DNA of 55,924 bases from positions 1 through 55,924 of the forward strand of contig JABITN010000248.1 of assembly GCA_018700525.1 (NCBI GenBank), written 5' to 3'. Below the pieces are notes generated by a model. The model was not told the origin of the DNA. It was given only the letters and a program-made list of their open reading frames with translations, and made no database searches. Of the stretch, positions 1 through 55,924 are shown piece by piece; position 1 is the stretch's first letter, and each line of letters starts with the position of its first letter. Origin of the DNA: Opitutales bacterium. Its GTDB lineage: Bacteria > Verrucomicrobiota > Verrucomicrobiia > Opitutales > Opitutaceae. A program made the translations under genes and the position numbers.

Positions 1-3000
1 AGTTCCCACGTAGCTTCCGGCTATCGCTGCCTCCATACGCACCAAACCACTTTCATCGCCCGCTCGTTCGAGTAGCCTCTTCGCTCCATCGGCGAAGTGA
101 TCGGACCAATAGCGCAATTGCCGCGTTCCGGCCGCTCGGGCTAAATGATTGTCGGACTCCAGTAGTTCCCTCAGCAGGTCGGTATTGACCGCGTCGATGC
201 CGCGATAGAGCCAAATTGCCTCGAGCTGATGGTGACGATGGCGCGGATCGGAGGTATCGAGGTTCGAAACCCAGCGATCGAGCGCTTTCGCGACGTTCCC
301 AAAATCGCGATCGCGCAGCTCCCGTTTTGCCCAATAGCGATAGCGATACTCAGGGCGCTTGAGGATATTCAACAATTGGGCAACCGAAGCACCAGCGATC
401 TTCGGTGGATCCTGTAACGTCGCTCCCTTTGGAACGATTCGCCAAATACGCCCCGACTTGCGATCGCGGCGTTCATCGCGAAGCGAATACTGGGCGTGTC
501 CTTTGATTGGATTGTACCAGTCGCACACATATAATGCGCCTCGTGGACCAAAACGGATGTCGACCGGAATAAAGCTCAGATTGCTCGAGAAGATCAAATC
601 GCTCTGGTATTCCTCAACAAAACTATCCTCCTTTTCGATCCACTTGTGAATCTCGATTCGATTGTTCGGCTTGTAGCGAGCTTTGATGAATCCGCCCTTG
701 AGCTCTTCAGGCCAAAAATCGAAATCGACGAATTCATGCCCGCACGTTCCCGAATACGCGGGTATGCCGCTAGCTTTAGGATGTTGCTCGGGGTAAGGGG
801 GATTGGTTGCGTGAAACGCAGTCGCGAAGATTGGATGACTCGCGACATGATTTCCCCAGTCATCGTAGGTGACGCCCCAAGGATTTGTGTTCGGATAGGC
901 TCCAAAGGTCGTTAGGCGATGAGTTGACGGACGATAACGGAACCAGGCACTGTTTTTCGCCCGGATCGGACCATAGACAGTCTCGACCTGGCTATTGTGG
1001 AAAATCGATTCGCGAAACAGTAGATCGCCATCTGGCGTCCAGGTGAAGTCATGAAGCGCATGATGCGAATCTTCAGTACCGAACCCGGTAAATATTTTAC
1101 GGCGAAAATCAGCTTTACCGTCGCCATCGGTATCTTTGATGAAAACGAGATCGGGTTCTTCTGAGATGTAGACGCCTCCATTGCCTAAGACAAAGCTAAG
1201 CGGAATATGTAAGTCGTCAGCGAATACAGTGCTTTTGTCTGCCTTACCGTCGCCGTCCGTATCTTCGAGGATAACCAATTTGTCACTTGGAGCTTGGCCT
1301 GGATAGACATGCGGATAAGTCGTAGAGCAGCTCACCCACAAGCGACCTGCGGCATCCCAGCGCATTTGAATCGGACAGGCGATGTCGGGAAATTCTTCCT
1401 CCGAGGCGAAGAGATTTACATCGAAACGTGGATCGATTTGAAAGGCATCCAGTTCGTCCTCTGGACTCAGGTATATATTTGCCCCGCGAGCTTCATGTGT
1501 TTTCGGCAACTCGGGGACATTGGAATCGTCGATCGTCTCTGGCACTTGTCTACCAGCAGCTAAGTCCCAAATGTATTGATCTCGGTTGGCAACCATGATG
1601 TCGAAATTCCGCATAGCTGGCAGGAAATCGAGATAGCCGTAGCTCTTGTTGCGGCCACCTGTATAATAGAAAGTGTTGAGCGGACGATAGCGGTAGAAAA
1701 ACTGCTCGTTCTTTTCTACGACTGTGGCACGTATCCGCTCATTCACTTCAGGAGCCAGCTCTTCTCCAAAGGCTTTTTCGAGCAACGTCTTTCCAAATAT
1801 ATTGTAACCTTGGTCCTGCATGTGAGCTCCGTTAAAGGTCAGATCGGTTTTCGGGTTGGACATGGCGTATCGCGTAGCCTCGAATACGTCGACAAATCCA
1901 ACGCTCTCCTGAGCGGCGACTTCCGCCATTGCCTCCGTGTAGGCTGCGAGCTGCGGGTTGTTTAGGTCCGCAGCCTTTACGCCTTCGACATTCTCGTTAG
2001 CAACCGGTGAAACCAAAACGAGGCGTGGTGCCGAATCTCCATTGTAGGCTTGAGATTTCGTATGGCGCAGGAATTTTTGAAGACGATTCTTGAACTCGGG
2101 AATCGCCTCGATACCGGCGAAAGATTCGTTAAATCCGAATGCGGCGAAAATGATGTCTGCTTTCTGAGCGGTCAGGTGCTGGTCAAGGTCGCCAAAATTG
2201 TCAGGACGCGGCTGGAGATCAACTTCGTCAGCTGCCCAAGCTAAGGTTCGAACGCTGACTTTAGCATTCGGATTCGTTTGGTGAATCAGCGATTCGAAAT
2301 AGCCGAATTGACGATCTCGATCGAAGAGCGTGTTTCCAATCAGGGCAATCCGATCTCCGTTTCCGAGCTGCAATGGAAGCGTTGTAGCAACAGGCGTAGT
2401 CGCTTTCGCTCGCGGCGAAGAATCGCCGAAAATCGCGTATTGCTGCAATGCAGGATCCTTCTCTGGTTCTTTGTTTCCGGTTTTCATTCCTTTCGCATCT
2501 TTAAGCACTGGGCTTGTAGCTTTCTTAGCAGCAGCCGCGACTTTTTCGGCTTTCGCCTGCTTACTCGCCGCTTGCTTGGCCTGCGCCATGACCGCGTGCA
2601 TGTCGTGCCCCATTATGGGATGGATCGCCATCTCCGGCTTTGGAATCGAGCGATCTACAGCCCAATGGATGCCATTGATGAAGAGGCGTACGAATTCAGG
2701 ATTCTCAAATGTTTTTACGTGTCCGAGCATTGAAGTGAATACACGACCGCCCCATTGATTCTTCCATGTCCAGACAGCTGGTTGGGTCATGGTCTCGGTG
2801 AGCTGATGCGTTCCGAACGCATTTTTGACCTCGCCTACTTTCTTTGACTTGCCCGTTCCTTCGAGGATGACAATCGCGTCGTCCGGCAAGTCCGCTAGAT
2901 ACAATGTGCCGCCAGCGGTTTGAGGCGTCTTGAAATCCACATTACGTAAGATAGGATGCCGAGCCCCTTTGGGTCGTTTCACGTCAGTGGAGCCTTGCAG

Positions 3001-3465
3001 ATGAATGAAGTATTTCGATCCTAGAGCATCCCGGCCGAAGTCATCGTTCCATCGCTCAAGCGGATGACCACTTGGGTAAGCAAACGCGTGCGTGCTCGTG
3101 CGAAACCCAACAACCGGTTTCCCTGATTTCAGATAGCGTTCAATATGGCCGAGCTGATCTTTAGGGAGCGTCAGGAAACGCATGAAGAAAATCGCGATGT
3201 CCGCATCCTCGAGAATCTCTAATCCCGGAAGTCCCTTCTCGCTCTTTTCCGGATCCTCGTGAGACAGGACAAGCGTCGTTCTGAAACCGAATTTCGCTTC
3301 AAGCTGCTCAGCCAAGCCAGGCATCGTATGCTGAGGACTGTAGTGCTCCGTGCCGATTACGAAAACCGCATGCTGTTTTTCGCGCTGAGCAAACGAGCTA
3401 TTAATCGAGGTCGCAACGACGAGAATCGCCAACAGCAGACAATGGGATAATCTTGAAAACTTCAT
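1..3465 (-). CDS. PVC-type heme-binding multidomain protein (ThuA + SGNH + beta-propeller dehydrogenase domain), 3' end cut by window edge
   Basis: The reading frame is open from an ATG at 3465 to the left edge, 1155 codons with no stop, so the C-terminus lies outside the window. A short signal peptide (to about residue 26) implies export. Residues 27-265 resemble ThuA/trehalose-utilisation domains. Residues about 360-565 form an SGNH/GDSL-like fold, starting near IALIGNTLFD and ending near the NGAHMQDQGY block. Residues about 680-1000 match the PVC membrane-bound dehydrogenase type propeller, with QMRWDAAGRLWV, two D-T-D-G-D-G-K-A-D calcium-like loops and an RPSTHRL stretch. From about 1015 onwards the sequence looks like HEAT-type helices. 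Family members usually end in a cytochrome c CxxCH domain, which would be off the window. An alanine/lysine-rich linker (about 300-345) separates ThuA from SGNH. Role by family: secreted or periplasmic sugar oxidation. The substrate is unknown. Confidence 0.88.
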   Translation of the reverse strand, partial: MKFSRLSHCLLLAILVVATSINSSFAQREKQHAVFVIGTEHYSPQHTMPGLAEQLEAKFGFRTTLVLSHEDPEKSEKGLPGLEILEDADIAIFFMRFLTLPKDQLGHIERYLKSGKPVVGFRTSTHAFAYPSGHPLERWNDDFGRDALGSKYFIHLQGSTDVKRPKGARHPILRNVDFKTPQTAGGTLYLADLPDDAIVILEGTGKSKKVGEVKNAFGTHQLTETMTQPAVWTWKNQWGGRVFTSMLGHVKTFENPEFVRLFINGIHWAVDRSIPKPEMAIHPIMGHDMHAVMAQAKQAASKQAKAEKVAAAAKKATSPVLKDAKGMKTGNKEPEKDPALQQYAIFGDSSPRAKATTPVATTLPLQLGNGDRIALIGNTLFDRDRQFGYFESLIHQTNPNAKVSVRTLAWAADEVDLQPRPDNFGDLDQHLTAQKADIIFAAFGFNESFAGIEAIPEFKNRLQKFLRHTKSQAYNGDSAPRLVLVSPVANENVEGVKAADLNNPQLAAYTEAMAEVAAQESVGFVDVFEATRYAMSNPKTDLTFNGAHMQDQGYNIFGKTLLEKAFGEELAPEVNERIRATVVEKNEQFFYRYRPLNTFYYTGGRNKSYGYLDFLPAMRNFDIMVANRDQYIWDLAAGRQVPETIDDSNVPELPKTHEARGANIYLSPEDELDAFQIDPRFDVNLFASEEEFPDIACPIQMRWDAAGRLWVSCSTTYPHVYPGQAPSDKLVILEDTDGDGKADKSTVFADDLHIPLSFVLGNGGVYISEEPDLVFIKDTDGDGKADFRRKIFTGFGTEDSHHALHDFTWTPDGDLLFRESIFHNSQVETVYGPIRAKNSAWFRYRPSTHRLTTFGAYPNTNPWGVTYDDWGNHVASHPIFATAFHATNPPYPEQHPKASGIPAYSGTCGHEFVDFDFWPEELKGGFIKARYKPNNRIEIHKWIEKEDSFVEEYQSDLIFSSNLSFIPVDIRFGPRGALYVCDWYNPIKGHAQYSLRDERRDRKSGRIWRIVPKGATLQDPPKIAGASVAQLLNILKRPEYRYRYWAKRELRDRDFGNVAKALDRWVSNLDTSDPRHRHHQLEAIWLYRGIDAVNTDLLRELLESDNHLARAAGTRQLRYWSDHFADGAKRLLERAGDESGLVRMEAAIAGSYVGT

Positions 3466-3560
3466 ATGAATAAAATACGTGTTTCGCAGAGAAAAGTCAT
3501 TGGGCATGTACATGATCTGTAAACAGAATTTAACAGGTTTGATGATTTTAGAAATGTTTG

Positions 3561-3631
3561 CCCGCAGATTGCTCGGATTATCATAGATGAGGAACATCAA
3601 GGTATCTGTGATAATCCGAGCAATCTGTGGG
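3561..3631. repeat. Near-perfect inverted repeat, 28-nt arms
   Basis: Arms 3561-3588 and 3604-3631 are reverse complements with about two mismatches and a 15-nt loop. The shared core is gctcggattatca / tgataatccgagc. It starts 7 bases beyond the stop of the PepSY gene ending at 3638 and lies upstream of the PVC gene starting at 3465. It could act as an intercistronic terminator hairpin. No U-tract is seen, so a mobile palindromic (REP/MITE-like) element is at least as likely. Confidence 0.75.
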
Positions 3632-3637
3632 AAAACC

Positions 3638-4165
3638 TCAACTCCGCTTCACTACGATCCTAAACGTCACTCCAATGCTCAAAGCATCGATGCTAATGCT
3701 CCAAAGGATTGTCGGTAGCCAATCGCGCTTGGATTCCTTCTCTCGCCAAATCGGACGGACTCCGGAAAAGGTATGGAGGTTTCTTAACATCTGGTCGAAG
3801 TTGCCTTCAACATGGGTGACTTTGGCAACCTTGGTTTCCAAATTGACATTAACAAACGTCAGCTCGTCAGGACGCATCGCAACGAATCCGAATACACCTG
3901 CTTTCGGAGCGCCTTGAAAGAGCGCTTCCCCTTTCAGCTCCAGCTGATCCATCAAGTGCCGGGCTTTCGTGATTTGATCGCCCCCATCCAGCATATCAAC
4001 GGGCTTGTCCACCGAAGTTCGCTCGGGTTTACCATGAAACCATTCTGGGTGGTTCAGAAAGAGTCCGGAGACGCAGAAGATCCAAAGAAAGAGGAGGAGA
4101 AATAGACCCAGGTAAATATGGTTCTTTTTATTCCATTTTTCAAATACAGCTGAATTCGTCTTCAT
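3638..4165 (-). CDS. PepSY-associated membrane protein, apparently short at the C-terminus
   Basis: A 175-residue product starting at MKTNSAVFEKWNKK; upstream in-frame codons belong to the preceding gene. One N-terminal membrane helix (IYLGLFLLLFLWIFCVSG) is followed by a periplasmic domain with a histidine-rich stretch near the HTFSGVRPIW motif, typical of PepSY-TM proteins. The frame ends in WSISIDALSIGVTF plus a short basic tail. Relatives normally continue through a full second helix ending in a G-L-Y-L-W like motif, so the C-terminus looks truncated, and the stop sits 7 bases from a 71-bp palindrome. The start overlaps the stop of the upstream PepSY gene by ATGA, implying translational coupling. 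The family is linked to iron or metal-chelate uptake and reductase-like functions; the role here is unknown. Confidence 0.7.
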   Translation of the reverse strand: MKTNSAVFEKWNKKNHIYLGLFLLLFLWIFCVSGLFLNHPEWFHGKPERTSVDKPVDMLDGGDQITKARHLMDQLELKGEALFQGAPKAGVFGFVAMRPDELTFVNVNLETKVAKVTHVEGNFDQMLRNLHTFSGVRPIWREKESKRDWLPTILWSISIDALSIGVTFRIVVKRS

Positions 4166-4719
4166 AAGGCAATCAGTCCGTACAGAATTACAAAAAAAGC
4201 GACCGCTCCAGAACCAAGCGCCAGTATGTCGGCTTTCCGTTCGGCCCTTAGGACCGTCCACATGTAGATCCCCGATAGCGTGAGGAACAGAGCGATGTAG
4301 ACCGTGCCATCCGCTACCCATCCCCACGCTTTAGAGAAAATCCACGTTGGGTGTTTGTGAGGACCTGGGTTCAGGTGCAAGTAACGCAAAGTATCGATGA
4401 ATCCAAACGAACGATTGGCTATCAATACTTCCTTTTTCTCGATATCGACCGTGACGAATTTCACGTTTCCTGGCTTGGAAATATTGATCGTCGTTTTGCC
4501 ATTGCGGAATTTTCCACGATCAAAGACTTCCCCTGCGAAATTCAATTGATCCAACCCGTCGGCTACAAGCGCTTCGCCTTCTAGCCCTTCAGCCAACTCA
4601 ATCGGTGCCGTCGTTTTGCTTTCTACAGGACTCGGTTTCATCCGGCGATTCAGTAGGATTGTGCTAACGGCGAAGATTAGTAGAAATGGACTAACGATCA
4701 GTCCGAGATAAAGGTGCAG
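4162..4719 (-). CDS. PepSY-domain membrane protein with an in-frame TAA near the N-terminus (possibly a pseudogene)
   Basis: The frame encodes a typical PepSY-TM protein: a first helix in the HLYLGLIVSPFLLIF region, a periplasmic domain with TVDIEKKEVL and a HLNPGPHKHP segment, and two C-terminal helices (GTVYIALFLTLSGIYMW and the last about 20 residues). The first ATG (4641) lies after helix 1, which would remove the conserved HRxLG-type start of the family. The homologous frame continues upstream to a TAA at 4720-4722, and beyond the stop it still reads like family sequence (KRCYHWNR, stop, LHLYLGLIV). Translation would need CTG at 4719, the internal ATG at 4641, or readthrough. A point nonsense mutation is the simplest reading. 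The 3' end overlaps the next PepSY gene by four bases. Confidence 0.6.
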   Translation of the reverse strand: MHLYLGLIVSPFLLIFAVSTILLNRRMKPSPVESKTTAPIELAEGLEGEALVADGLDQLNFAGEVFDRGKFRNGKTTINISKPGNVKFVTVDIEKKEVLIANRSFGFIDTLRYLHLNPGPHKHPTWIFSKAWGWVADGTVYIALFLTLSGIYMWTVLRAERKADILALGSGAVAFFVILYGLIAL

Positions 4720-4779
4720 TTAACGATTCCAGTGATAGCACCGTTTCGCCTTTCGGGAACCTTGAGCCAGGTAGCTTAA

Positions 4780-6234
4780 TTAAAGCTTCGCGAGCGTAGG
4801 AATTTTGAAACCAAGATTGTTTTCGTCCTTCATTAGCCTATTGGCCTTGCCCGCAAGTTTGCCGACATGTTTCTCGGCCGTTGGATCGAACTCCAACCAT
4901 GGACCGACCGTGTACTGTTCGCCGTCCTTGGCCATGCCTACGCCACCCGCCATTAGATCATGCAGCTTTCCGAAGTGTTCGTTAGCATCTTCATTGTCGC
5001 CGAAACGGCCCGCTCTTTTATTGAACGGGACTGATCTGCCCAGGCGATAGGAATTATTCATCAAGTGGCCAAGAACACATCCATAGTGAGCGTCAGCCGC
5101 ATTGCCGTTCGCCATCTCGGGATCGCCCGCCCGACAAGCCGCAATGAAACTGGTCCAATTGCCGCCCGGCGTTACGTCGCCTGGCTCTATATCTATTTTC
5201 TCTCCAGTAGAACTCCCTTTGGCGTAGTATAGTTCGCGAATAATTTTTCCGCCATCTTCGAAATAATACTCGTTCTCCACCTGACGCTCGTAGCCTTCGT
5301 AGTCGACGTTTCGCACGTTAAAGAGCGTGTACTGACCATTCGGATACTGTGCGATACCAAACATCGTATTGGGAGTCTCCCCTTGATCTTGCCATTGAAA
5401 GCGACCCCCGATTGCCATCGCCCGAACGGGATGCGTCTGGTCTTTGTCGATCGCCCAGCGAGCCACATCTAATTGATGAGTGCCTTGATTGTTCAATTCG
5501 CCATTACCTGTGCGCCAAAACCAGTGCCAGTTGTAGTGAGCGAGATTCGCATTGTAGGAATCGATGATGGCAGGCCCTTTCCATAGATTCCAGTCAAGGT
5601 TCTTAGGAGAAGTGCCGGGAGACTTGAATCCAATGCCCTTGCGCGGCTTGCAGGCGTATCCATAGGAAATCTTCAGTTTGCCGAAATGTCCGGCGTGAAT
5701 CATTTCGTGCAATCCAGCAATCTGCTCGCTGCTCCTTCGCTGCGTTCCGTGCTGAACCACTACGCCGTATTTTTTCTGAGCCTCCATGGCGATACGACCT
5801 TCCGTGATGTCATGACTCATGGGCTTCTCGACATAAACGTGCTTGCCGGCCTGGGCGCCCCAAATGGTCATCAAAGAGTGCCAGTGATTCGGGGTGGCAA
5901 TCGAAATCGCATCGAGATTCTTGTCCTCCAACGCCTTGCGAACATCGCTTAAACCTTTGGTCGTAAAACGACCTTCCGCTTTTAGTTGCAGATCCTTGAG
6001 GCGCGCCGCCAGCACATTTTTATCAGGATCAATCAAATAAGCGATCTCGACGTTAGGCTGTTCTAACCAACCGGCAATGTGGCTTTTGCCGCGACCATTT
6101 AAACCGACGACCGCGATACGAAGACGATCATTCGCTCCGAATACTTTACCGGACGCTTGAGTACCCGCTAGCAGTAGCGAAGTGCCGGCCATCGATGTAT
6201 TTTGCAGAAAACGACGACGTGAAATATGAGACAT
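4780..6234 (-). CDS. Gfo/Idh/MocA family oxidoreductase, Tat-exported
   Basis: A 484-residue protein that begins with a twin-arginine signal (SRRRFLQNTSMAGTS), so it is probably exported folded with its nucleotide bound. The Rossmann fold starts at residues 39-52 with VVGLNGRGKSH. The catalytic EKP triplet is at 136-138 (YVEKPMSHD). The C-terminal sheet domain includes NNQGTHQLDVARW, the substrate-side histidine motif seen in this PVC subgroup. Family members oxidise or reduce sugar hydroxyls with NAD(P). A family of Tat-secreted Gfo/Idh proteins is characteristic of Planctomycetota and Verrucomicrobiota. It lies upstream of the PepSY pair on the same strand (about 60 bp to the PepSY frame) and divergent from the DUF6807 gene. 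The substrate cannot be read from sequence. Confidence 0.92.
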   Translation of the reverse strand: MSHISRRRFLQNTSMAGTSLLLAGTQASGKVFGANDRLRIAVVGLNGRGKSHIAGWLEQPNVEIAYLIDPDKNVLAARLKDLQLKAEGRFTTKGLSDVRKALEDKNLDAISIATPNHWHSLMTIWGAQAGKHVYVEKPMSHDITEGRIAMEAQKKYGVVVQHGTQRRSSEQIAGLHEMIHAGHFGKLKISYGYACKPRKGIGFKSPGTSPKNLDWNLWKGPAIIDSYNANLAHYNWHWFWRTGNGELNNQGTHQLDVARWAIDKDQTHPVRAMAIGGRFQWQDQGETPNTMFGIAQYPNGQYTLFNVRNVDYEGYERQVENEYYFEDGGKIIRELYYAKGSSTGEKIDIEPGDVTPGGNWTSFIAACRAGDPEMANGNAADAHYGCVLGHLMNNSYRLGRSVPFNKRAGRFGDNEDANEHFGKLHDLMAGGVGMAKDGEQYTVGPWLEFDPTAEKHVGKLAGKANRLMKDENNLGFKIPTLAKL

Positions 6235-6436
6235 AAACGGGAAAGGTTCAGGGATTAAAACAAAACTTTATAGAATTGTGAATTTTGAGCTCATTCAGTC
6301 GAGCCAATACCGCACGATGAAGTTAACCCGTGCAGCCAATAATTGGACATTCCTGAGGGGCTCCCGCATCCGTCGTTGTCCATCAGTCCTTAAAGCTCGA
6401 CGCCGAACCACTTGAAAGCGATTTTAAGAGCACCCC

Positions 6437-7417
6437 ATGAATAAGATTCGCCTCACACGCCTCCACCTCATTCTTCCTCTCGTAGCCACGAGCATCGTTC
6501 TGGCGTCATGCCGAAGCGGGCCCAGCTTTTCCATCGAAGAAGACACTGACTCGATCGTCATAAAGCAAGGTTCGCAAAATATTCTGCGCTACAACAAAAG
6601 CGTCCAAAAGGCTCCTGCCGGAATTGACGCTATAAACGATCGCAGCGGATACATTCATCCGATTTTCACGCCTACTGGACAGATCGCGACGGGCGACTTC
6701 TCCGAAGACCATCCCCACCAACATGGATTGTTCATGGCTTGGACCAACACGACCTACCGTGAGCAATTCGTAGACTTTTGGAATCCGAAGGAAAAAGTGG
6801 GCCGCGTTGAGTTCGCCGAAACGCTCACAACGACAACAAACAGCGACAGCGTATCCTTCTCCGTCCGTCACAATCACGTAGCGATCATCAAGGGCACCGA
6901 GGAGCAGGTTTTAACGGAGACCTGGACCGTGACCGCTCGCGAAACGATTGGAGAGCATTTTCTATTCGACGTGGAGAGCGCTCAACAATTGGTCGGCACC
7001 GCCCCGCTCATACTCAATGAATACCGCTATGGCGGCATGGCATTGCGCGGAAGCAATGAATGGACCAAAATCCCTGCGAACCCCGATGGGACTAGCGACT
7101 TTTTGACCGACGAAGGCAAGGAGCGCATCGAAGGCAATCACACCAAGGTGCATTGGGTCCGAATGAGCGGCATCATCGACGGCGAACCGGCATCGATAAC
7201 CGTCCTCAATCACCCAAGTAATTTTCGCTCTCCGCAAACCGCACGAATACATCCAAAGATGCCCTACTTCGTTTTCTCTCCAATGGTTGAAGGCCCTTTT
7301 TCGATTCAGCCAGGCGAGACTTACACTTCGCTGTATCGCTACCTGATCACCTCTAACGTGCCGGATCCGGATTGGATCAACGAGCAGTGGCAGGAATTTG
7401 TGGAAACTACTAATTGA
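6437..7417 (+). CDS. DUF6807 (PmoA-like) lipoprotein
   Basis: A 326-residue protein with a lipoprotein signal (VLASC, cysteine at about residue 25), so it is anchored in a membrane. Diagnostic DUF6807 features are the SGYIHPIFTPTGQ segment, the DHPHQHGLFMAW metal-like histidine cluster at about 93-105, the NEYRYGGMALRG region and a late FSIQPGETYTSLYRYL segment. The family is common in PVC and Bacteroidota sugar-degradation loci, beside Gfo/Idh enzymes. The older name PmoA comes from a misannotation and does not imply methane oxidation. Two sulfatases follow on the same strand after gaps of 41 and 70 bp, so a three-gene transcription unit is likely. Its reaction is not known to me. Confidence 0.85.
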   Translation: MNKIRLTRLHLILPLVATSIVLASCRSGPSFSIEEDTDSIVIKQGSQNILRYNKSVQKAPAGIDAINDRSGYIHPIFTPTGQIATGDFSEDHPHQHGLFMAWTNTTYREQFVDFWNPKEKVGRVEFAETLTTTTNSDSVSFSVRHNHVAIIKGTEEQVLTETWTVTARETIGEHFLFDVESAQQLVGTAPLILNEYRYGGMALRGSNEWTKIPANPDGTSDFLTDEGKERIEGNHTKVHWVRMSGIIDGEPASITVLNHPSNFRSPQTARIHPKMPYFVFSPMVEGPFSIQPGETYTSLYRYLITSNVPDPDWINEQWQEFVETTN

Positions 7418-7458
7418 TCTACTAGTCCAAAATCTCTCAAATCACGATAATACCGATT

Positions 7459-9174
7459 ATGTGCTACAAACGCCCCCCCATCTCTACTCTACCCTTCTAT
7501 GCAAGTATTCTCACTGCACTTGGCCTATCGCTCGCCGTTTTGCCGACCGATTTAGCAGCCGCCAACGCTCAAAAACCGAATATCCTCTATATCACGATTG
7601 ATGATATGAATGACTGGATTGGCTGCCTCGATGGCCACCCACAGGTCAAGACCCCCAATATCGATCGATTAGCCAAGCGCGGCCTTCTTTTCACTAACGC
7701 TCATTGCGTGGTGCCGGCATGTAGCGGATCGCGAGCCGCCAATTGGACAGGGCTCCTCCCGATTCACAACGGGGTCTACGGGAATGGACAGAAGCTCGAA
7801 AAAACGATGCCCGATGCTCAACTTCTTCCACTGGATCTTCAGCAACAGGGCTACTACACGATGGGAACCGGAAAGCTGCTTCATGGTAAAAGCAACCGGA
7901 TGCTCAACGAAAGTGGTCCGGTCTACAACAAGTGGCGTCCCATCCTTGATGAAGAATTGAAAATCAGCGAAGCGGAACTCAAGGCTGGTGGTCCTTACGT
8001 CAAACACGAGATTCCTCGTTTAGGGATCACAATGCCTCTCAATCAAATGCCCCGAGACAGGAAACCCTATTCTTCGACAATAGATTCGTTCGACTGGGGA
8101 GTCATCGATCGACCCGAGTCGGAATGGACAGATACGCAATCCGCTGACTGGGCCGTCGAAAAGCTCGGACAATCCTATGACAAGCCCTTCATGCTGGGCG
8201 TGGGATTTTATCGTCCCCATCAACCGCTTTGGGCTCCGAAAAAGTATCACGACATGTATCCACCAGAGTCGGTTGTATTGCCGAAAGTTCCCGAAGGCGA
8301 CCTCGACGATGTTTCCCAAACGGCTCAAGACCTAGGCCGCTACGCACTCACGAGTGGGGCCCATAGTACTACCTCCGAAAATGGACAATGGCGCAATGCT
8401 GTCAGCGCCTACCTAGCTTGTATTTCATTTGTGGATGCTCAATTGGGTAAAGTGCTCGGCGCATTGGACAAATCCAAACATGCCAACAATACCATGATCG
8501 TCCTCTGGACTGACCATGGATGGCAATTGGGCGAAAAGGAACATTGGGGCAAGTTTACGGCATGGGAGCGCTCAACACGCGTCCCGTTGATAATAACTCC
8601 ACCTAAAAATGCTCGTCCAATAGGGTTTAAGCCCAACAAGCGTAGTCACAAGGCAGTCTCTCTGCTCGACGTGTACCCCACAGTTATAGACATGCTTGGA
8701 TTGAAGAAGAGAGACGATCTCGACGGTCATTCACTCATGCCCCTGCTTTCGGATCCCAGAGCGGAATGGGTGCACGTAGCCATGTCAACCGTTGGACGCG
8801 GTACGCACACGGTTCGCCACTCTCGTTGGCGCTACACGAGGTACTTCGACGGCACTCAGGAATTATACGATCACAAGAACGACCCCAACGAGTGGACTAA
8901 CCTAATCGGCGATCCCGAACGTGCGAATCTCGTACGTTGGCTATCCAAGAAGATTCCAGAAGACAAAATCTATAGCCACTTTGTACGCTACGGTGACTTC
9001 AAGGCAGTAGTACCCGCCGACGGATCACCGCTGATGCTCTATGGACCCAAAGTAGAAATGTTTGCCGAATCTAAAGACGTATCCAGCGGCTTCCCAGAGA
9101 TCGCGTCGCATATAGAGAAGTACCTATCGAAGAATCCCAAAGCGCCAAAACATCTAAACCTGGATACGCTTTGA
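7459..9174 (+). CDS. Sulfatase, secreted, with atypical C-S-G-S-R active-site motif
   Basis: A 571-residue alkaline-phosphatase-superfamily sulfatase. A hydrophobic signal peptide occupies residues 10-36. The metal-binding aspartates are in ITIDDMNDW (48-49). A later metal site is TDHGWQLGEKEHWGK. The formylglycine motif reads C88-S-G-S-R92; the usual form is C-x-P/A-S-R. The cysteine and arginine are kept but the third position is glycine, which may affect recognition by the maturation enzyme (FGE or anSME; neither is in this window). The body resembles choline-/iduronate-sulfatase-like PVC enzymes. It probably removes sulfate from a sugar in the periplasm. It sits 41 bp downstream of the DUF6807 gene and shares its strand with the next sulfatase. 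Confidence 0.9.
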   Translation: MCYKRPPISTLPFYASILTALGLSLAVLPTDLAAANAQKPNILYITIDDMNDWIGCLDGHPQVKTPNIDRLAKRGLLFTNAHCVVPACSGSRAANWTGLLPIHNGVYGNGQKLEKTMPDAQLLPLDLQQQGYYTMGTGKLLHGKSNRMLNESGPVYNKWRPILDEELKISEAELKAGGPYVKHEIPRLGITMPLNQMPRDRKPYSSTIDSFDWGVIDRPESEWTDTQSADWAVEKLGQSYDKPFMLGVGFYRPHQPLWAPKKYHDMYPPESVVLPKVPEGDLDDVSQTAQDLGRYALTSGAHSTTSENGQWRNAVSAYLACISFVDAQLGKVLGALDKSKHANNTMIVLWTDHGWQLGEKEHWGKFTAWERSTRVPLIITPPKNARPIGFKPNKRSHKAVSLLDVYPTVIDMLGLKKRDDLDGHSLMPLLSDPRAEWVHVAMSTVGRGTHTVRHSRWRYTRYFDGTQELYDHKNDPNEWTNLIGDPERANLVRWLSKKIPEDKIYSHFVRYGDFKAVVPADGSPLMLYGPKVEMFAESKDVSSGFPEIASHIEKYLSKNPKAPKHLNLDTL

Positions 9175-9244
9175 GTTTGACTGATCGTACGGAAAAGGCT
9201 GACGTTTGACACAATCTTCTCACTTTTCCTGCACCATTTTTAGC

Positions 9245-10567
9245 ATGTACGAAAAAGTTCTACTTCTCGTTTCGCTACTTTCCGCAGCACTTAACGCCGC
9301 CAGTTCAAATCCCAACGTCATCCTTATTCTAGCCGACGATTTGGGAATCGAGGCCTTGGGTTGCTACGGAGGAACTTCTTACGAAACACCGAACCTTGAC
9401 CGACTTGCCGCTGAGGGCGTGCGATTCGACGACGCGCACGCGGTACCCTTGTGCACTCCAACACGGGTTTCCCTAATGACAGGCAAATATGGTTTTAGAA
9501 ATTGGTTGGCCTTCGGAATCCTCGACCCCAAAGCACGCACTTTCGGGCATTGGTTTTCCGACGCAGGCTACAAGACTTGCATCGCGGGTAAATGGCAACT
9601 GCGCAGCTACAACCCTCCAGAATACATGCCCGAGTGGCGCAACCGCGGAATGCGAGCAGAAGATTCCGGCTTTGACGAGTATTTCCTCTGGCATACCGAA
9701 CACACCGAAGACAAGGCATCGCGCTACGCCAATCCACGTATTCAAACGAATGGCCCATATGTGAAAAACACCGAAGATCAATACGGCCCCGATCTCTATG
9801 TCGATTTCATCAACGACTTCATAGAGCGAAACCAAGAAGAGCAATTCTTCGTGTACTATCCAATGGCCCTTACCCATGGCCCCTTCAATCCGACGCCCGA
9901 TAGCTACAGTTGGAGCACGGGTGACCGATTTGAATCCGATCCCGGAAAGTATTTTGGCGACATGGTTGACTACATGGACAAAATGATCGGTCGCATTGAT
10001 TCAAAGCTTTCGGAATTAGGTATTCGCGAAAACACATTATTGATTTTCTACGGCGACAACGGCACCCCCAAAGAGGTTGTATCGAAAATGATAGATGGAC
10101 GCTCCATACGCGGCGGCAAAGGCGAAAACAATCGTCGAGGAACGCATGTTCCGCTCGTCGTCAATTGGCCGGCTGCCCAGTCAGGCGGAAGAGTTGTGTC
10201 CGATCTCGTCGACACGAGCGATTTCGTCCCTTCAATACTCGATGCCGCGAAAATCGAACTACCTAAAAACGAAGCCTTTGATGGTCGGTCGTTTATTCCT
10301 CAGGTGATGGGCGATAGTGGCGAACCCCGAGACTGGATCTACATCCATCACGATCCCTTGCCCGGTCACAAGAAAATTGGCCGTAGCATTGCTTGTTGGA
10401 TACAAGATAAACGCTACAAGCTTTACGATGATACTCGAAACAATCGATTTCACGACTTCATAACCGATCCCGAAGAGTTGTATCCAATCGATCTAGTAAC
10501 TACAAACGCCGAAACTAAAGCTGCTCACGGCAAACTAAGAACCGCCCTAGCCTCGCTTGATCGGTAG
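9245..10567 (+). CDS. Sulfatase, secreted (C-T-P-T-R motif)
   Basis: A 440-residue sulfatase. I chose ATG 9245 because it gives a clean signal peptide (MYEKVLLLVSLLSAALNA); a TTG at 9206 would add 13 residues before it. The metal site is ILADDLGIEALGCYGG (DD at 31-32) and the modified cysteine motif is C70-T-P-T-R74, with threonine in place of the usual serine. A second metal site is IFYGDNGTPKEV and the lysine/histidine features follow (MIDGRSIRGGKGEN). The length fits arylsulfatase A-like (S1) enzymes. It is the third gene of the plus-strand run and converges on the VCBS gene with only 23 bp between stops. Probable role: desulfation of a glycan or sugar in the periplasm. Confidence 0.9.
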   Translation: MYEKVLLLVSLLSAALNAASSNPNVILILADDLGIEALGCYGGTSYETPNLDRLAAEGVRFDDAHAVPLCTPTRVSLMTGKYGFRNWLAFGILDPKARTFGHWFSDAGYKTCIAGKWQLRSYNPPEYMPEWRNRGMRAEDSGFDEYFLWHTEHTEDKASRYANPRIQTNGPYVKNTEDQYGPDLYVDFINDFIERNQEEQFFVYYPMALTHGPFNPTPDSYSWSTGDRFESDPGKYFGDMVDYMDKMIGRIDSKLSELGIRENTLLIFYGDNGTPKEVVSKMIDGRSIRGGKGENNRRGTHVPLVVNWPAAQSGGRVVSDLVDTSDFVPSILDAAKIELPKNEAFDGRSFIPQVMGDSGEPRDWIYIHHDPLPGHKKIGRSIACWIQDKRYKLYDDTRNNRFHDFITDPEELYPIDLVTTNAETKAAHGKLRTALASLDR

Positions 10568-10590
10568 CAGACAGGTTCAGTGATTGAAAA

Positions 10591-11784
10591 CTAATTCAGC
10601 TGATTCCAGTAGATGATTACGTTTTTGGTAGAGCGACCGGATGCGACCAAATCCAGATCGCCGTCCCCGTCCAAATCGGAAACCTTAATATCTTCAGCAG
10701 CCATCGCGTCATCATCGACAACGTGCGTAGTCCACTTTTCGTTTGAACCAGGTTCGTAGAGCCGAATTCCGACACGCTTTCTAGAATCTCGATTACGCCA
10801 TCCTGCGACAACTTGCAAGGTGCCCGTTCCCAAAACATCAGCCACTGCAAGAGCATGACCTTGGTTTAAACTATCATCAAGAACCGTACGTTTCCAATTC
10901 TCGCCATTTCTCTCGTAGCACACGACGTTGTTTCCGTGCATAGGTTCAATTGTCGCCACAGTTTGAGGCGCTCCATTAATACTCAACTTGCCCAGTCGGA
11001 TTTCACCCGCTCCATTCGAGAGCGATTCGCTTTTCCTGGATTTCCATTTTCCGTCAACTTGACGGGCCAGAACCAAACCTTCGTCTCCTGCAATAACCAG
11101 ACTTTCGCCAGTATTACTAGATCCTTGGAATAAATCGAAGTTGTGCGTTTTGTGCAGTTCGTCATTGACCACGCTTCGCTCCCAGGAAGCCGTGTAAGGA
11201 TCATTGCCCGCATAGTATACTTGGATACGTGTGCCATTTTCACCCACCCCGCCTTTGTTTCCCCGCCCGTGCAATGGAGCGACGACGATTGAATAACCAG
11301 CTTCCATCTTAACCCAATACATCCGATGCGTCGTAGGATCATGAGGCAGTTTCTTCGGTTGGATATTTCCGAGGGATCCTACGAACCAAACGCCTCCCGA
11401 TTTTTCCGAATCGGAGGTTTCGCCTGGATTCCAATTAGTTCCCACCGCCACCTCAACCTTGCCATCGCCGTCGATATCGCGAGCCGCTATACAAACGTTG
11501 TCTCTCATGGACTCGCGAGCATCGCCTTCGGCAACCGACCAGAATAGGTGGCGCTCCCAGCTCGGATTCTCATACCAGAAAAAATCCTGTTTATCAGCCA
11601 AGAGGATATCTTTCTTTCCATCGCCATTGACATCGCCAATTGCCAAACCATAACCGATTTTTATATCGTCATCTATAATCTGCGCCTTGAGATTGAGATC
11701 CGCCGCAACGGCATTGCTCAAGATTACGCTAACGAACGCATAAAGGGAAATCGCGCCTCTGGGAATCGGGGTTATATTCATCAT
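10591..11784 (-). CDS. VCBS/FG-GAP repeat secreted protein
   Basis: A 397-residue protein with a signal peptide ending near AVAA (residue 28). Several FG-GAP type calcium loops are visible: [27 protein letters not shown] and, near the C-terminus, [14 protein letters not shown]. These indicate a seven-bladed beta-propeller, a fold used for binding glycans or proteins outside the cell. The first codon pair is ATGATG, and the start overlaps the stop of the upstream sulfatase, so the two genes are translationally coupled. It is the last gene of the minus-strand catabolic run. Its function is probably ligand binding or a lyase-like propeller; no catalytic motif is recognisable. Confidence 0.82.
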
Positions 11785-13394
11785 CTATTCTGGAACTGGC
11801 GCTTGTTGATCTCAGTCGAGTGATAGTACATATTTACGTTCTCTAAACTTTGCCGTTCAATTTTAGGGAGATCGTAATTATCCCTGGATGTCTCGAGCTC
11901 CCGATGCATGCGAGCTACGATCTTAGCGTATTCAGGGTTCTTATACTGGTTCTTCATCTCTTTCGGGTCGGTACTCAGATCGTATAGCTCCCACTCTTTT
12001 AGATCATAGAAATTCATCAGCTTATATCGACCATCGTAGATACCTTCGTGGCGCTGAACCATGTGCCAGCCCGGATATTCGTAGTAGTGATAGTAGTGAG
12101 TCGATCGCCAGTCGCTAGGACGCTTCCCCTTCATGATGTCTACTAAACTTGCACCTTGCATACCCTTGGGGATTTTTGCTCCTGCAATGTCTAAGAATGT
12201 TTCGGCAAAATCCAAATTCGAAACCAAATCTGAAGTTACGCTTCCCGGTTTGATTACGCCAGGCCAGCTAGCGATTAAAGGCGTACGATACGATTCGTCA
12301 TACATGAAACGCTTATCGAACCAACCATGCTCTCCAAGATAGAATCCCTGATCCGAAGAATAGATGAAAACAGTGCTGACGCCCAAATCGAGTTTCTCCA
12401 AATGTTTTCTTAAATCGCCGATGCTATCATCAACTGATTTAATACAACGTAAATAGTCTTTCAAGTAGCGTTGATATTTCCAGCGAACAAGCTCCTCGCC
12501 TTTTAGGTTCGCCTGAATGAAAACCTCATTCTTTTCGCTGTAAGCAGCCATCCAGTTCATTCTTTGCTTTGGAGTCATTCGGTCCAATGTTTGAAGCGTG
12601 AACCGGTTCGTGTGATCGAGAGCATCGACTTTCAAATCATTCGCCATGTTCATCGTTTTCTCGATTGACATGTCTTGATCGCGGGCAGCTCCGCCACGTC
12701 CTTCATAGTTGTCGAACAAAGTATCAGGTTCCGGTATCCTGACGCCGTCGAAAGCGCTTACATACTTCGGAGCCGGCGCCCAATTTCGGTGCGGCGACTT
12801 GTGCTGGACCATCAAAATAAACGGTTTGTCCTTGTCGCGCTGCTTACTTAACCAAGTTTTTGCTTTCTCGGTTATAATCTCTGTAACGTATCCAGTTTCG
12901 CGATGCGTGCCCTTGCTCGTCTTGAAATCCGGATTGTAATAGCTTCCCTGTCCTGGCAGAACTTCCCAGTGATCAAACCCCGTGGGCTCGCTTCCCAAAT
13001 GCCATTTCCCGATTACCGCTGTTTGATACCCTACTTTGCGCAAAAGCTTTGGAAACGTCTGCTGCGTCCCATCAAACTCCGTTCCCTCGTTCACCACAAA
13101 CCCGTTTAAGTGGCTGTATTTCCCGGTTAAGATAGTCGCTCGACTTGGACCGCAAATCGAATTGGTTACCAAGCATCGAGCGAATAACATACCGCTATCA
13201 GCTAGCTTGTCCAAATGCGGCGTGGGGGCAACATGCTTCAAGATGCCCCCGTATGCACTGACCGCTTGAGTCGCATGATCGTCCGAGAAGACGAAAACGA
13301 TGTTAGGCTTTTCAGCGGCAGACACGCTAACAGCGATTAGGAAAAAACCTAGGTTCGCAAAAGCCAATCGGGTGAATTCAACGAAGGATTTCAT
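11781..13394 (-). CDS. Sulfatase, secreted (canonical C-G-P-S-R motif)
   Basis: A 537-residue sulfatase with signal peptide (cleavage near SVSAA, residue 27). The metal-binding site is [17 protein letters not shown] and the formylglycine motif is C81-G-P-S-R85, followed by [11 protein letters not shown] second metal site is [19 protein letters not shown], and a [17 protein letters not shown] segment lies near the C-terminus. This pattern is that of PVC and Bacteroidota sulfatases acting on sulfated glycans. It is the only sulfatase of the three with a fully canonical motif. It lies 114 bp downstream of the DUF3604 gene and overlaps the VCBS gene, inside the operon controlled by the AraC gene (inference). 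Confidence 0.93.
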
Positions 13395-13508
13395 AATTCA
13401 AAGATACAAGCGTTACGAAGAAGCTGCGCAGATTGCCAATTTCGAGCAATCAAATTTTGGCTGTGCTTTATTGACGCTCGACGGGCATCAAGCAAGCCGA
13501 AGAACCCT

Positions 13509-15044
13509 TCACTTTCTTAGAAACACTGGTGAACTCCATGCCCACTGATCGTTTTGCTGGCGAACACGAACATAGTAATTGTCCTCTCCTTCACCGTGAT
13601 CAGTCCAATCGAAGGACCAATGAAATTCATGAGGCAATGGAGCTTTGTGAAACCTATACGCTGGTGAATCGATCCCACCTAAATGCCCAGTTCGCGCTCC
13701 CGCCAATAAGCGCTCGAGCGGCATCGATTCTTTCTTTCCGTTTAGATCCGCCGATATCACTGCATCCACTGACATCTCGACTTCCAGGCAAATTCCTTGC
13801 GATGCGTTTGTCGCGTTGTTCGGGTTGCTACGCGTTACGGTTTCAAATCGAACCCTGCCATCATCGATCTGAGTCCAATTCGATTCGTAGAACCCACCAT
13901 TATCGTTTGCATCGCCTTCAACTGGGGAAACCACCTCACGTCCGCGAAATCTTGGTTCTATGCGAAGGATACGTCCTTCAGTTAAGCCAAGCTCAACTTC
14001 CCATGAGACCGCGCGATTACGCTCGCCCCAACCAAGTTCGAGATAAATTAACGATTGAATCGTACCGGAAGGCGGCTTAGCCTCAATATCAAACTGAGAT
14101 ACACGATGGACTAACTCATTGTTTTTAATGATATCCACGCAATCGATCGCCCCGCCTCCTTGAACACTTACGCTAATTTCGCGCGAAAGGCATAAAGGAG
14201 TTACCGCACCCATCGGAGCGCCGTTTAGGCTGTATTTCATTTGAATCCGATCGCCAGTCAGCGCGTAAGTTCTACGTTCTTTCAACGCCTTCCAAATCGA
14301 TTTCCGATTACGCCCTTCCGACCAAAGACCCGTCACACCATGACCGTAACTACCCGGATGTCCGCTATGATGATCCGTATGTCCCGAAAATCCGAATACT
14401 TTGTTCAAACTCAATCCATACTGGATCGTACTTTCCCAGTCCGAACCTCCCATTGAGTGCAAAAACGGACGCGTATTCTCGTTGGACTCCGAACATCCGT
14501 GCATTGAAAGCAATTCGATAAACGGTCCCCACTCGGTATCATAGGTCGCCCAGTTGATCCCGCGGGTCCCTTTCCTGTAGCCAATATGATGAGGAAAGGC
14601 TATACTCTCAATTCCCTCCTTCTTTAAGGTGCTAAGTCGATCATGCAAATCGGGAATACTATCCGCATAGATGATTTCGCCTTCGAAATTCTTGTAAAGT
14701 ATTGTTCGATCCCCGTCCGCATTCGAATGAATTTCAAATCCTGGAAAAACAACGAAGGACTCTTCATCGTTGAAGGATTTTAAAGTATCCATCATTCGAG
14801 GCCAATCGCGTTTCAATTTCGCAAACCCTTCCTCGTGAAAATCGATTATGTATTGAATCCGTTCATCCGGCTCCGGCATATCCGGCCAATGAGCATGCCC
14901 CGTAATCGAGCAAAAATCCAATTGCTCGCGAGCGTTCCTCAAAGCGTCTTCCAAAGAACCATACCCATAGGAAAGCCCGCAGTGATTATGCAAATCGCCA
15001 AACAACAAGATTTGATCGGAATAAGAATTCAAATGAGTTTTCAT
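13509..15044 (-). CDS. DUF3604 / PHP-like metal-dependent protein
   Basis: A 511-residue cytoplasmic protein; the start MKTHLNSYSD at 15044 is preferred because a longer frame adds only a nonspecific basic leader. Histidine clusters typical of PHP-type metal centres are FGDLHNHCGLSYGYG (residues 16-30), the SITGHAHWPD segment, GFEIHSNADGD, IAFPHHIGY and FSGHTDHHSGHPG. The second half is beta-rich. DUF3604 proteins are recurrent in PVC sulfatase and sugar loci. Their chemistry is unproven, but the metal site suggests hydrolysis or lyase activity on phosphate- or sugar-like substrates. It has no signal peptide. It lies 20 bp downstream of the Gfo/Idh gene starting at 16285, within the same likely operon. 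Confidence 0.8.
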   Translation of the reverse strand: MKTHLNSYSDQILLFGDLHNHCGLSYGYGSLEDALRNAREQLDFCSITGHAHWPDMPEPDERIQYIIDFHEEGFAKLKRDWPRMMDTLKSFNDEESFVVFPGFEIHSNADGDRTILYKNFEGEIIYADSIPDLHDRLSTLKKEGIESIAFPHHIGYRKGTRGINWATYDTEWGPFIELLSMHGCSESNENTRPFLHSMGGSDWESTIQYGLSLNKVFGFSGHTDHHSGHPGSYGHGVTGLWSEGRNRKSIWKALKERRTYALTGDRIQMKYSLNGAPMGAVTPLCLSREISVSVQGGGAIDCVDIIKNNELVHRVSQFDIEAKPPSGTIQSLIYLELGWGERNRAVSWEVELGLTEGRILRIEPRFRGREVVSPVEGDANDNGGFYESNWTQIDDGRVRFETVTRSNPNNATNASQGICLEVEMSVDAVISADLNGKKESMPLERLLAGARTGHLGGIDSPAYRFHKAPLPHEFHWSFDWTDHGEGEDNYYVRVRQQNDQWAWSSPVFLRK

Positions 15045-15064
15045 AACACTCCCTCGCAAGAGAA

Positions 15065-16285
15065 CTAAAGCTCCTGTTTGCTTCCCCGTTCGTCGAAGGA
15101 CGCTCTTGCCCCTAGCACCATTTTCAATGACCGCAGCCCATCTTGAGCATCGCAAACCGGCTCAGCCCCATCGCAAAACTCACGCATGTGAGTAACCAAA
15201 TTCTTATCCGAACCATAGTGCGACGAATCGAAATTTTCTCCTCCTGCGAAGAACGCATCCGTTTCCCGACCATGATTCGTATAGCTCCGAATCATTCCAT
15301 CCGATCGCGACAGTACCAAACGACCCGAGTCGCCTACAAGTTCCAGGGTTTCGCCATCAGGGGCCAGTGGTCCAAAGATCGTGAAAAACAAATTCCCGAC
15401 AACCCCTCCACTCAATTGCATGTTAACGCTGCCGAAATCCTCAACATCGCTATCTGGGCTGAAAACGCACGCATCTTGTATCGCCCGTTGATCATTCAGA
15501 TTGGTATTCTTAAACGTACTACTAACGGTTTCTTTCAACTCTTCCAAAGCTTCCGATCTCCGATAAGAACATTCTCGCTCGCATTCCGAACACCGAGCTG
15601 GCGCTGTGGGATCAGGCTTAAAAACTCCCGACCGGCCGCCAAATGCGCTCATGGCTCCGCAATCCGAACTTGCCATCCAGCGAAACACATCGAAGTGGTG
15701 ACTGCATTTATCATTCAGAGGTCCACCCGACCATTCGCGTTTCCGATGCCAACCTTGCAAATAGCGACTGTAGGGAATGATCGAACGCAGTAGAATCATC
15801 TGCAGGGAACCGACAGCACCCCCATCCAATAACTCCTTCATTTTCAACCAGGACTCCTCGTAGCGCCGTGTGAATCCCATCAACAGACGATTGCCAGTAC
15901 GCTTTTCTGCCTCGGCGATAATGATTCCATCCTCAAGGGTAACGGAAATCGGTTTGTCCAAATAAACTTTCTTGCCTGATTCCAATGCTGCGATCGCGTG
16001 TTCAGCGTGGGCATCGGTGTGCGAAGTGATAATGATCAAGTCTATCGACGGATCAGATATCATATCGCGATACGATTCGAATCGCGTCACTTCCACCTTA
16101 CTACCATTCTCAGCATAGCGCTCCTCTAACTCAATGGCTGCGTAATCAGAACTCGCTTTCGAGCGATTCGATACGCCGACGATCACCAAACCCGTCTCCG
16201 TAGAACTATCGACCATATTGAACCCAATATGATGCAATCCACGCGCCCCGCACCCAATGATACCTACTTGCTTAATGTCTTCCAT
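15065..16285 (-). CDS. Gfo/Idh/MocA family oxidoreductase, cytoplasmic
   Basis: A 406-residue protein with no signal peptide. The Rossmann motif is VGIIGCGARGLHHIGF (residues 7-22). The catalytic triplet is DKP (YLDKPISVT), a conservative change from EKP. A middle insertion carries a cysteine cluster (CSECERECSYRR), seen in a subset of these enzymes and possibly a zinc or structural site. The C-terminal domain includes the NDKCSHHFDVFRWM histidine motif. It likely oxidises or reduces an imported sugar with NAD(P). It sits between the MFS transporter gene and the DUF3604 gene. The gap to the transporter (78 bp) contains a strong hairpin. Confidence 0.9.
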   Translation of the reverse strand: MEDIKQVGIIGCGARGLHHIGFNMVDSSTETGLVIVGVSNRSKASSDYAAIELEERYAENGSKVEVTRFESYRDMISDPSIDLIIITSHTDAHAEHAIAALESGKKVYLDKPISVTLEDGIIIAEAEKRTGNRLLMGFTRRYEESWLKMKELLDGGAVGSLQMILLRSIIPYSRYLQGWHRKREWSGGPLNDKCSHHFDVFRWMASSDCGAMSAFGGRSGVFKPDPTAPARCSECERECSYRRSEALEELKETVSSTFKNTNLNDQRAIQDACVFSPDSDVEDFGSVNMQLSGGVVGNLFFTIFGPLAPDGETLELVGDSGRLVLSRSDGMIRSYTNHGRETDAFFAGGENFDSSHYGSDKNLVTHMREFCDGAEPVCDAQDGLRSLKMVLGARASFDERGSKQEL

Positions 16286-16300
16286 GAACTTATCAAAGTC

Positions 16301-16355
16301 GCTCAGAACTTTAGCCTGAGTATTGCATCCGAGAACTCAGGCTAAAACTCTGAGT
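16301..16355 (-). terminator. Intercistronic hairpin between MFS and Gfo/Idh genes
   Basis: Arms 16301-16321 and 16335-16355 pair over 18 of 21 positions around a 13-nt loop (core ttagcctgagt / actcaggctaa). It lies after the transporter stop and before the next gene's start at 16285. No U-run follows in the direction of transcription, so it is more likely an mRNA processing or stabilising hairpin, or a partial terminator setting expression ratios within the operon, than a full terminator. Confidence 0.5.
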
Positions 16356-16363
16356 CACTAAAC

Positions 16364-17596
16364 CTATCCAGTTTCCTTATTCAAATCGTACTTCTGTTTA
16401 TCGTGAAAACTCAGAATAAAAAGAACCGTAATCACAGCTGTAATAATTCCCGTTATATTGAAAATCCCACTCCAATTGTACAACACTCCCTCAACCTCAC
16501 TAGGGTTTTTGGTCGAAATATATCCAGCCAAATTCGAGCCGAAAAACTTACCGAGTCCAAGAAACACCAACATAAACAATCCCTGGGCCGCCGAACGATA
16601 ACGTTCACCAGCCTTCAAATCCACATAGATCGACCCTGTGACATTAAAGAAGTCGTAGCAAGCACCATGGATCAAAATAGAGAATATGATAAGGTATTCC
16701 GCATTCACCGAAATACCGGCGAATAGAAAATACCGAATCGACCAGAAGGCCAGCCCAAGAGTCATCATCCATTTGAGACCCACACGACCGATCATCCACG
16801 GAACGAATACCATAAACGCTGCTTCGGACACCTGGCCTAGCGACATTTTACTCGCGACATTGCTCACTCCTATGTCGTTAAGAAACATATTGAAGAAAGC
16901 GAAATACATTTGGATTGGTATCCCGATCAACAAACTCGCACCAAGAAAGACAGAGAAACTCTTTTGCTTCAACAAGCTAAGCGCCTCAAAGCCAAGAACC
17001 TCTTTAATTCCGATTTTCTCTCCCTTGTTTTTAACCGGCGTTGCTGGCAAAGAAAAGTTGTAGATTCCCAATGCTGCAGATGCTACAGCCGACATTATCA
17101 GTGGAATCGCCGTAGCTTCGACATTGGGGATAAACGTGCCCAACAGCATATTAACCGCTAGTCCCGCCAGTACCCAACCGATCGTTCCAAAAAGACGAAT
17201 GTATGCGAAGTACCTTCGCGGCATATGATGGAATACAATGGAGTTACTCAACGCTTCCGTAGGCGTATAAATGATACAGTAAATAAACAGGGCCCAAATA
17301 AACGTGGTCGGATCGGTCACCTGCGACAGAATCAGCATTACGCCACCTGCAGCGATATTCAGCACGCCGAGTACGCGTTGCGTAGGGAAAAAGCGATCCG
17401 CTACCATTCCAACGAAAAACGGCGATATGATAGCTCCAATTCCAAAGAGACTGTAGGAGAACCCAATAAAGGTCCCGGGCTGCTCCATGCTTTTCCCCAG
17501 GTAGGTTCCTAGCGTGACGAACCAAGCTCCTCGCGTGAAATACTGCAAGAGCATCATCACCGAAAACCGGACCTGCTTTATTCTAATTTCATCCAT
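16364..17596 (-). CDS. MFS transporter, nucleoside:H+ symporter (NupG/XapB-like) family
   Basis: A 410-residue protein with about 12 hydrophobic segments. I prefer ATG 17596 (MDEIRIKQVRFSVMM), because a TTG at 17632 adds 12 polar residues before it. The opening VRFSVMMLLQYFTRGAWFVTLGTYL matches the start of NupG-type symporters, and the PFFVGMVADRFFPTQRVLG loop is the MFS signature between helices 2 and 3. In PVC genomes this family often sits in sugar loci, so its cargo here is more likely a sugar or glycoside than a nucleoside (inference). It lies 43 bp after the Tat Gfo/Idh gene. It is the only transporter of the operon. Confidence 0.87.
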   Translation of the reverse strand: MDEIRIKQVRFSVMMLLQYFTRGAWFVTLGTYLGKSMEQPGTFIGFSYSLFGIGAIISPFFVGMVADRFFPTQRVLGVLNIAAGGVMLILSQVTDPTTFIWALFIYCIIYTPTEALSNSIVFHHMPRRYFAYIRLFGTIGWVLAGLAVNMLLGTFIPNVEATAIPLIMSAVASAALGIYNFSLPATPVKNKGEKIGIKEVLGFEALSLLKQKSFSVFLGASLLIGIPIQMYFAFFNMFLNDIGVSNVASKMSLGQVSEAAFMVFVPWMIGRVGLKWMMTLGLAFWSIRYFLFAGISVNAEYLIIFSILIHGACYDFFNVTGSIYVDLKAGERYRSAAQGLFMLVFLGLGKFFGSNLAGYISTKNPSEVEGVLYNWSGIFNITGIITAVITVLFILSFHDKQKYDLNKETG

Positions 17597-17639
17597 AGTA
17601 TCGAAATTCTTAAGCCAATCTAGATGCAACAATCGGATA

Positions 17640-18959
17640 TTAAAATTCCCGATACACTCGGCTCAAGTAGCGATTGGCTGACTTGAGATTCGTCACTTGC
17701 ATCGTCTCTGTATTCCATTTCAGTTTTTTGCCAGGAAAACGATTTGCAACCACCCCTAGCTGAAGCGCTTCGCAAAGCGGTCCCCCGTAGCTAAACGGCG
17801 AACCCGTTTTCCCATCGCCCAAACACGCATTGGCCCACTGCTCATGATGATCGATCGGCTTCAGCTTTGGTCGCGGTACACTTCGGATTAACTCCTTCGG
17901 CAAGGTCTGCGGCCCACTCTTATGTTCGACAAGCAAGCTGCCCTTCTCGCCAACCATAACACACCCTTGGCTGGGTAGTTTTTGTCCCTCAGGCAGATCG
18001 ATTCCCTTTATTCCGTCGAGCGGAGCATATTGCCCATCATACCAGCGCCACTTCAATTTCTCTGTAGTACGAGAAGTGGACGGAAATTCGTATTCGACCA
18101 TATTCTTCGACGGATGGGCAAATCCGTTTGGCGGTCGACAAGTAGTTCGCACCCAATTCGGAGCAATCAGCTCAAGGACGCGGTACGGCGTATCGAAAAT
18201 ATGAACTCCCATGTCCCCCAAAGTACCCGTTCCAAAATCGATCAGCTTGCGCCAGTTCCCAGGATGATAGAAAACGTCCTTGTAAACATGCTCCGGCGCT
18301 ACGCCCAACCATAGATCCCAATTAAGGTTATCGGGAACGGGGTCGGACTTCAGAGACATCATAGGCTCGTCGCGTCCCCAATCCTTGTTGGACCAAACAT
18401 GCACTTCGCTGACTTTTCCAATCAATCCATTCCGGATATACTCGCTCGTCATACGATATCCAAGACCGGCGCTATTTTGAATCCCTAACTGCGTTACAAG
18501 CTGCTTTTTTTCGGCGAGAAGTCGAAGCTCGCGATTTTCATGCACATTATGGGCCAGCGGTTTCTCGCAGTAAACATGCTTTCCCAGCTCCATCGCCGCC
18601 GTCGAAACCGGAGCGTGCATATGGTCAGGCGTCGAAACCAACACCGCATCGATTCGGCTATCCATTGCTTCTAGCATTTTTCGATAGTCTCGGAAGCGAA
18701 TCGCCTTAGGGCATAGGATAGCAGCCTCGTTCAAAGCCACGCTGTCAACGTCGCACAAGCCAACCACGTCGACATTTTCAAGTCGAACGATGCTTTTCAA
18801 ATTAACGCTCCCTCGTCCGCCCACGCCTACCTGAGCTACCTGCAAGCGTCCATTCGGCGAGTTCGCCCAGGAGCGACTCGAAAGGATTGAAAAGGCTGCG
18901 AAGGCTCCGGAGGTTTTCAAAAAATGGCGGCGCGAAAAGTGGTGTAGGGGTGATTTCAT
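17640..18959 (-). CDS. Gfo/Idh/MocA family oxidoreductase, Tat-exported
   Basis: A 439-residue protein starting at MKSPLHHFSRRHFLK; the twin-arginine motif SRRHFLKTSGAFAAFS follows at once, which supports this start over an upstream one at 19010. The Rossmann motif is VAQVGVGGRGSVNLKSI. The catalytic triplet is EKP (YCEKPLAHN). The GDMGVHIFDTPYRVLEL segment is the substrate-side histidine motif. It is the first gene of the minus-strand run and faces the AraC regulator gene across 114 bp, which makes it the likely direct target of that regulator. Likely role: periplasmic oxidation of a sugar unit before uptake. Confidence 0.92.
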   Translation of the reverse strand: MKSPLHHFSRRHFLKTSGAFAAFSILSSRSWANSPNGRLQVAQVGVGGRGSVNLKSIVRLENVDVVGLCDVDSVALNEAAILCPKAIRFRDYRKMLEAMDSRIDAVLVSTPDHMHAPVSTAAMELGKHVYCEKPLAHNVHENRELRLLAEKKQLVTQLGIQNSAGLGYRMTSEYIRNGLIGKVSEVHVWSNKDWGRDEPMMSLKSDPVPDNLNWDLWLGVAPEHVYKDVFYHPGNWRKLIDFGTGTLGDMGVHIFDTPYRVLELIAPNWVRTTCRPPNGFAHPSKNMVEYEFPSTSRTTEKLKWRWYDGQYAPLDGIKGIDLPEGQKLPSQGCVMVGEKGSLLVEHKSGPQTLPKELIRSVPRPKLKPIDHHEQWANACLGDGKTGSPFSYGGPLCEALQLGVVANRFPGKKLKWNTETMQVTNLKSANRYLSRVYREF

Positions 18960-19073
18960 AATGAGGGATCGAATGCTAGATCGAAACCTATCATTCGCAT
19001 TTTGGCGCAACCGACAAGACCGTTGCCTTATTCTTTTTGGTATATTCTGTGTTCTAACTGGGAATTTTCAGAG
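18960..19073. promoter_or_regulatory. Divergent control region between Gfo/Idh operon and AraC gene
   Basis: This 114-bp spacer separates two divergently transcribed genes and must hold the promoters for both. A TATATT box-like hexamer is at 19041-19046, but no well-spaced -35 partner is evident. I found no clear direct repeats of the AraC half-site type. The regulator binding site is therefore placed here only by context. Confidence 0.4.
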
Positions 19074-19952
19074 ATGAGCAGCTACCACGCATCCATTAGA
19101 AATATTAAACGGGAGATTCACCACCGCTTCGTCGAAGGTGATCCTTCGAGCGAATTGATCTCAACCGGGTTCCACATAGGTTTACCGGAGCTGCAGAATC
19201 GCAAAGCGGGGGCTATTCAACCGGAATACTCCATCTCCTACATTCTCCAAGGCGAAGGTGAATTCACCGATGACCAAGGTAACCTCTTTTCGTTTTCGCC
19301 CGGCTGCATTGTACAGCGCTATCCAAGCATCCGCTACGGCATCCATCGTCCGGAATCATTCACTCACGTTGAATTCTTCATCATTCTACCTCGGTCGCTA
19401 TTCGAGAGTTTTCAAAAAACGGGCGTCATTCAAAACCAGCACTCCGTCTTCGACGCTGGAATCGATTCGGTATTCATAAACAAACTATCGACGTTCGTAC
19501 ATCAATTCGAAACTTCGACCAATAGCGAAACGCGCTTCATTTTGATGGAAACAATCGGCTTGATCATCGATTGTTTCAAACGGGACCGTTCCCTGTTCCA
19601 CGATACCGAAGAAAAACGGCTGATCGAACAAGCTTGTCTGCTGCTCAGCGACGGTTTTCAAGAGAAGCTAAAACTTGAAACGGTTGCCGACGAATTAGGC
19701 CTCTCCTACGAATCCTTTCGCAAGAAATTCCGTCAGCGCAAGAAGATCTCTCCCGCGCAGTACCGTATTCAGAAACGGCTCGAAAAAGCTATGGCGCTCT
19801 TGATCGAAGATCGCATGCCTATCAAAGAGATTGCTTTTAATCTCGGTTATTCAAACGCCGCCAACTTCGCCAAGATTTTCCAGAAAATCACTAGCCAGCC
19901 GCCTGCAAAATTCCGATCTGAACACCGGAAACGCATCGAACGGAACACATAA
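19074..19952 (+). CDS. AraC-family transcriptional regulator
   Basis: A 292-residue protein starting at MSSYHASIRNIK; an upstream TTG would add an unlikely leader. The N-terminal half is a cupin-like ligand domain (ISYILQGEGEFTDDQGN, then the FSPGCIVQRYPS and YGIHRPESFTHVEFF segments). The C-terminal 100 residues carry the two helix-turn-helix units: KLETVADELGLSYESFRKKF and MPIKEIAFNLGYSNAANFAK, ending in the usual FQKITSQPPAKFR. It is divergent from the operon at 10591-18959 and very likely controls it in response to a sugar-like inducer (context inference). Confidence 0.93.
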   Translation: MSSYHASIRNIKREIHHRFVEGDPSSELISTGFHIGLPELQNRKAGAIQPEYSISYILQGEGEFTDDQGNLFSFSPGCIVQRYPSIRYGIHRPESFTHVEFFIILPRSLFESFQKTGVIQNQHSVFDAGIDSVFINKLSTFVHQFETSTNSETRFILMETIGLIIDCFKRDRSLFHDTEEKRLIEQACLLLSDGFQEKLKLETVADELGLSYESFRKKFRQRKKISPAQYRIQKRLEKAMALLIEDRMPIKEIAFNLGYSNAANFAKIFQKITSQPPAKFRSEHRKRIERNT

Positions 19953-20243
19953 TAAAAAGACTCGCCCGTTTTCAATTCTTTTACCGCAGCGACGAAGGAC
20001 TCGATAAACCTATCCTTTATGTCGTTGTGCATAGTGTGCTGTGCTCGTCTAGAGCCATAATCTTATAAGTATCCAACTTTGAAACCTTGCTTTAAAATCC
20101 GTTCACGGCGAATAGCGGTGCCGAAAGCATCAAGCACGAAACGAACTTTAAATTATTGTAATCAATACCTTAAGACATCTCTCCCAACTTTTTTATTCAC
20201 TTTTAAGGTTCACTCTTCGTTCCTCACCATCCACTCTTCCAAA

Positions 20244-20591
20244 ATGTCTCCTCTCAGCACACTCACCGAAAAGATCGTCGCCTTTCGCGACGCCCGCGAC
20301 TGGCAGCAATTCCACAATCCCAAAGATCTCGCGACGGCGCTTTCGATCGAGGCCTCCGAGCTCCAGGAGATTTTTCTCTGGAAGCAGCCCAGTGAAGTGG
20401 CGGAAACAGTATCTAAGAAACGAGAACACATCACTGAAGAAGTCGCTGACGTCGCCAGCTTCCTTCTACTCCTCTGCAACGAACTAGACATAGACCTCAT
20501 CGCAGCCGTCGAATTGAAGCTCGAAAAAAACGCCGTCAAGTACCCCGTTGACAAAGCCAAAGGCACCCATGCGAAGTACAACGAGCTCTGA
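20244..20591 (+). CDS. MazG-like nucleotide pyrophosphohydrolase (dCTPase/RS21-C6 type)
   Basis: A 115-residue protein starting at MSPLSTLTEKIV; the frame runs upstream but that part looks noncoding. The metal-binding pattern is EASELQEIFLW followed by EEVADVASFLLLLCNELD, the E-x-x-E / E-x-x-D arrangement of all-alpha NTP pyrophosphatases. It ends with NAVKYPVDKAKG, shared with RS21-C6-type enzymes. It likely hydrolyses non-canonical or excess dNTPs to monophosphates (house-cleaning). A pyrimidine-rich tract (20211-20240) precedes the start. No operon partner: neighbours are AraC upstream and a convergent gene downstream. Confidence 0.88.
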   Translation: MSPLSTLTEKIVAFRDARDWQQFHNPKDLATALSIEASELQEIFLWKQPSEVAETVSKKREHITEEVADVASFLLLLCNELDIDLIAAVELKLEKNAVKYPVDKAKGTHAKYNEL

Positions 20592-20677
20592 GCCCCGTGG
20601 AGAAAGGCCGAAGGAAAGAGTGTTCGATAGATAGGGGAAACCCAGTGGTGGGAAATATCTCGCCTCGCACTCGATAT

Positions 20678-20714
20678 AACCAAACTAAACGCATCGAGAC
20701 AGAACGTTCACCAC
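20678..20714. repeat. Dispersed repeat family R1, copy A
   Basis: This copy shares a core of the form ACCAAACnAAACGCrTCGAG followed by acAgAACGTTCaCC with copies at 23262-23293 and 26504-26539. Similarity extends weakly upstream (cagtggt and ctcgc words). It lies between two convergent gene ends. Nothing else is recognised in this 127-bp gap. Confidence 0.5.
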
Positions 20715-20718
20715 ACAC

Positions 20719-22191
20719 TCACCTATCCAAAGCTTTCCGAGCCGTCTCGCGCTCAGCTGTACTCAAAATGCCATCCCCGTCTTTATCAAATCGATCGACG
20801 ATACGCTTCAGGATCTCACCCCGGTTTCCTTCCTGACCCGCCTGGCGGCCCCGGGAGAAACGAGCAGCTCTCGCTTTCCGCGAGGCCTCCGCTGTATGGT
20901 TTCGAATTTCCTTGCGCAGCCTGCCAAATTCGCTCGGATTCGCGGCTACCATCTGGAGAGTGACGCTTCCCATTTCATCGTCAGACTCTCTACCCCAAGC
21001 AACCCGTTTCGGAGGAGTATTCGGATTATTGATATTATCCTCCGAATTATCCCAAACCACTTCTCCATCTAGACGCGTCCCCGCGGGAAGAAAAACGTAG
21101 TCCTCGTATCGATACTGTTCCTGCCATGAAAAATCCCAATCGTCAATCGTCAGCAATTCCTTCAACTCGCCATCCGGAAGGGTTGCCGTCATTTTCATGC
21201 GTTTCCCCAGATAATGGGCATGAGAGCTGATCCCAAAAGCTTTCACATCAACCGGGAGAACGAATGAGTCCTTCTTCGTATAATTGCTTTCGCCCGCAGG
21301 AATATTGACTCCCGCCAATGCTCCGAATGCAGGAGGCAGTTGAATACCCGTAAACCTCTGTTTCGGTGGCTCTTTGGAAAAATATAATCCAACAATCGAC
21401 AGTTCTGTCTCTTCCTTCCCGGATGGATGGAAATGGGTTGAAAGAATAATGTCCGATCCTTTCGGTAGATGATAAGCTAGCCCGTCCGGCAGTTTTCTGG
21501 GAATGCCTCCAACAGCCCAACCCCCGATCGAGCCCGATTTCTCCGCGCTTGCCATGCGTTTGAACCCAGGCACAGGATCCTCAGCATCACGCTTGCGAGC
21601 CTCGCCCGTGGTATCGTAGTAAAAAAGCGAATGATGCACTATGGAACGCTTACCTGGACGGAATTCGATAGCCTGAATCCATCTGTCTTCATCCAGATCG
21701 AGCGGTATCACAAAATTCCGATAGATGTCCGGCCCTTCTGCGTAGAGCGGATAGCCATCCTTCATGCTAATCACTAAATCCGGCACACCCAATTGCCAGC
21801 CCTCCGTAAATTTCGGCAAAGCAGGAACCTTCGATAGATCTCCCTCAGCCATTCCACTATCGACCCATTCGCCAATCAGAGCGATTTCCTTCTCGCTGAG
21901 CCCGCGATGTCCCTGGAATTCATAATCCTTAGAACGGGCATGCCAAGGAGGCATGTATTGGTCCTCAATCACCGTAATGATTAATTCCCCTCGCTTCTGA
22001 ACATCCCGATAATTCATCAACGAAAACGGAGCCGCTTCGTTAGGCCGATGGCAAGAGGTGCAGTTTTCGAATACAATTGGAGCGATGTGTTCGCTAAATG
22101 TGATAGTCTGTTTGGTCGATGCACCTTCCCCTTGAACCGAGGCTCCAATTCCAAACACGAGAGCGAGGTAGCGTATATTTTTAAATTTCAT
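20719..22191 (-). CDS. Cytochrome c / copper type II monooxygenase-like protein with C-terminal EF-hand
   Basis: A 490-residue exported protein (signal peptide to about residue 23). One c-type heme site is C44-T-S-C47-H48, with a likely distal methionine at YMPPWH. The central domain has the copper ligand pattern of peptidylglycine/dopamine-type monooxygenases: HH at 186-187 (IVHHSLFYY), HFH at 253-255, and HAH at 324-326 followed by methionines at 332 and 334. The C-terminus carries an EF-hand loop (DRFDKDGDGILSTAERE). Such heme-copper fusions are frequent in PVC and myxobacterial genomes, and their substrate is unknown. A redoxin gene lies 142 bp upstream on the same strand, a recurrent pairing. 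Alternative: a non-catalytic copper-binding electron-transfer protein. Confidence 0.82.
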   Translation of the reverse strand: MKFKNIRYLALVFGIGASVQGEGASTKQTITFSEHIAPIVFENCTSCHRPNEAAPFSLMNYRDVQKRGELIITVIEDQYMPPWHARSKDYEFQGHRGLSEKEIALIGEWVDSGMAEGDLSKVPALPKFTEGWQLGVPDLVISMKDGYPLYAEGPDIYRNFVIPLDLDEDRWIQAIEFRPGKRSIVHHSLFYYDTTGEARKRDAEDPVPGFKRMASAEKSGSIGGWAVGGIPRKLPDGLAYHLPKGSDIILSTHFHPSGKEETELSIVGLYFSKEPPKQRFTGIQLPPAFGALAGVNIPAGESNYTKKDSFVLPVDVKAFGISSHAHYLGKRMKMTATLPDGELKELLTIDDWDFSWQEQYRYEDYVFLPAGTRLDGEVVWDNSEDNINNPNTPPKRVAWGRESDDEMGSVTLQMVAANPSEFGRLRKEIRNHTAEASRKARAARFSRGRQAGQEGNRGEILKRIVDRFDKDGDGILSTAERETARKALDR

Positions 22192-22240
22192 AATTGCATA
22201 TTGTAAATCATCTCCAGGAAAAACGCATTCAAAAGGAACC

Positions 22241-22317
22241 GGCCGATCTCCGAATGGCCATTATCGCTAAAGTAGCTAACCGATTAGATCGCTTGGTGGC
22301 CGCTCTGAGATCGTCGG
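22241..22317. repeat. Palindromic repeat family P1, degenerate copy
   Basis: The left arm ggccgatctccgaatggcca (22241-22260) pairs imperfectly (about 15 of 20) with the right arm near 22296-22316. A diverged inner stem around ctaaccgat / atcgcttgg resembles the inner stem of the intact copy at 29500-29583. It lies in the gap between the monooxygenase-like gene and the redoxin gene on the minus strand. Confidence 0.5.
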
Positions 22318-22333
22318 CTACCAATAAAAATAA

Positions 22334-22942
22334 TTACAAATTCGGAATGTAGCATCCAACCGCTTGAGTCCTTGGAGCCTCGACGTTTCTGTTTTCCAAA
22401 ATCGCATTCAATGCACCCCGAAGATCCTTCTCGGTAATCACTCGCCGCCGTTGCCCCAAAGACGGATACAGGTTGTCGATGCGTCCACGATAAGCGATGC
22501 TCCCATCTCGCAGCACTACGACCGCTTCCGGAGTGATCGTCGCTCCAGTCTCCTTCACCAGTGCATGCGTGTCATCAAATACCGCTGTATAATCAGAAAG
22601 ACTGTAATCCTTCATATGCTGCCGTAATTCCTTTTTCGTTACATCCGGATCCACGTACACCAGCATCATATTAAACCCTTTAATCCCATATTCCTCCCTG
22701 AGTCGTTCAAGCTCAGGAGCGTAAGCATTGGAAATTGGGCAATCATGAGTCACGAAGAAAAGCGCCGCACCCTTCGCTTCGCCAACCCTGAAAGGAACCT
22801 GCTCCTCACCCTCGATATCCACGATCGAGATCGAAGTATGTTGGACTACATCCGGAAGTGAAACGTCCCCTGCTCGTGCAAACGACCCCAACCCTCCAAG
22901 GAACAAGCTGAACGTAAGCCAATAAACGTAAAATCCCTTCAT
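22334..22942 (-). CDS. Redoxin / thioredoxin-fold protein, single-cysteine active site
   Basis: A 202-residue exported protein starting at MKGFYVYWLTFSLF (signal peptide to about ARA, residue 24); an ATG at 22951 is three codons further upstream. The thioredoxin-fold core has FFVTHDCPISNAYAPE with one cysteine (C68) in place of CxxC, the DCPISN motif typical of PVC redoxins. VYVDPDVTKKELRQHM and TPEAVVVLRDGSIAYRGRID follow, the latter carrying the cis-proline. It may reduce or assemble the cytochrome/copper partner encoded downstream (20719-22191), or detoxify peroxide at it (inference from gene pairing). Confidence 0.85.
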   Translation of the reverse strand: MKGFYVYWLTFSLFLGGLGSFARAGDVSLPDVVQHTSISIVDIEGEEQVPFRVGEAKGAALFFVTHDCPISNAYAPELERLREEYGIKGFNMMLVYVDPDVTKKELRQHMKDYSLSDYTAVFDDTHALVKETGATITPEAVVVLRDGSIAYRGRIDNLYPSLGQRRRVITEKDLRGALNAILENRNVEAPRTQAVGCYIPNL

Positions 22943-22951
22943 TACCCGCAT

Positions 22952-23513
22952 AGCCAATACCGAAGCCAAAGCCCGGTCAATTACGAACCCCCAACAGTCA
23001 ACACCGGTTACAATTTTTTGAAAGAGAGAGGGTGAGACGAGGCGAATTGCTGCGTCCCTCATCATTGAAAACTGCCCATGAACTGTCTCGGCGAAACTAC
23101 GCGGATGCGGACTCGCAGAGACCTAGCCCAGGGATTTCAAAAACAATACCCCATCCTCACCTCTCGCACGCTATCCACAAATCTCTCTTTATTGCCCTCA
23201 ACCTACCCGAATTCAGTGCCCAGCAGACCGATCAGTGGTTTAAAAAACCTCTCCCAATCCCAAACCAAACGTGTCGAGACACAACGTTCCATCTTTCTCA
23301 TCCTCTGGAGGTGATAAAATGGGGCAGTATTCAATTGTTAACTGACACAAATAATCAAAGAGGATGATGAGTTTATTTCAAAACTCCAGATCGCTTTTAG
23401 AAAGCTACGACGCTTTGCTATTCGTAATCAACAAATCCACTACATAGAATACTGTACCGATCCTAACGAAACTTAAGAAAACCTCCTAAAGCCCTTACCC
23501 AACAAAAAACATA
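22952..23513. other. Intergenic region with repeat R1 copy B
   Basis: No convincing gene is present. Short frames exist (for example around 23032-23367) but lack coding character or family resemblance. Positions 23262-23293 match dispersed repeat R1 (aaaccaaacgtgtcgagac, then acaacgttcc). The promoter of the DUF1456 gene should lie near the right end. Confidence 0.5.
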
Positions 23514-24038
23514 ATGACAAATAACGATGTGATGAAAAGCGTACGCTACACTCTTGAGATTAAAAACAAAGAGGTGGTACAAATGATCAAGGATGGTGGC
23601 GTAGAACTGACCGTTCTCAACGTGGTTGATCTCCTCAAAAACGAAGAGGATGAAGGATTCGTCGAGTGCCCTGCAGAAACCGTTCACGCATTCTTAGATG
23701 GACTGATTTTGAAACGTCGCGGACCGAGCGATCGTCCCGCCAAAATATTCTCAACGGCTAAGATCGATAACAATATGGCCCTTCGGAAATTGCGGATCGC
23801 CTTTGAAATGAAAGATACCGATATGATCGAAACAATGAAAAACGTGGGGTTTTCAGTATCGAAAGGCGAAATAGGCGCCCTCTTCCGCGCACCGACACAC
23901 AAGCACTACAGGGATTGCGGCGATCAATTCCTACGCAACTTTCTCAAAGGCCTCACCCACACCTTCCGCCCCGATGACAGTAGCCCATCGGCCAACAGTC
24001 TCCCGGACGACAGCCCCTGGGCAAATTTTAAATTTTGA
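23514..24038 (+). CDS. DUF1456 (YehS-like) family protein
   Basis: A 174-residue cytoplasmic protein built of two repeats of about 65 residues. The first begins NNDVMKSVRYTLEIKNKE and the second NNMALRKLRIAFEMKDTD; each ends with an FLxGLxxxxRGP/FRPD type helix. This duplicated architecture is characteristic of DUF1456 proteins such as E. coli YehS, whose function is not established. The C-terminal tail (SSPSANSLPDDSPWANFKF) is low-complexity. It is a stand-alone plus-strand gene. Confidence 0.85.
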   Translation: MTNNDVMKSVRYTLEIKNKEVVQMIKDGGVELTVLNVVDLLKNEEDEGFVECPAETVHAFLDGLILKRRGPSDRPAKIFSTAKIDNNMALRKLRIAFEMKDTDMIETMKNVGFSVSKGEIGALFRAPTHKHYRDCGDQFLRNFLKGLTHTFRPDDSSPSANSLPDDSPWANFKF

Positions 24039-24161
24039 TATCGTATGCAGTGAAAATGGGTAGCGTCTTCGTCCCACAATGGAGCTTCGAAGAGACGAGC
24101 CGGCAATCTTCCATCGACTGGCAGGGGCACCCCACTGTCTGTTCGAAAGAGAAAGCCTTCT

Positions 24162-24233
24162 CTATGGAGGTTGAAACGGACATGGGCATTCTGTCTTGAA
24201 ACGTCTGCCCCTCGCTAAGTGATCGAATGGAAG
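24162..24233 (-). pseudogene. Remnant of an RluA-type pseudouridine synthase C-terminus
   Basis: On the minus strand, a frame just downstream of the exonuclease stop encodes FDHLARGRRFKTECPCPFQPP and then TAG. The RluA gene at 27506-28192 ends FDHPASGERINAECPCPF. At DNA level 24174-24191 and the corresponding tail of that gene match at 17 of 18 positions, and weaker similarity extends over about 60 bp and into the downstream spacer. No start or upstream domain exists here, so this is the debris of a paralogous gene copy. Confidence 0.55.
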
Positions 24234-24235
24234 AG

Positions 24236-24844
24236 CTATTTAAATGGCTCGGGCACCAGACCGCGATGCTCCATGTGCAGATAGATTTCGCGCCCGACCC
24301 AGGCATCGGTGGCGGCGTAGGCTATCTGGGAACGAGTCAGTTCGCGCTTACCCCAGTTGGAAATCTGCTCTTTTTTGGAGATGCGAAACCCCAGCAGCAA
24401 GGCTCCCATACCCCGCAATCCGAGGTTTTTGATTTTTGATTTTTTCGCGTAAGTGGCAAGTTCTACAAACCCGGCGGGTTCGAACGGCGACAGTTTGCGA
24501 AGCTCCTTCACGTCATCGCGAATAGAGACGCCCGTTTTGAGAATATTCGGATTGGATAGAATCTCACACAGTTCCGGGACGAGTCCGGTGAGTTTGATTT
24601 GAAAGAGAAAAACATGATCCGCGCTCGCTAGTTGCAAGAGGGATGGGTCGTAGCTTTCGCCGACGCGAAAGGCAGCACGGGTTTCGGTGTCGAAGCCCAG
24701 AAGCGTTTCCATGCTGAGCTTTTCGGCGGCCCGCTTTGCATCGTCGGCAGTTTGAATCACGTGGATAGGCCCTTCATATTTACGCATGGGCAACTGGTTG
24801 ATTTCCGCTTTCGATATGTGCAGAGCAAGAGGGGTGTTTGTCAT
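24236..24844 (-). CDS. 3'-5' exonuclease, DEDDy (RNase D-like) domain
   Basis: A 202-residue protein; start MTNTPLALHISK at 24844 chosen over an upstream one at 24883. The exonuclease motifs are LGFDTETRAAF (Exo I, DxE), KTGVSIRDDVKEL (Exo II region) and YAATDAWVGREIYLHM (Exo III, Y-x-x-x-D). It lacks HRDC domains, so it is a small single-domain nuclease, like many stand-alone RNase D-fold proteins acting on RNA or DNA 3' ends. A long perfect palindrome (24913-24975) lies just upstream, separating it from the DbpA-type helicase gene on the same strand. Confidence 0.87.
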   Translation of the reverse strand: MTNTPLALHISKAEINQLPMRKYEGPIHVIQTADDAKRAAEKLSMETLLGFDTETRAAFRVGESYDPSLLQLASADHVFLFQIKLTGLVPELCEILSNPNILKTGVSIRDDVKELRKLSPFEPAGFVELATYAKKSKIKNLGLRGMGALLLGFRISKKEQISNWGKRELTRSQIAYAATDAWVGREIYLHMEHRGLVPEPFK

Positions 24845-24912
24845 AGAACCTTTCAATATTTGGAGAAGGGAGGCAATTATCAATTACCAAATTCAGGCTC
24901 TGGTATCACCTT

Positions 24913-24975
24913 AGTAGAAGCGGCGTCTCGCCACTTTTCTTAGAAGACAATAAGCGGCGAGACGCCGCTTCTACT
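24913..24975. repeat. Perfect 20-bp inverted repeat overlapping the helicase stop codon
   Basis: Arms 24913-24932 (agtagaagcggcgtctcgcc) and 24956-24975 are exact reverse complements with a 23-nt loop. The stop codon of the DbpA-type gene (24971-24973) lies inside the right arm. It could work as a transcription terminator for the helicase, but no U-tract follows. The clean symmetry suggests a mobile palindromic element that has been domesticated. Confidence 0.75.
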
Positions 24976-26416
24976 CTTTCATCCGCCACGCTTTGATCGG
25001 CTTCCCCTTCCAGGTCTCCGTCGCGATTTTCTTGAGAGCTGCATCAACCGCGTCGCGAGCCACCGCGGCATAGGTCCAATTGTCGCACACGCTAATCTTC
25101 CCGATTTGATCGCCCTGCAACCCCGTCTTACCTGTAAGAAGACCGAGGATATTCCCCGCCCGTACCTTCTGACGCTTCCCCATTCGGATATGCAAAGTGG
25201 CCATTGGCGCGATCGCAATCGGCGAAGATAAGACCTTCCAAGGTGGCAAGGCCTTCGTCTGGAATGTCTTGCCGAAATGCGATTCCAGCTCGTCCATGGT
25301 AGAACTATCCCGCGTACCTAATAAGGTACAGGCAACCCCTTTGCTACCCGCGCGGCCAGTCCTTCCGATCCGGTGCACATGCACTTCCACATCTCGAGCC
25401 ATCCGATAGTTAATCACTGTATCCACAGAATCGATATCCAATCCACGTGCCGCGACATCCGTAGCTACCAATACGGACACGCTTTTATTCGAAAAGAGCA
25501 CAAGCGTTTCGTCGCGCTCGCTTTGATCCAAATCGCCATGCAAAGCTACTGCGCTGTAGCCCAATCCAACTAACTCGTCGCGCACATCCTGCGTTTCCAA
25601 TTTCGTACTGCAAAAAACTAAAGCCGACTCCGCACGTTGCTCCTGAAGCAAAAGGCGCAACGCTATTAGACGTTCTGCATCTCCCCCGCCGCACTTACAA
25701 AACAGTTGCTGAATATTCCCGCCATCGGGGTTTGACTCTACCTGAGCCATCACCGGCTCATTCATCACTTTCTCCGCTATCGACTGAATGGCACGAGGAT
25801 AAGTCGCGCTAAATAGTAAAGTCTGTCGGCCTACAGGTGTCTTTCCGATGACTGCATCCACCTCTTCTTGAAAGCCCATCTCAAGCATGCGATCACCTTC
25901 GTCGAGAACCAGTATACGCAGCGTTTCCAAATTCAGCTTGTTCGTGCGCAAGTGCTTCCCTACCCGGCCCGGCGTCCCAACTACGACGTGAGCGCCATGT
26001 TCCAAAGACTTCACCTGTGGCCGCGACGGCATGCCTCCGCATAGCGTAAGAATCTTCACATTCGGGCTCATTCGAGCTAACTGCCGAATCGCCTTCGAAA
26101 CCTGATCTGCCAACTCGCGCGTCGGACACAAAACCAGAGCTTGCACCTGCAAGCTCCTCGTATCGAGACCTGCCAAGATCCCCAAGCCAAACGCCGCCGT
26201 CTTGCCGGAGCCCGTCTTAGCTTGTCCGATCACATCCTTGCCCAACAAAATTGGCGGCAAGCCTTGAGCCTGTATCGGAGTCATCTCCGCATAGCCCAAT
26301 GATTCGATATTTTTCAGCAGCTCTGGCTGCAAACTAAGAGATGAGAAGGTCTTCGCTTTCAAAATAGTGTCCCTAGGGACAACAGATAGCGCCCGCCACG
26401 GTATATCAACCTCCAT
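24971..26416 (-). CDS. dbpA: ATP-dependent RNA helicase, DbpA type, with DEGD box
   Basis: A 481-residue DEAD-box helicase. The Q motif region (GYAEMTPIQAQGLPPILLG), Walker A (AKTGSGKT, 66-73), PTRELA, GG, TPGR, SAT, and the second RecA motifs ARGLD and HRIGRTGRAG are all present. Motif II reads D172-E-G-D175 where DEAD is expected; the DNA codon is GGT, so this is a real Gly for Ala change. The C-terminal 75 residues (RMGKRQKVRAGNILGLLTGK) form a DbpA RNA-binding domain that targets 23S rRNA helix 92. The true start may be a TTG at 26362 (KAKTFSSLSL), which fits the family N-terminus better than the upstream ATG at 26416. Role: large-subunit ribosome assembly. Confidence 0.88.
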   Translation of the reverse strand: MEVDIPWRALSVVPRDTILKAKTFSSLSLQPELLKNIESLGYAEMTPIQAQGLPPILLGKDVIGQAKTGSGKTAAFGLGILAGLDTRSLQVQALVLCPTRELADQVSKAIRQLARMSPNVKILTLCGGMPSRPQVKSLEHGAHVVVGTPGRVGKHLRTNKLNLETLRILVLDEGDRMLEMGFQEEVDAVIGKTPVGRQTLLFSATYPRAIQSIAEKVMNEPVMAQVESNPDGGNIQQLFCKCGGGDAERLIALRLLLQEQRAESALVFCSTKLETQDVRDELVGLGYSAVALHGDLDQSERDETLVLFSNKSVSVLVATDVAARGLDIDSVDTVINYRMARDVEVHVHRIGRTGRAGSKGVACTLLGTRDSSTMDELESHFGKTFQTKALPPWKVLSSPIAIAPMATLHIRMGKRQKVRAGNILGLLTGKTGLQGDQIGKISVCDNWTYAAVARDAVDAALKKIATETWKGKPIKAWRMKE

Positions 26417-26675
26417 TCGCTCCGAGGAGACTAAGAGAGTAAGTGAGAGACGTAGTGACGAGGAGACCTGGTGGCACCAGACGTCCCGGCTCGCGATCTA
26501 CAGAACCGAACCAAGTGCGTCGAGACCCACGTTCCACCTTATTGCATTCACCCTCCACCATTCATCCCCTGAAAGCGTCGGCGATGTCCGGCATAGCCTA
26601 AGGGGCGACGCCTGAATCACCCTTCTTCATACTTCCCCTTGCCTCCGTGGTTTAACTCCCCTGTGTTGCTTTCAA
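26417..26675. other. Intergenic spacer with repeat R1 copy C
   Basis: This spacer separates the divergent helicase and methyltransferase genes. It contains a purine-rich stretch with repeated gag words (26423-26475) and repeat R1 copy C at 26504-26539 (gaaccgaaccaagtgcg, then tcgagacccacgttcc). Just inside the helicase reading frame lies a perfect 14-bp palindrome, tgtccctagggaca (26371-26384), directly upstream of the probable TTG start. No gene is seen. Confidence 0.4.
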
Positions 26676-27383
26676 ATGAAACCAAATGTAACGCTCGCTG
26701 AAACAACCACTCCAAACGGAGCCCGTATGACGCTCGTCGAACACGACGGCAACTTTTGCATCCGGGTGAACGGACAGCCGCTGATGCATTCCTTAGTGGC
26801 TACTTCCGAGATCAAACTCGGCACCCTTGGTTGCGAGCGGCATTCAGCTAAGGACCTAAAACCTAAAGTACTGATCGGTGGACTTGGTTTGGGGTTTACC
26901 TTGGAGGGCGTTCTGCAAACAACCGGACCAAAGGCACAGGTGGACGTGGTGGAATTGTTTCCGGAAATCGTGGAATGGAACCGGACGTTTATGGCCGACC
27001 TTAATGGAGCTGCACTCAAGGACCCGCGCGTTGAAGTGCTTGAGGAAGACGTAAGAGATGTTATCATCCGATCAGCGAAAACGCCTTACGATGTTATTTT
27101 ACTCGATATCGACAACAATACGACCGCTATGGTGAAGGTTGAAAACCATCAGCTTTATGAGAAGCTCGGAATACAAGAAACCTGGGATGCGCTACGTCCT
27201 GGAGGTCGTGCAGCGATCTGGTTCGCCGGGCCCGATGTAAAAGTCGAACGCTTGCTGAGGAAGGTCGGCTTTAACGTTCAGGCGGTACCGGCCAAAGTCT
27301 ACGCGTCTTCCAAGAATGGAGCCTACAGGATCTACGTCGCCGATAAGCCGTTGAACGCAGCGGCAAAGACGAAACAAAGGTAG
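26676..27383 (+). CDS. Spermidine synthase-like SAM-dependent methyltransferase
   Basis: A 235-residue protein with the spermidine-synthase-like Rossmann core. Motif I is VLIGGLGLGFTLEGVLQ (residues about 65-81), motif II VDVVELFPEIVEWNRTF carries the acidic residue for the cofactor, and YDVILLDIDNN follows. WDALRPGGRAAIWFAGPD is the late strand-loop. It is shorter than true spermidine synthases (usually about 280) and lacks a clear aminopropyl-transfer gate region, so it is more likely a methyltransferase of unknown substrate. It is a single gene on the plus strand. Confidence 0.75.
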   Translation: MKPNVTLAETTTPNGARMTLVEHDGNFCIRVNGQPLMHSLVATSEIKLGTLGCERHSAKDLKPKVLIGGLGLGFTLEGVLQTTGPKAQVDVVELFPEIVEWNRTFMADLNGAALKDPRVEVLEEDVRDVIIRSAKTPYDVILLDIDNNTTAMVKVENHQLYEKLGIQETWDALRPGGRAAIWFAGPDVKVERLLRKVGFNVQAVPAKVYASSKNGAYRIYVADKPLNAAAKTKQR

Positions 27384-27505
27384 AGCGTCTCGTCTAAGAT
27401 CCTGAGCGAAGTCGAGGGACTGAGGCGACAACCTTTCATCGACTGACGGGTCAGCGACCCATCCTACAATCCGGTCCGCTCAAAAACGTCCGTATTCAAC
27501 AGGCT
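27384..27505. repeat. Dispersed repeat family R2, copy 1
   Basis: The spacer holds tgacgggtcagcgacccatc at 27444, continuing to 27469, 25 of 26 identical to 30611-30636; its gggtc..gaccc core is a small hairpin. The flanking actgaggcgacaacctttca / tcgactga words resemble gacgagccggcaatcttcca / tcgactgg at 24094-24120. A cctgagcgaagtcgaggg word (27401-27418) is of a type widespread in intergenic repeats. Confidence 0.5.
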
Positions 27506-28192
27506 CTAAAACGGACATGGGCACTCTGCGTTAATGCGTTCGCCGCTCGCTGGATGATCGAATGATAGGGTTAACGCGTGCAGCATGAGACGGTCCGCTT
27601 TGGCTCCAACGGTATCCGATGCGTAAAGATCGCAACCGAGAATCGAATGACCAATTTCATGGGAATGTACTCTCAGTTGATGCGTTCTACCAGTAATAGG
27701 AGTGAATTTTACACGGGAAGCATCATGCTCCGGTAGATATTCCAAGACCTGATAGGCACTTTGGGATGACTTTCCGGTAACGTAACAGACTTTCTGATAC
27801 GGAAAGTTTTCCTCATCCTTAATCATCGGGATATCGATAATGCCTTGCTCTTGATCAAGCTGACCGTCGAGTAGCGCCGTGTAGATTTTCGATACAGTCC
27901 GATTCGTGAACTGCTCACACAGGTGAGTATTGGCCGTTTTGCTCAAAGCGAGGACCATAATACCGGAGGTCCCGAGATCCAAGCGGTGGATCATCCGAGC
28001 ACTGGGGAAGTCCTTCACCAATCGGTAGTGTACCGAATCCAAGTTAGGCGGGTTCTTCCCAGACAAACTCAAGAGACCGCTAGGTTTGTTGATCAACAGA
28101 ATGTGCTCATCTTGGTACAGTAATTCGATTTCGTCGTGACAGACTGGAGCGATGAAATCGTCTTCATTGGTTGATGTTCGGTTATGAGACAT
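27506..28192 (-). CDS. RluA-family pseudouridine synthase
   Basis: A 228-residue single-domain enzyme. The catalytic motif is MIHRLDLGTSGIMVLA, with the active-site aspartate in HRLD. Other family blocks are LYQDEHILLINKPSGLL, GRTHQLRVHSHEIGHSILG (binding loop) and CDLYASD. No S4 domain precedes it, so it resembles the short RluA/RluC-like group acting on tRNA or rRNA uridines; the target position is not predictable. The C-terminus is FDHPASGERINAECPCPF. A decayed copy of this tail lies at 24162-24233. It is a single gene on the minus strand. Confidence 0.87.
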   Translation of the reverse strand: MSHNRTSTNEDDFIAPVCHDEIELLYQDEHILLINKPSGLLSLSGKNPPNLDSVHYRLVKDFPSARMIHRLDLGTSGIMVLALSKTANTHLCEQFTNRTVSKIYTALLDGQLDQEQGIIDIPMIKDEENFPYQKVCYVTGKSSQSAYQVLEYLPEHDASRVKFTPITGRTHQLRVHSHEIGHSILGCDLYASDTVGAKADRLMLHALTLSFDHPASGERINAECPCPF

Positions 28193-28391
28193 GATAATGA
28201 TTAATTCATTCTTATTTACAACTTAGGGACGACGCTTGAGCACGTTCCGCGACACTAAATCCTTCTCTAACTACGCGGCATGGCGCAAGCTCCAGCCCTA
28301 CGTCAAAATTGGCTAATTTCTGACCAATTGCACGCTCTCTAAGAAAAAGAAACTGTAGGAAAAATTTCTATCATCCAGAAAGCCAGAGGCT

Positions 28392-29186
28392 CTACTCCTT
28401 GGGTCTAATGTCCAACCCTGACAACCACGGAGCGGGAATTTCTGGCGGCATGCCGCTAAATGGCTGATAGATGGGGAGCTGAATCATACTCACGCTGTGC
28501 GACTGTGAGGCGATGAAGAACAGGGCATCCGCACAATCCTCAGTTTGGATCATCGCGCCGCGATGTTCAGCCTTCGGTTGCACCGGACGCTGGTCGATGA
28601 TCGGCGTATTGGCTTCACCGGGGGCGTATTCCGATACGACGATTCCATGAGCGCTCAGCTGAGTCCGAACCGTTGAGAGTATACCATGTACCGCCCACTT
28701 GCTTGCGGTGTAAGGTACGCCCGCGTACGAGTCGAAACCATGGCCTGCCGTAGAGGAAACAACCACAATCTTTCCGCCCCCTGCCTTCGCCATCGGCTTC
28801 GAGACGGCCTGAACCATGTTAACGACGCCTAGCACATTAATATCGAGCACCTTCTTCCAACTCTCATGACTGGCCAGCTTTGACGGATCTTTGTGAGCCA
28901 TGAAGCGGTCCGCCGTATTGATACCAGCAGTATGTATCAACACATCTGGTACACCCTTAACGAGGATGCTATCAAGCGCCGACGATACACTATCCGGGCA
29001 TGCTACATCGCAAACCAGAGGAATAATACGACTAGAGAAACCCGAAGTCTCTTTCAGCGATTCGAGGGTCCTGCCAAGTGCGAAAACATTCGCCCCAGCA
29101 CGGGCAAAGCACTTGGCAGCCGCTTGCCCCATTCCACCGCCACCGCCGGTTACGATCGCAATCTTGCCAGTCCATCCATTATCCAT
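28392..29186 (-). CDS. Short-chain dehydrogenase/reductase
   Basis: A 264-residue classical SDR. The cofactor motif is TGGGGGMGQAAAK (glycine-rich, residues about 13-25), with ALGRTLES suggesting NADP preference (arginine after the second strand). The catalytic set is serine in VVVSSTAGHGF and Y-x-x-x-K in PYTASKWAVHG. The NAG motif is replaced by HTAGINTAD. The C-terminus (MIQLPIYQPFSGMPPEIPAP) is not the usual DGG ending. Substrate unknown. It stands alone between repeat-rich spacers. Confidence 0.85.
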   Translation of the reverse strand: MDNGWTGKIAIVTGGGGGMGQAAAKCFARAGANVFALGRTLESLKETSGFSSRIIPLVCDVACPDSVSSALDSILVKGVPDVLIHTAGINTADRFMAHKDPSKLASHESWKKVLDINVLGVVNMVQAVSKPMAKAGGGKIVVVSSTAGHGFDSYAGVPYTASKWAVHGILSTVRTQLSAHGIVVSEYAPGEANTPIIDQRPVQPKAEHRGAMIQTEDCADALFFIASQSHSVSMIQLPIYQPFSGMPPEIPAPWLSGLDIRPKE

Positions 29187-29673
29187 AACCCTTTTACGAA
29201 ATCATCGGGAAACTTATTCAACCTAAAAGTTACTATAGTTCCTTAGAAAATGTTGAAATAAAGCATCCTCGGAACATGATCTTCCCGCTCAGCGGGATAA
29301 ACTAACGCTTCGTGCCAGCGAGGTATTTATGGAAGTAGGGAGGATCGGCTCAACCCTTCGTTTGGGCTGCGAAGAGGACCGAGCCGGTCCTACCTACCAA
29401 TACCGAAGCATATGTCCCTCGTAGCCTGCAGGGCGAAGTGGGGACCTTCGGGATATTAGACCCAAAGGCGAATAAAAGGTCCTCTCGACACTCAAAAGCT
29501 AGCGGCCGATCTCCGAGCGGCCATTATTCGTAAGGCCATTGAACGATTACATCGTTCAATGGCCGCTCGGAGATCGGCCGCTAAGCCAAATAGTAAGACA
29601 GGTATCTTGCCAGTGAAAAAAGAGGCTGGAAGCCTGTCCTACTTTCGACAATTCTTTATTTAACTAATTAGAG
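29187..29673. repeat. Repeat-rich gap with three different palindromic elements
   Basis: No gene is seen in these 487 bp. Element P2: arms 29335-29351 and 29381-29397 (15 of 17 pairs, core gatcggctc), with an inner cttcg/cgaag stem. Element P1: perfect 26-bp arms 29500-29525 and 29558-29583 (core gcggccgatctccgagcggc), plus an inner stem ggccattgaacgat / atcgttcaatggcc that overlaps the right arm, so two folds compete. Element P3: arms near 29592-29613 and 29626-29643 (agtaagacagg / cctgtcctact). A small cccgct/agcggg stem is at 29285. Confidence 0.7.
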
Positions 29674-30432
29674 CTAAGAGGAAGCAACTGTAGGGAAAAT
29701 CCTGCGACGACTCGAACCAGCGCTTGTCCGCTCTTTCTGGACATCGAGCCGCGAACCCGGTGGATTCCGAGGAGTAAAGTCCGGACGGCGATTCTCTTCG
29801 GCGCATTTGACTTGAAATTCCTGCATGCGCATAAAATGAGAGATTAGTTGCTCGGGCATTGAATAATCGTCTAGCCCACTTCGGTCCAAAGCCAAAAGCA
29901 ATTCATGGGTAGCTTCCAAGGTTGAGAGACAGCCGGCTTCCGGTTGACGTTTGATAACGTAGCGGCTCGGCGCCGCGTTTGAAAACATGATCTTCGGCAG
30001 CTGTTGCAAGCTGCGGCTATAACGCAGCATAGGACGGACAAGCCGCCAAGTGGCATCGAGCAGAAAAACGACGAGTCGGCGGCCGGAGAAATCCGCGGCA
30101 CGCAGCTCACCCTTGGACAGATCCCGGGCATCCTTCCCCGGGTAAAGCAGAACGGGATAATTATCAGGGTCATGAATCAGAGCCTGCACCGCCTTGTGCT
30201 CATCGAAGGTTGCGTCAACATACAGCTCGCTGTCGGCTAAGCAAAGATGGGTAAGTCGCCCTGTATTCAACTTGATCTGCCGGTGCTCAAGCGGATGCAT
30301 GAGAATTACGAACTTCGTGCGAGTCGACATGGGTGTTACATGACTGCACCAGCACAATTGCTGCGGCCTGTTACACTTGTAGCACATTTCTCGACCCATT
30401 ATCGGCGGACCATTACCCCGCGCGCGAAACAT
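29674..30432 (-). CDS. DTW-domain protein, tRNA-uridine aminocarboxypropyltransferase (TapT/TuaA-like)
   Basis: A 252-residue protein. The N-terminal zinc-type cluster CYKCNRPQQLCWC and the VVFLLDATWRLVRPML block (DTW signature, here D-A-T-W) define the DTW family, which installs the acp3U modification on tRNA using SAM. MHPLEHRQIKLNTGR and FSNAAPSRYVIKRQPEAG are the further conserved blocks. An internal ATG at 30396 (MGREMCYKC) is the start most relatives would suggest; the longer start adds 12 residues. The C-terminal tail is basic and unconserved-looking. Single minus-strand gene. Confidence 0.85.
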   Translation of the reverse strand: MFRARGNGPPIMGREMCYKCNRPQQLCWCSHVTPMSTRTKFVILMHPLEHRQIKLNTGRLTHLCLADSELYVDATFDEHKAVQALIHDPDNYPVLLYPGKDARDLSKGELRAADFSGRRLVVFLLDATWRLVRPMLRYSRSLQQLPKIMFSNAAPSRYVIKRQPEAGCLSTLEATHELLLALDRSGLDDYSMPEQLISHFMRMQEFQVKCAEENRRPDFTPRNPPGSRLDVQKERTSAGSSRRRIFPTVASS

Positions 30433-30746
30433 GACCAGAAAGAAAACCGAAAGGATTAGGGTCTGTTTGCCATATATAGGCCAACACTTATTAAAACAGG
30501 AAGCGGGAACTCCAAATTAACAGACCACCTGCTCAGCTCTATTCTAGGTTACCTCACTGACTACGTCCAGTCGGAGCTTTTCGCGAAGAAGGAGGCGACA
30601 TTCTCGCTTTTGACGGGTCGGCGACCCATCCTACAACCTCTCGCCATTCACTCTTCACTTTTCACCATTCAATCTTCCATAAACCCTCTAGTTACGCCAC
30701 CCCGCACAGAGACCATAAACAATTCTCCATTTGACCAAACACTCCG
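30433..30746. repeat. Intergenic region with repeat R2 copy 2 and pyrimidine-rich leader
   Basis: The 314-bp gap contains tgacgggtcggcgacccatc from 30611 (to 30636), near-identical to 27444-27469, with an ordered flank (gaggcgacattctcgc) that also recalls the other R2 copies. Positions 30647-30678 are a pyrimidine-rich run (cactcttcacttttcaccat) similar to the tract before the MazG-like gene at 20211-20240. No gene is seen. Confidence 0.5.
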
Positions 30747-31478
30747 ATGACAACTGACAACGTTTCAAACCAAAGTATCGCCCTTCTTATTGATTCCGAT
30801 AACGCGCCGGCCGCGAAGATCGATTTCATCATCGCCGAGCTTGCCACATACGGCGTCGTCAACATTCGTCGCGCATACGGCAATTGGACGAAGAGCTCTC
30901 TTTCCGGCTGGGAGAAAGTGCTACACGAATATGCGATCCAGCCCATCCAGCATTTCGATATAGTGAAAGGCAAGAACGCTTCTGACATGGCCCTCTTGAT
31001 CGAAGCCATGGATATGCTCTATACCAAGAACGTAGGAACGTTCTGCCTCGTTTCGTCGGATTGCGACTTTACGCCGCTCGTGCTGCGACTCCGCTCGGAT
31101 GGCAAGCAAGTCATCGGTTTTGGAAGTAAAAAGGCCCCTGCCCCTTTTGTCGCCAGCTGCACCCGTTTCCTGTACCTCGACGATAGTGAGACCAAAACCA
31201 AAAAAGCTCAAACAGGCAAAGCCGACTCCGGCAATAGCCTGAAACGCGACACCAAGCTCATTAAGTTGCTGCGGAATGCAGTTGAATCCGCTGGCGGCGA
31301 CGATGGCTGGGCGCGACTAGGGCCTGTTGGCACTCATATCCAAAATCAAGGTTCGTTCGATTCCCGTAACTACGGCTTCTCCAAACTAAGCGGGCTTTTC
31401 GCCGCAATCGATCTGTTCGAAATCAAGCAGTCTCAGAGCGCCAACGCTGCGTCACATTGGGTCCGATTACGGGGATAA
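30747..31478 (+). CDS. NYN-domain ribonuclease-like protein with C-terminal LOTUS/OST-HTH domain
   Basis: A 243-residue protein. The NYN (PIN-like) nuclease half shows ALLIDSDNAPAAKIDFII (first acidic residues), KGKNASDMALLIEAMDML and CLVSSDCDFTPLVLRLR (last acidic pair), a complete set of carboxylates for a metal-dependent RNase. A linker rich in K, S and D leads to residues about 165-243, a LOTUS-type winged helix (KLIKLLRNAVESAGGDDGWA, ending ASHWVRLRG) expected to bind RNA. This NYN-LOTUS pairing is known in bacteria (LabA/DUF88 group). The role is probably RNA turnover; the target is unknown. Confidence 0.87.
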   Translation: MTTDNVSNQSIALLIDSDNAPAAKIDFIIAELATYGVVNIRRAYGNWTKSSLSGWEKVLHEYAIQPIQHFDIVKGKNASDMALLIEAMDMLYTKNVGTFCLVSSDCDFTPLVLRLRSDGKQVIGFGSKKAPAPFVASCTRFLYLDDSETKTKKAQTGKADSGNSLKRDTKLIKLLRNAVESAGGDDGWARLGPVGTHIQNQGSFDSRNYGFSKLSGLFAAIDLFEIKQSQSANAASHWVRLRG

Positions 31479-31570
31479 AAAAATCAGCCTAGGTCATATC
31501 TATCTTAGCCGAAACAAGACATCACGGAAGTGCCACGCTTCACGCCCTACGGACCCAAGCCCTAGAAAGG

Positions 31571-32608
31571 TCACCCCGCTCTTTGCGACAATTGCCTAAA
31601 ACTGATTAACTTACCCGCTTCTTCATCCCAGAGGTGGTGGTTGAAGCATCGGACACTATCGCGGAGGGTCAACGCATTGACCTGATGAAAGAGCGGATCG
31701 GAATTGTGGCAGGCTTCCAGGTTGTAGTTGGGAATCCGAGAGCTAAGGTGATGGATATGATGAAAGCCGATATTTGCGGAGAACCATTGAAGCACCTTTG
31801 GCAACCGAAAGTAGGAACTGCCTTCCAAGGCGGCGGATACGAAACTCCAATAATATCCACGATCCCAATACGCATCTTCGAATTGATGCTGCACGTAGAA
31901 AAGCCAGACTCCAGCTACCCCACTTCCCAATATGATGGCGAAGTGAATCCACAAGTAAGTTTGCCAACCGAATATCCAGCTCATCCCCGCGGCCAGTAGA
32001 AGGATGCAGAGGTTCGTGCCATAGATGGAGAGTCTTTCGACTTTGCCTGCACCCACAGTAGTGTAGCGATTATTGATCAGAACGAGGAAGAGCGAGCCGC
32101 CCACTAGAAGAGCGACTGGGTTTCTCGCCACTCGGTAGCAAAAACGTGTCCAAGGAGTCGCTTCGAGGAATTCCTGCACCGTCATGGTCCAAACATCCCC
32201 CATACCACGCCTGTCCAAGTCGCCCGAAGTCGCGTGATGCCGCGCATGCTCCCAGCGCCAATGCTGGTACGGCGTTAAGCTAAGAACTCCTGTAATAAAA
32301 CCCGCGATCGCATTGGCCCGCTTCGAAGCGAAGAAGGAGCCATGACCGCAATCATGAGAAATAACGAAAGTGCGAACAACTAGGCCTGCCCCGATCAGTG
32401 CTAACCCTAGCGTAAGCCAAATAGAGATTCCAAGGGTGGAATAGATCGCAACCCAAACGGCTACATAAGACCCTACCGTATTGATCAATTGCCAGCTAGC
32501 CCGCAACGCGTTGGGTTTTTGATATTTTGCAACCAACGCTTTCCAGACATGAGCCTTAGGGCGGATATCCTGTAGTGGGATTTCTTCGAGTTTCGTATGT
32601 TCTGGCAT
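31571..32608 (-). CDS. Fatty acid desaturase (acyl-lipid, DesA-like)
   Basis: A 345-residue membrane enzyme with the three histidine boxes of di-iron desaturases: H85-D-C-G-H89 (SHDCGHGSF), H121-A-R-H-H125 (WEHARHHATSG) and GFHHIHHLSSRIPNY near residue 290. Four or more membrane helices flank them (for example VAVWVAIYSTLGISIWL). The box spacing fits delta-12/omega-6-type acyl-lipid desaturases (DesA/FAD2 branch). It would introduce double bonds into membrane lipid chains, for instance for cold adaptation. Single minus-strand gene, divergent from the RsmH-like gene across 187 bp. Confidence 0.92.
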   Translation of the reverse strand: MPEHTKLEEIPLQDIRPKAHVWKALVAKYQKPNALRASWQLINTVGSYVAVWVAIYSTLGISIWLTLGLALIGAGLVVRTFVISHDCGHGSFFASKRANAIAGFITGVLSLTPYQHWRWEHARHHATSGDLDRRGMGDVWTMTVQEFLEATPWTRFCYRVARNPVALLVGGSLFLVLINNRYTTVGAGKVERLSIYGTNLCILLLAAGMSWIFGWQTYLWIHFAIILGSGVAGVWLFYVQHQFEDAYWDRGYYWSFVSAALEGSSYFRLPKVLQWFSANIGFHHIHHLSSRIPNYNLEACHNSDPLFHQVNALTLRDSVRCFNHHLWDEEAGKLISFRQLSQRAG

Positions 32609-32795
32609 GGTAAGGCAACTCTGTCTTCGGCAAGTCCCTTAGGATGAACAGAATCTAAAACAGCCAGAGGAGATTCGCACCATGATCAATCACTCGAGCA
32701 ATTGTCAACACACAGAGCTAGAAAACGCCGACGACGGTAGACTTAAGCATAAATTCCTGTTGGACGCAGGCGACAAACCATGACACATATTCGGC

Positions 32796-33857
32796 TTGAG
32801 CGAGTTACCACCGAATGAGCGTCCCAAACGGCGCAAGCGCTACTCAGGGAAGAACCCTCGGCGTTTCGAGGACAAGTACAAAGAACTTGCTCCCGAGCAC
32901 TACGTTGACGATGTCGCCAAAATAGTGGCCTCTGGAAAAACCCCAGCAGGCACGCATCGCCCCATCATGGTAGACGAGATCATGGACTACGTAGCTGCCC
33001 AACCCGGTGAAACTGCCGTAGACTGCACTCTCGGTTACGGTGGCCACTCTCGCATCCTCGTGGAGGCGCTACAGCCCGGAGGCAAACTCTATGGACTCGA
33101 CGTCGACCCGATCGAACAACCACGAACAGAGAGGCGCCTACGCGCAGCAGGGCACGGCACGGAAGCCTTCCAGGCCCGCCACATGAACTTCGCCGGGCTT
33201 CCCAAGCTAATCGCTCAAGAGCAGCTTGAAGGATTCGATATCGTCATAGCGGACCTAGGAGTCTCATCCATGCAAATAGACAACCCCGAACGCGGCTTCA
33301 CCTTCAAGGCAGATGGTCCCCTCGACCTGAGGCTGAACCCCGGTCATGGCCAATCAGCCGCCGGTCTGCTCACGAACACAACCGTCGCAAAGCTCGCCGC
33401 CATCCTTGCCGAAAACGCAGACGAACCCAGAGCAGAGCTGCTCTCAGAAGCCATTCTCCTTGCCCAGAAGACAAAGCCTTTAAGACGCACTCGCCAGCTC
33501 GCCCAAACGATCCAGGCGGCCCTGACGAATTCCGCACACTACGTCTCGGAAACCGATATCACCGATACTCAAAGGCGCGTATTCCAGGCATTGAGGATTG
33601 CCGTCAACGACGAATTCGGTGCCCTTGATTCTCTGCTGCGCGTCCTGCCCGATTGCCTCAAGCCCAGCGGACGTGTAGCGATTCTTACCTTTCACTCAGG
33701 GGAGGACCGGCGGGTAAAAAAGGCCTTTCAAGCCGGAGTCCGCGACGGCGTCTATTCCTCCGTATCCGATAAGGTTATACGTGCCGCTTTCGAAGAGCGT
33801 CATTCAAACCCGCGCTCCACCTCTGCCAAGCTACGCTGGGCAGTACGCACGCTTTAA
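32796..33857 (+). CDS. rsmH: RsmH-type rRNA cytosine-N4 methyltransferase with basic N-terminal extension
   Basis: A 353-residue protein. The start is a TTG at 32796, because the in-frame codon at 32781 is a stop and no ATG intervenes. Diagnostic RsmH blocks are HRPIMVDEIM, DCTLGYGGHSRILVEAL, LDVDP, IADLGVSSMQID, RGFTFKADGPLDLRL, and FHSGEDRRVKK. The first 45 residues are basic (RPKRRKRYSGKNPRRFEDKY), an extension absent from E. coli RsmH. It is outside any division/cell-wall (mra) cluster, so it may be a paralogue or a relocated copy. A small gene follows after 19 bp. Reaction by family: N4-methylation of C1402 in 16S rRNA. Confidence 0.85.
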   Translation: MSELPPNERPKRRKRYSGKNPRRFEDKYKELAPEHYVDDVAKIVASGKTPAGTHRPIMVDEIMDYVAAQPGETAVDCTLGYGGHSRILVEALQPGGKLYGLDVDPIEQPRTERRLRAAGHGTEAFQARHMNFAGLPKLIAQEQLEGFDIVIADLGVSSMQIDNPERGFTFKADGPLDLRLNPGHGQSAAGLLTNTTVAKLAAILAENADEPRAELLSEAILLAQKTKPLRRTRQLAQTIQAALTNSAHYVSETDITDTQRRVFQALRIAVNDEFGALDSLLRVLPDCLKPSGRVAILTFHSGEDRRVKKAFQAGVRDGVYSSVSDKVIRAAFEERHSNPRSTSAKLRWAVRTL

Positions 33858-33876
33858 GCAAAACAGCCCCCCCCCA

Positions 33877-34143
33877 ATGCCCGCAAAATCGAAGAAACCC
33901 CTTCAAGGCAAAGCCCTCGTAAAAGAGGTCTGCCATCGTATACGTTTGGCAAAAGCATTCTGGAAGCAGCACCGCAACGCCCCTTGCCGAGGGGAGAGAG
34001 AAAAAGCCCTAGTCCTCTACGAAAAGCTCGCGCCCGAACAAAAAGAGCAGATCCCACAAGACCTCAGAGTCTGGCTACGCTACCGAAGCGAAAAATACTT
34101 CGGTCCCCAGAACACTCCCCCACAATCAAAACGAAAAGGCTAA
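33877..34143 (+). CDS. Small basic hypothetical protein downstream of rsmH-like gene
   Basis: An 88-residue, strongly basic protein with a central helical part (ALVKEVCHRIRLAKAFWKQH) and the ending SEKYFGPQNTPPQSKRKG. I do not recognise the family. It starts 19 bp after the RsmH-like stop, so the two are probably cotranscribed, and its charge would suit RNA binding (inference). A run of nine C residues (33867-33875) sits two bases before the ATG, where a ribosome binding site would be expected. Confidence 0.6.
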   Translation: MPAKSKKPLQGKALVKEVCHRIRLAKAFWKQHRNAPCRGEREKALVLYEKLAPEQKEQIPQDLRVWLRYRSEKYFGPQNTPPQSKRKG

Positions 34144-34190
34144 GTCCATCCAAGGGGACGAACTAAGCTCACCTTAAAAAAGAGAGAGAG

Positions 34191-34322
34191 CTATTTTAAA
34201 CGGGCCCGTAGAAACAGCGTCTCAGGGATTTCGCCTTTGGCTATACGCCAACCGTTTCCATCTTGCTGAAAAAGCGTATTCCCCACTGACGACGTTCCAT
34301 TGGTTTGCACCATCTCGACCTC
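34191..34322 (-). pseudogene. Orphan C-terminal coding remnant, in frame after the PHP gene stop
   Basis: Directly after the TAA of the PHP gene the same frame stays open for 43 codons to a TAG at 34191. It encodes a segment containing VQTNGTSSVGNTLFQQ and ending ETLFLRARLK. The ending resembles tails of large secreted Verrucomicrobiota proteins (beta-sandwich C-termini ending in RAR-like motifs). An ATG at 34313 would give 40 residues. I read it as a decayed gene end, or less likely a readthrough extension. Confidence 0.35.
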
Positions 34323-35513
34323 TTATTCGATTTCCGTCGAAAGCTCGATGCGGGCCGTCTTATTGGGAGCGACGAAGGCATTGAGTACTTCGAACTCCAA
34401 AGAGATTGACTCTACTGCCGTCCCAGTTCGAACCATCAACCGCTCGGAACTATGCTGCGAGACAGTGAAGGTCGACGCATGCTGATGCAGACCAAAAGGA
34501 CTTAGGCTGCGCAAATGGAAATCAGCATCGGAATGATTGTGGATCGTAAAGATGAGGATCTCCCCATCTTGATAGGTAACATCGCCGACCGTGAGAGACG
34601 CTTCCAAAAGCGGTTGCAGATGGGCAGCTCGGCCCATGAGCCAGTTCTTGAACCACACAACCGTGCGACGATCGAAAAGAGCCTCCTTCATCGATTCTGC
34701 TGAACGCTCCTTAGCGAAGACCAAAGTAACGGGTCGATGCCCTCCTTTGTGTGGCTCGTAATCCCAATCGATTAGATCGTGCACATCCGACGCTCCAAAC
34801 AAAGTGAGATTCTTGTCTAACGCCATTCTAAAGGCGTCTTCCGAATAATTCTTCCCATTGGCGATCTCAATCCCGTGCAGCAATCCCTTCCTTATGTTCT
34901 TTTTGTGAAAATCGGAAAGCACTGGTATTCCATTCGGGAAATCGGAACCCCACCACGAGTGATTCCAAAAGACGAGAGCTCCTTGCTTATTGGCGGCTTC
35001 AACCGCGTTCTGAGCGGGCCACTCACGAGCCGCATTTCGGAAATCGGTCGAGCTGTTAAGCTCCGCTGATTCCGGTACATGGTAGAGCTTATTGGCGTCT
35101 TTAATGAAAATCGCGTTCATGTGGCTGGCCGGCGCCTTGCGAGTGATTTCGGCACCCGGGATAACGATTAATTTCGAATACCGAGCCGCGTCCGCCGCTT
35201 CTTCGAAAGAGCGGTTGCGATCTTTGTGCGGCAAGTCCGCAATATGCGGTTGATACTCAAGGTGCTCGGTTATCGCCATCGCATCTAGCCCATCGCGCAC
35301 CGCTTCGCCAACGCGTATCTTCGGCCAAACGTGGCCGTCGGAAAACACAGAGTGCGTGTGTGGATCGAATACGAGCGTCAGATATTCCTCGGTATCGGGA
35401 AAGATGATCTTGCGAGCCTCTTCTTTTGGCGGCTGCGGAGCCAATCCATGGCCCAGGACCGAAAGGGAAAGAAGAAATGAAAAAAGGAATAAAAGCAGAT
35501 GTCGTAGTATCAT
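34323..35513 (-). CDS. Secreted PHP-domain metal-dependent phosphoesterase-like protein
   Basis: A 396-residue protein with a signal peptide (MILRHLLLFLFSFLLSLSVLG). The PHP metal motifs are FDPHTHSVFSDGH (HxH at about residues 52-54), AMAITEHLEYQPH, GAEITRKAPASHMNAIF, FWNHSWWG and the FGASDVHDLIDWD block (DxH). A C-terminal beta domain (about 285-396) follows. Exported PHP proteins of this CehA/McbA-like sort are hydrolases of unknown natural substrate. It stands alone, flanked on both sides by gene remnants (34191-34322 and 35607-35783), which suggests a rearranged neighbourhood. Confidence 0.85.
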   Translation of the reverse strand: MILRHLLLFLFSFLLSLSVLGHGLAPQPPKEEARKIIFPDTEEYLTLVFDPHTHSVFSDGHVWPKIRVGEAVRDGLDAMAITEHLEYQPHIADLPHKDRNRSFEEAADAARYSKLIVIPGAEITRKAPASHMNAIFIKDANKLYHVPESAELNSSTDFRNAAREWPAQNAVEAANKQGALVFWNHSWWGSDFPNGIPVLSDFHKKNIRKGLLHGIEIANGKNYSEDAFRMALDKNLTLFGASDVHDLIDWDYEPHKGGHRPVTLVFAKERSAESMKEALFDRRTVVWFKNWLMGRAAHLQPLLEASLTVGDVTYQDGEILIFTIHNHSDADFHLRSLSPFGLHQHASTFTVSQHSSERLMVRTGTAVESISLEFEVLNAFVAPNKTARIELSTEIE

Positions 35514-35606
35514 AATATAGTCGATTCGATGGGAGGGGTAAACGATGAACCCTACCCTTTCGCGATCTGACTTTGTTTACAAGCTCTGCAATGCCTCAAT
35601 CTTGCT

Positions 35607-35783
35607 CTAGCCGAGCTTGGCACCCGAGCAGGACCCTAGCGTATTGCCATCGATGTCGAGGAAAGCCCCAATCGGATCGCCGCCATAAACCGTAACCGGG
35701 TCGGAGATGGTAACGCCTCGTTCCTGCAAAGATTTTCCGCGACGTACGAATCCCGCACTCTTAATGTGAGGCCCGCGAGCTTC
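35607..35783 (-). pseudogene. Remnant of a VOC/glyoxalase-family protein (C-terminal part)
   Basis: The minus-strand frame that contains the SDR gene continues after its TGA with EARGPHIKSAGFVRRG, SLQERGVTISDPV and GGDPIGAFLDIDGNTLG, ending at TAG (35607-35609). The order (ERGV, then a dP loop, then F-L-D-x-D-G-N-T-L) is the classic end of a vicinal-oxygen-chelate domain. No N-terminal half or start is present, so it is a truncated relic, apparently cut where the SDR gene now begins. It may be missed by automatic annotation. Confidence 0.5.
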
Positions 35784-36545
35784 TCAAGCGTGCATGACCT
35801 GACCGCCGTCTATATTGATCGTCTGCCCCGTTATGTTCTTAGCGTGATCCGACGCTAGATAAACCGACATAGCGGCGAATTCTTCCGGTGTCTGCCATTG
35901 CCCAAGAGGTGAGACCTGTCTAATTTTCGTTTTCGCCCAATCGGGGTAACTCTGTCGTTCCTCCTCAGGTAGGTTCGCTTGAGAGGACTCCCAAACGGAC
36001 TCGTTTAAGTCGGTACGCACCATTCCGGGCGACAAGGCATTAACGCGCACGCCATAGCTAGCGAAATCACGGGCAGCACATTGCGTAAAATTGATGAGTC
36101 CCGCTTTGGCCGCGCTGTAGGGGGGATCGGTCTGCGAACCAATTTGGCCGGCCACAGATACGAGAAACTGCAACGAGCCCTGTTTGCGGCCGACTAATTG
36201 GGGTGCGAAGGCATGGGCGATGTTCACGGCTCCGATCAAATTGACTTCAAGCGTACGAGCCCAATCCGTCGGCTCCAGCTTCCAAAACGGAAAGCCGAAT
36301 TTCCCAGATCCCGCACCGACTGAAAAGACAATGTGCTCGGCCTCGGAATACGCAGCCGCAAAGGCCTGCACCTGTTCGAGCGAAGTGACATCGCCAATAG
36401 TTATATCGATCGCGGATGATCCAGATTCGCGATCGAACCCTACGACCCGGCAGCCTTCATCCTCAAAACCATTCGCAATGGCCCTACCGATACCCTTGGC
36501 CGCTCCGATAACCGCGACCGTTTTTCCGGTGAGATTCAAATCCAT
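35784..36545 (-). CDS. Short-chain dehydrogenase/reductase
   Basis: A 253-residue SDR; start MDLNLTGKTVAVIGA at 36545, since longer frames add an unrelated leader. Cofactor motif GAAKGIGRAIANGF, then VVGFDRES (acidic residue, NAD preference). Catalytic serine in FLVSVAGQIGSQ and YSAAKAGLINF as Y-x-x-x-K. The ending ITGQTINIDGGQVMHA is the standard FabG-like C-terminus. The NNAG motif is altered to SVGAGSG. Substrate unknown. The stop borders a VOC remnant on the same strand. Confidence 0.88.
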   Translation of the reverse strand: MDLNLTGKTVAVIGAAKGIGRAIANGFEDEGCRVVGFDRESGSSAIDITIGDVTSLEQVQAFAAAYSEAEHIVFSVGAGSGKFGFPFWKLEPTDWARTLEVNLIGAVNIAHAFAPQLVGRKQGSLQFLVSVAGQIGSQTDPPYSAAKAGLINFTQCAARDFASYGVRVNALSPGMVRTDLNESVWESSQANLPEEERQSYPDWAKTKIRQVSPLGQWQTPEEFAAMSVYLASDHAKNITGQTINIDGGQVMHA

Positions 36546-36744
36546 AAAAGAAGCTTGGTATCCAAAACCTTTCATGACGATGCTATTTTGAATAGGGGCG
36601 ATGCGCAGAGAATCGCCGTTAACGAGGCTATGGACAAACGCTAATCTCCATGGAATATGACAATTCTTGAAGTTTAGCATCTTACTAGAGCTCAACCTCA
36701 AGCGGAAGGATCAACTAGCGAAAACTTCGAATATCGCACTATCG

Positions 36745-37011
36745 ATGAAAACTGATTCAAAACCCAAACAAAGCGATAAGTATGATCGCATCCATATTGC
36801 GTCCTCTCTCGCCCTGCTTCTATTGGCAACCGGAGCAGGATTATTTGCTTGGTACTCCTTTGCGAATGAGGCTCTGTATTCTCCTTTTGGAATTCTAGCG
36901 ACCGATAACGCTGATCCCAGTTTCTACATCGGAATCAGCGTGTATATAACGATCGGCTCAGCTCTAGTGCTGACTGCCTTTATTCGCCTGGCGATTAAAC
37001 TTACAAAATAG
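36745..37011 (+). CDS. Small two-helix membrane protein, unknown
   Basis: An 88-residue protein starting at MKTDSKPKQSDKYD. A charged N-terminus leads into a first helix (IASSLALLLLATGAGLFAWYSF) and a second (FYIGISVYITIGSALVLTAFI), with a short tail. I do not recognise the family. It is divergent from the SDR at 35784-36545 and lies 116 bp before another SDR on the plus strand. It looks real because the frame is clean, and helix placement and composition fit a small inner-membrane protein. Confidence 0.55.
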   Translation: MKTDSKPKQSDKYDRIHIASSLALLLLATGAGLFAWYSFANEALYSPFGILATDNADPSFYIGISVYITIGSALVLTAFIRLAIKLTK

Positions 37012-37047
37012 AGATCAAGCCTAGTCCCTCGATTTATGCATCCGAAC

Positions 37048-37073
37048 GATGGCGGCGGATCTCCGAGCCGCCA
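37048..37073. repeat. Single-arm copy of palindromic repeat family P1
   Basis: The sequence gatggcggcggatctccgag and the following ccgcca match the arm of the P1 element at 29500-29525 around the core ggatctccgagc. The arm is itself self-complementary (ggcggcgga / tccgagccgcc with one bulge). No second arm is seen nearby. It lies in the 116-bp gap before the SDR at 37128. Confidence 0.5.
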
Positions 37074-37127
37074 CAGGTACTCGCTTTTATTCGTGATTTA
37101 TCCTAAGTCATCATCCATCGTTTTGCC

Positions 37128-37811
37128 ATGGCTCAACATGTTTGCATAACGGGTTGCACGAAGGGACTAGGACACGCGCTCGCACAGTGGTTTTCGAATG
37201 AGAAGTGGATCGTAAGCGGGCTCGGTCGCAATGCCGAGTCCATCAAAGCTCTCCAGCGCGAAGCTACTGGGGAAAACGGTTTTTTCGGCGTGACCGATGT
37301 TACCGATGACTCTGCCGTCAGCGCCTTCGCCGCAGACCTTACTGCCAGACTTGGCGTACCCGATCTACTGGTGAATAACGCAGGAATCATAAATGCCAAC
37401 GCCCCCTTATGGGAAATTCCGCCAGAAGAGTTTGGGACTGTCGTCGACGTTAACATCAAAGGCGTGTTCAACGTTCTAAGGCATTTTGCTCCGAGGATGA
37501 TCGAACGAGGCAGCGGAGTTATGATCAATCTGAGTTCCGGTTGGGGCCGTTCCACATCTCCCGAAGTCGCTCCCTACTGTGCCACTAAATGGGCTATCGA
37601 GGGGCTGAGCCAGGCTATGGCACAGGAACTGCCCGCAAGTATTGCAGTCGCCGCGATGAACCCCGGCATCATCAATACCGAAATGCTCCAAAGTTGTTTC
37701 AGTGAAGACGCTGCAAATTTCGAAGACGCAACTCAATGGGCAAAACGTGCCGGCCCGTTCCTTGCAAAGCTCGACGCATCGGTTAACGGCAAGCCTCTCA
37801 CTGCTCCGTGA
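37128..37811 (+). CDS. Short-chain dehydrogenase/reductase
   Basis: A 227-residue SDR with cofactor motif TGCTKGLGHALAQW, VSGLGRNAES (arginine suggesting NADP), the structural NNAG (LLVNNAGIINANAP), catalytic serine in MINLSSGWGRST and Y-x-x-x-K in PYCATKWAIEGLSQ. The PGIINTEML segment is the usual substrate loop. It is slightly short, lacking the last strand of FabG-like enzymes. It is not obviously in an operon. Substrate unknown. Confidence 0.88.
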   Translation: MAQHVCITGCTKGLGHALAQWFSNEKWIVSGLGRNAESIKALQREATGENGFFGVTDVTDDSAVSAFAADLTARLGVPDLLVNNAGIINANAPLWEIPPEEFGTVVDVNIKGVFNVLRHFAPRMIERGSGVMINLSSGWGRSTSPEVAPYCATKWAIEGLSQAMAQELPASIAVAAMNPGIINTEMLQSCFSEDAANFEDATQWAKRAGPFLAKLDASVNGKPLTAP

Positions 37812-38387
37812 GGTAGAGTCAGACAACTAGATCTGGGAGTTACTATAGGAGGTTCGGAAACAAAGTGGGACGTCTATCCTGCTACTGAAACACGAGCCGA
37901 AAAATCTTGCGTACCCATTGAATGAATTCGTCTGACTTTTATCGACGGCCCAAAACAGTTTAACTTTTTCCACCGTATGCAGTTAGATCCGAGCGGCTAT
38001 CCATTAAATGCTTTGGTCGACTCCTACTTCTAATCATAAGATCCCGCTAGCGCAGATAGCCCCGGATCCAAACATCACCTCACTTGAAGCATACGGACAG
38101 CACATTCGCTAGAGGCTATTAATTATAGCCCGCCTGAGTCGTTGAAGGGGGTTTTGCCGATCGAATTGCGGATTTCGATTCGAGTAATACCCTAAGGCTA
38201 TTTCGAAATCAGGTACCGAACTTTGCGACACTTGAATCGGGAAACGATGAAACAATCGAAATTCAGCGAAAAGGACGGGTATTGTGCATTAACTGACTTA
38301 TTTAACAGTCCAATGCTCGATTTCAATCAGCTTGGACTGAGCGCCTTTACCATTGCCCTGCTACTTTTTTCTCAGCAGCTTTTTCGC
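37812..38387. other. 576-bp intergenic region without recognised gene
   Basis: Scanned on both strands: no frame with coding character, no tRNA and no strong hairpin. The reading frame of the following gene is open upstream from 38223, but the residues before 38388 do not resemble its family, so I treat this part as leader or spacer. Confidence 0.4.
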
Positions 38388-38975
38388 ATGTCCAACTCGC
38401 TATCCTTGAACGCTTTTCTCGTAAAAGAACATGTCGGTATTTTCAAAGCCGCGAACAACTTCGATATCTACGACCCGCAATCAGGTCGGATTATCCTCGA
38501 ATGCCGCGAAGAGCGCCTTGGTTTGTTCACCAAGATACTTCGCTTCACCGACTACAAAAAACACACCCCTTTTCACATCGAAATCCGAGAGCCTAACGGC
38601 AAGACGCTTATCCATATTAAACGCGGCATCTCGCTCTTTCTTTCAAAAGTTGCCGTACACGACGAGAACGATTCGCCGCTTGGCAGTTTTAAGCAGAAGT
38701 TTCTTTCGATTGGCGGCAAATTCGATGTCGTCGATTCCAACGACCAATTGCTTTGTCAGCTCAAAGGTAAATGGACTGGTTGGAATTTCTCCTTCGGCCT
38801 CGAGAACGTGGAATTCGGTCACGTATCCAAAGAATGGAACGGACTAGGAAAAGAGCTATTCACCAGTGCCGACAACTACATGCTCACGATCGACGAAAGC
38901 CTCGAGGCTGATCACCCATTGCGAAAACTCATCATGGCTGCAGTCATGTGCATCGATATGGTCCTTAAGGAGTGA
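38388..38975 (+). CDS. LURP-one-related / scramblase-like family protein
   Basis: A 195-residue protein starting at MSNSLSLNAFLVKEHVGIFK. The twelve-stranded tubby-like fold of LURP-one/scramblase proteins is suggested by alternating short strands: NNFDIYDPQSGRIILECRE, FHIEIREPNGKTLIHIKRG, KVAVHDENDSPLGSFKQK and FDVVDSNDQLLCQLKGKW, with the hydrophobic C-terminal helix KLIMAAVMCIDMVL. The family is widespread, binds lipids or acts at membranes, and has no defined bacterial function. A longer in-frame start at 38223 is possible but adds sequence without family resemblance. Confidence 0.75.
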   Translation: MSNSLSLNAFLVKEHVGIFKAANNFDIYDPQSGRIILECREERLGLFTKILRFTDYKKHTPFHIEIREPNGKTLIHIKRGISLFLSKVAVHDENDSPLGSFKQKFLSIGGKFDVVDSNDQLLCQLKGKWTGWNFSFGLENVEFGHVSKEWNGLGKELFTSADNYMLTIDESLEADHPLRKLIMAAVMCIDMVLKE

Positions 38976-39070
38976 TGTTGAAAGCCGGGTCCGGAGGCCT
39001 CGATCCACGTTATCAGACTCACCGGTGACGCGAGACGTCTCAGCTAGCTCATGATGGCAATCGAAAGTTT

Positions 39071-40237
39071 CTATTTAACCTTTTTGAAGCGAATTTGCAG
39101 CTCTTTCTCGATCTCTTTAAGACGTTTCATGTCCTGCCCTGTTATAAACGCAATAGACACTCCAGTCTTACCGGCTCTGGCGGTCCGACCACTCCGGTGC
39201 GTGTAGTACTCGATCTGGTCTGGCAATTGATGATGAACTACGTACTGAAGGTTCTCGACATCGATCCCACGAGCGCAGACATCGGTCGCCACCAAAATTT
39301 GAGTACGCTCCTTTTTAAACCCGCGCATCACTTTTTCGCGATCCTTCTGAGACAATTCGCCTTGAAGAACTCCAACCAGAAATCCTTCATCTTGCAAGTG
39401 CTTGGCCAAATTATTGGTACCGGCTCGAGAACGGCAAAAGACAAGACCGCGATCCTCTCCTTGAGCCTTTAAAAAGCGAGTAATCTCCACGAATTTTTCC
39501 TCGATACGACAAACGGCGTATTTGTGTTCGATATTGCTATTAACTACATTTCGACGATCGACCCGTATCGTATGCGCCTCGGTTGACATGTAATTCTTGA
39601 TCAACTGACGCAGAGCCTTGGGCATCGTAGCCGAGAAAAGCCACGTGCGGCGCTTGACCGTGAGGTGCTCCAAAATCGTCTCGAGTTCTTTTTTGAAGCC
39701 CATGCTCAGCATTTCGTCAGCCTCGTCCAAGATAGCGATGTGCACACCCGATAGATCTAACGCGTTGATCTTCAGAAGATCGATGAGTCGACCGGGCGTA
39801 GCCACGACGATGTGGGTAGGTCGATTGAGCGCTGCGCGCTGCTTTTCGATAGGATCGCCTCCGTAAACCGCCTCCGTAAAAATCCGCTCGGAAGAATAAC
39901 GAGCGAAACGAAATAGTTGTTTGGCGATCTGCTTTGCTAGCTCGCGTGTCGGAGCGAGCACCAGTCCCTGAATCTTTTGGATCTTCGGATCGACGTACTG
40001 AAGCAGAGGAATTCCAAAGGCTGCCGTCTTACCTGTACCCGTTTGAGCCTGCCCGATGAAATCGCCTCCATTCTGAAGCAAGTGCGGAATGGCCTCCTGC
40101 TGGATTTCGGTAGGTGTGATGATATTGTTTTCTTCCAAAGCCTGTATGAGCTTAGAGGAAACTCCGAGTTCTTTAAAATTTTTCAAAGCGAAGGCATATG
40201 TGCTCAAAGAAAGTCCGCTGGCAAGGACGGACTCCAT
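39071..40237 (-). CDS. DEAD-box RNA helicase, DeaD/RhlE-like core
   Basis: A 388-residue helicase with canonical motifs: Q region ITPTEIQQEAIPHLLQ, Walker A AQTGTGKT, PTRELAKQ, ATPGRLIDLL, motif II DEAD (LDEADEMLSMGF), SAT, then VATDVCARGIDV and HRSGRTARAGKTG. It ends soon after the second RecA domain (IEKELQIRFKKVK), so it lacks a C-terminal RNA-binding extension. The likely start is a TTG at 40186 giving (M)KNFKELGVSSKL; the ATG at 40237 adds 17 residues without family resemblance. Role: RNA remodelling, possibly cold adaptation or ribosome assembly. Confidence 0.9.
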   Translation of the reverse strand: MESVLASGLSLSTYAFALKNFKELGVSSKLIQALEENNIITPTEIQQEAIPHLLQNGGDFIGQAQTGTGKTAAFGIPLLQYVDPKIQKIQGLVLAPTRELAKQIAKQLFRFARYSSERIFTEAVYGGDPIEKQRAALNRPTHIVVATPGRLIDLLKINALDLSGVHIAILDEADEMLSMGFKKELETILEHLTVKRRTWLFSATMPKALRQLIKNYMSTEAHTIRVDRRNVVNSNIEHKYAVCRIEEKFVEITRFLKAQGEDRGLVFCRSRAGTNNLAKHLQDEGFLVGVLQGELSQKDREKVMRGFKKERTQILVATDVCARGIDVENLQYVVHHQLPDQIEYYTHRSGRTARAGKTGVSIAFITGQDMKRLKEIEKELQIRFKKVK

Positions 40238-40356
40238 TTACGGCAAATCCGAGCTGAGTTTTGTAAATGTTCCTATGGGAATCCCCTATAGCCCGACGCG
40301 AGCTTGAAAATTTGATCGCTTCCAGTGCACCCTTCCCTTCAACATTCCTAGCAGCC

Positions 40357-41115
40357 ATGAAAAAGAAACTCCTACTCGCTACTTCCTTGATCGCCCTATC
40401 GCTTTTTCCGGCTTTTGCCGCCGAGGACAACCAAATCGCCGAAAGCCAGCAAAAGTGGATCGCCAACTACCAAAAGCAGGCAAACGTTCCGAAACCGGAG
40501 AGCATGTTATTAAACACCTCTCCTGAACCGAGCTTGAACAAAGACTTCGTCAGTCTATACAATGGCAAAAACCTGAACGGTTGGACTCCATACGGCGGCC
40601 ACTGCGCATTCGAAGCGAAAGGCGACGTAATCGTCGGTACGACCATACATGGATCTCCCAGTACCTATCTCTCCACTATCAAGGACGACTACGCCGATTT
40701 TATTTTCACTGCCGAGTTGAAATGGGAAATCGACGGCAACACCGGTTTCATGTTCCGGGGGCAAGTCAAGGTGGATGCCAAAGGTAAGCAAACGGTCTTT
40801 GGCCCTCAGGCCGAAATGGAAGCCGATTCGAAAAAACGTTTCTGGTCGGGTGGCATCTACGGACAATCATGCGGCGGTTGGTACTATCCGCTTTGGCTTA
40901 ACGCCCACGAAAAAGCCCGTAATGCGGTGAAATACGACGGATGGAATCGCATCACCGTAGAATCTATAGGCAATCTCTCAAAGACCTGGATCAACGGGGT
41001 ACCTGCTGCACAATGGAAAAACGACGAATATTTAAGAGGCTTTTTCAGCCTTCAAATCCACTCAGGCAAAGAAGGCTCTGTTCTCTTTCGCAACATTAAG
41101 GTCAAAGAGCTCTAG
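40357..41115 (+). CDS. DUF1080 (3-keto-disaccharide hydrolase-type) secreted protein
   Basis: A 252-residue exported protein starting at MKKKLLLATSLIALSLFPAFA (signal peptide). The domain begins FVSLYNGKNLNGWTPYGG and shows the family markers VIVGTTIHGSP, FIFTAELKWEIDGNTGFMFRG and the closing GFFSLQIHSGKEGSVLFRNIKVKEL. DUF1080 is a jelly-roll fold, shown in some members to cleave 3-keto-glycosides made by Gfo/Idh enzymes. The window has four Gfo/Idh genes but none adjacent, so any shared pathway is inference. Divergent from the helicase gene. Confidence 0.88.
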   Translation: MKKKLLLATSLIALSLFPAFAAEDNQIAESQQKWIANYQKQANVPKPESMLLNTSPEPSLNKDFVSLYNGKNLNGWTPYGGHCAFEAKGDVIVGTTIHGSPSTYLSTIKDDYADFIFTAELKWEIDGNTGFMFRGQVKVDAKGKQTVFGPQAEMEADSKKRFWSGGIYGQSCGGWYYPLWLNAHEKARNAVKYDGWNRITVESIGNLSKTWINGVPAAQWKNDEYLRGFFSLQIHSGKEGSVLFRNIKVKEL

Positions 41116-41199
41116 GCCAACTCTAACGGAGCATTAAACCCAAGATGTTTCAAGCGCTCCCTAAAATCGGATTCGTTCCCAAATTATTTCATCTGTTAA

Positions 41200-41895
41200 G
41201 TGTTTCCTGATTACGCCTGTATCAGAGAGGTCGGCAGTTTCGAGGAGCTCGTTTCGACGCCTTTCGCCAACCGCGTCAATGCCCATTGCTGGGTACGATC
41301 CCTGGCCGGAGATTTCAACGAGATCGTGAATCGCCTCGATATTCGCGATGAAATCGCAACACTCGAAGGTGAAGCGTTGCAGGACCTTGAATTGAGCGAT
41401 TCCGGCAAGATTGCCCGCGACGCTTTGATCGAAGATCAACGTCTTCTCAGCGAATTCGGACTCTCCCCGATGCTGGATTGCATCCCCGCCTATCCCCGCG
41501 ATCCCGATGCAGGCGCCGTGCCGACCGACGTATACTCCTATCACGTTGACAGCGCGACTGCCGAGGCTGACACCTACCTTTGCAGCTACAACGAAGCCTC
41601 ATCGGAGGGTCTTCGAAACGAAGACGCGCTGCGACGCATCGACATTCCCGAAACGCGAGCCGCCTTGCTCGACCAATACGGAGGAAAAGACGACACCGGT
41701 TTCCTCGCCTACCTGAAAGACAATTTCTTAGATCTCCACTACATGCCAATACTCAAAGCCAAGCCCTACACCTTCGGCCTCGGCAATCTCTGGCGAATAG
41801 CAACTCAATACCCTGGAAGTCCCGTGCCACCCTGTATCCATCGCGCCCCCACGACCTCTCCGGGTCGACCTTCGAGATTGCTGCTTATAAGTTGA
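41200..41895 (+). CDS. Fe(II)/2-oxoglutarate oxygenase-like protein (DUF1826-like)
   Basis: A 231-residue protein with a GTG start immediately after an in-frame TAA at 41197; there is no ATG alternative in frame. H115-x-D117 (VYSYHVDSAT), H214 (PPCIHRAPTTSPG) and R226 (SRLLLIS) are arranged like the HxD...H...R facial triad and 2-oxoglutarate arginine of non-heme iron oxygenases. GNLWRIATQYPGSPVPPCIH is the most conserved-looking block. I cannot place it in a named family with certainty; it resembles DUF1826-type sequences. It sits 90 bp upstream of, and on the same strand as, the ferritin-like/ATP-grasp fusion gene, so the two may work together. Confidence 0.6.
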   Translation: MFPDYACIREVGSFEELVSTPFANRVNAHCWVRSLAGDFNEIVNRLDIRDEIATLEGEALQDLELSDSGKIARDALIEDQRLLSEFGLSPMLDCIPAYPRDPDAGAVPTDVYSYHVDSATAEADTYLCSYNEASSEGLRNEDALRRIDIPETRAALLDQYGGKDDTGFLAYLKDNFLDLHYMPILKAKPYTFGLGNLWRIATQYPGSPVPPCIHRAPTTSPGRPSRLLLIS

Positions 41896-41985
41896 TAGGT
41901 TCGAACGATTCAGCAAGTCAGGGCTGAAGGTATAGCTCGACTGGTAGGCAAGCTGGTCTACCGTAATCATCCGATAAGGGTATAA

Positions 41986-44100
41986 ATGACGATACAACTC
42001 CAGGATTTCGCAAAACAGATACTATTCGGAACGACCATCGAGGAAAAACTGAGCTTTCCTCGTGAGGAGATTGTCGATACCGATCCTGGGTCAGCGATCA
42101 AGACCCCTCGCCACCTCTCTCGCCCTGCCCACCTGTCGCTTCGGGAAAACGGAGTCAAAGCAACCCATCCCAGCAATGCCAAATTGGTCGATGAAAAGGA
42201 ACGCGGTCGATTGCTTCATTTTTTTGGTAACCATGAATTGCTGGCAACCGAACTGATGGCTCTGGTTCTGCTGAAGTTCCCCGATGCTCCGGCCAGTTTT
42301 CGTCGAGGCGTACTGGAGACCCTCAAAGAAGAGCAAATCCATACCCAGCTTTATATCAATCGAATGAAGCAGTGCGGGATCGAATTCGGCGAGCTTCCAT
42401 TGAGTGATTATTTTTGGAAAAGCGTTTCTTCGATGGAGGATCCATTAGACTATGTGACCCGGCTTTCGCTCACCTTCGAACAAGCCAATCTCGATTACTC
42501 GCGTGAATATAAATCTATATTCGAAAAAGTCGGCGACCCATCCACGGCAAACATTCTAGACAAAATTTATCGTGACGAAATAGAGCATGTCGGTTTCGGC
42601 TTAAAGTGGTTTCGACGCTGGAAAGCGTCTGGAAAGTCCGATTGGGAAGCCTATCGCGATCGGTTGACTTTTCCGCTCTCTCCCGCGCGGGCAAAAGGAA
42701 ATCATTTCAATACGGAAGGACGTGCTAAAACTGGGCTCCACCCGGACTTCATTAGCGACCTTCGAATATTCCAACAATCACGAGGACGAACCCCATCGAT
42801 ATTCTGGTTTAATCCGGACTCTGAAACCTACGCTGCTCGTAATTCGAGCGAAGGTTTAACGCCTGGATCCTCCACCGTACAAAACGATTTGGAGTTCCTG
42901 CCCGCGTATCTCTCGAAAAAAGACGATCTCCTTGTTATGAAAAGGCAGCCGTCTCAGGAATTCTTGCGCCAAATCCAGAATTTCGGGTTTCATTTGCCGG
43001 AGATTCTGACAACCGACCCGAATTCGAAAGTTTCCACAGCACCAAAGCTCTCTCGAAAAATAGGCGATCTACGCCCTTGGGCCTGGACGCCTGACAGTGT
43101 ATCGTTTTTCGAAAAGACATTTGAACTGGTAACGCGTCCCATCAGTTCAACCACGCTTTGGAATGACAAAAAGAAACTACTGTTTTCAAAGTCATGGAGC
43201 TTGAACTGGGGCAAGCAATTTGCCGCTGAATCGCTAGTCAATGACTGGATCGCTCCAGCCGAAGTCTATGGGCAATCCGCTGAAAGCCTTGAAGCAGTCA
43301 CCGAGTTGCGCAACCGCTTCGCTGAATCAGGATACCGAAACATCGTCTGCAAAGCTCCCTTCGGAACAGCCGCAAACGGTATCCGTTGTTTACCTGCCGA
43401 CGAAGAAATGAGCTCAGAATTTCTTGCATGGATTACAGGCATTTTCAAAACACAAGGTTCCGTGATCGTCGAACCATGGCTAGAGCGCGTATTCGATTTT
43501 TCCTTGCAACTGGAAATGCCCGGCAAAGAATTGAAAACGATAGCGTTCACCCGACTCGCAAACAACGCGCGTGGCCAGTTCAAAGGGATCGTAACCAATG
43601 CCTTTTGCAAAGGCTTGGCCCCAGAGATCGTTCGTTTTTTGATGAAGCGAATCGAAGGACGCCCAAGAGTCTACCATTGGTATGAAGAAACGGTGGTCCC
43701 TCGTTTATCCGTGGCCCTCCAAAAATCTGAATTCAAAGGGCCACTGGGAATCGACGCATTTGTCTATAGCGATTTATCGGGAAACCTTCGTCTCAAAACA
43801 ATCGTCGAGATTAATCCTCGCTACACGATGGGACGAGTCGCCCACGAACTTGGAGAACACAACGCAGCTACCTCAATCGGCTATTTCCAAATCCTTACAC
43901 GATCTCAAATTCGAAAAACAAAAACGCCGCGTTTCTCCGATTTCGCCGAGAACCTGACAAGGCAACACCCCGTAGCACTTACCAACGAAACGAAACCTCG
44001 TATAGTCACTGGTTCGTTCCCCCTAATCGATCCGACCACTGCCGAACAGTTCATGGCCATTTACCATGTACGAAAAAGAATAGACGAACTTCCTATTTAG
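41986..44100 (+). CDS. DUF455 ferritin-like di-iron domain fused to ATP-grasp domain
   Basis: A 704-residue cytoplasmic protein with no signal or membrane segment. Residues about 70-215 are a DUF455/MiaE-like four-helix bundle with a full di-iron ligand set: E84 or E89 (GNHELLATELMAL), E116-x-x-H119 (KEEQIHTQ), E165 (LTFEQANLDY) and E198-x-x-H201 (RDEIEHVGFG). Residues about 420-650 look like an ATP-grasp ligase: YRNIVCKAPFGTAANG (nucleotide lysine), GSVIVEPWLERVFDFS, LGIDAFVYSDLSG and IVEINPRYTMGRVAHEL (metal-binding E/N). The middle segment is unassigned. An oxidase joined to a carboxylate-amine ligase suggests synthesis of a modified small molecule, but no product is known to me. Confidence 0.75.
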   Translation: MTIQLQDFAKQILFGTTIEEKLSFPREEIVDTDPGSAIKTPRHLSRPAHLSLRENGVKATHPSNAKLVDEKERGRLLHFFGNHELLATELMALVLLKFPDAPASFRRGVLETLKEEQIHTQLYINRMKQCGIEFGELPLSDYFWKSVSSMEDPLDYVTRLSLTFEQANLDYSREYKSIFEKVGDPSTANILDKIYRDEIEHVGFGLKWFRRWKASGKSDWEAYRDRLTFPLSPARAKGNHFNTEGRAKTGLHPDFISDLRIFQQSRGRTPSIFWFNPDSETYAARNSSEGLTPGSSTVQNDLEFLPAYLSKKDDLLVMKRQPSQEFLRQIQNFGFHLPEILTTDPNSKVSTAPKLSRKIGDLRPWAWTPDSVSFFEKTFELVTRPISSTTLWNDKKKLLFSKSWSLNWGKQFAAESLVNDWIAPAEVYGQSAESLEAVTELRNRFAESGYRNIVCKAPFGTAANGIRCLPADEEMSSEFLAWITGIFKTQGSVIVEPWLERVFDFSLQLEMPGKELKTIAFTRLANNARGQFKGIVTNAFCKGLAPEIVRFLMKRIEGRPRVYHWYEETVVPRLSVALQKSEFKGPLGIDAFVYSDLSGNLRLKTIVEINPRYTMGRVAHELGEHNAATSIGYFQILTRSQIRKTKTPRFSDFAENLTRQHPVALTNETKPRIVTGSFPLIDPTTAEQFMAIYHVRKRIDELPI

Positions 44101-44475
44101 CTTCCTTTGAGTCGAGCACTTCGAAGCTGCTTTAGGATTCCCGGCTCGGTCACCCATCGTTGTCTCTAGGCAATTGCAAACAGATCCCTAGTGTACGAAT
44201 TCTGAGTATTTAGTTGGATTTACGATATCCTACACTAGCAGTCTTTTTCACTCGAAACCTATTTCTCGCAACGCGAGAACCTATTGGGCCTGTGCAGCAG
44301 GAACACAAGGCCGAAGGCCGTTGTTTGAAAATTAATCGAATAGCTTTTTTAACAACGCTGTGCTTGTTGTTTCATCGAAACGAATAAGTGCCCCTTTTAG
44401 GCAATAAGTTTGGTTGTCTGGAATTGAACGGTTCAATACTTATTAACTAATTTCAATTTAGAGCTGTCGTTTTCA
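44101..44475. other. 375-bp convergent intergenic region without recognised gene
   Basis: It separates two convergent genes. I see a short hairpin-like word (aaggccgaaggcc, 44309-44321) and an AT-rich 3' half, but no coding frame, no tRNA and no strong terminator. Confidence 0.35.
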
Positions 44476-47046
44476 TCAATCGTAACGCAGCGCCTCCAAG
44501 GGCGATCGCTTTGCAATTCCGAGACTGTTCAGCATTCCAGCTCCAAGCGTCAGCAAACCGATCATGACAATCGTTCCTATCGTCATGGCCCACGGAATAT
44601 ATAAATCAATTTTGAATACAAAATGGGTGACTCCCCAAGCGCCTCCGAGAGAGAGAATGACACCAGTCAGGCTGCCAATTCCCCCGAGCAAGAAATATTC
44701 AATTCCCATGATACGCCGAACTTGCGCGACGCTTGCGCCAAGGGATCGCAGCAATACGCTTTCCCGGACACGTTGATAACGGCTCGTCAAAACGGTCGAC
44801 ACCAACGCGATCAAACCCGTAAGAATCGTAAAAGATGCCATGAAACGCACCACAAAGCCGACCTTATCGAAAATCTCCTTCAAGCTTTCCAGAACCATTG
44901 AAAGGTTTATAGCCGAGATATTTGAGAATCGCTTCACCACATCGCCCTGCAAAGTAGCAATCGTTTCGGTACCGCTTGCCCGAACGGCGATTAGATGGTT
45001 AGCCGGGGCCGCCTCCAAAACTCCAGCCGGGAAAACGACGAAAAAGTTCGGCTGCATCTGCCGCCAATCCACTTTTCTTATACTGCTTACAATCGTCTCT
45101 AAAGAAAATCCTTGCACATCCCAAATCAACGAATCTCCTAGCTTCAATTGCAGCGCTTCGACCATTCGTTCCTCAACTGAAACCGGTACCGGAATTCTCG
45201 AGTCTAATGTTGAATTGGAGACGAATTCGCCTTCAACCAATGTTTCGTGTTCCCTCAATTGGTCGCGATAGGTGGAGCGGTACTCCCGCATCAACGCCCA
45301 CCTTTCCAAATCCTGAGACCGATCCTCTCTCAAGGTCGCTACCGCTTCCGACCGCACATGCGTCAAACGCATCGTAATCATCGCATCGTGGAAATGCAGA
45401 TCCGCATCGTTTTTCTCTACAAGGGTCTTAACCTGTTTAACCTGATCCGTTTGAACATCGAAGAAAATCGTATTCGGCTTAGTATCCTGGTCATTCAATT
45501 CGCCTCGTTTGAGAATACTGACTTCGCACAGATACAAAGTGTAAATTAGAAATGCACCCATCCCTATCATAACAATCAACGATACGCTCCGATTGTTCGG
45601 TCGATAGAGATTGCTCAGACCTTGCTTCCAAACAAAGGGTAGCGTCTTCGGCGTGAGCCAACGCAGAACCGATCGCAAAGCCACTCCCGTAGCCGCTAAA
45701 ATAAGTATCGCGGCAACAAGTCCACCAAAAAAGCCTAGGGCGTGCCGATACCTATCCGTTTGCAAAATGGAAAACGCCAAGCCTAACGATCCGATTAATG
45801 CGATCGTAAACCAAACAAGCCAATCCTTGCGGGCATGATACACGCCCGCAGAAGAACGAATCGCTCGCATCGGCGACAATTTCCGCAACGGCAACAGTGG
45901 GAGAAAAGCAAACAACGAAGTCAGAACCCAGGCAAATCCAAAGGCTTCGCCAATCCGTCCCCAAACGAATTCGAACGGCATATCGAATGGAAGAAATTGC
46001 CCCACGATTTGCGGCAAGGCAGCTTGAACCCCGATTCCTATGATCGCCCCAACAAGGCATCCAGCGAATCCAATAATAGCGATTTGAATACAAAATACGA
46101 ACATACTAGTCCGTGCCTGACAACCCAAGCACCGTAGCACTGCCATCGACTCCGCCTTTTCTTTCAAGTAAACTTGAACCGCGCCTGCGATTCCAACTCC
46201 TCCTAGTAGAAGCGCCACAAAACCGACCAAACTTAAGTAGCTTGTCATTTCATCCAACATATTGCCGATATCCTGCTTCTGGCTTTCAGCGGTCTCGACT
46301 CGAACATCGTTTCTTCGAAATTCCGATCTACGCTCAATAAGCTCTCGATTCAACTGGGGACTGACCCCGTTCTCAAAAGCGAAACGCCGCTTGAAGGATT
46401 TGCGACTCTCGAAGCCCAACAGTTTGGTTTCCTTCAAAAACGCCTCTGGAATGAGAATTCGAGGCGAGAATGAGCTTCCGAATGATGACTCGCCTGGTAG
46501 CTTTAAAAATTCTCCGATAAGCTTGAAGCTAGCCTCTCCAATTCGAATCGTATCCCCGACCTCTAAATCATATTGGATCAGGAGCGACTCCTCAACGAGC
46601 GCCACGGGTTGCGTCGCATGAGCCACGGAAAGTCCTGCCGGTCGCGTATTCAAGCTCCCGTACCAGGGAAAGCCACCTGCCATTGCTCGCAATGAAACCA
46701 ATCGAGTTCCGCCAGAGCTCTCGAAAAATGCCATCGTCGACAAACGTGTTTCGCTCGCTTTACCTTTTGAATCGAGCGACTCGAAATAGGCCTCCATTTC
46801 ATCGCTGAAAGGTTCTCGGCTCTGGAACTCTAGATCCGAGCCCAAGAGTGATCGCGATTGTCGATCTACTTCCGCCTCCAAGTTTCCACGCAGAGAATTG
46901 ACCGCAACGAGAGCCGCAACGCCGAAAATCACCGAAAAACCGAATAAAATCAGCTTGCCCCGCGACCGCCGCGTATCACGCCAAGCCATAAGCCAGATCC
47001 AACTAGCTCGGGGGCGCAGGGTTGATTGGTTCCGCGAAGCGCTCAT
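44476..47046 (-). CDS. ABC transporter permease, YbbP/FtsX family
   Basis: An 856-residue membrane protein. It has an N-terminal helix (LILFGFSVIFGVAALVAVNS), a large periplasmic domain (about 55-255), an FtsX core of three helices (about 260-380), then further helices, a second periplasmic region, and a closing FtsX core (about 735-850, ending SPLEALRYD). The WRDTRRSRGKL segment at the start is typical of YbbP. The four-base overlap with the ATP-binding gene (ATGA at 47043-47046) shows a single transcription unit. With TesA divergent, this is the ybbAP-tesA arrangement known from Proteobacteria. Proposed role in the family: export or extraction of hydrophobic molecules from the membrane. Confidence 0.92.
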   Translation of the reverse strand: MSASRNQSTLRPRASWIWLMAWRDTRRSRGKLILFGFSVIFGVAALVAVNSLRGNLEAEVDRQSRSLLGSDLEFQSREPFSDEMEAYFESLDSKGKASETRLSTMAFFESSGGTRLVSLRAMAGGFPWYGSLNTRPAGLSVAHATQPVALVEESLLIQYDLEVGDTIRIGEASFKLIGEFLKLPGESSFGSSFSPRILIPEAFLKETKLLGFESRKSFKRRFAFENGVSPQLNRELIERRSEFRRNDVRVETAESQKQDIGNMLDEMTSYLSLVGFVALLLGGVGIAGAVQVYLKEKAESMAVLRCLGCQARTSMFVFCIQIAIIGFAGCLVGAIIGIGVQAALPQIVGQFLPFDMPFEFVWGRIGEAFGFAWVLTSLFAFLPLLPLRKLSPMRAIRSSAGVYHARKDWLVWFTIALIGSLGLAFSILQTDRYRHALGFFGGLVAAILILAATGVALRSVLRWLTPKTLPFVWKQGLSNLYRPNNRSVSLIVMIGMGAFLIYTLYLCEVSILKRGELNDQDTKPNTIFFDVQTDQVKQVKTLVEKNDADLHFHDAMITMRLTHVRSEAVATLREDRSQDLERWALMREYRSTYRDQLREHETLVEGEFVSNSTLDSRIPVPVSVEERMVEALQLKLGDSLIWDVQGFSLETIVSSIRKVDWRQMQPNFFVVFPAGVLEAAPANHLIAVRASGTETIATLQGDVVKRFSNISAINLSMVLESLKEIFDKVGFVVRFMASFTILTGLIALVSTVLTSRYQRVRESVLLRSLGASVAQVRRIMGIEYFLLGGIGSLTGVILSLGGAWGVTHFVFKIDLYIPWAMTIGTIVMIGLLTLGAGMLNSLGIAKRSPLEALRYD

Positions 47047-47723
47047 TGCTCCACTGTCACCTTTCCAACATTAATGCGAATGATCCTATCCGTCTTTCGA
47101 GCGAGATCCAAATCATGAGTCACGAGAACCAAAGTAGTCCCAGCTTCTTGGTTCAGTTCGAATAAAAGGTCGACGATCGACTGACTAGTATCCCCATCCA
47201 AATTACCTGTCGGCTCGTCAGCAAAAAGAATTTTCGGGCGGTTTATAAACGCCCGGGCTATTGCGACCCGTTGTTGCTCTCCCCCTGACAATTGAACCGG
47301 ATAGTGGCCCATCCGTTCCTCAAGACCGACTTTCGCCAATAGACCCTTGGCAACTGACTCGCTCGATTGCTCTCCTCTCAGCTCAAGTGGTACCTGGACA
47401 TTCTCCAGTGCCGTAAGCGTTGGAAGCAGCTGAAAGTTTTGGAAAACGAAGCCCACGAGGCGGTTGCGAATGTCAGAGCGATCGTCTTCCGATATCGCGT
47501 TAAGTGATTCCCCGGCTATTTTCACTTCGCCCGAACTAGGCGAATCCAGTCCGGCGCACAGTCCCAACAAAGTGGTCTTGCCGCTGCCCGAAGGACCGAC
47601 AATAGCAATCGACTCTCCTTGTTTCGCAATGAAACTCGCTTCCCTGAGGACTTCAAGGGATCGATCTCCGCTTTGAAAGGTTTTGGTTACTTGGATCAGT
47701 TCTAGGATATTCGAATCGCTCAT
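47043..47723 (-). CDS. ABC transporter ATP-binding protein, YbbA/LolD-like
   Basis: A 226-residue ATPase. Walker A is [13 protein letters not shown] (about residues 40-52), Q-loop in [14 protein letters not shown], signature [14 protein letters not shown], Walker [13 protein letters not shown] and H-loop [10 protein letters not shown]. It partners the permease gene that overlaps its 3' end. The start codon lies 222 bp from the divergent TesA start. Role: energises the YbbP-type permease. Confidence 0.94.
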
Positions 47724-47813
47724 ACGTTGATAAAAAGGCTATTTTGACTGACTAATACGGTACCATTCTTTGCTAACGAGCAAGTTCCAGATCGAACTGT
47801 ATGGATACACGCC

Positions 47814-47845
47814 AAAAAAACTGTCCGTTGAGGGACAGCCCTTTT
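47814..47845 (-). terminator. Rho-independent-type hairpin in the divergent ybbA/tesA spacer
   Basis: Stem ctgtcc (47821-47826) / ggacag (47833-47838) with a six-base loop is flanked on the left by seven A residues (47814-47820), which read as a U-run on the minus-strand transcript. This gives a textbook terminator for minus-strand transcription entering the ABC operon. It could stop antisense transcription of tesA or attenuate the ABC leader transcript. Confidence 0.45.
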
Positions 47846-47944
47846 CCATTTGTGTTGCGATTTTCGGGAACTGCAAATGAAACCATTCATCTAATAGACC
47901 AATATTGCTGGTGCGGCGGTTACACGGTATCCGACATTTTCATT

Positions 47945-48604
47945 ATGACCTCATTATCGAAATTCGAGATTTTCATCAAAGCCGCGATCTCGGTTATCTT
48001 GATCTGGTTCGGGGCCTTGCCCTCCATTGGGCAAGAGAAAACAAGCCCCGACGAACAAACGATATTGATCTTCGGAGACAGCCTGACCGCCGGATATGGA
48101 GTCGACTTCGACCAAGCCTATCCGAGTATCCTGCAATCGCTCCTAAAAGCAGACGACCTCCCTTTCAATGTCATTCCTTCCGGCGTTAGCGGTGAGACTA
48201 CGGCAGGGGGCTTACGTCGAATTGATTGGGTTATGCGACTTCCCATCAATGTATTCGTTCTCGCTCTCGGCGGAAATGATGGTCTACGTGGTATCGATCT
48301 GAAGGATACGGAGCGTAATTTAATTAGAATCGCCGAACGAGTGAAGGCGAAAAACCCTGAAGTCCATATCGTTATCGCCGGCATGCAGATGCCTCCCAAT
48401 CTCGGCGAGCGCTATGCAAGCGCTTTCGCAGCCCTTTATCCTGCAGTCGCCGAAGAGCTCGATGCCTCTCTCATATCCTTTCTTCTCGAAGGCGTCGGGG
48501 GCGATCCTGCGCTTAATCAAACCGATGGAATCCACCCAAACCGAGAAGGACACAAGCTTGTCGCCCAGCATGTTTACGAATCGCTTAAACCAATTCTGAA
48601 ATAG
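47945..48604 (+). CDS. tesA: TesA-like arylesterase/lysophospholipase (SGNH/GDSL hydrolase)
   Basis: A 219-residue exported esterase starting at MTSLSKFEIFIKAA; residues 1-29 form the signal peptide. The SGNH blocks are complete: I, IFGDSLTAGYG (nucleophile serine); II, GVSGETTAGG (glycine); III, ALGGNDGLRG (asparagine); V, TDGIHPNREGH (aspartate and histidine). The length matches E. coli TesA (periplasmic thioesterase I/protease I). It is divergent from the YbbA-YbbP operon, the same pairing as in Proteobacteria, supporting a joint role in lipid or hydrophobic compound handling. Confidence 0.9.
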   Translation: MTSLSKFEIFIKAAISVILIWFGALPSIGQEKTSPDEQTILIFGDSLTAGYGVDFDQAYPSILQSLLKADDLPFNVIPSGVSGETTAGGLRRIDWVMRLPINVFVLALGGNDGLRGIDLKDTERNLIRIAERVKAKNPEVHIVIAGMQMPPNLGERYASAFAALYPAVAEELDASLISFLLEGVGGDPALNQTDGIHPNREGHKLVAQHVYESLKPILK

Positions 48605-48680
48605 CCTTGAAAATTAGCCTTTCCAAAACGGGTTCTGGATTTCACTATCTCCCCGCTTCGAATAAGTCTCGTTTCCCTCG

Positions 48681-49442
48681 ATGAAATCCATAACCAACGT
48701 ATTTTCAATTCTCGCGCTATTGGGAGCAGTCGCGTCAGGAGTATTCTTCTTCCTCAATACCAAGGACAAGAATCAGCTCGAATTGAACATTCAGTCTTAC
48801 GGAACGCAATTGGCAGCCGAACGAGCAACCATCAGCAAGCAAAACGAAACGCTTGACACGAACGCCTCGCAACTCGCTCAAACATCGAAAAATCTCGAAG
48901 AAGCGCGGTCGAACATCACCGTCAGCACCGCGCGCTCGAATCAGCTCAAGCGCGAAAACAAGCGCTTAACGGACGAATTGGAGCGAAGATTGGAAAACGA
49001 AGAATCCCTGCAGCGCACCTTGGCGGATTTGAAGAAATCAATGGCAGAGTTGAGAGCCACCACCATTAGCCTCGAAAAAGCGGAATCCTACGAGCAAAGC
49101 ATCGCATCGCTTGAATCGGAGATCCTCCGGCTGAAAAGCACCCAGAGCAGCGTTGCTCTCGCTACGCAAAACAGTCTGCCCGCTGGAGCGAAGTATGCGC
49201 CAGCGGATCTCAACGGCGTTGTGCTGACCGTTGGAGCCCAATCCTCCTTCGTAATCACGAATCTTGGCTATACCAGTGGAATTCGTCTTGATTATCTTCT
49301 CAACATCGAACGAGATAACGTTACAATCGCTCAATTACAGATTACTGAAGTAAAGGAAAACTTGAGCATTGGCAGAATTTTGCCAGAGTCATTTAAAACC
49401 GACCCCAAACCGGGCGATTCGGTTGTTAGCGGAAACCGATAG
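48681..49442 (+). CDS. Membrane-anchored coiled-coil protein, unknown
   Basis: A 253-residue protein with one N-terminal membrane helix (FSILALLGAVASGVFFFL) and a long coiled coil (about residues 30-160, rich in E, K, Q, L with heptad-like spacing). A compact C-terminal domain follows (about 170-250: NGVVLTVGAQSSFVITNLGY, then ITEVKENLSIGRILPES and PGDSVV). Similar anchored coiled-coil proteins are common in Verrucomicrobiota but have no assigned function. The next gene, a tiny lipoprotein, starts three bases after its stop, so the two are cotranscribed, possibly with rsmI. Confidence 0.75.
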   Translation: MKSITNVFSILALLGAVASGVFFFLNTKDKNQLELNIQSYGTQLAAERATISKQNETLDTNASQLAQTSKNLEEARSNITVSTARSNQLKRENKRLTDELERRLENEESLQRTLADLKKSMAELRATTISLEKAESYEQSIASLESEILRLKSTQSSVALATQNSLPAGAKYAPADLNGVVLTVGAQSSFVITNLGYTSGIRLDYLLNIERDNVTIAQLQITEVKENLSIGRILPESFKTDPKPGDSVVSGNR

Positions 49443-49445
49443 ATT

Positions 49446-49601
49446 ATGAAAAAATACCTTTCACTCTTCCTTGCGATAGCATCCCTCGGACTGAGCCTAA
49501 TTTTCACCGGCTGCACGGAAGTCGACGAATCGACCATTCCTTGGAGTCGGCCTAAGACCTGGGAAGGCGGCGTTCCAGGAATGGGAGGCACAAGCCGTTA
49601 G
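49446..49601 (+). CDS. Small lipoprotein (51 residues), unknown
   Basis: ATG at 49446, three bases after the coiled-coil gene stop, and TAG at 49599-49601. The product opens MKKYLSLFLAIASLGLSLIF and then TGC, a lipobox with cysteine near residue 23, so the mature protein has only about 28 residues (TEVDESTIPWSRPKTWEGG and a GMGG motif). The perfect lipoprotein signal and tight spacing make it a convincing gene despite its size. It may be an outer-membrane partner of the coiled-coil protein. Confidence 0.75.
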   Translation: MKKYLSLFLAIASLGLSLIFTGCTEVDESTIPWSRPKTWEGGVPGMGGTSR

Positions 49602-49645
49602 GCGACCTTTCGCAACCGAACACCACCTTGCCGATTCCCAATAGG

Positions 49646-50362
49646 ATGGAAGGCGAGAACCCGTCGCTGACCCCGCAAGCGGGTCACCTTTACGTCGTCG
49701 CCACTCCGATTGGTAACTTGACGGATCTCACTGATCGCGCTCGAGCTCTTCTGGAAAGAGTCGACGCGGTCGCATGCGAAGACACCCGCGTAGGCGGTGC
49801 CCTGCTCTCCAAGCTGGGAATCAAGAACCGCCTCGTTGCATATCACGACAATAACGAGGCATCCATGGCGGCGACCTTAGCCAGTCGCCTCGAAGCTGGC
49901 GAATCGATAGCGGTAATATCCGATGCCGGCACTCCCGCCATCAGCGATCCTGGCTTTCGCTTGACCCGCGAGTGTCACAAACGCGGTCTCACCATTGTGC
50001 CTGTGCCTGGAGCTTGCGCGGCAACGGCGCTTCTCAGCGCAAGCGGACTCCCTTCGAACGGATTTCTTTTCGTGGGATTCTTACCTCCAAAATCTGCTGC
50101 TCGGAGACGATTTATTCGAGAGCATATCGATTTCCCCTACACGATCATTCTTTACGAATCCTGTCACCGAATCGAAAAGCTCATGGCAGAGATGGTTGAT
50201 CTTTTAGACGGCGAACGTTGCGTCTGCCTCGGTCGCGAGATTACAAAACGTTTCGAAACCATTCGCTCGGGAACTCTAAAGGATGTCAGTCAAACCTTCA
50301 AAGACGGGAGCAAGAAAGGCGAATTCGTCGTTATCATCGCTCCCGGTAAATTCACCCTCTAA
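49646..50362 (+). CDS. rsmI: 16S rRNA (cytidine-2'-O)-methyltransferase RsmI
   Basis: A 238-residue enzyme starting at MEGENPSLTPQAGHLY (ATG 49646); a TTG at 49628 adds six residues. Family blocks are LYVVATPIGNLTDLTDRA, ACEDTRVGGALLSKLGI, ISDAGTPAISDPGFRL, the VPGACAATALLSASGLPSN stretch, and FVGFLPPK. It methylates C1402 ribose of 16S rRNA, the same nucleotide base-modified by RsmH, and an RsmH-type gene is elsewhere in this window (32796-33857). The following phosphatase gene starts one base after its stop. Confidence 0.94.
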   Translation: MEGENPSLTPQAGHLYVVATPIGNLTDLTDRARALLERVDAVACEDTRVGGALLSKLGIKNRLVAYHDNNEASMAATLASRLEAGESIAVISDAGTPAISDPGFRLTRECHKRGLTIVPVPGACAATALLSASGLPSNGFLFVGFLPPKSAARRRFIREHIDFPYTIILYESCHRIEKLMAEMVDLLDGERCVCLGREITKRFETIRSGTLKDVSQTFKDGSKKGEFVVIIAPGKFTL

Positions 50363-50363
50363 A

Positions 50364-51281
50364 ATGTCGCTGCGACCAGTCGGAATCATTGATATCGGCA
50401 GCAACTCGATCAAACTCCTGCTCGCCGAACAATCTGCAATCGGGACCATCACATCGATTCTATTCGAGGTAGAAGAAACCCGTATCGGCGAGGGAATGAC
50501 CGGTACGCCTCCCCATATCGATGCTAATGCCATCGCAGAGGGAACTCAAGCCATCGCCCGCCTCCACGATCTCGCAAGGACGCACGATCTCCATTCTCTG
50601 CGAATCGTAGCCACCAGCGCCGTTCGGGACGCCATCAATCGCGATGTCTTCATCGAATCTGTAAGACGAGCGACTGGCTTCCAAATCGAAGTGCTTTCAG
50701 GCGATCAAGAAGCTCGAATGATCGGCAAAGGTCTCCGGTGCGATCCAGAGCTTGCCCACCTCTCCAATTACTCGTTGCTCGATTTAGGTGGGGGTTCAAT
50801 GGAGTGCATTCTCTTCAAAAATGGAGTAATTTCCTCATCGAACAGCCTCGATTTGGGAGCGGTCCGACTCGCCTCGAAGTTCATTTTTGATCGATACCGA
50901 GCCCTCGCTGCGAGCGAAGCGGAATCGATTAGAAGCCACGTCCAAGAATCATTTACGACCGCCTCTATCGTAGCGAATGCAAGTCCCTCTTCGGTAGCCG
51001 TCCTAACTGGCGGGACCGCATCTATTTTGGCCACCAGGCACCCCGATTCTCAAAATCGAATAAGCTCGCAGCAGCTCCATACGTTCCGACAAAAAGTATG
51101 CTCTTATAGCGAACCGGGGCGCGTGTCACAGATGAACGTACCCGAGTCCCGCGCCGATATTTTCCCCGCTGCTACCACGATCTTGTGTGCTGCGTTGGAC
51201 CACCTTGGCTGCGAACAGCTTCATTTTTCCAGCTATAATTTACGCTACGGTCTCGCCGCCGAAATGCTAGAAGGCCAATAG
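50364..51281 (+). CDS. Ppx/GppA-family exopolyphosphatase / guanosine pentaphosphate phosphatase
   Basis: A 305-residue protein, start MSLRPVGIIDIGSNS, one base after the rsmI stop (coupled). The actin-like ATPase fold motifs are GIIDIGSNSIKLLLAE (phosphate 1), VATSAVRDAINRD, EVLSGDQEARMIGKG and LLDLGGGSMECI (phosphate 2), followed by VLTGGTASIL. It lacks the C-terminal HD-like domain of long Ppx, matching the short ~300-residue form common outside Proteobacteria. It likely hydrolyses polyphosphate or pppGpp. Confidence 0.9.
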   Translation: MSLRPVGIIDIGSNSIKLLLAEQSAIGTITSILFEVEETRIGEGMTGTPPHIDANAIAEGTQAIARLHDLARTHDLHSLRIVATSAVRDAINRDVFIESVRRATGFQIEVLSGDQEARMIGKGLRCDPELAHLSNYSLLDLGGGSMECILFKNGVISSSNSLDLGAVRLASKFIFDRYRALAASEAESIRSHVQESFTTASIVANASPSSVAVLTGGTASILATRHPDSQNRISSQQLHTFRQKVCSYSEPGRVSQMNVPESRADIFPAATTILCAALDHLGCEQLHFSSYNLRYGLAAEMLEGQ

Positions 51282-51974
51282 TTTTCAAAACCAATTTGAA
51301 ATCGCAGCAGCTATGTTCGCGATCGAACTGGAAAAAAGGTCGAAACGCCTTGTCCGGCCCCTCGGAATGAGATCGAGACGCGTAATACCGTACTCCATTA
51401 GGAAAGAACATTCAGCCGGGCCGCCCTAACCTTCTCTAAGGTGTTCAAGGACATCAACCAGAGCGAAAGGCAAGCCTCTAGCTAACTTTGGGCTGCTCTC
51501 CTTCGGGGAAATTTGACGCTTTTTTCAGTTCAGATCTCTAGCATTTCCAAGCGTCAATCGAGTATAATTCATCAACATCGAAATTGAGTGGCAATCAATC
51601 GGATTCCTGATTCGGCAAGTAGAATATTCCAACAGCCCAAAGCCTCTAATTCAATTCATGACCGAAACCAATAAACCAGGTCCCAATTTAAAACCGGCAC
51701 GCAAGGTCGAGGAAAAGCTCGCACTACCATCAAGTAGCAAAACCGCGATTCTAAGGGCGGTTCCTTCTCTGCATTCCATAGCCCTTGGCGATACGATCGC
51801 AGAACTCTCAGACGAGCTTAGAACCGATCTCTAATTCCTGGATCAATATGAAAACGCAAGTGCGGATCTGGAAAATCACCATCAGACCAATAAATTCTTC
51901 ATCGAAGAAGAATCCATCGATGCCCTAAGCTGCTCTCAATCGATTAAGTGCTGGGCATTCGAGCATTTATCTCC
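51282..51974. pseudogene. Intergenic region with a decayed small coding remnant
   Basis: No intact gene is evident in about 690 bp. From ATG 51658, a frame runs to a TAG at 51820-51822 (54 residues, MTETNKPGPNLKPARKVEEK at the start). If one A near 51780 is skipped, the shifted frame gives ALGDTIAELSDELRTDL, a TAA, then FLDQYENASADLENHHQ onwards. Both parts have coding-like composition, so this may be a degraded helical protein with one frameshift and one stop. A TATAAT box is at 51563-51568, without a good -35. Confidence 0.3.
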
Positions 51975-52364
51975 ATGAAACTTAATTACGAAATCAAAAA
52001 TCGCCTGAACGCCAAGCAGGACGAGGATAACGCCGTTCCTCACGCTTCACGTCGTATTCTAGAGCTTTCCGAAGATTTCTTTCAAATTTCGAGTTTTTGC
52101 TGTGAAATCCAAGCCTTGCAAATCAAGATGGCGCCGCACGCCGCTGGTATGGCATTCATTTTCGAATTCCACGGTCCGTGCGATAAACAGCAAACCCGAG
52201 TTATCGAAGACAAAGGTCTGAACGTACTATTCACCAAATATTCCCGAGAAAACAGCCTTCGCCTAAGAGCGAATGTCTCCGATGAATTTGTCGAGATTCA
52301 AGTTATTGTCTTTAAAAAGCAATTACGGTTAGATGTGAGCCCCTTCGAGCAATCGACCGACTAA
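51975..52364 (+). CDS. Hypothetical protein, unknown family
   Basis: A 129-residue cytoplasmic protein starting MKLNYEIKNRLNAKQ; an upstream in-frame start at 51948 adds nine residues. It has mixed helix and strand composition, with cysteines in SSFCCEIQALQ and HGPCDKQQ, and several basic patches. I do not recognise a domain. Its last four bases overlap the end of a convergent gene. Immediately upstream is the decayed remnant at 51658-51970. Confidence 0.55.
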   Translation: MKLNYEIKNRLNAKQDEDNAVPHASRRILELSEDFFQISSFCCEIQALQIKMAPHAAGMAFIFEFHGPCDKQQTRVIEDKGLNVLFTKYSRENSLRLRANVSDEFVEIQVIVFKKQLRLDVSPFEQSTD

Positions 52365-52723
52365 GGTTGATGCTGCTTCGGGTTTTCCGATTTAGGGAGC
52401 CTCGAAAGCAAAACCTCTCTCCAAACCGCGTGCATAACCCAGATGCCGAACAAACAAGGTAAAACGGTTATTAACGCGCTCGTAAACCAGCTGCTTTGAA
52501 TCGATTCCAGAACGGTCGGGACCAACATAAAACCAGCGAATCGATAGCACCACAATTGTTTCGAATAAAGCCTCTCCGGAGAACCGGGGGTTTTAACGAA
52601 ATTCAAGTCTGGCTTGACGCGGTTTGCCATGCGGCCGAAATACAGGCCGTAGAAATAAGCGTAGCAGACCCCAATAGCCCCCCAACTCCATCCTTCGGTA
52701 AAGACTGTCGATTCTTGATTCAC
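52361..52723 (-). CDS. Small membrane protein, unknown
   Basis: A 120-residue protein with about three hydrophobic segments (WGAIGVCYAYFYGLYFG, YRFAGFMLVPTVLESI and the SALITVLPCLFGIWVMHAVW stretch), separated by a charged loop (KPDLNFVKTPGSPERLYSK). No recognisable family. It ends convergently, overlapping the preceding gene's stop by four bases. Confidence 0.55.
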   Translation of the reverse strand: MNQESTVFTEGWSWGAIGVCYAYFYGLYFGRMANRVKPDLNFVKTPGSPERLYSKQLWCYRFAGFMLVPTVLESIQSSWFTSALITVLPCLFGIWVMHAVWREVLLSRLPKSENPKQHQP

Positions 52724-52969
52724 TTAGTTTGATTCTCCAAAAGCGTTTCCTCGGGCTGCCCCCTACCGAAAACGCCAGTTTTCCTTTATCGGACAGAATC
52801 ATTAGTACCTGAGAAAACGACAGTGTTCCGCTCGTAACGTTGGCTAGGCCAATACTCCCGCTATTCAGACGGGTAAATTATCGATCTGCACCTTTAGATA
52901 ACCCAACTATTGCTCCACACCGCGATATTTTACTGGATTCTTAAGACGAGCTGAGCAACGTAGTTACAA

Positions 52970-53539
52970 ATGCAGTCCGTTAACCAAGAAGTCCTCGATA
53001 TTTTCCGCAAAACGAATGCCTTGCTCCAAGGACATTTTATCCTCAGATCCGGGCTGCGAAGCGAATATTTCTTCCAATGTGCTCAGGTCTGCCAGCACAT
53101 GTCTGCAGTGAGCCGACTTATCGAATTGCTGGCCCCGAAATTGGCGAATTTAAATTTCAAAACCGTACTGGCCCCGGCAATGGGTGGACTTGTCGTTGGA
53201 CAAGAAGTTGCTCGCCAATTCGATTCACGCTACATTTTCGTCGAAAAGGAGAATGACCGTCTAGTCATGCGACGCGGATTCAAATTAGATCCGGACGAGC
53301 CCGTCCTAATCGTCGAGGACGTTATCACTCGCGGTGGCCGCGTTAATGAAACCATCGAAATCGTTCGGGCGCACGGCGGCAAAGTCGCTGGAATCGCAGT
53401 CCTAGTCGACCGCAGTCAGGGAAACGCTACCTTCGACTACCCCCTAGTATCGCTTTTGGAAATGGGATTCCCCACCTACGATTCAGACAATCTCCCAGAG
53501 CATTTGAAGGACATTCCTGCTATCAAACCGGGGAGCTAA
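52970..53539 (+). CDS. pyrE: Orotate phosphoribosyltransferase PyrE
   Basis: A 189-residue enzyme. The PRPP-binding motif is VLIVEDVITRGG (residues 112-123), and the substrate loop and dimer arm are FVEKENDRLVMRRGF and VLAPAMGGLVVGQEVARQF. RSGLRSEYFFQC is the N-terminal hood region. It catalyses orotate + PRPP to OMP in pyrimidine synthesis. Length is slightly short of E. coli PyrE (213), in line with the type common in other phyla. A short GC stem (53590-53595 / 53599-53604) lies beyond the stop and may aid termination. Confidence 0.93.
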   Translation: MQSVNQEVLDIFRKTNALLQGHFILRSGLRSEYFFQCAQVCQHMSAVSRLIELLAPKLANLNFKTVLAPAMGGLVVGQEVARQFDSRYIFVEKENDRLVMRRGFKLDPDEPVLIVEDVITRGGRVNETIEIVRAHGGKVAGIAVLVDRSQGNATFDYPLVSLLEMGFPTYDSDNLPEHLKDIPAIKPGS

Positions 53540-53714
53540 AGCCAAGCCACGCTGCCCTCCGACCAAGCCCAGGATTAGCGAAGTAGCTGCGCGAGGGACT
53601 CGCGTAGTTCACAATTTACCCTTCTATTTAGGCTTAATTGGTACCAGTTCCCTCAGCCGGAACCCGCCGGATACGCCGATTGGAAAATACGCTCTTCAAT
53701 CCCGAAGTTCCAAT

Positions 53715-54758
53715 CTAAAGCGGTTGCCAAGCACCTCCGGCATCGAACGATGCTCTCACGGCATCGGTAAATTTCATGTAGCTCAACCCATCCTCGAAAG
53801 AGGTCAACGAAACTGGACTACCCGACCGAATGCTCTCGATAAAATCCGCTTCGACATTCCAACTTCCTATCGTTTCCGACTTTGGTTCGATAACCATTTC
53901 CGATTCTCCAATGAGTGTTCGGTAAAGAGTCCCGGTTTGCAAATCCAGTCTAAGCGTCCCTTTGGATCCGCAAATTGCATACTCGTCACGACCGCTACCC
54001 AGTTCCATTCCCGTCATCAGACCTGTTAGTTGTAACCCATCTTCATACACGCCAGCGTAAGTAAGCGTTTCCGGAATCCGAACCTCTTGCTCCCTCCCCG
54101 CTTCCAGATTAAATCGCTTCTCTGAAAAAATCCGCCCGTGCGCACATACTCTACTTGGCTGACGCCGAAGCCACCGCTGAATCACCTCGTAGTAGATGCC
54201 CAACATCATCGTATTATTTCCACTGTATTCAAAATTCTGGCGCCAATTGAGAAGAGCCTCGGCATCGACATTCATCGGCAACGTCTTAATCGACCTGATT
54301 TCTCGAAGATCGCCCAGTTCCCCAGAATCAAGAATAGCCATAATCGTAGCATCCCATTTAAAAGTAAACGGCGACGGAACAACCTGGGCCACCAAATCCG
54401 GGCATTCCCAAAACGCATCGACCATTGCCTGTCCCTCCAGGGCATTCATTGCCATCCGTGCCTCCGTAAGAACATGCTTACCGGCCTTCAACGCCGCGAT
54501 CGAGATTTCCGCATGCAAATAGGGCCACGTACCAATACAAATTGCATCAATCGATTCGTCCGCGACCACTGCCTTCCAGTGCTTAGCAACTCTCGGGATC
54601 CCAAAAGCATCAGCCGCCTTCTGCGATGATTCCTCGCTGCGGTTGCAAACGACATCCACGCTCACCCCATCAATCGCCTGAAGCCCCGGAATATGCTTCA
54701 ATTTCGTATTCGTTCCAGCACCCACAATGCCCACTCGAATCTTTTCTAAGCTGCTCAT
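53715..54758 (-). CDS. Gfo/Idh/MocA family protein lacking the EKP lysine
   Basis: A 347-residue cytoplasmic protein. The Rossmann motif is VGIVGAGTNTKLKHI (residues 9-23). Where relatives have E-K-P the sequence reads HVLTEARMAMN: E is kept, K and P are replaced by A and R. The C-terminal domain keeps the overall fold (for example SGNNTMMLGIYYEVIQRWL). The loss of the catalytic lysine suggests altered or no dehydrogenase activity, or a ligand-binding role. It lies 56 bp downstream of the lipoprotein gene on the same strand, so the two may be cotranscribed. Confidence 0.85.
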   Translation of the reverse strand: MSSLEKIRVGIVGAGTNTKLKHIPGLQAIDGVSVDVVCNRSEESSQKAADAFGIPRVAKHWKAVVADESIDAICIGTWPYLHAEISIAALKAGKHVLTEARMAMNALEGQAMVDAFWECPDLVAQVVPSPFTFKWDATIMAILDSGELGDLREIRSIKTLPMNVDAEALLNWRQNFEYSGNNTMMLGIYYEVIQRWLRRQPSRVCAHGRIFSEKRFNLEAGREQEVRIPETLTYAGVYEDGLQLTGLMTGMELGSGRDEYAICGSKGTLRLDLQTGTLYRTLIGESEMVIEPKSETIGSWNVEADFIESIRSGSPVSLTSFEDGLSYMKFTDAVRASFDAGGAWQPL

Positions 54759-54814
54759 ATGTCCAATCTAGCTACCGAGCATTCAACCTGATAGCAATAC
54801 TCAAGCGGATCCGA

Positions 54815-55498
54815 CTAATCGATTCGAGATGCGAACAGCGACCGATTCGCTCGATCTCCATATTGCTTGCTTAACATTTCCCAAACCCGATCTCGATTTT
54901 TGTAGCGATCCGATAGATACGGTTTCATCCGATAGTCAAAGCTGTCCCTCAAAAAACGTGCAAGATCGATTTTCCAGGATTCCTCCTTCGTAAAACGAAC
55001 GCTCGACCCCGTCGGAAATCCCGATCGTAATAATCGACCAGCAGTAACTCCGCCTATCGAATCGATTTCGCCAAGCGACGTCTTAAAAAATTCCTCTTCG
55101 AGCATATCCATCAGGAATCCGCTAATCGCTTGTCCCTCCACATCCGAACGGAGCGATGCATTCCACTCCTTCCAATCGTCGATCTCCAAGAAATCGAGAT
55201 GCATTCGCAGTTTTAGAATCATGTATCGATCGAATGGCTCGAGAGCTTTCATCGATTTCTCGTCCCCGCGAATGATCCACGGCTGTAGCCCCTTGAAATA
55301 CGCCCGCGACCCTTCATTTACCAAACCATCGAGGCGATGCGTTTCGCCATTTTTCCAAGCCGATTGAAACGTATCGAATACCTCGCCCGGGATACCCCGC
55401 TCGCTCGTGCAAGACGCCAAGAGCAACAAGAGGCACCCAGCGCAAACGCCAATCCCGCTCTTTACTAGCAAATCGATAACTTGTCTTCCTACCTGCAC
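54815..55498 (-). CDS. Lipoprotein of unknown function
   Basis: A 227-residue protein. The start shown is a GTG at 55498; a TTG at 55471 would open directly on the signal sequence. LVKSGIGVCAGCLLLLLAS followed by C is a strong lipobox. The mature part is mainly helical with many aromatic and charged residues (FDTFQSAWKNGETHRLDGL and similar), without a domain I recognise. It may be a surface or periplasmic protein. A purine-rich gaggagga-like run lies upstream but too far to serve as its ribosome binding site. Confidence 0.7.
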   Translation of the reverse strand: MQVGRQVIDLLVKSGIGVCAGCLLLLLASCTSERGIPGEVFDTFQSAWKNGETHRLDGLVNEGSRAYFKGLQPWIIRGDEKSMKALEPFDRYMILKLRMHLDFLEIDDWKEWNASLRSDVEGQAISGFLMDMLEEEFFKTSLGEIDSIGGVTAGRLLRSGFPTGSSVRFTKEESWKIDLARFLRDSFDYRMKPYLSDRYKNRDRVWEMLSKQYGDRANRSLFASRID

Positions 55499-55924
55499 CT
55501 CGCTTAAACGCTTTTCGAAAGCACTTAAATTCCATCCTCCTCAACAAGCAGGCAATCAATTTCTCCGATCGACCCTTTTTCGAAAAAATTCGCCGTATTC
55601 GAAACGAACTGTTCCATAGAGCTCGCCCTCCCGCCTTCGCTAAACTAATCCTAAGCCTTTTAAGAGAATCACCCATTATTCCGTCACCCCCATTGCAACC
55701 ATCGCCCCCCTTTGGGAGCGGCTTCCGGCCTGCATGCTCCGTTCGCCCTACGCGTCATTTTGGAATTCGCCTGCGAAGATGGACTGATGTGGGTTTTCCT
55801 AAATACCTTGCACCAATGGCGTAGTCGAATCCCTGAATCACATTTGCAAGCATTTGCTCGGAGAGGATCCGCTTCAACTTACAAGATTGTTGGAAAAAGC
55901 CAAAGCCAGCCTGGTATCGCTGAA
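55499..55924. other. Right-edge region, possible 5' part of a plus-strand gene
   Basis: No complete gene. On the plus strand a frame open to the edge from about 55806 encodes ESLNHICKHLLGEDPLQL and then TRLLEKAKASLVSL, with coding-like composition. It vaguely recalls enolase-superfamily N-domains, but no start codon is visible and a TAA lies a few codons upstream. A second open frame from ATG 55787 is less coding-like. The first 300 bases of this stretch hold nothing recognisable. Confidence 0.25.

What the first reader, a model, noticed from the sequence alone, without database searches (positions are those of the whole stretch)
41200..44100. Possible new two-gene pathway: Fe/2OG oxygenase-like protein plus di-iron/ATP-grasp fusion
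A non-heme-iron oxygenase-like protein is followed on the same strand by a protein joining a MiaE/DUF455 di-iron bundle to an ATP-grasp ligase. Two different oxygen-using centres and a carboxylate-amine ligase together look like a small biosynthetic or RNA/peptide-modifying system. I know of no characterised pathway with this composition, making it the best candidate for an undescribed system in the window.
Basis: partly seen in the sequence, partly recalled or inferred. Interest (0 to 1): 0.65.

Follow-up and report, generated by a model that had tools for sequence, protein, structure and literature searches.

The report
Iron oxygenase fused to amide ligase
A bacterial protein joins a probable oxygen-using di-iron enzyme to an ATP-driven bond-forming enzyme in one chain; it looks real and active, but the neighbouring gene is probably not its partner and the product is unknown.

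Summary
Both genes are real. Gene 2 (41986-44100, 704 aa) is a two-domain enzyme: an N-terminal DUF455 ferritin-like domain with an intact di-iron ligand set, and a C-terminal ATP-grasp ligase whose nearest solved folds are amino-acid and peptide ligases (3wvr, 8ynd, BesA, LdmS). Di-iron ligands are kept in 80 of 80 named homologues, the ATP-site residues in 78 of 80. The ligase half exists alone in Bacteroidota and DUF455 alone in Proteobacteria. Gene 1 (41200-41895) is a divergent DUF1826 protein with the HxD...H...R pattern of Fe/2OG oxygenases, invariant in 30 of 30; its fold could not be confirmed.

The two-gene pathway is not supported. Of 22 sampled genomes with the fusion, 4 have gene 1 and 2 have it nearby, both in one genus. 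In a second, partly overlapping sample, 4 of 80 loci have it within 3.5 kb. Co-occurrence is not significant (p = 0.12), and the gene upstream of the fusion keeps changing.

Best reading: the fusion acts alone as a bifunctional enzyme that makes an oxidised dipeptide or small amide. Di-iron oxygenase plus ATP-grasp ligase is a known theme, with heme-oxygenase-like proteins encoded separately. A DUF455-ligase single chain is a new variant.

The parts
41986..44100 (+). Fusion gene: DUF455 di-iron domain plus ATP-grasp ligase, 704 aa, ATG start
   Evidence: ORF; full-length homologues in 21 other genomes of 387 sampled and in 80 named loci kept of 458 relatives found
42109..42753 (+). DUF455 ferritin-like domain (residues 42-256)
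   Evidence: PF04305 E 1.6e-45, 156 bits, cut-off 34.3; 22 of 22 homologues match
42235..42588 (+). Di-iron ligand set E84, E116-x2-H119, E165, E198-x2-H201
   Evidence: Invariant in 22 of 22, 80 of 80, and in 4 of 4 stand-alone DUF455 proteins aligned
42793..44097 (+). ATP-grasp ligase domain (residues 270-704)
   Evidence: Fold match 3wvr Z 27.5, 8ynd 25.6, 8yi6 BesA 23.6, 7r8q 23.4; homologous to a stand-alone Bacteroidota protein, hhalign 99.9%, E 2.1e-31
43189..43821 (+). ATP-site residues K402, K456, E496, D504, D590, E608, N610, R612
   Evidence: Invariant in 22 of 22; all intact in 78 of 80 (L098 is broken in this region, L120 has E496Q)
41200..41895 (+). Gene 1: divergent DUF1826 protein, Fe/2OG-like motif; probably not a functional part of the fusion system
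   Evidence: DUF1826 16.4 bits, cut-off 22; full-length homologue of an Acinetobacter protein that passes the cut-off
41542..41550 (+). Gene 1 HxD motif (H115, D117)
   Evidence: Invariant in 30 of 30
41839..41877 (+). Gene 1 distal H214 and R226
   Evidence: Invariant in 30 of 30

Best explanation
The 704-residue protein is a self-contained bifunctional enzyme. Shown by sequence and predicted fold: an N-terminal DUF455 ferritin-like domain with a complete carboxylate/histidine di-iron ligand set, joined to a complete ATP-grasp ligase closest in fold to the 3wvr/8ynd/BesA/LdmS group of amino-acid and peptide ligases. Inferred: the ligase activates a carboxylate as acyl phosphate and couples it to an amine, giving a dipeptide or small amide; the di-iron domain uses O2 to hydroxylate, desaturate or otherwise oxidise the substrate or the product. 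Inferred: no operon partner is needed. Gene 1 is a separate DUF1826-family protein, probably an Fe/2OG oxygenase, that lies upstream in one lineage (Pelagicoccus and relatives).
For: DUF455 E 1.6e-45. Di-iron ligands invariant in 22 of 22 and 80 of 80 and in 4 stand-alone DUF455 proteins. Model pLDDT 89.4, pTM 0.84. ATP-grasp fold Z 23-27 to peptide and amino-acid ligases, against 19.4 and below for the other ATP-grasp enzymes listed. LdmS (Asp-Met ligase) NCBIfam model hit by the Bacteroidota stand-alone homologue at E 8.4e-8 and by 6 of 22 fusion proteins, best 5.1e-4. The two halves occur separately elsewhere. Genes just upstream of the fusion vary: VIT1 transporter, M90 peptidase, DUF1643, lactonase, amine oxidase, EPSP synthase.
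Against: No substrate, product or metal is shown. DUF455's profile gives only sub-threshold PDB hits (best E 0.025), first to encapsulated ferritins, then aldehyde decarbonylase, bacterioferritin and MiaE, so oxygenase chemistry is not shown. The window protein itself does not hit the LdmS model, and all hits are far below its equivalog cut-off. The ligase profile A4 finds no PDB ligase by sequence; the full-length profile finds LdmS (7r8p) only at E 0.16. Lack of a cluster is unusual for a natural-product pathway. For gene 1, one paper links the DUF1826 domain to predicted succinylglutamate desuccinylases and suggests zinc dependence (PMC5786701, passage), which does not fit an Fe/2OG oxygenase.
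Confidence: 0.45

Rival explanations
1. One reading: gene 1 (Fe/2OG-like) and the fusion act in sequence on one substrate in an operon.
For: Same strand, 90 bp apart in the window. Gene 1 lies upstream of the fusion on the same strand in G223 and in L084, L087, L088 and L102, with other genes between, so proximity has lasted in one lineage.
Against: 18 of 22 fusion genomes lack gene 1; G240 and G327 have both on different contigs; co-occurrence 4 observed against 1.9 expected, Fisher p 0.12 (0.41 without the window genome). 76 of 80 named loci show no gene 1 in the DNA held, though 10 of the 80 carry under 1.5 kb upstream. Genes between the two vary.
Confidence: 0.1
2. RNA-modifying enzyme: a MiaE-like oxygenase domain hydroxylates a tRNA base and the ligase attaches an amino acid or amine to a carboxylate on it.
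For: DUF455 is weakly related to MiaE (17.6 bits for the Sinorhizobium protein; MiaE 8fhc E 0.29). The gene has no conserved cluster. In one search a DEAD-box helicase gene lies within 450 bp in 9 of 73 loci and a release-factor-3-like gene at 1.9-6.5 kb in 7 (both named by eye from the sequence, not by a family search).
Against: MiaE similarity is below cut-off. The ligase fold group acts on free amino acids and small carboxylates (titles; recalled). No RNA-binding domain among the Pfam hits of 22 members. Patchy distribution, 22 of 387.
Confidence: 0.15
3. The DUF455 half is a ferroxidase or iron/oxygen sensor, not an oxygenase, and tunes the ligase or stores iron.
For: Best sub-threshold sequence hits are encapsulated ferritins (TIGR04535 in 10 of 22, best 1.3e-4; EncFtn-like in 8 of 22, best 0.0026). 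A VIT1-type transporter gene directly precedes the fusion in L082, L088 and L096 (clustered; Pfam run on the L082 copy).
Against: VIT1 linkage was seen in that lineage only; the six-ligand E/ExxH/E/ExxH set is common to oxygenases as well (recalled).
Confidence: 0.2

Closest known systems
LdmS, L-aspartate-L-methionine ligase (SAOUHSC_02373; PDB 7r8p/7r8q; name from PMC12235713, passage)
   Same: ATP-grasp fold over the whole C-terminal half (Z 23.4); weak sequence match of relatives to its NCBIfam model
   Different: 11-12% identity; far below the equivalog cut-off; no fused di-iron domain; substrate unknown here
ATP-grasp protein 3wvq/3wvr (PGM1 of pheganomycin synthesis, name recalled) and Streptomyces ATP-grasp peptide ligase 8ynd
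   Same: Closest folds (Z 27.5 and 25.6); PreAtp-grasp Pfam domain echoed at E 0.0023
   Different: 13-14% identity; the solved chains are about 410-430 residues, without a DUF455 part
Di-iron oxygenase plus ATP-grasp ligase pathways (mangotoxin MboA with MboC/MboD; BesC/BesA, BesC recalled)
   Same: Same pairing of O2-using di-iron enzyme and amino-acid ligase (PMC13185094, passages seen)
   Different: Those oxygenases have the heme-oxygenase-like fold and are separate proteins in gene clusters; here the domain is ferritin-like DUF455, fused, and without a conserved cluster
DUF455 (PF04305) stand-alone proteins of Alphaproteobacteria
   Same: Same domain and same six ligands (4 aligned)
   Different: About 275-286 aa, no ligase; next to peroxiredoxin genes in 2 of 4 annotated records (Sinorhizobium, Sphingomonas), not in Thioclava or Azospirillum
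DUF1826 proteins (Acinetobacter; Zur-linked in some Proteobacteria)
   Same: Gene 1 is homologous over its full length (41% identity; 100% hhalign probability)
   Different: Gene 1 itself is under the Pfam cut-off; no Zur-type box found upstream in 30 loci

Membership tests
DUF455 (PF04305) | Pfam score above curated cut-off | tested here: met
   156 bits against 34.3
Ferritin-like di-iron protein | E...ExxH...E...ExxH ligand set | tested here: met
   22 of 22 and 80 of 80 homologues
Ferritin-like di-iron protein | Binds two irons and reacts with O2 | not testable with these tools
   needs protein
MiaE (PF06175) | Pfam score above cut-off | tested here: not met
   No hit at E <= 0.1 for the fusion or its 21 homologues; 17.6 bits against 27 for a stand-alone DUF455 protein
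ATP-grasp superfamily | ATP-grasp fold over the domain | tested here: met
   Predicted model, Z 27.5, 374 residues aligned
ATP-grasp superfamily | ATP and Mg binding residues conserved | tested here: met
   22 of 22; 78 of 80 complete; residue roles assigned from recall
LdmS equivalog (NF047900) | Score above equivalog cut-off (475 bits) | tested here: not met
   Window protein not hit; 6 of 22 homologues hit, best E 5.1e-4; 31.4 bits for the Bacteroidota relative
DUF1826 (PF08856), gene 1 | Pfam score above cut-off | tested here: not met
   16.4 bits against 22; but 29 of 30 aligned proteins match at E <= 0.1, best 6e-8
DUF1826 (PF08856), gene 1 | Homology over full length to an accepted member | tested here: met
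   Acinetobacter protein, 28.2 bits, aligned end to end
Fe(II)/2-oxoglutarate oxygenase, gene 1 | HxD...H triad and distal R | tested here: met
   30 of 30
Fe(II)/2-oxoglutarate oxygenase, gene 1 | Double-stranded beta-helix fold | tested here: inconclusive
   Model pLDDT 67.8, under 50 over 109-125, 191-218 and 224-231, where the motif residues lie
Two-gene operon with gene 1 | Conserved adjacency across relatives | tested here: not met
   2 of 22 sampled genomes; 4 of 80 named loci within 3.5 kb

The most novel reading that the evidence does not exclude
A free-standing, cluster-free enzyme class in Verrucomicrobiota in which a ferritin-like DUF455 di-iron oxygenase is covalently joined to an LdmS/PGM1-type amino-acid ligase, so that one polypeptide oxidises and couples amino acids. 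It would give a biochemical role to DUF455 and to the unnamed stand-alone ligase family of Bacteroidota.
Probability: 0.35. Interest if true: 0.6.

Novelty: new variant of a known kind. Interest (0 to 1): 0.38.

Why it matters
DUF455 is still named a protein of unknown function in the Pfam copy used. A fusion to a ligase of a known reaction type is a good clue to its substrate class (amino-acid-like carboxylates), and one purified protein would test both halves. It also points to stand-alone ligases in Bacteroidota (two seen here; the one scanned passes no Pfam cut-off).

Tried and rejected
Two-gene operon: rejected as general, because adjacency is limited to one lineage. Conserved gene cluster around the fusion: none found. 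One search clustered neighbours of 22 loci; the largest shared neighbour group was in 5 loci (ABC-type ATPases by eye), and its greedy ORF choice hid the fusion gene in 2 loci (L068, L071). One search used 73 loci and kept overlapping ORFs, so the largest groups are shadows of the fusion gene itself. Beyond those it shows ABC-type ATPases (16 loci, scattered distances), a DEAD-box helicase (9 of 73 within 450 bp; L067 and L129 are the same contig) and a release-factor-3-like gene (7 loci); these names are by eye, and I read them as shared ancestry, which I did not test. In one search greedy ORF choice missed gene 1 in L084; one search finds it by tblastn.

Zinc (Zur) or Fur regulation of gene 1: recalled consensus boxes against 30 upstream stretches, no better than shuffles. 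Gene 1 fold: model too poor to search; its profile finds only an irrelevant PDB chain at E 0.22. Ligase profile A4 against the PDB: nothing relevant. Viral structures: mostly generic ATP-grasp proteins. Phage records: no match. PHROGs: no family at E <= 0.1 for either gene. DUF455 in the two Bacteroidota records that hold the lone ligase: none found, but those records are replicons of 0.39 and 1.77 Mb and may not be whole genomes. Family search for DUF1826 in the own genome rang nowhere, controls included, so it says nothing. Promoter and terminator scans: no better than shuffles. The full-length model was dominated by the ligase in fold searches, so the DUF455 half was not searched alone; no DUF455 row was among the 50 shown.

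The genome-contig scan found 458 relatives but kept 80, so the wider taxonomic range is not known here.
Full report
What is there. Two genes lie on the + strand: 41200-41895 (231 aa, GTG start) and 41986-44100 (704 aa, ATG start), 90 bp apart. The window lies in a 4.8 Mb draft genome. The closest named relatives of gene 2 are Opitutaceae, Opitutales and Pelagicoccus, so it is most likely from that part of Verrucomicrobiota (inference).

Gene 2. Pfam finds DUF455 at residues 42-256 (E 1.6e-45). The rest passes no Pfam cut-off. An alignment of 22 full-length homologues (A1) shows an invariant E84, E116-x2-H119, E165, E198-x2-H201, the six-ligand pattern of ferritin-like di-iron proteins (pattern recalled). 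The same residues are present in four stand-alone DUF455 proteins of Alphaproteobacteria. In the 80 named loci, which overlap in part with those 22, the six ligands are kept in 80 of 80. AlphaFold gives a confident model (pLDDT 89.4, pTM 0.84). Its C-terminal part (270-704) matches ATP-grasp enzymes: 3wvr Z 27.5, 8ynd 25.6, BesA 8yi6 23.6, LdmS 7r8q 23.4, with the other ATP-grasp enzymes listed at 19.4 and below. ATP-site residues K402, K456, E496, D504, D590, E608, N610 and R612 are invariant in 22 of 22. They are complete in 78 of 80 named loci; L098 is broken in this region and L120 has E496Q. The role of each ATP-site residue is assigned from recall of the superfamily.

The modules exist apart. 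A tblastn search of plasmid records with gene 2 found 15 records. In two Bacteroidota records (Parabacteroides, Prevotella) only the C-terminal half matches, in proteins of 402 and 369 aa. hhalign gives 99.9% probability and E 2.1e-31 over nearly the whole Parabacteroides protein. That protein matches the LdmS (L-aspartate-L-methionine ligase) NCBIfam model at E 8.4e-8, though far below its equivalog cut-off. Six of 22 fusion proteins also touch this model, best E 5.1e-4; the window's own protein does not. The other 13 records match only the N-terminal half. Of the four annotated ones that I opened, two (Sinorhizobium, Sphingomonas) have the gene directly after a peroxiredoxin gene and two (Thioclava, Azospirillum) do not.

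Gene 1. The window protein scores 16.4 bits against DUF1826 (cut-off 22). Of 30 aligned proteins, 29 match DUF1826 at E <= 0.1, best 6e-8. An Acinetobacter protein annotated DUF1826 that passes the cut-off aligns end to end with the family. H115-x-D117, H214 and R226 are invariant in 30 of 30, spaced like the metal triad and 2OG arginine of Fe/2OG oxygenases (recalled). The model is too poor (pLDDT 67.8, lowest around the motif) to test the fold. DUF1826 genes lie in zinc-regulated gene clusters in some Proteobacteria (PMC2770081, one passage). A Francisella study lists a DUF1826 gene among RNA-Seq hits of its Zur work and says the domain is found in predicted succinylglutamate desuccinylases that may be zinc dependent (PMC5786701, one passage); that speaks against the Fe/2OG reading. 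I found no Zur-like box upstream of 30 gene 1 loci, and within about 1.5 kb no neighbour is shared by more than 2 of 29 loci.

Are they a pair? In 387 sampled genomes of the phylum, 22 (window included) have the full fusion; five more have only weak partial matches that I dropped. Gene 1 is in 34, plus one genome with a 32-residue match that I dropped. Both are in 4: the window genome, G223, G240 and G327; in the last two they are on different contigs. Expected by chance: 1.9; Fisher p 0.12, or 0.41 without the window genome. In 80 named loci, gene 1 is present in the DNA held for 4 (L084, L087, L088, L102), always upstream on the same strand at 1.0 to 3.5 kb; 10 of the 80 have under 1.5 kb of upstream DNA and 28 have under 7.9 kb. 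In L088 a VIT1-type transporter gene lies between; in G223 (L063) a short ORF whose end resembles the start of VIT1 (below cut-off); in L087 and L102 a lactonase gene; in L084 several genes (for VIT1 and lactonase, Pfam was run on one full-length copy of each group).

Surroundings of the fusion. It often follows another gene closely on the same strand, but that gene keeps changing: VIT1 transporter, M90 peptidase, DUF1643, lactonase, amine oxidase, EPSP synthase. I found no neighbour conserved across the sets examined (22 loci, 73); the strongest close neighbour was a DEAD-box helicase gene within 450 bp in 9 of 73. The fusion therefore most likely works without a dedicated operon.

How it most likely works (inferred). 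The ligase half activates a carboxylate with ATP and joins it to an amine, as LdmS, 3wvr-type and BesA enzymes do (recalled). The DUF455 half uses O2 at a di-iron centre on the substrate or product. The alternative that DUF455 is a ferroxidase or sensor is open: its profile's best, sub-threshold, PDB hits are encapsulated ferritins, then aldehyde decarbonylase, with MiaE lower. An RNA-modifying role rests on a weak MiaE resemblance and some neighbours, and is less likely.

What is known. [quoted passage not shown] Fe/2OG oxygenase plus ATP-grasp ligase makes E-64 in fungi (PMC12568646, abstract and outline). No paper in the library holds both 'DUF455' and 'ATP-grasp' or 'ATP-grasp', 'MiaE' and 'ferritin' together. 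Of the 15 papers naming DUF455 I saw titles and abstract starts, and of one a passage on fold assignment (PMC4520260); I cannot exclude that one of the others gives a function. What looks new is the single chain, the ferritin-like rather than heme-oxygenase-like domain, and the lack of a cluster.

Verdict. Observation confirmed; two-gene pathway not supported; fusion enzyme real, active-looking and not described in what I searched. New variant of a known kind, moderate interest.

Noticed in passing
L162:1390-3443 (contig C163 of the window's own genome): A second DUF455 match (52 bits) in the same genome is the C-terminal part of a 448-aa protein that directly follows a PhyH (Fe/2OG) dioxygenase gene: another Fe/2OG plus DUF455 neighbour pair.
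   Followed up: partly
L163:7992-9200 and L164:7986-9095: Stand-alone Bacteroidota homologues of the ligase half; the one scanned (L163) has no Pfam family above cut-off and is weakly similar to the Asp-Met ligase LdmS.
   Followed up: partly
L056, about 97 and 147 bp upstream of the gene 1 homologue: Two perfect 9-1-9 palindromes, of the size of Fur-family operators (recalled), in 1 of 30 gene 1 upstream regions.
   Followed up: no
L067, L103, L111, L121, L123, L129, L133, L137, L154: DEAD-box helicase gene (named by eye) within 450 bp of the fusion in 9 of 73 loci; L067 and L129 are the same contig.
   Followed up: partly
L082, L088, L096 (VIT1 gene just upstream of the fusion); L063:6352-6756: A VIT1-type transporter gene precedes the fusion in several relatives; in L063 only a short ORF with a VIT1-like end is seen.
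   Followed up: partly
window 38223-38975: A scramblase-family protein (PF03803, E 1.2e-17), a family better known from eukaryotes (recalled).
   Followed up: no
window 40267-41115: A 3-keto-disaccharide hydrolase domain protein lies just upstream of gene 1 on the same strand.
   Followed up: no
L166 and L167: Stand-alone DUF455 genes directly follow peroxiredoxin genes in two of four annotated alphaproteobacterial records, a possible clue to DUF455 function.
   Followed up: no
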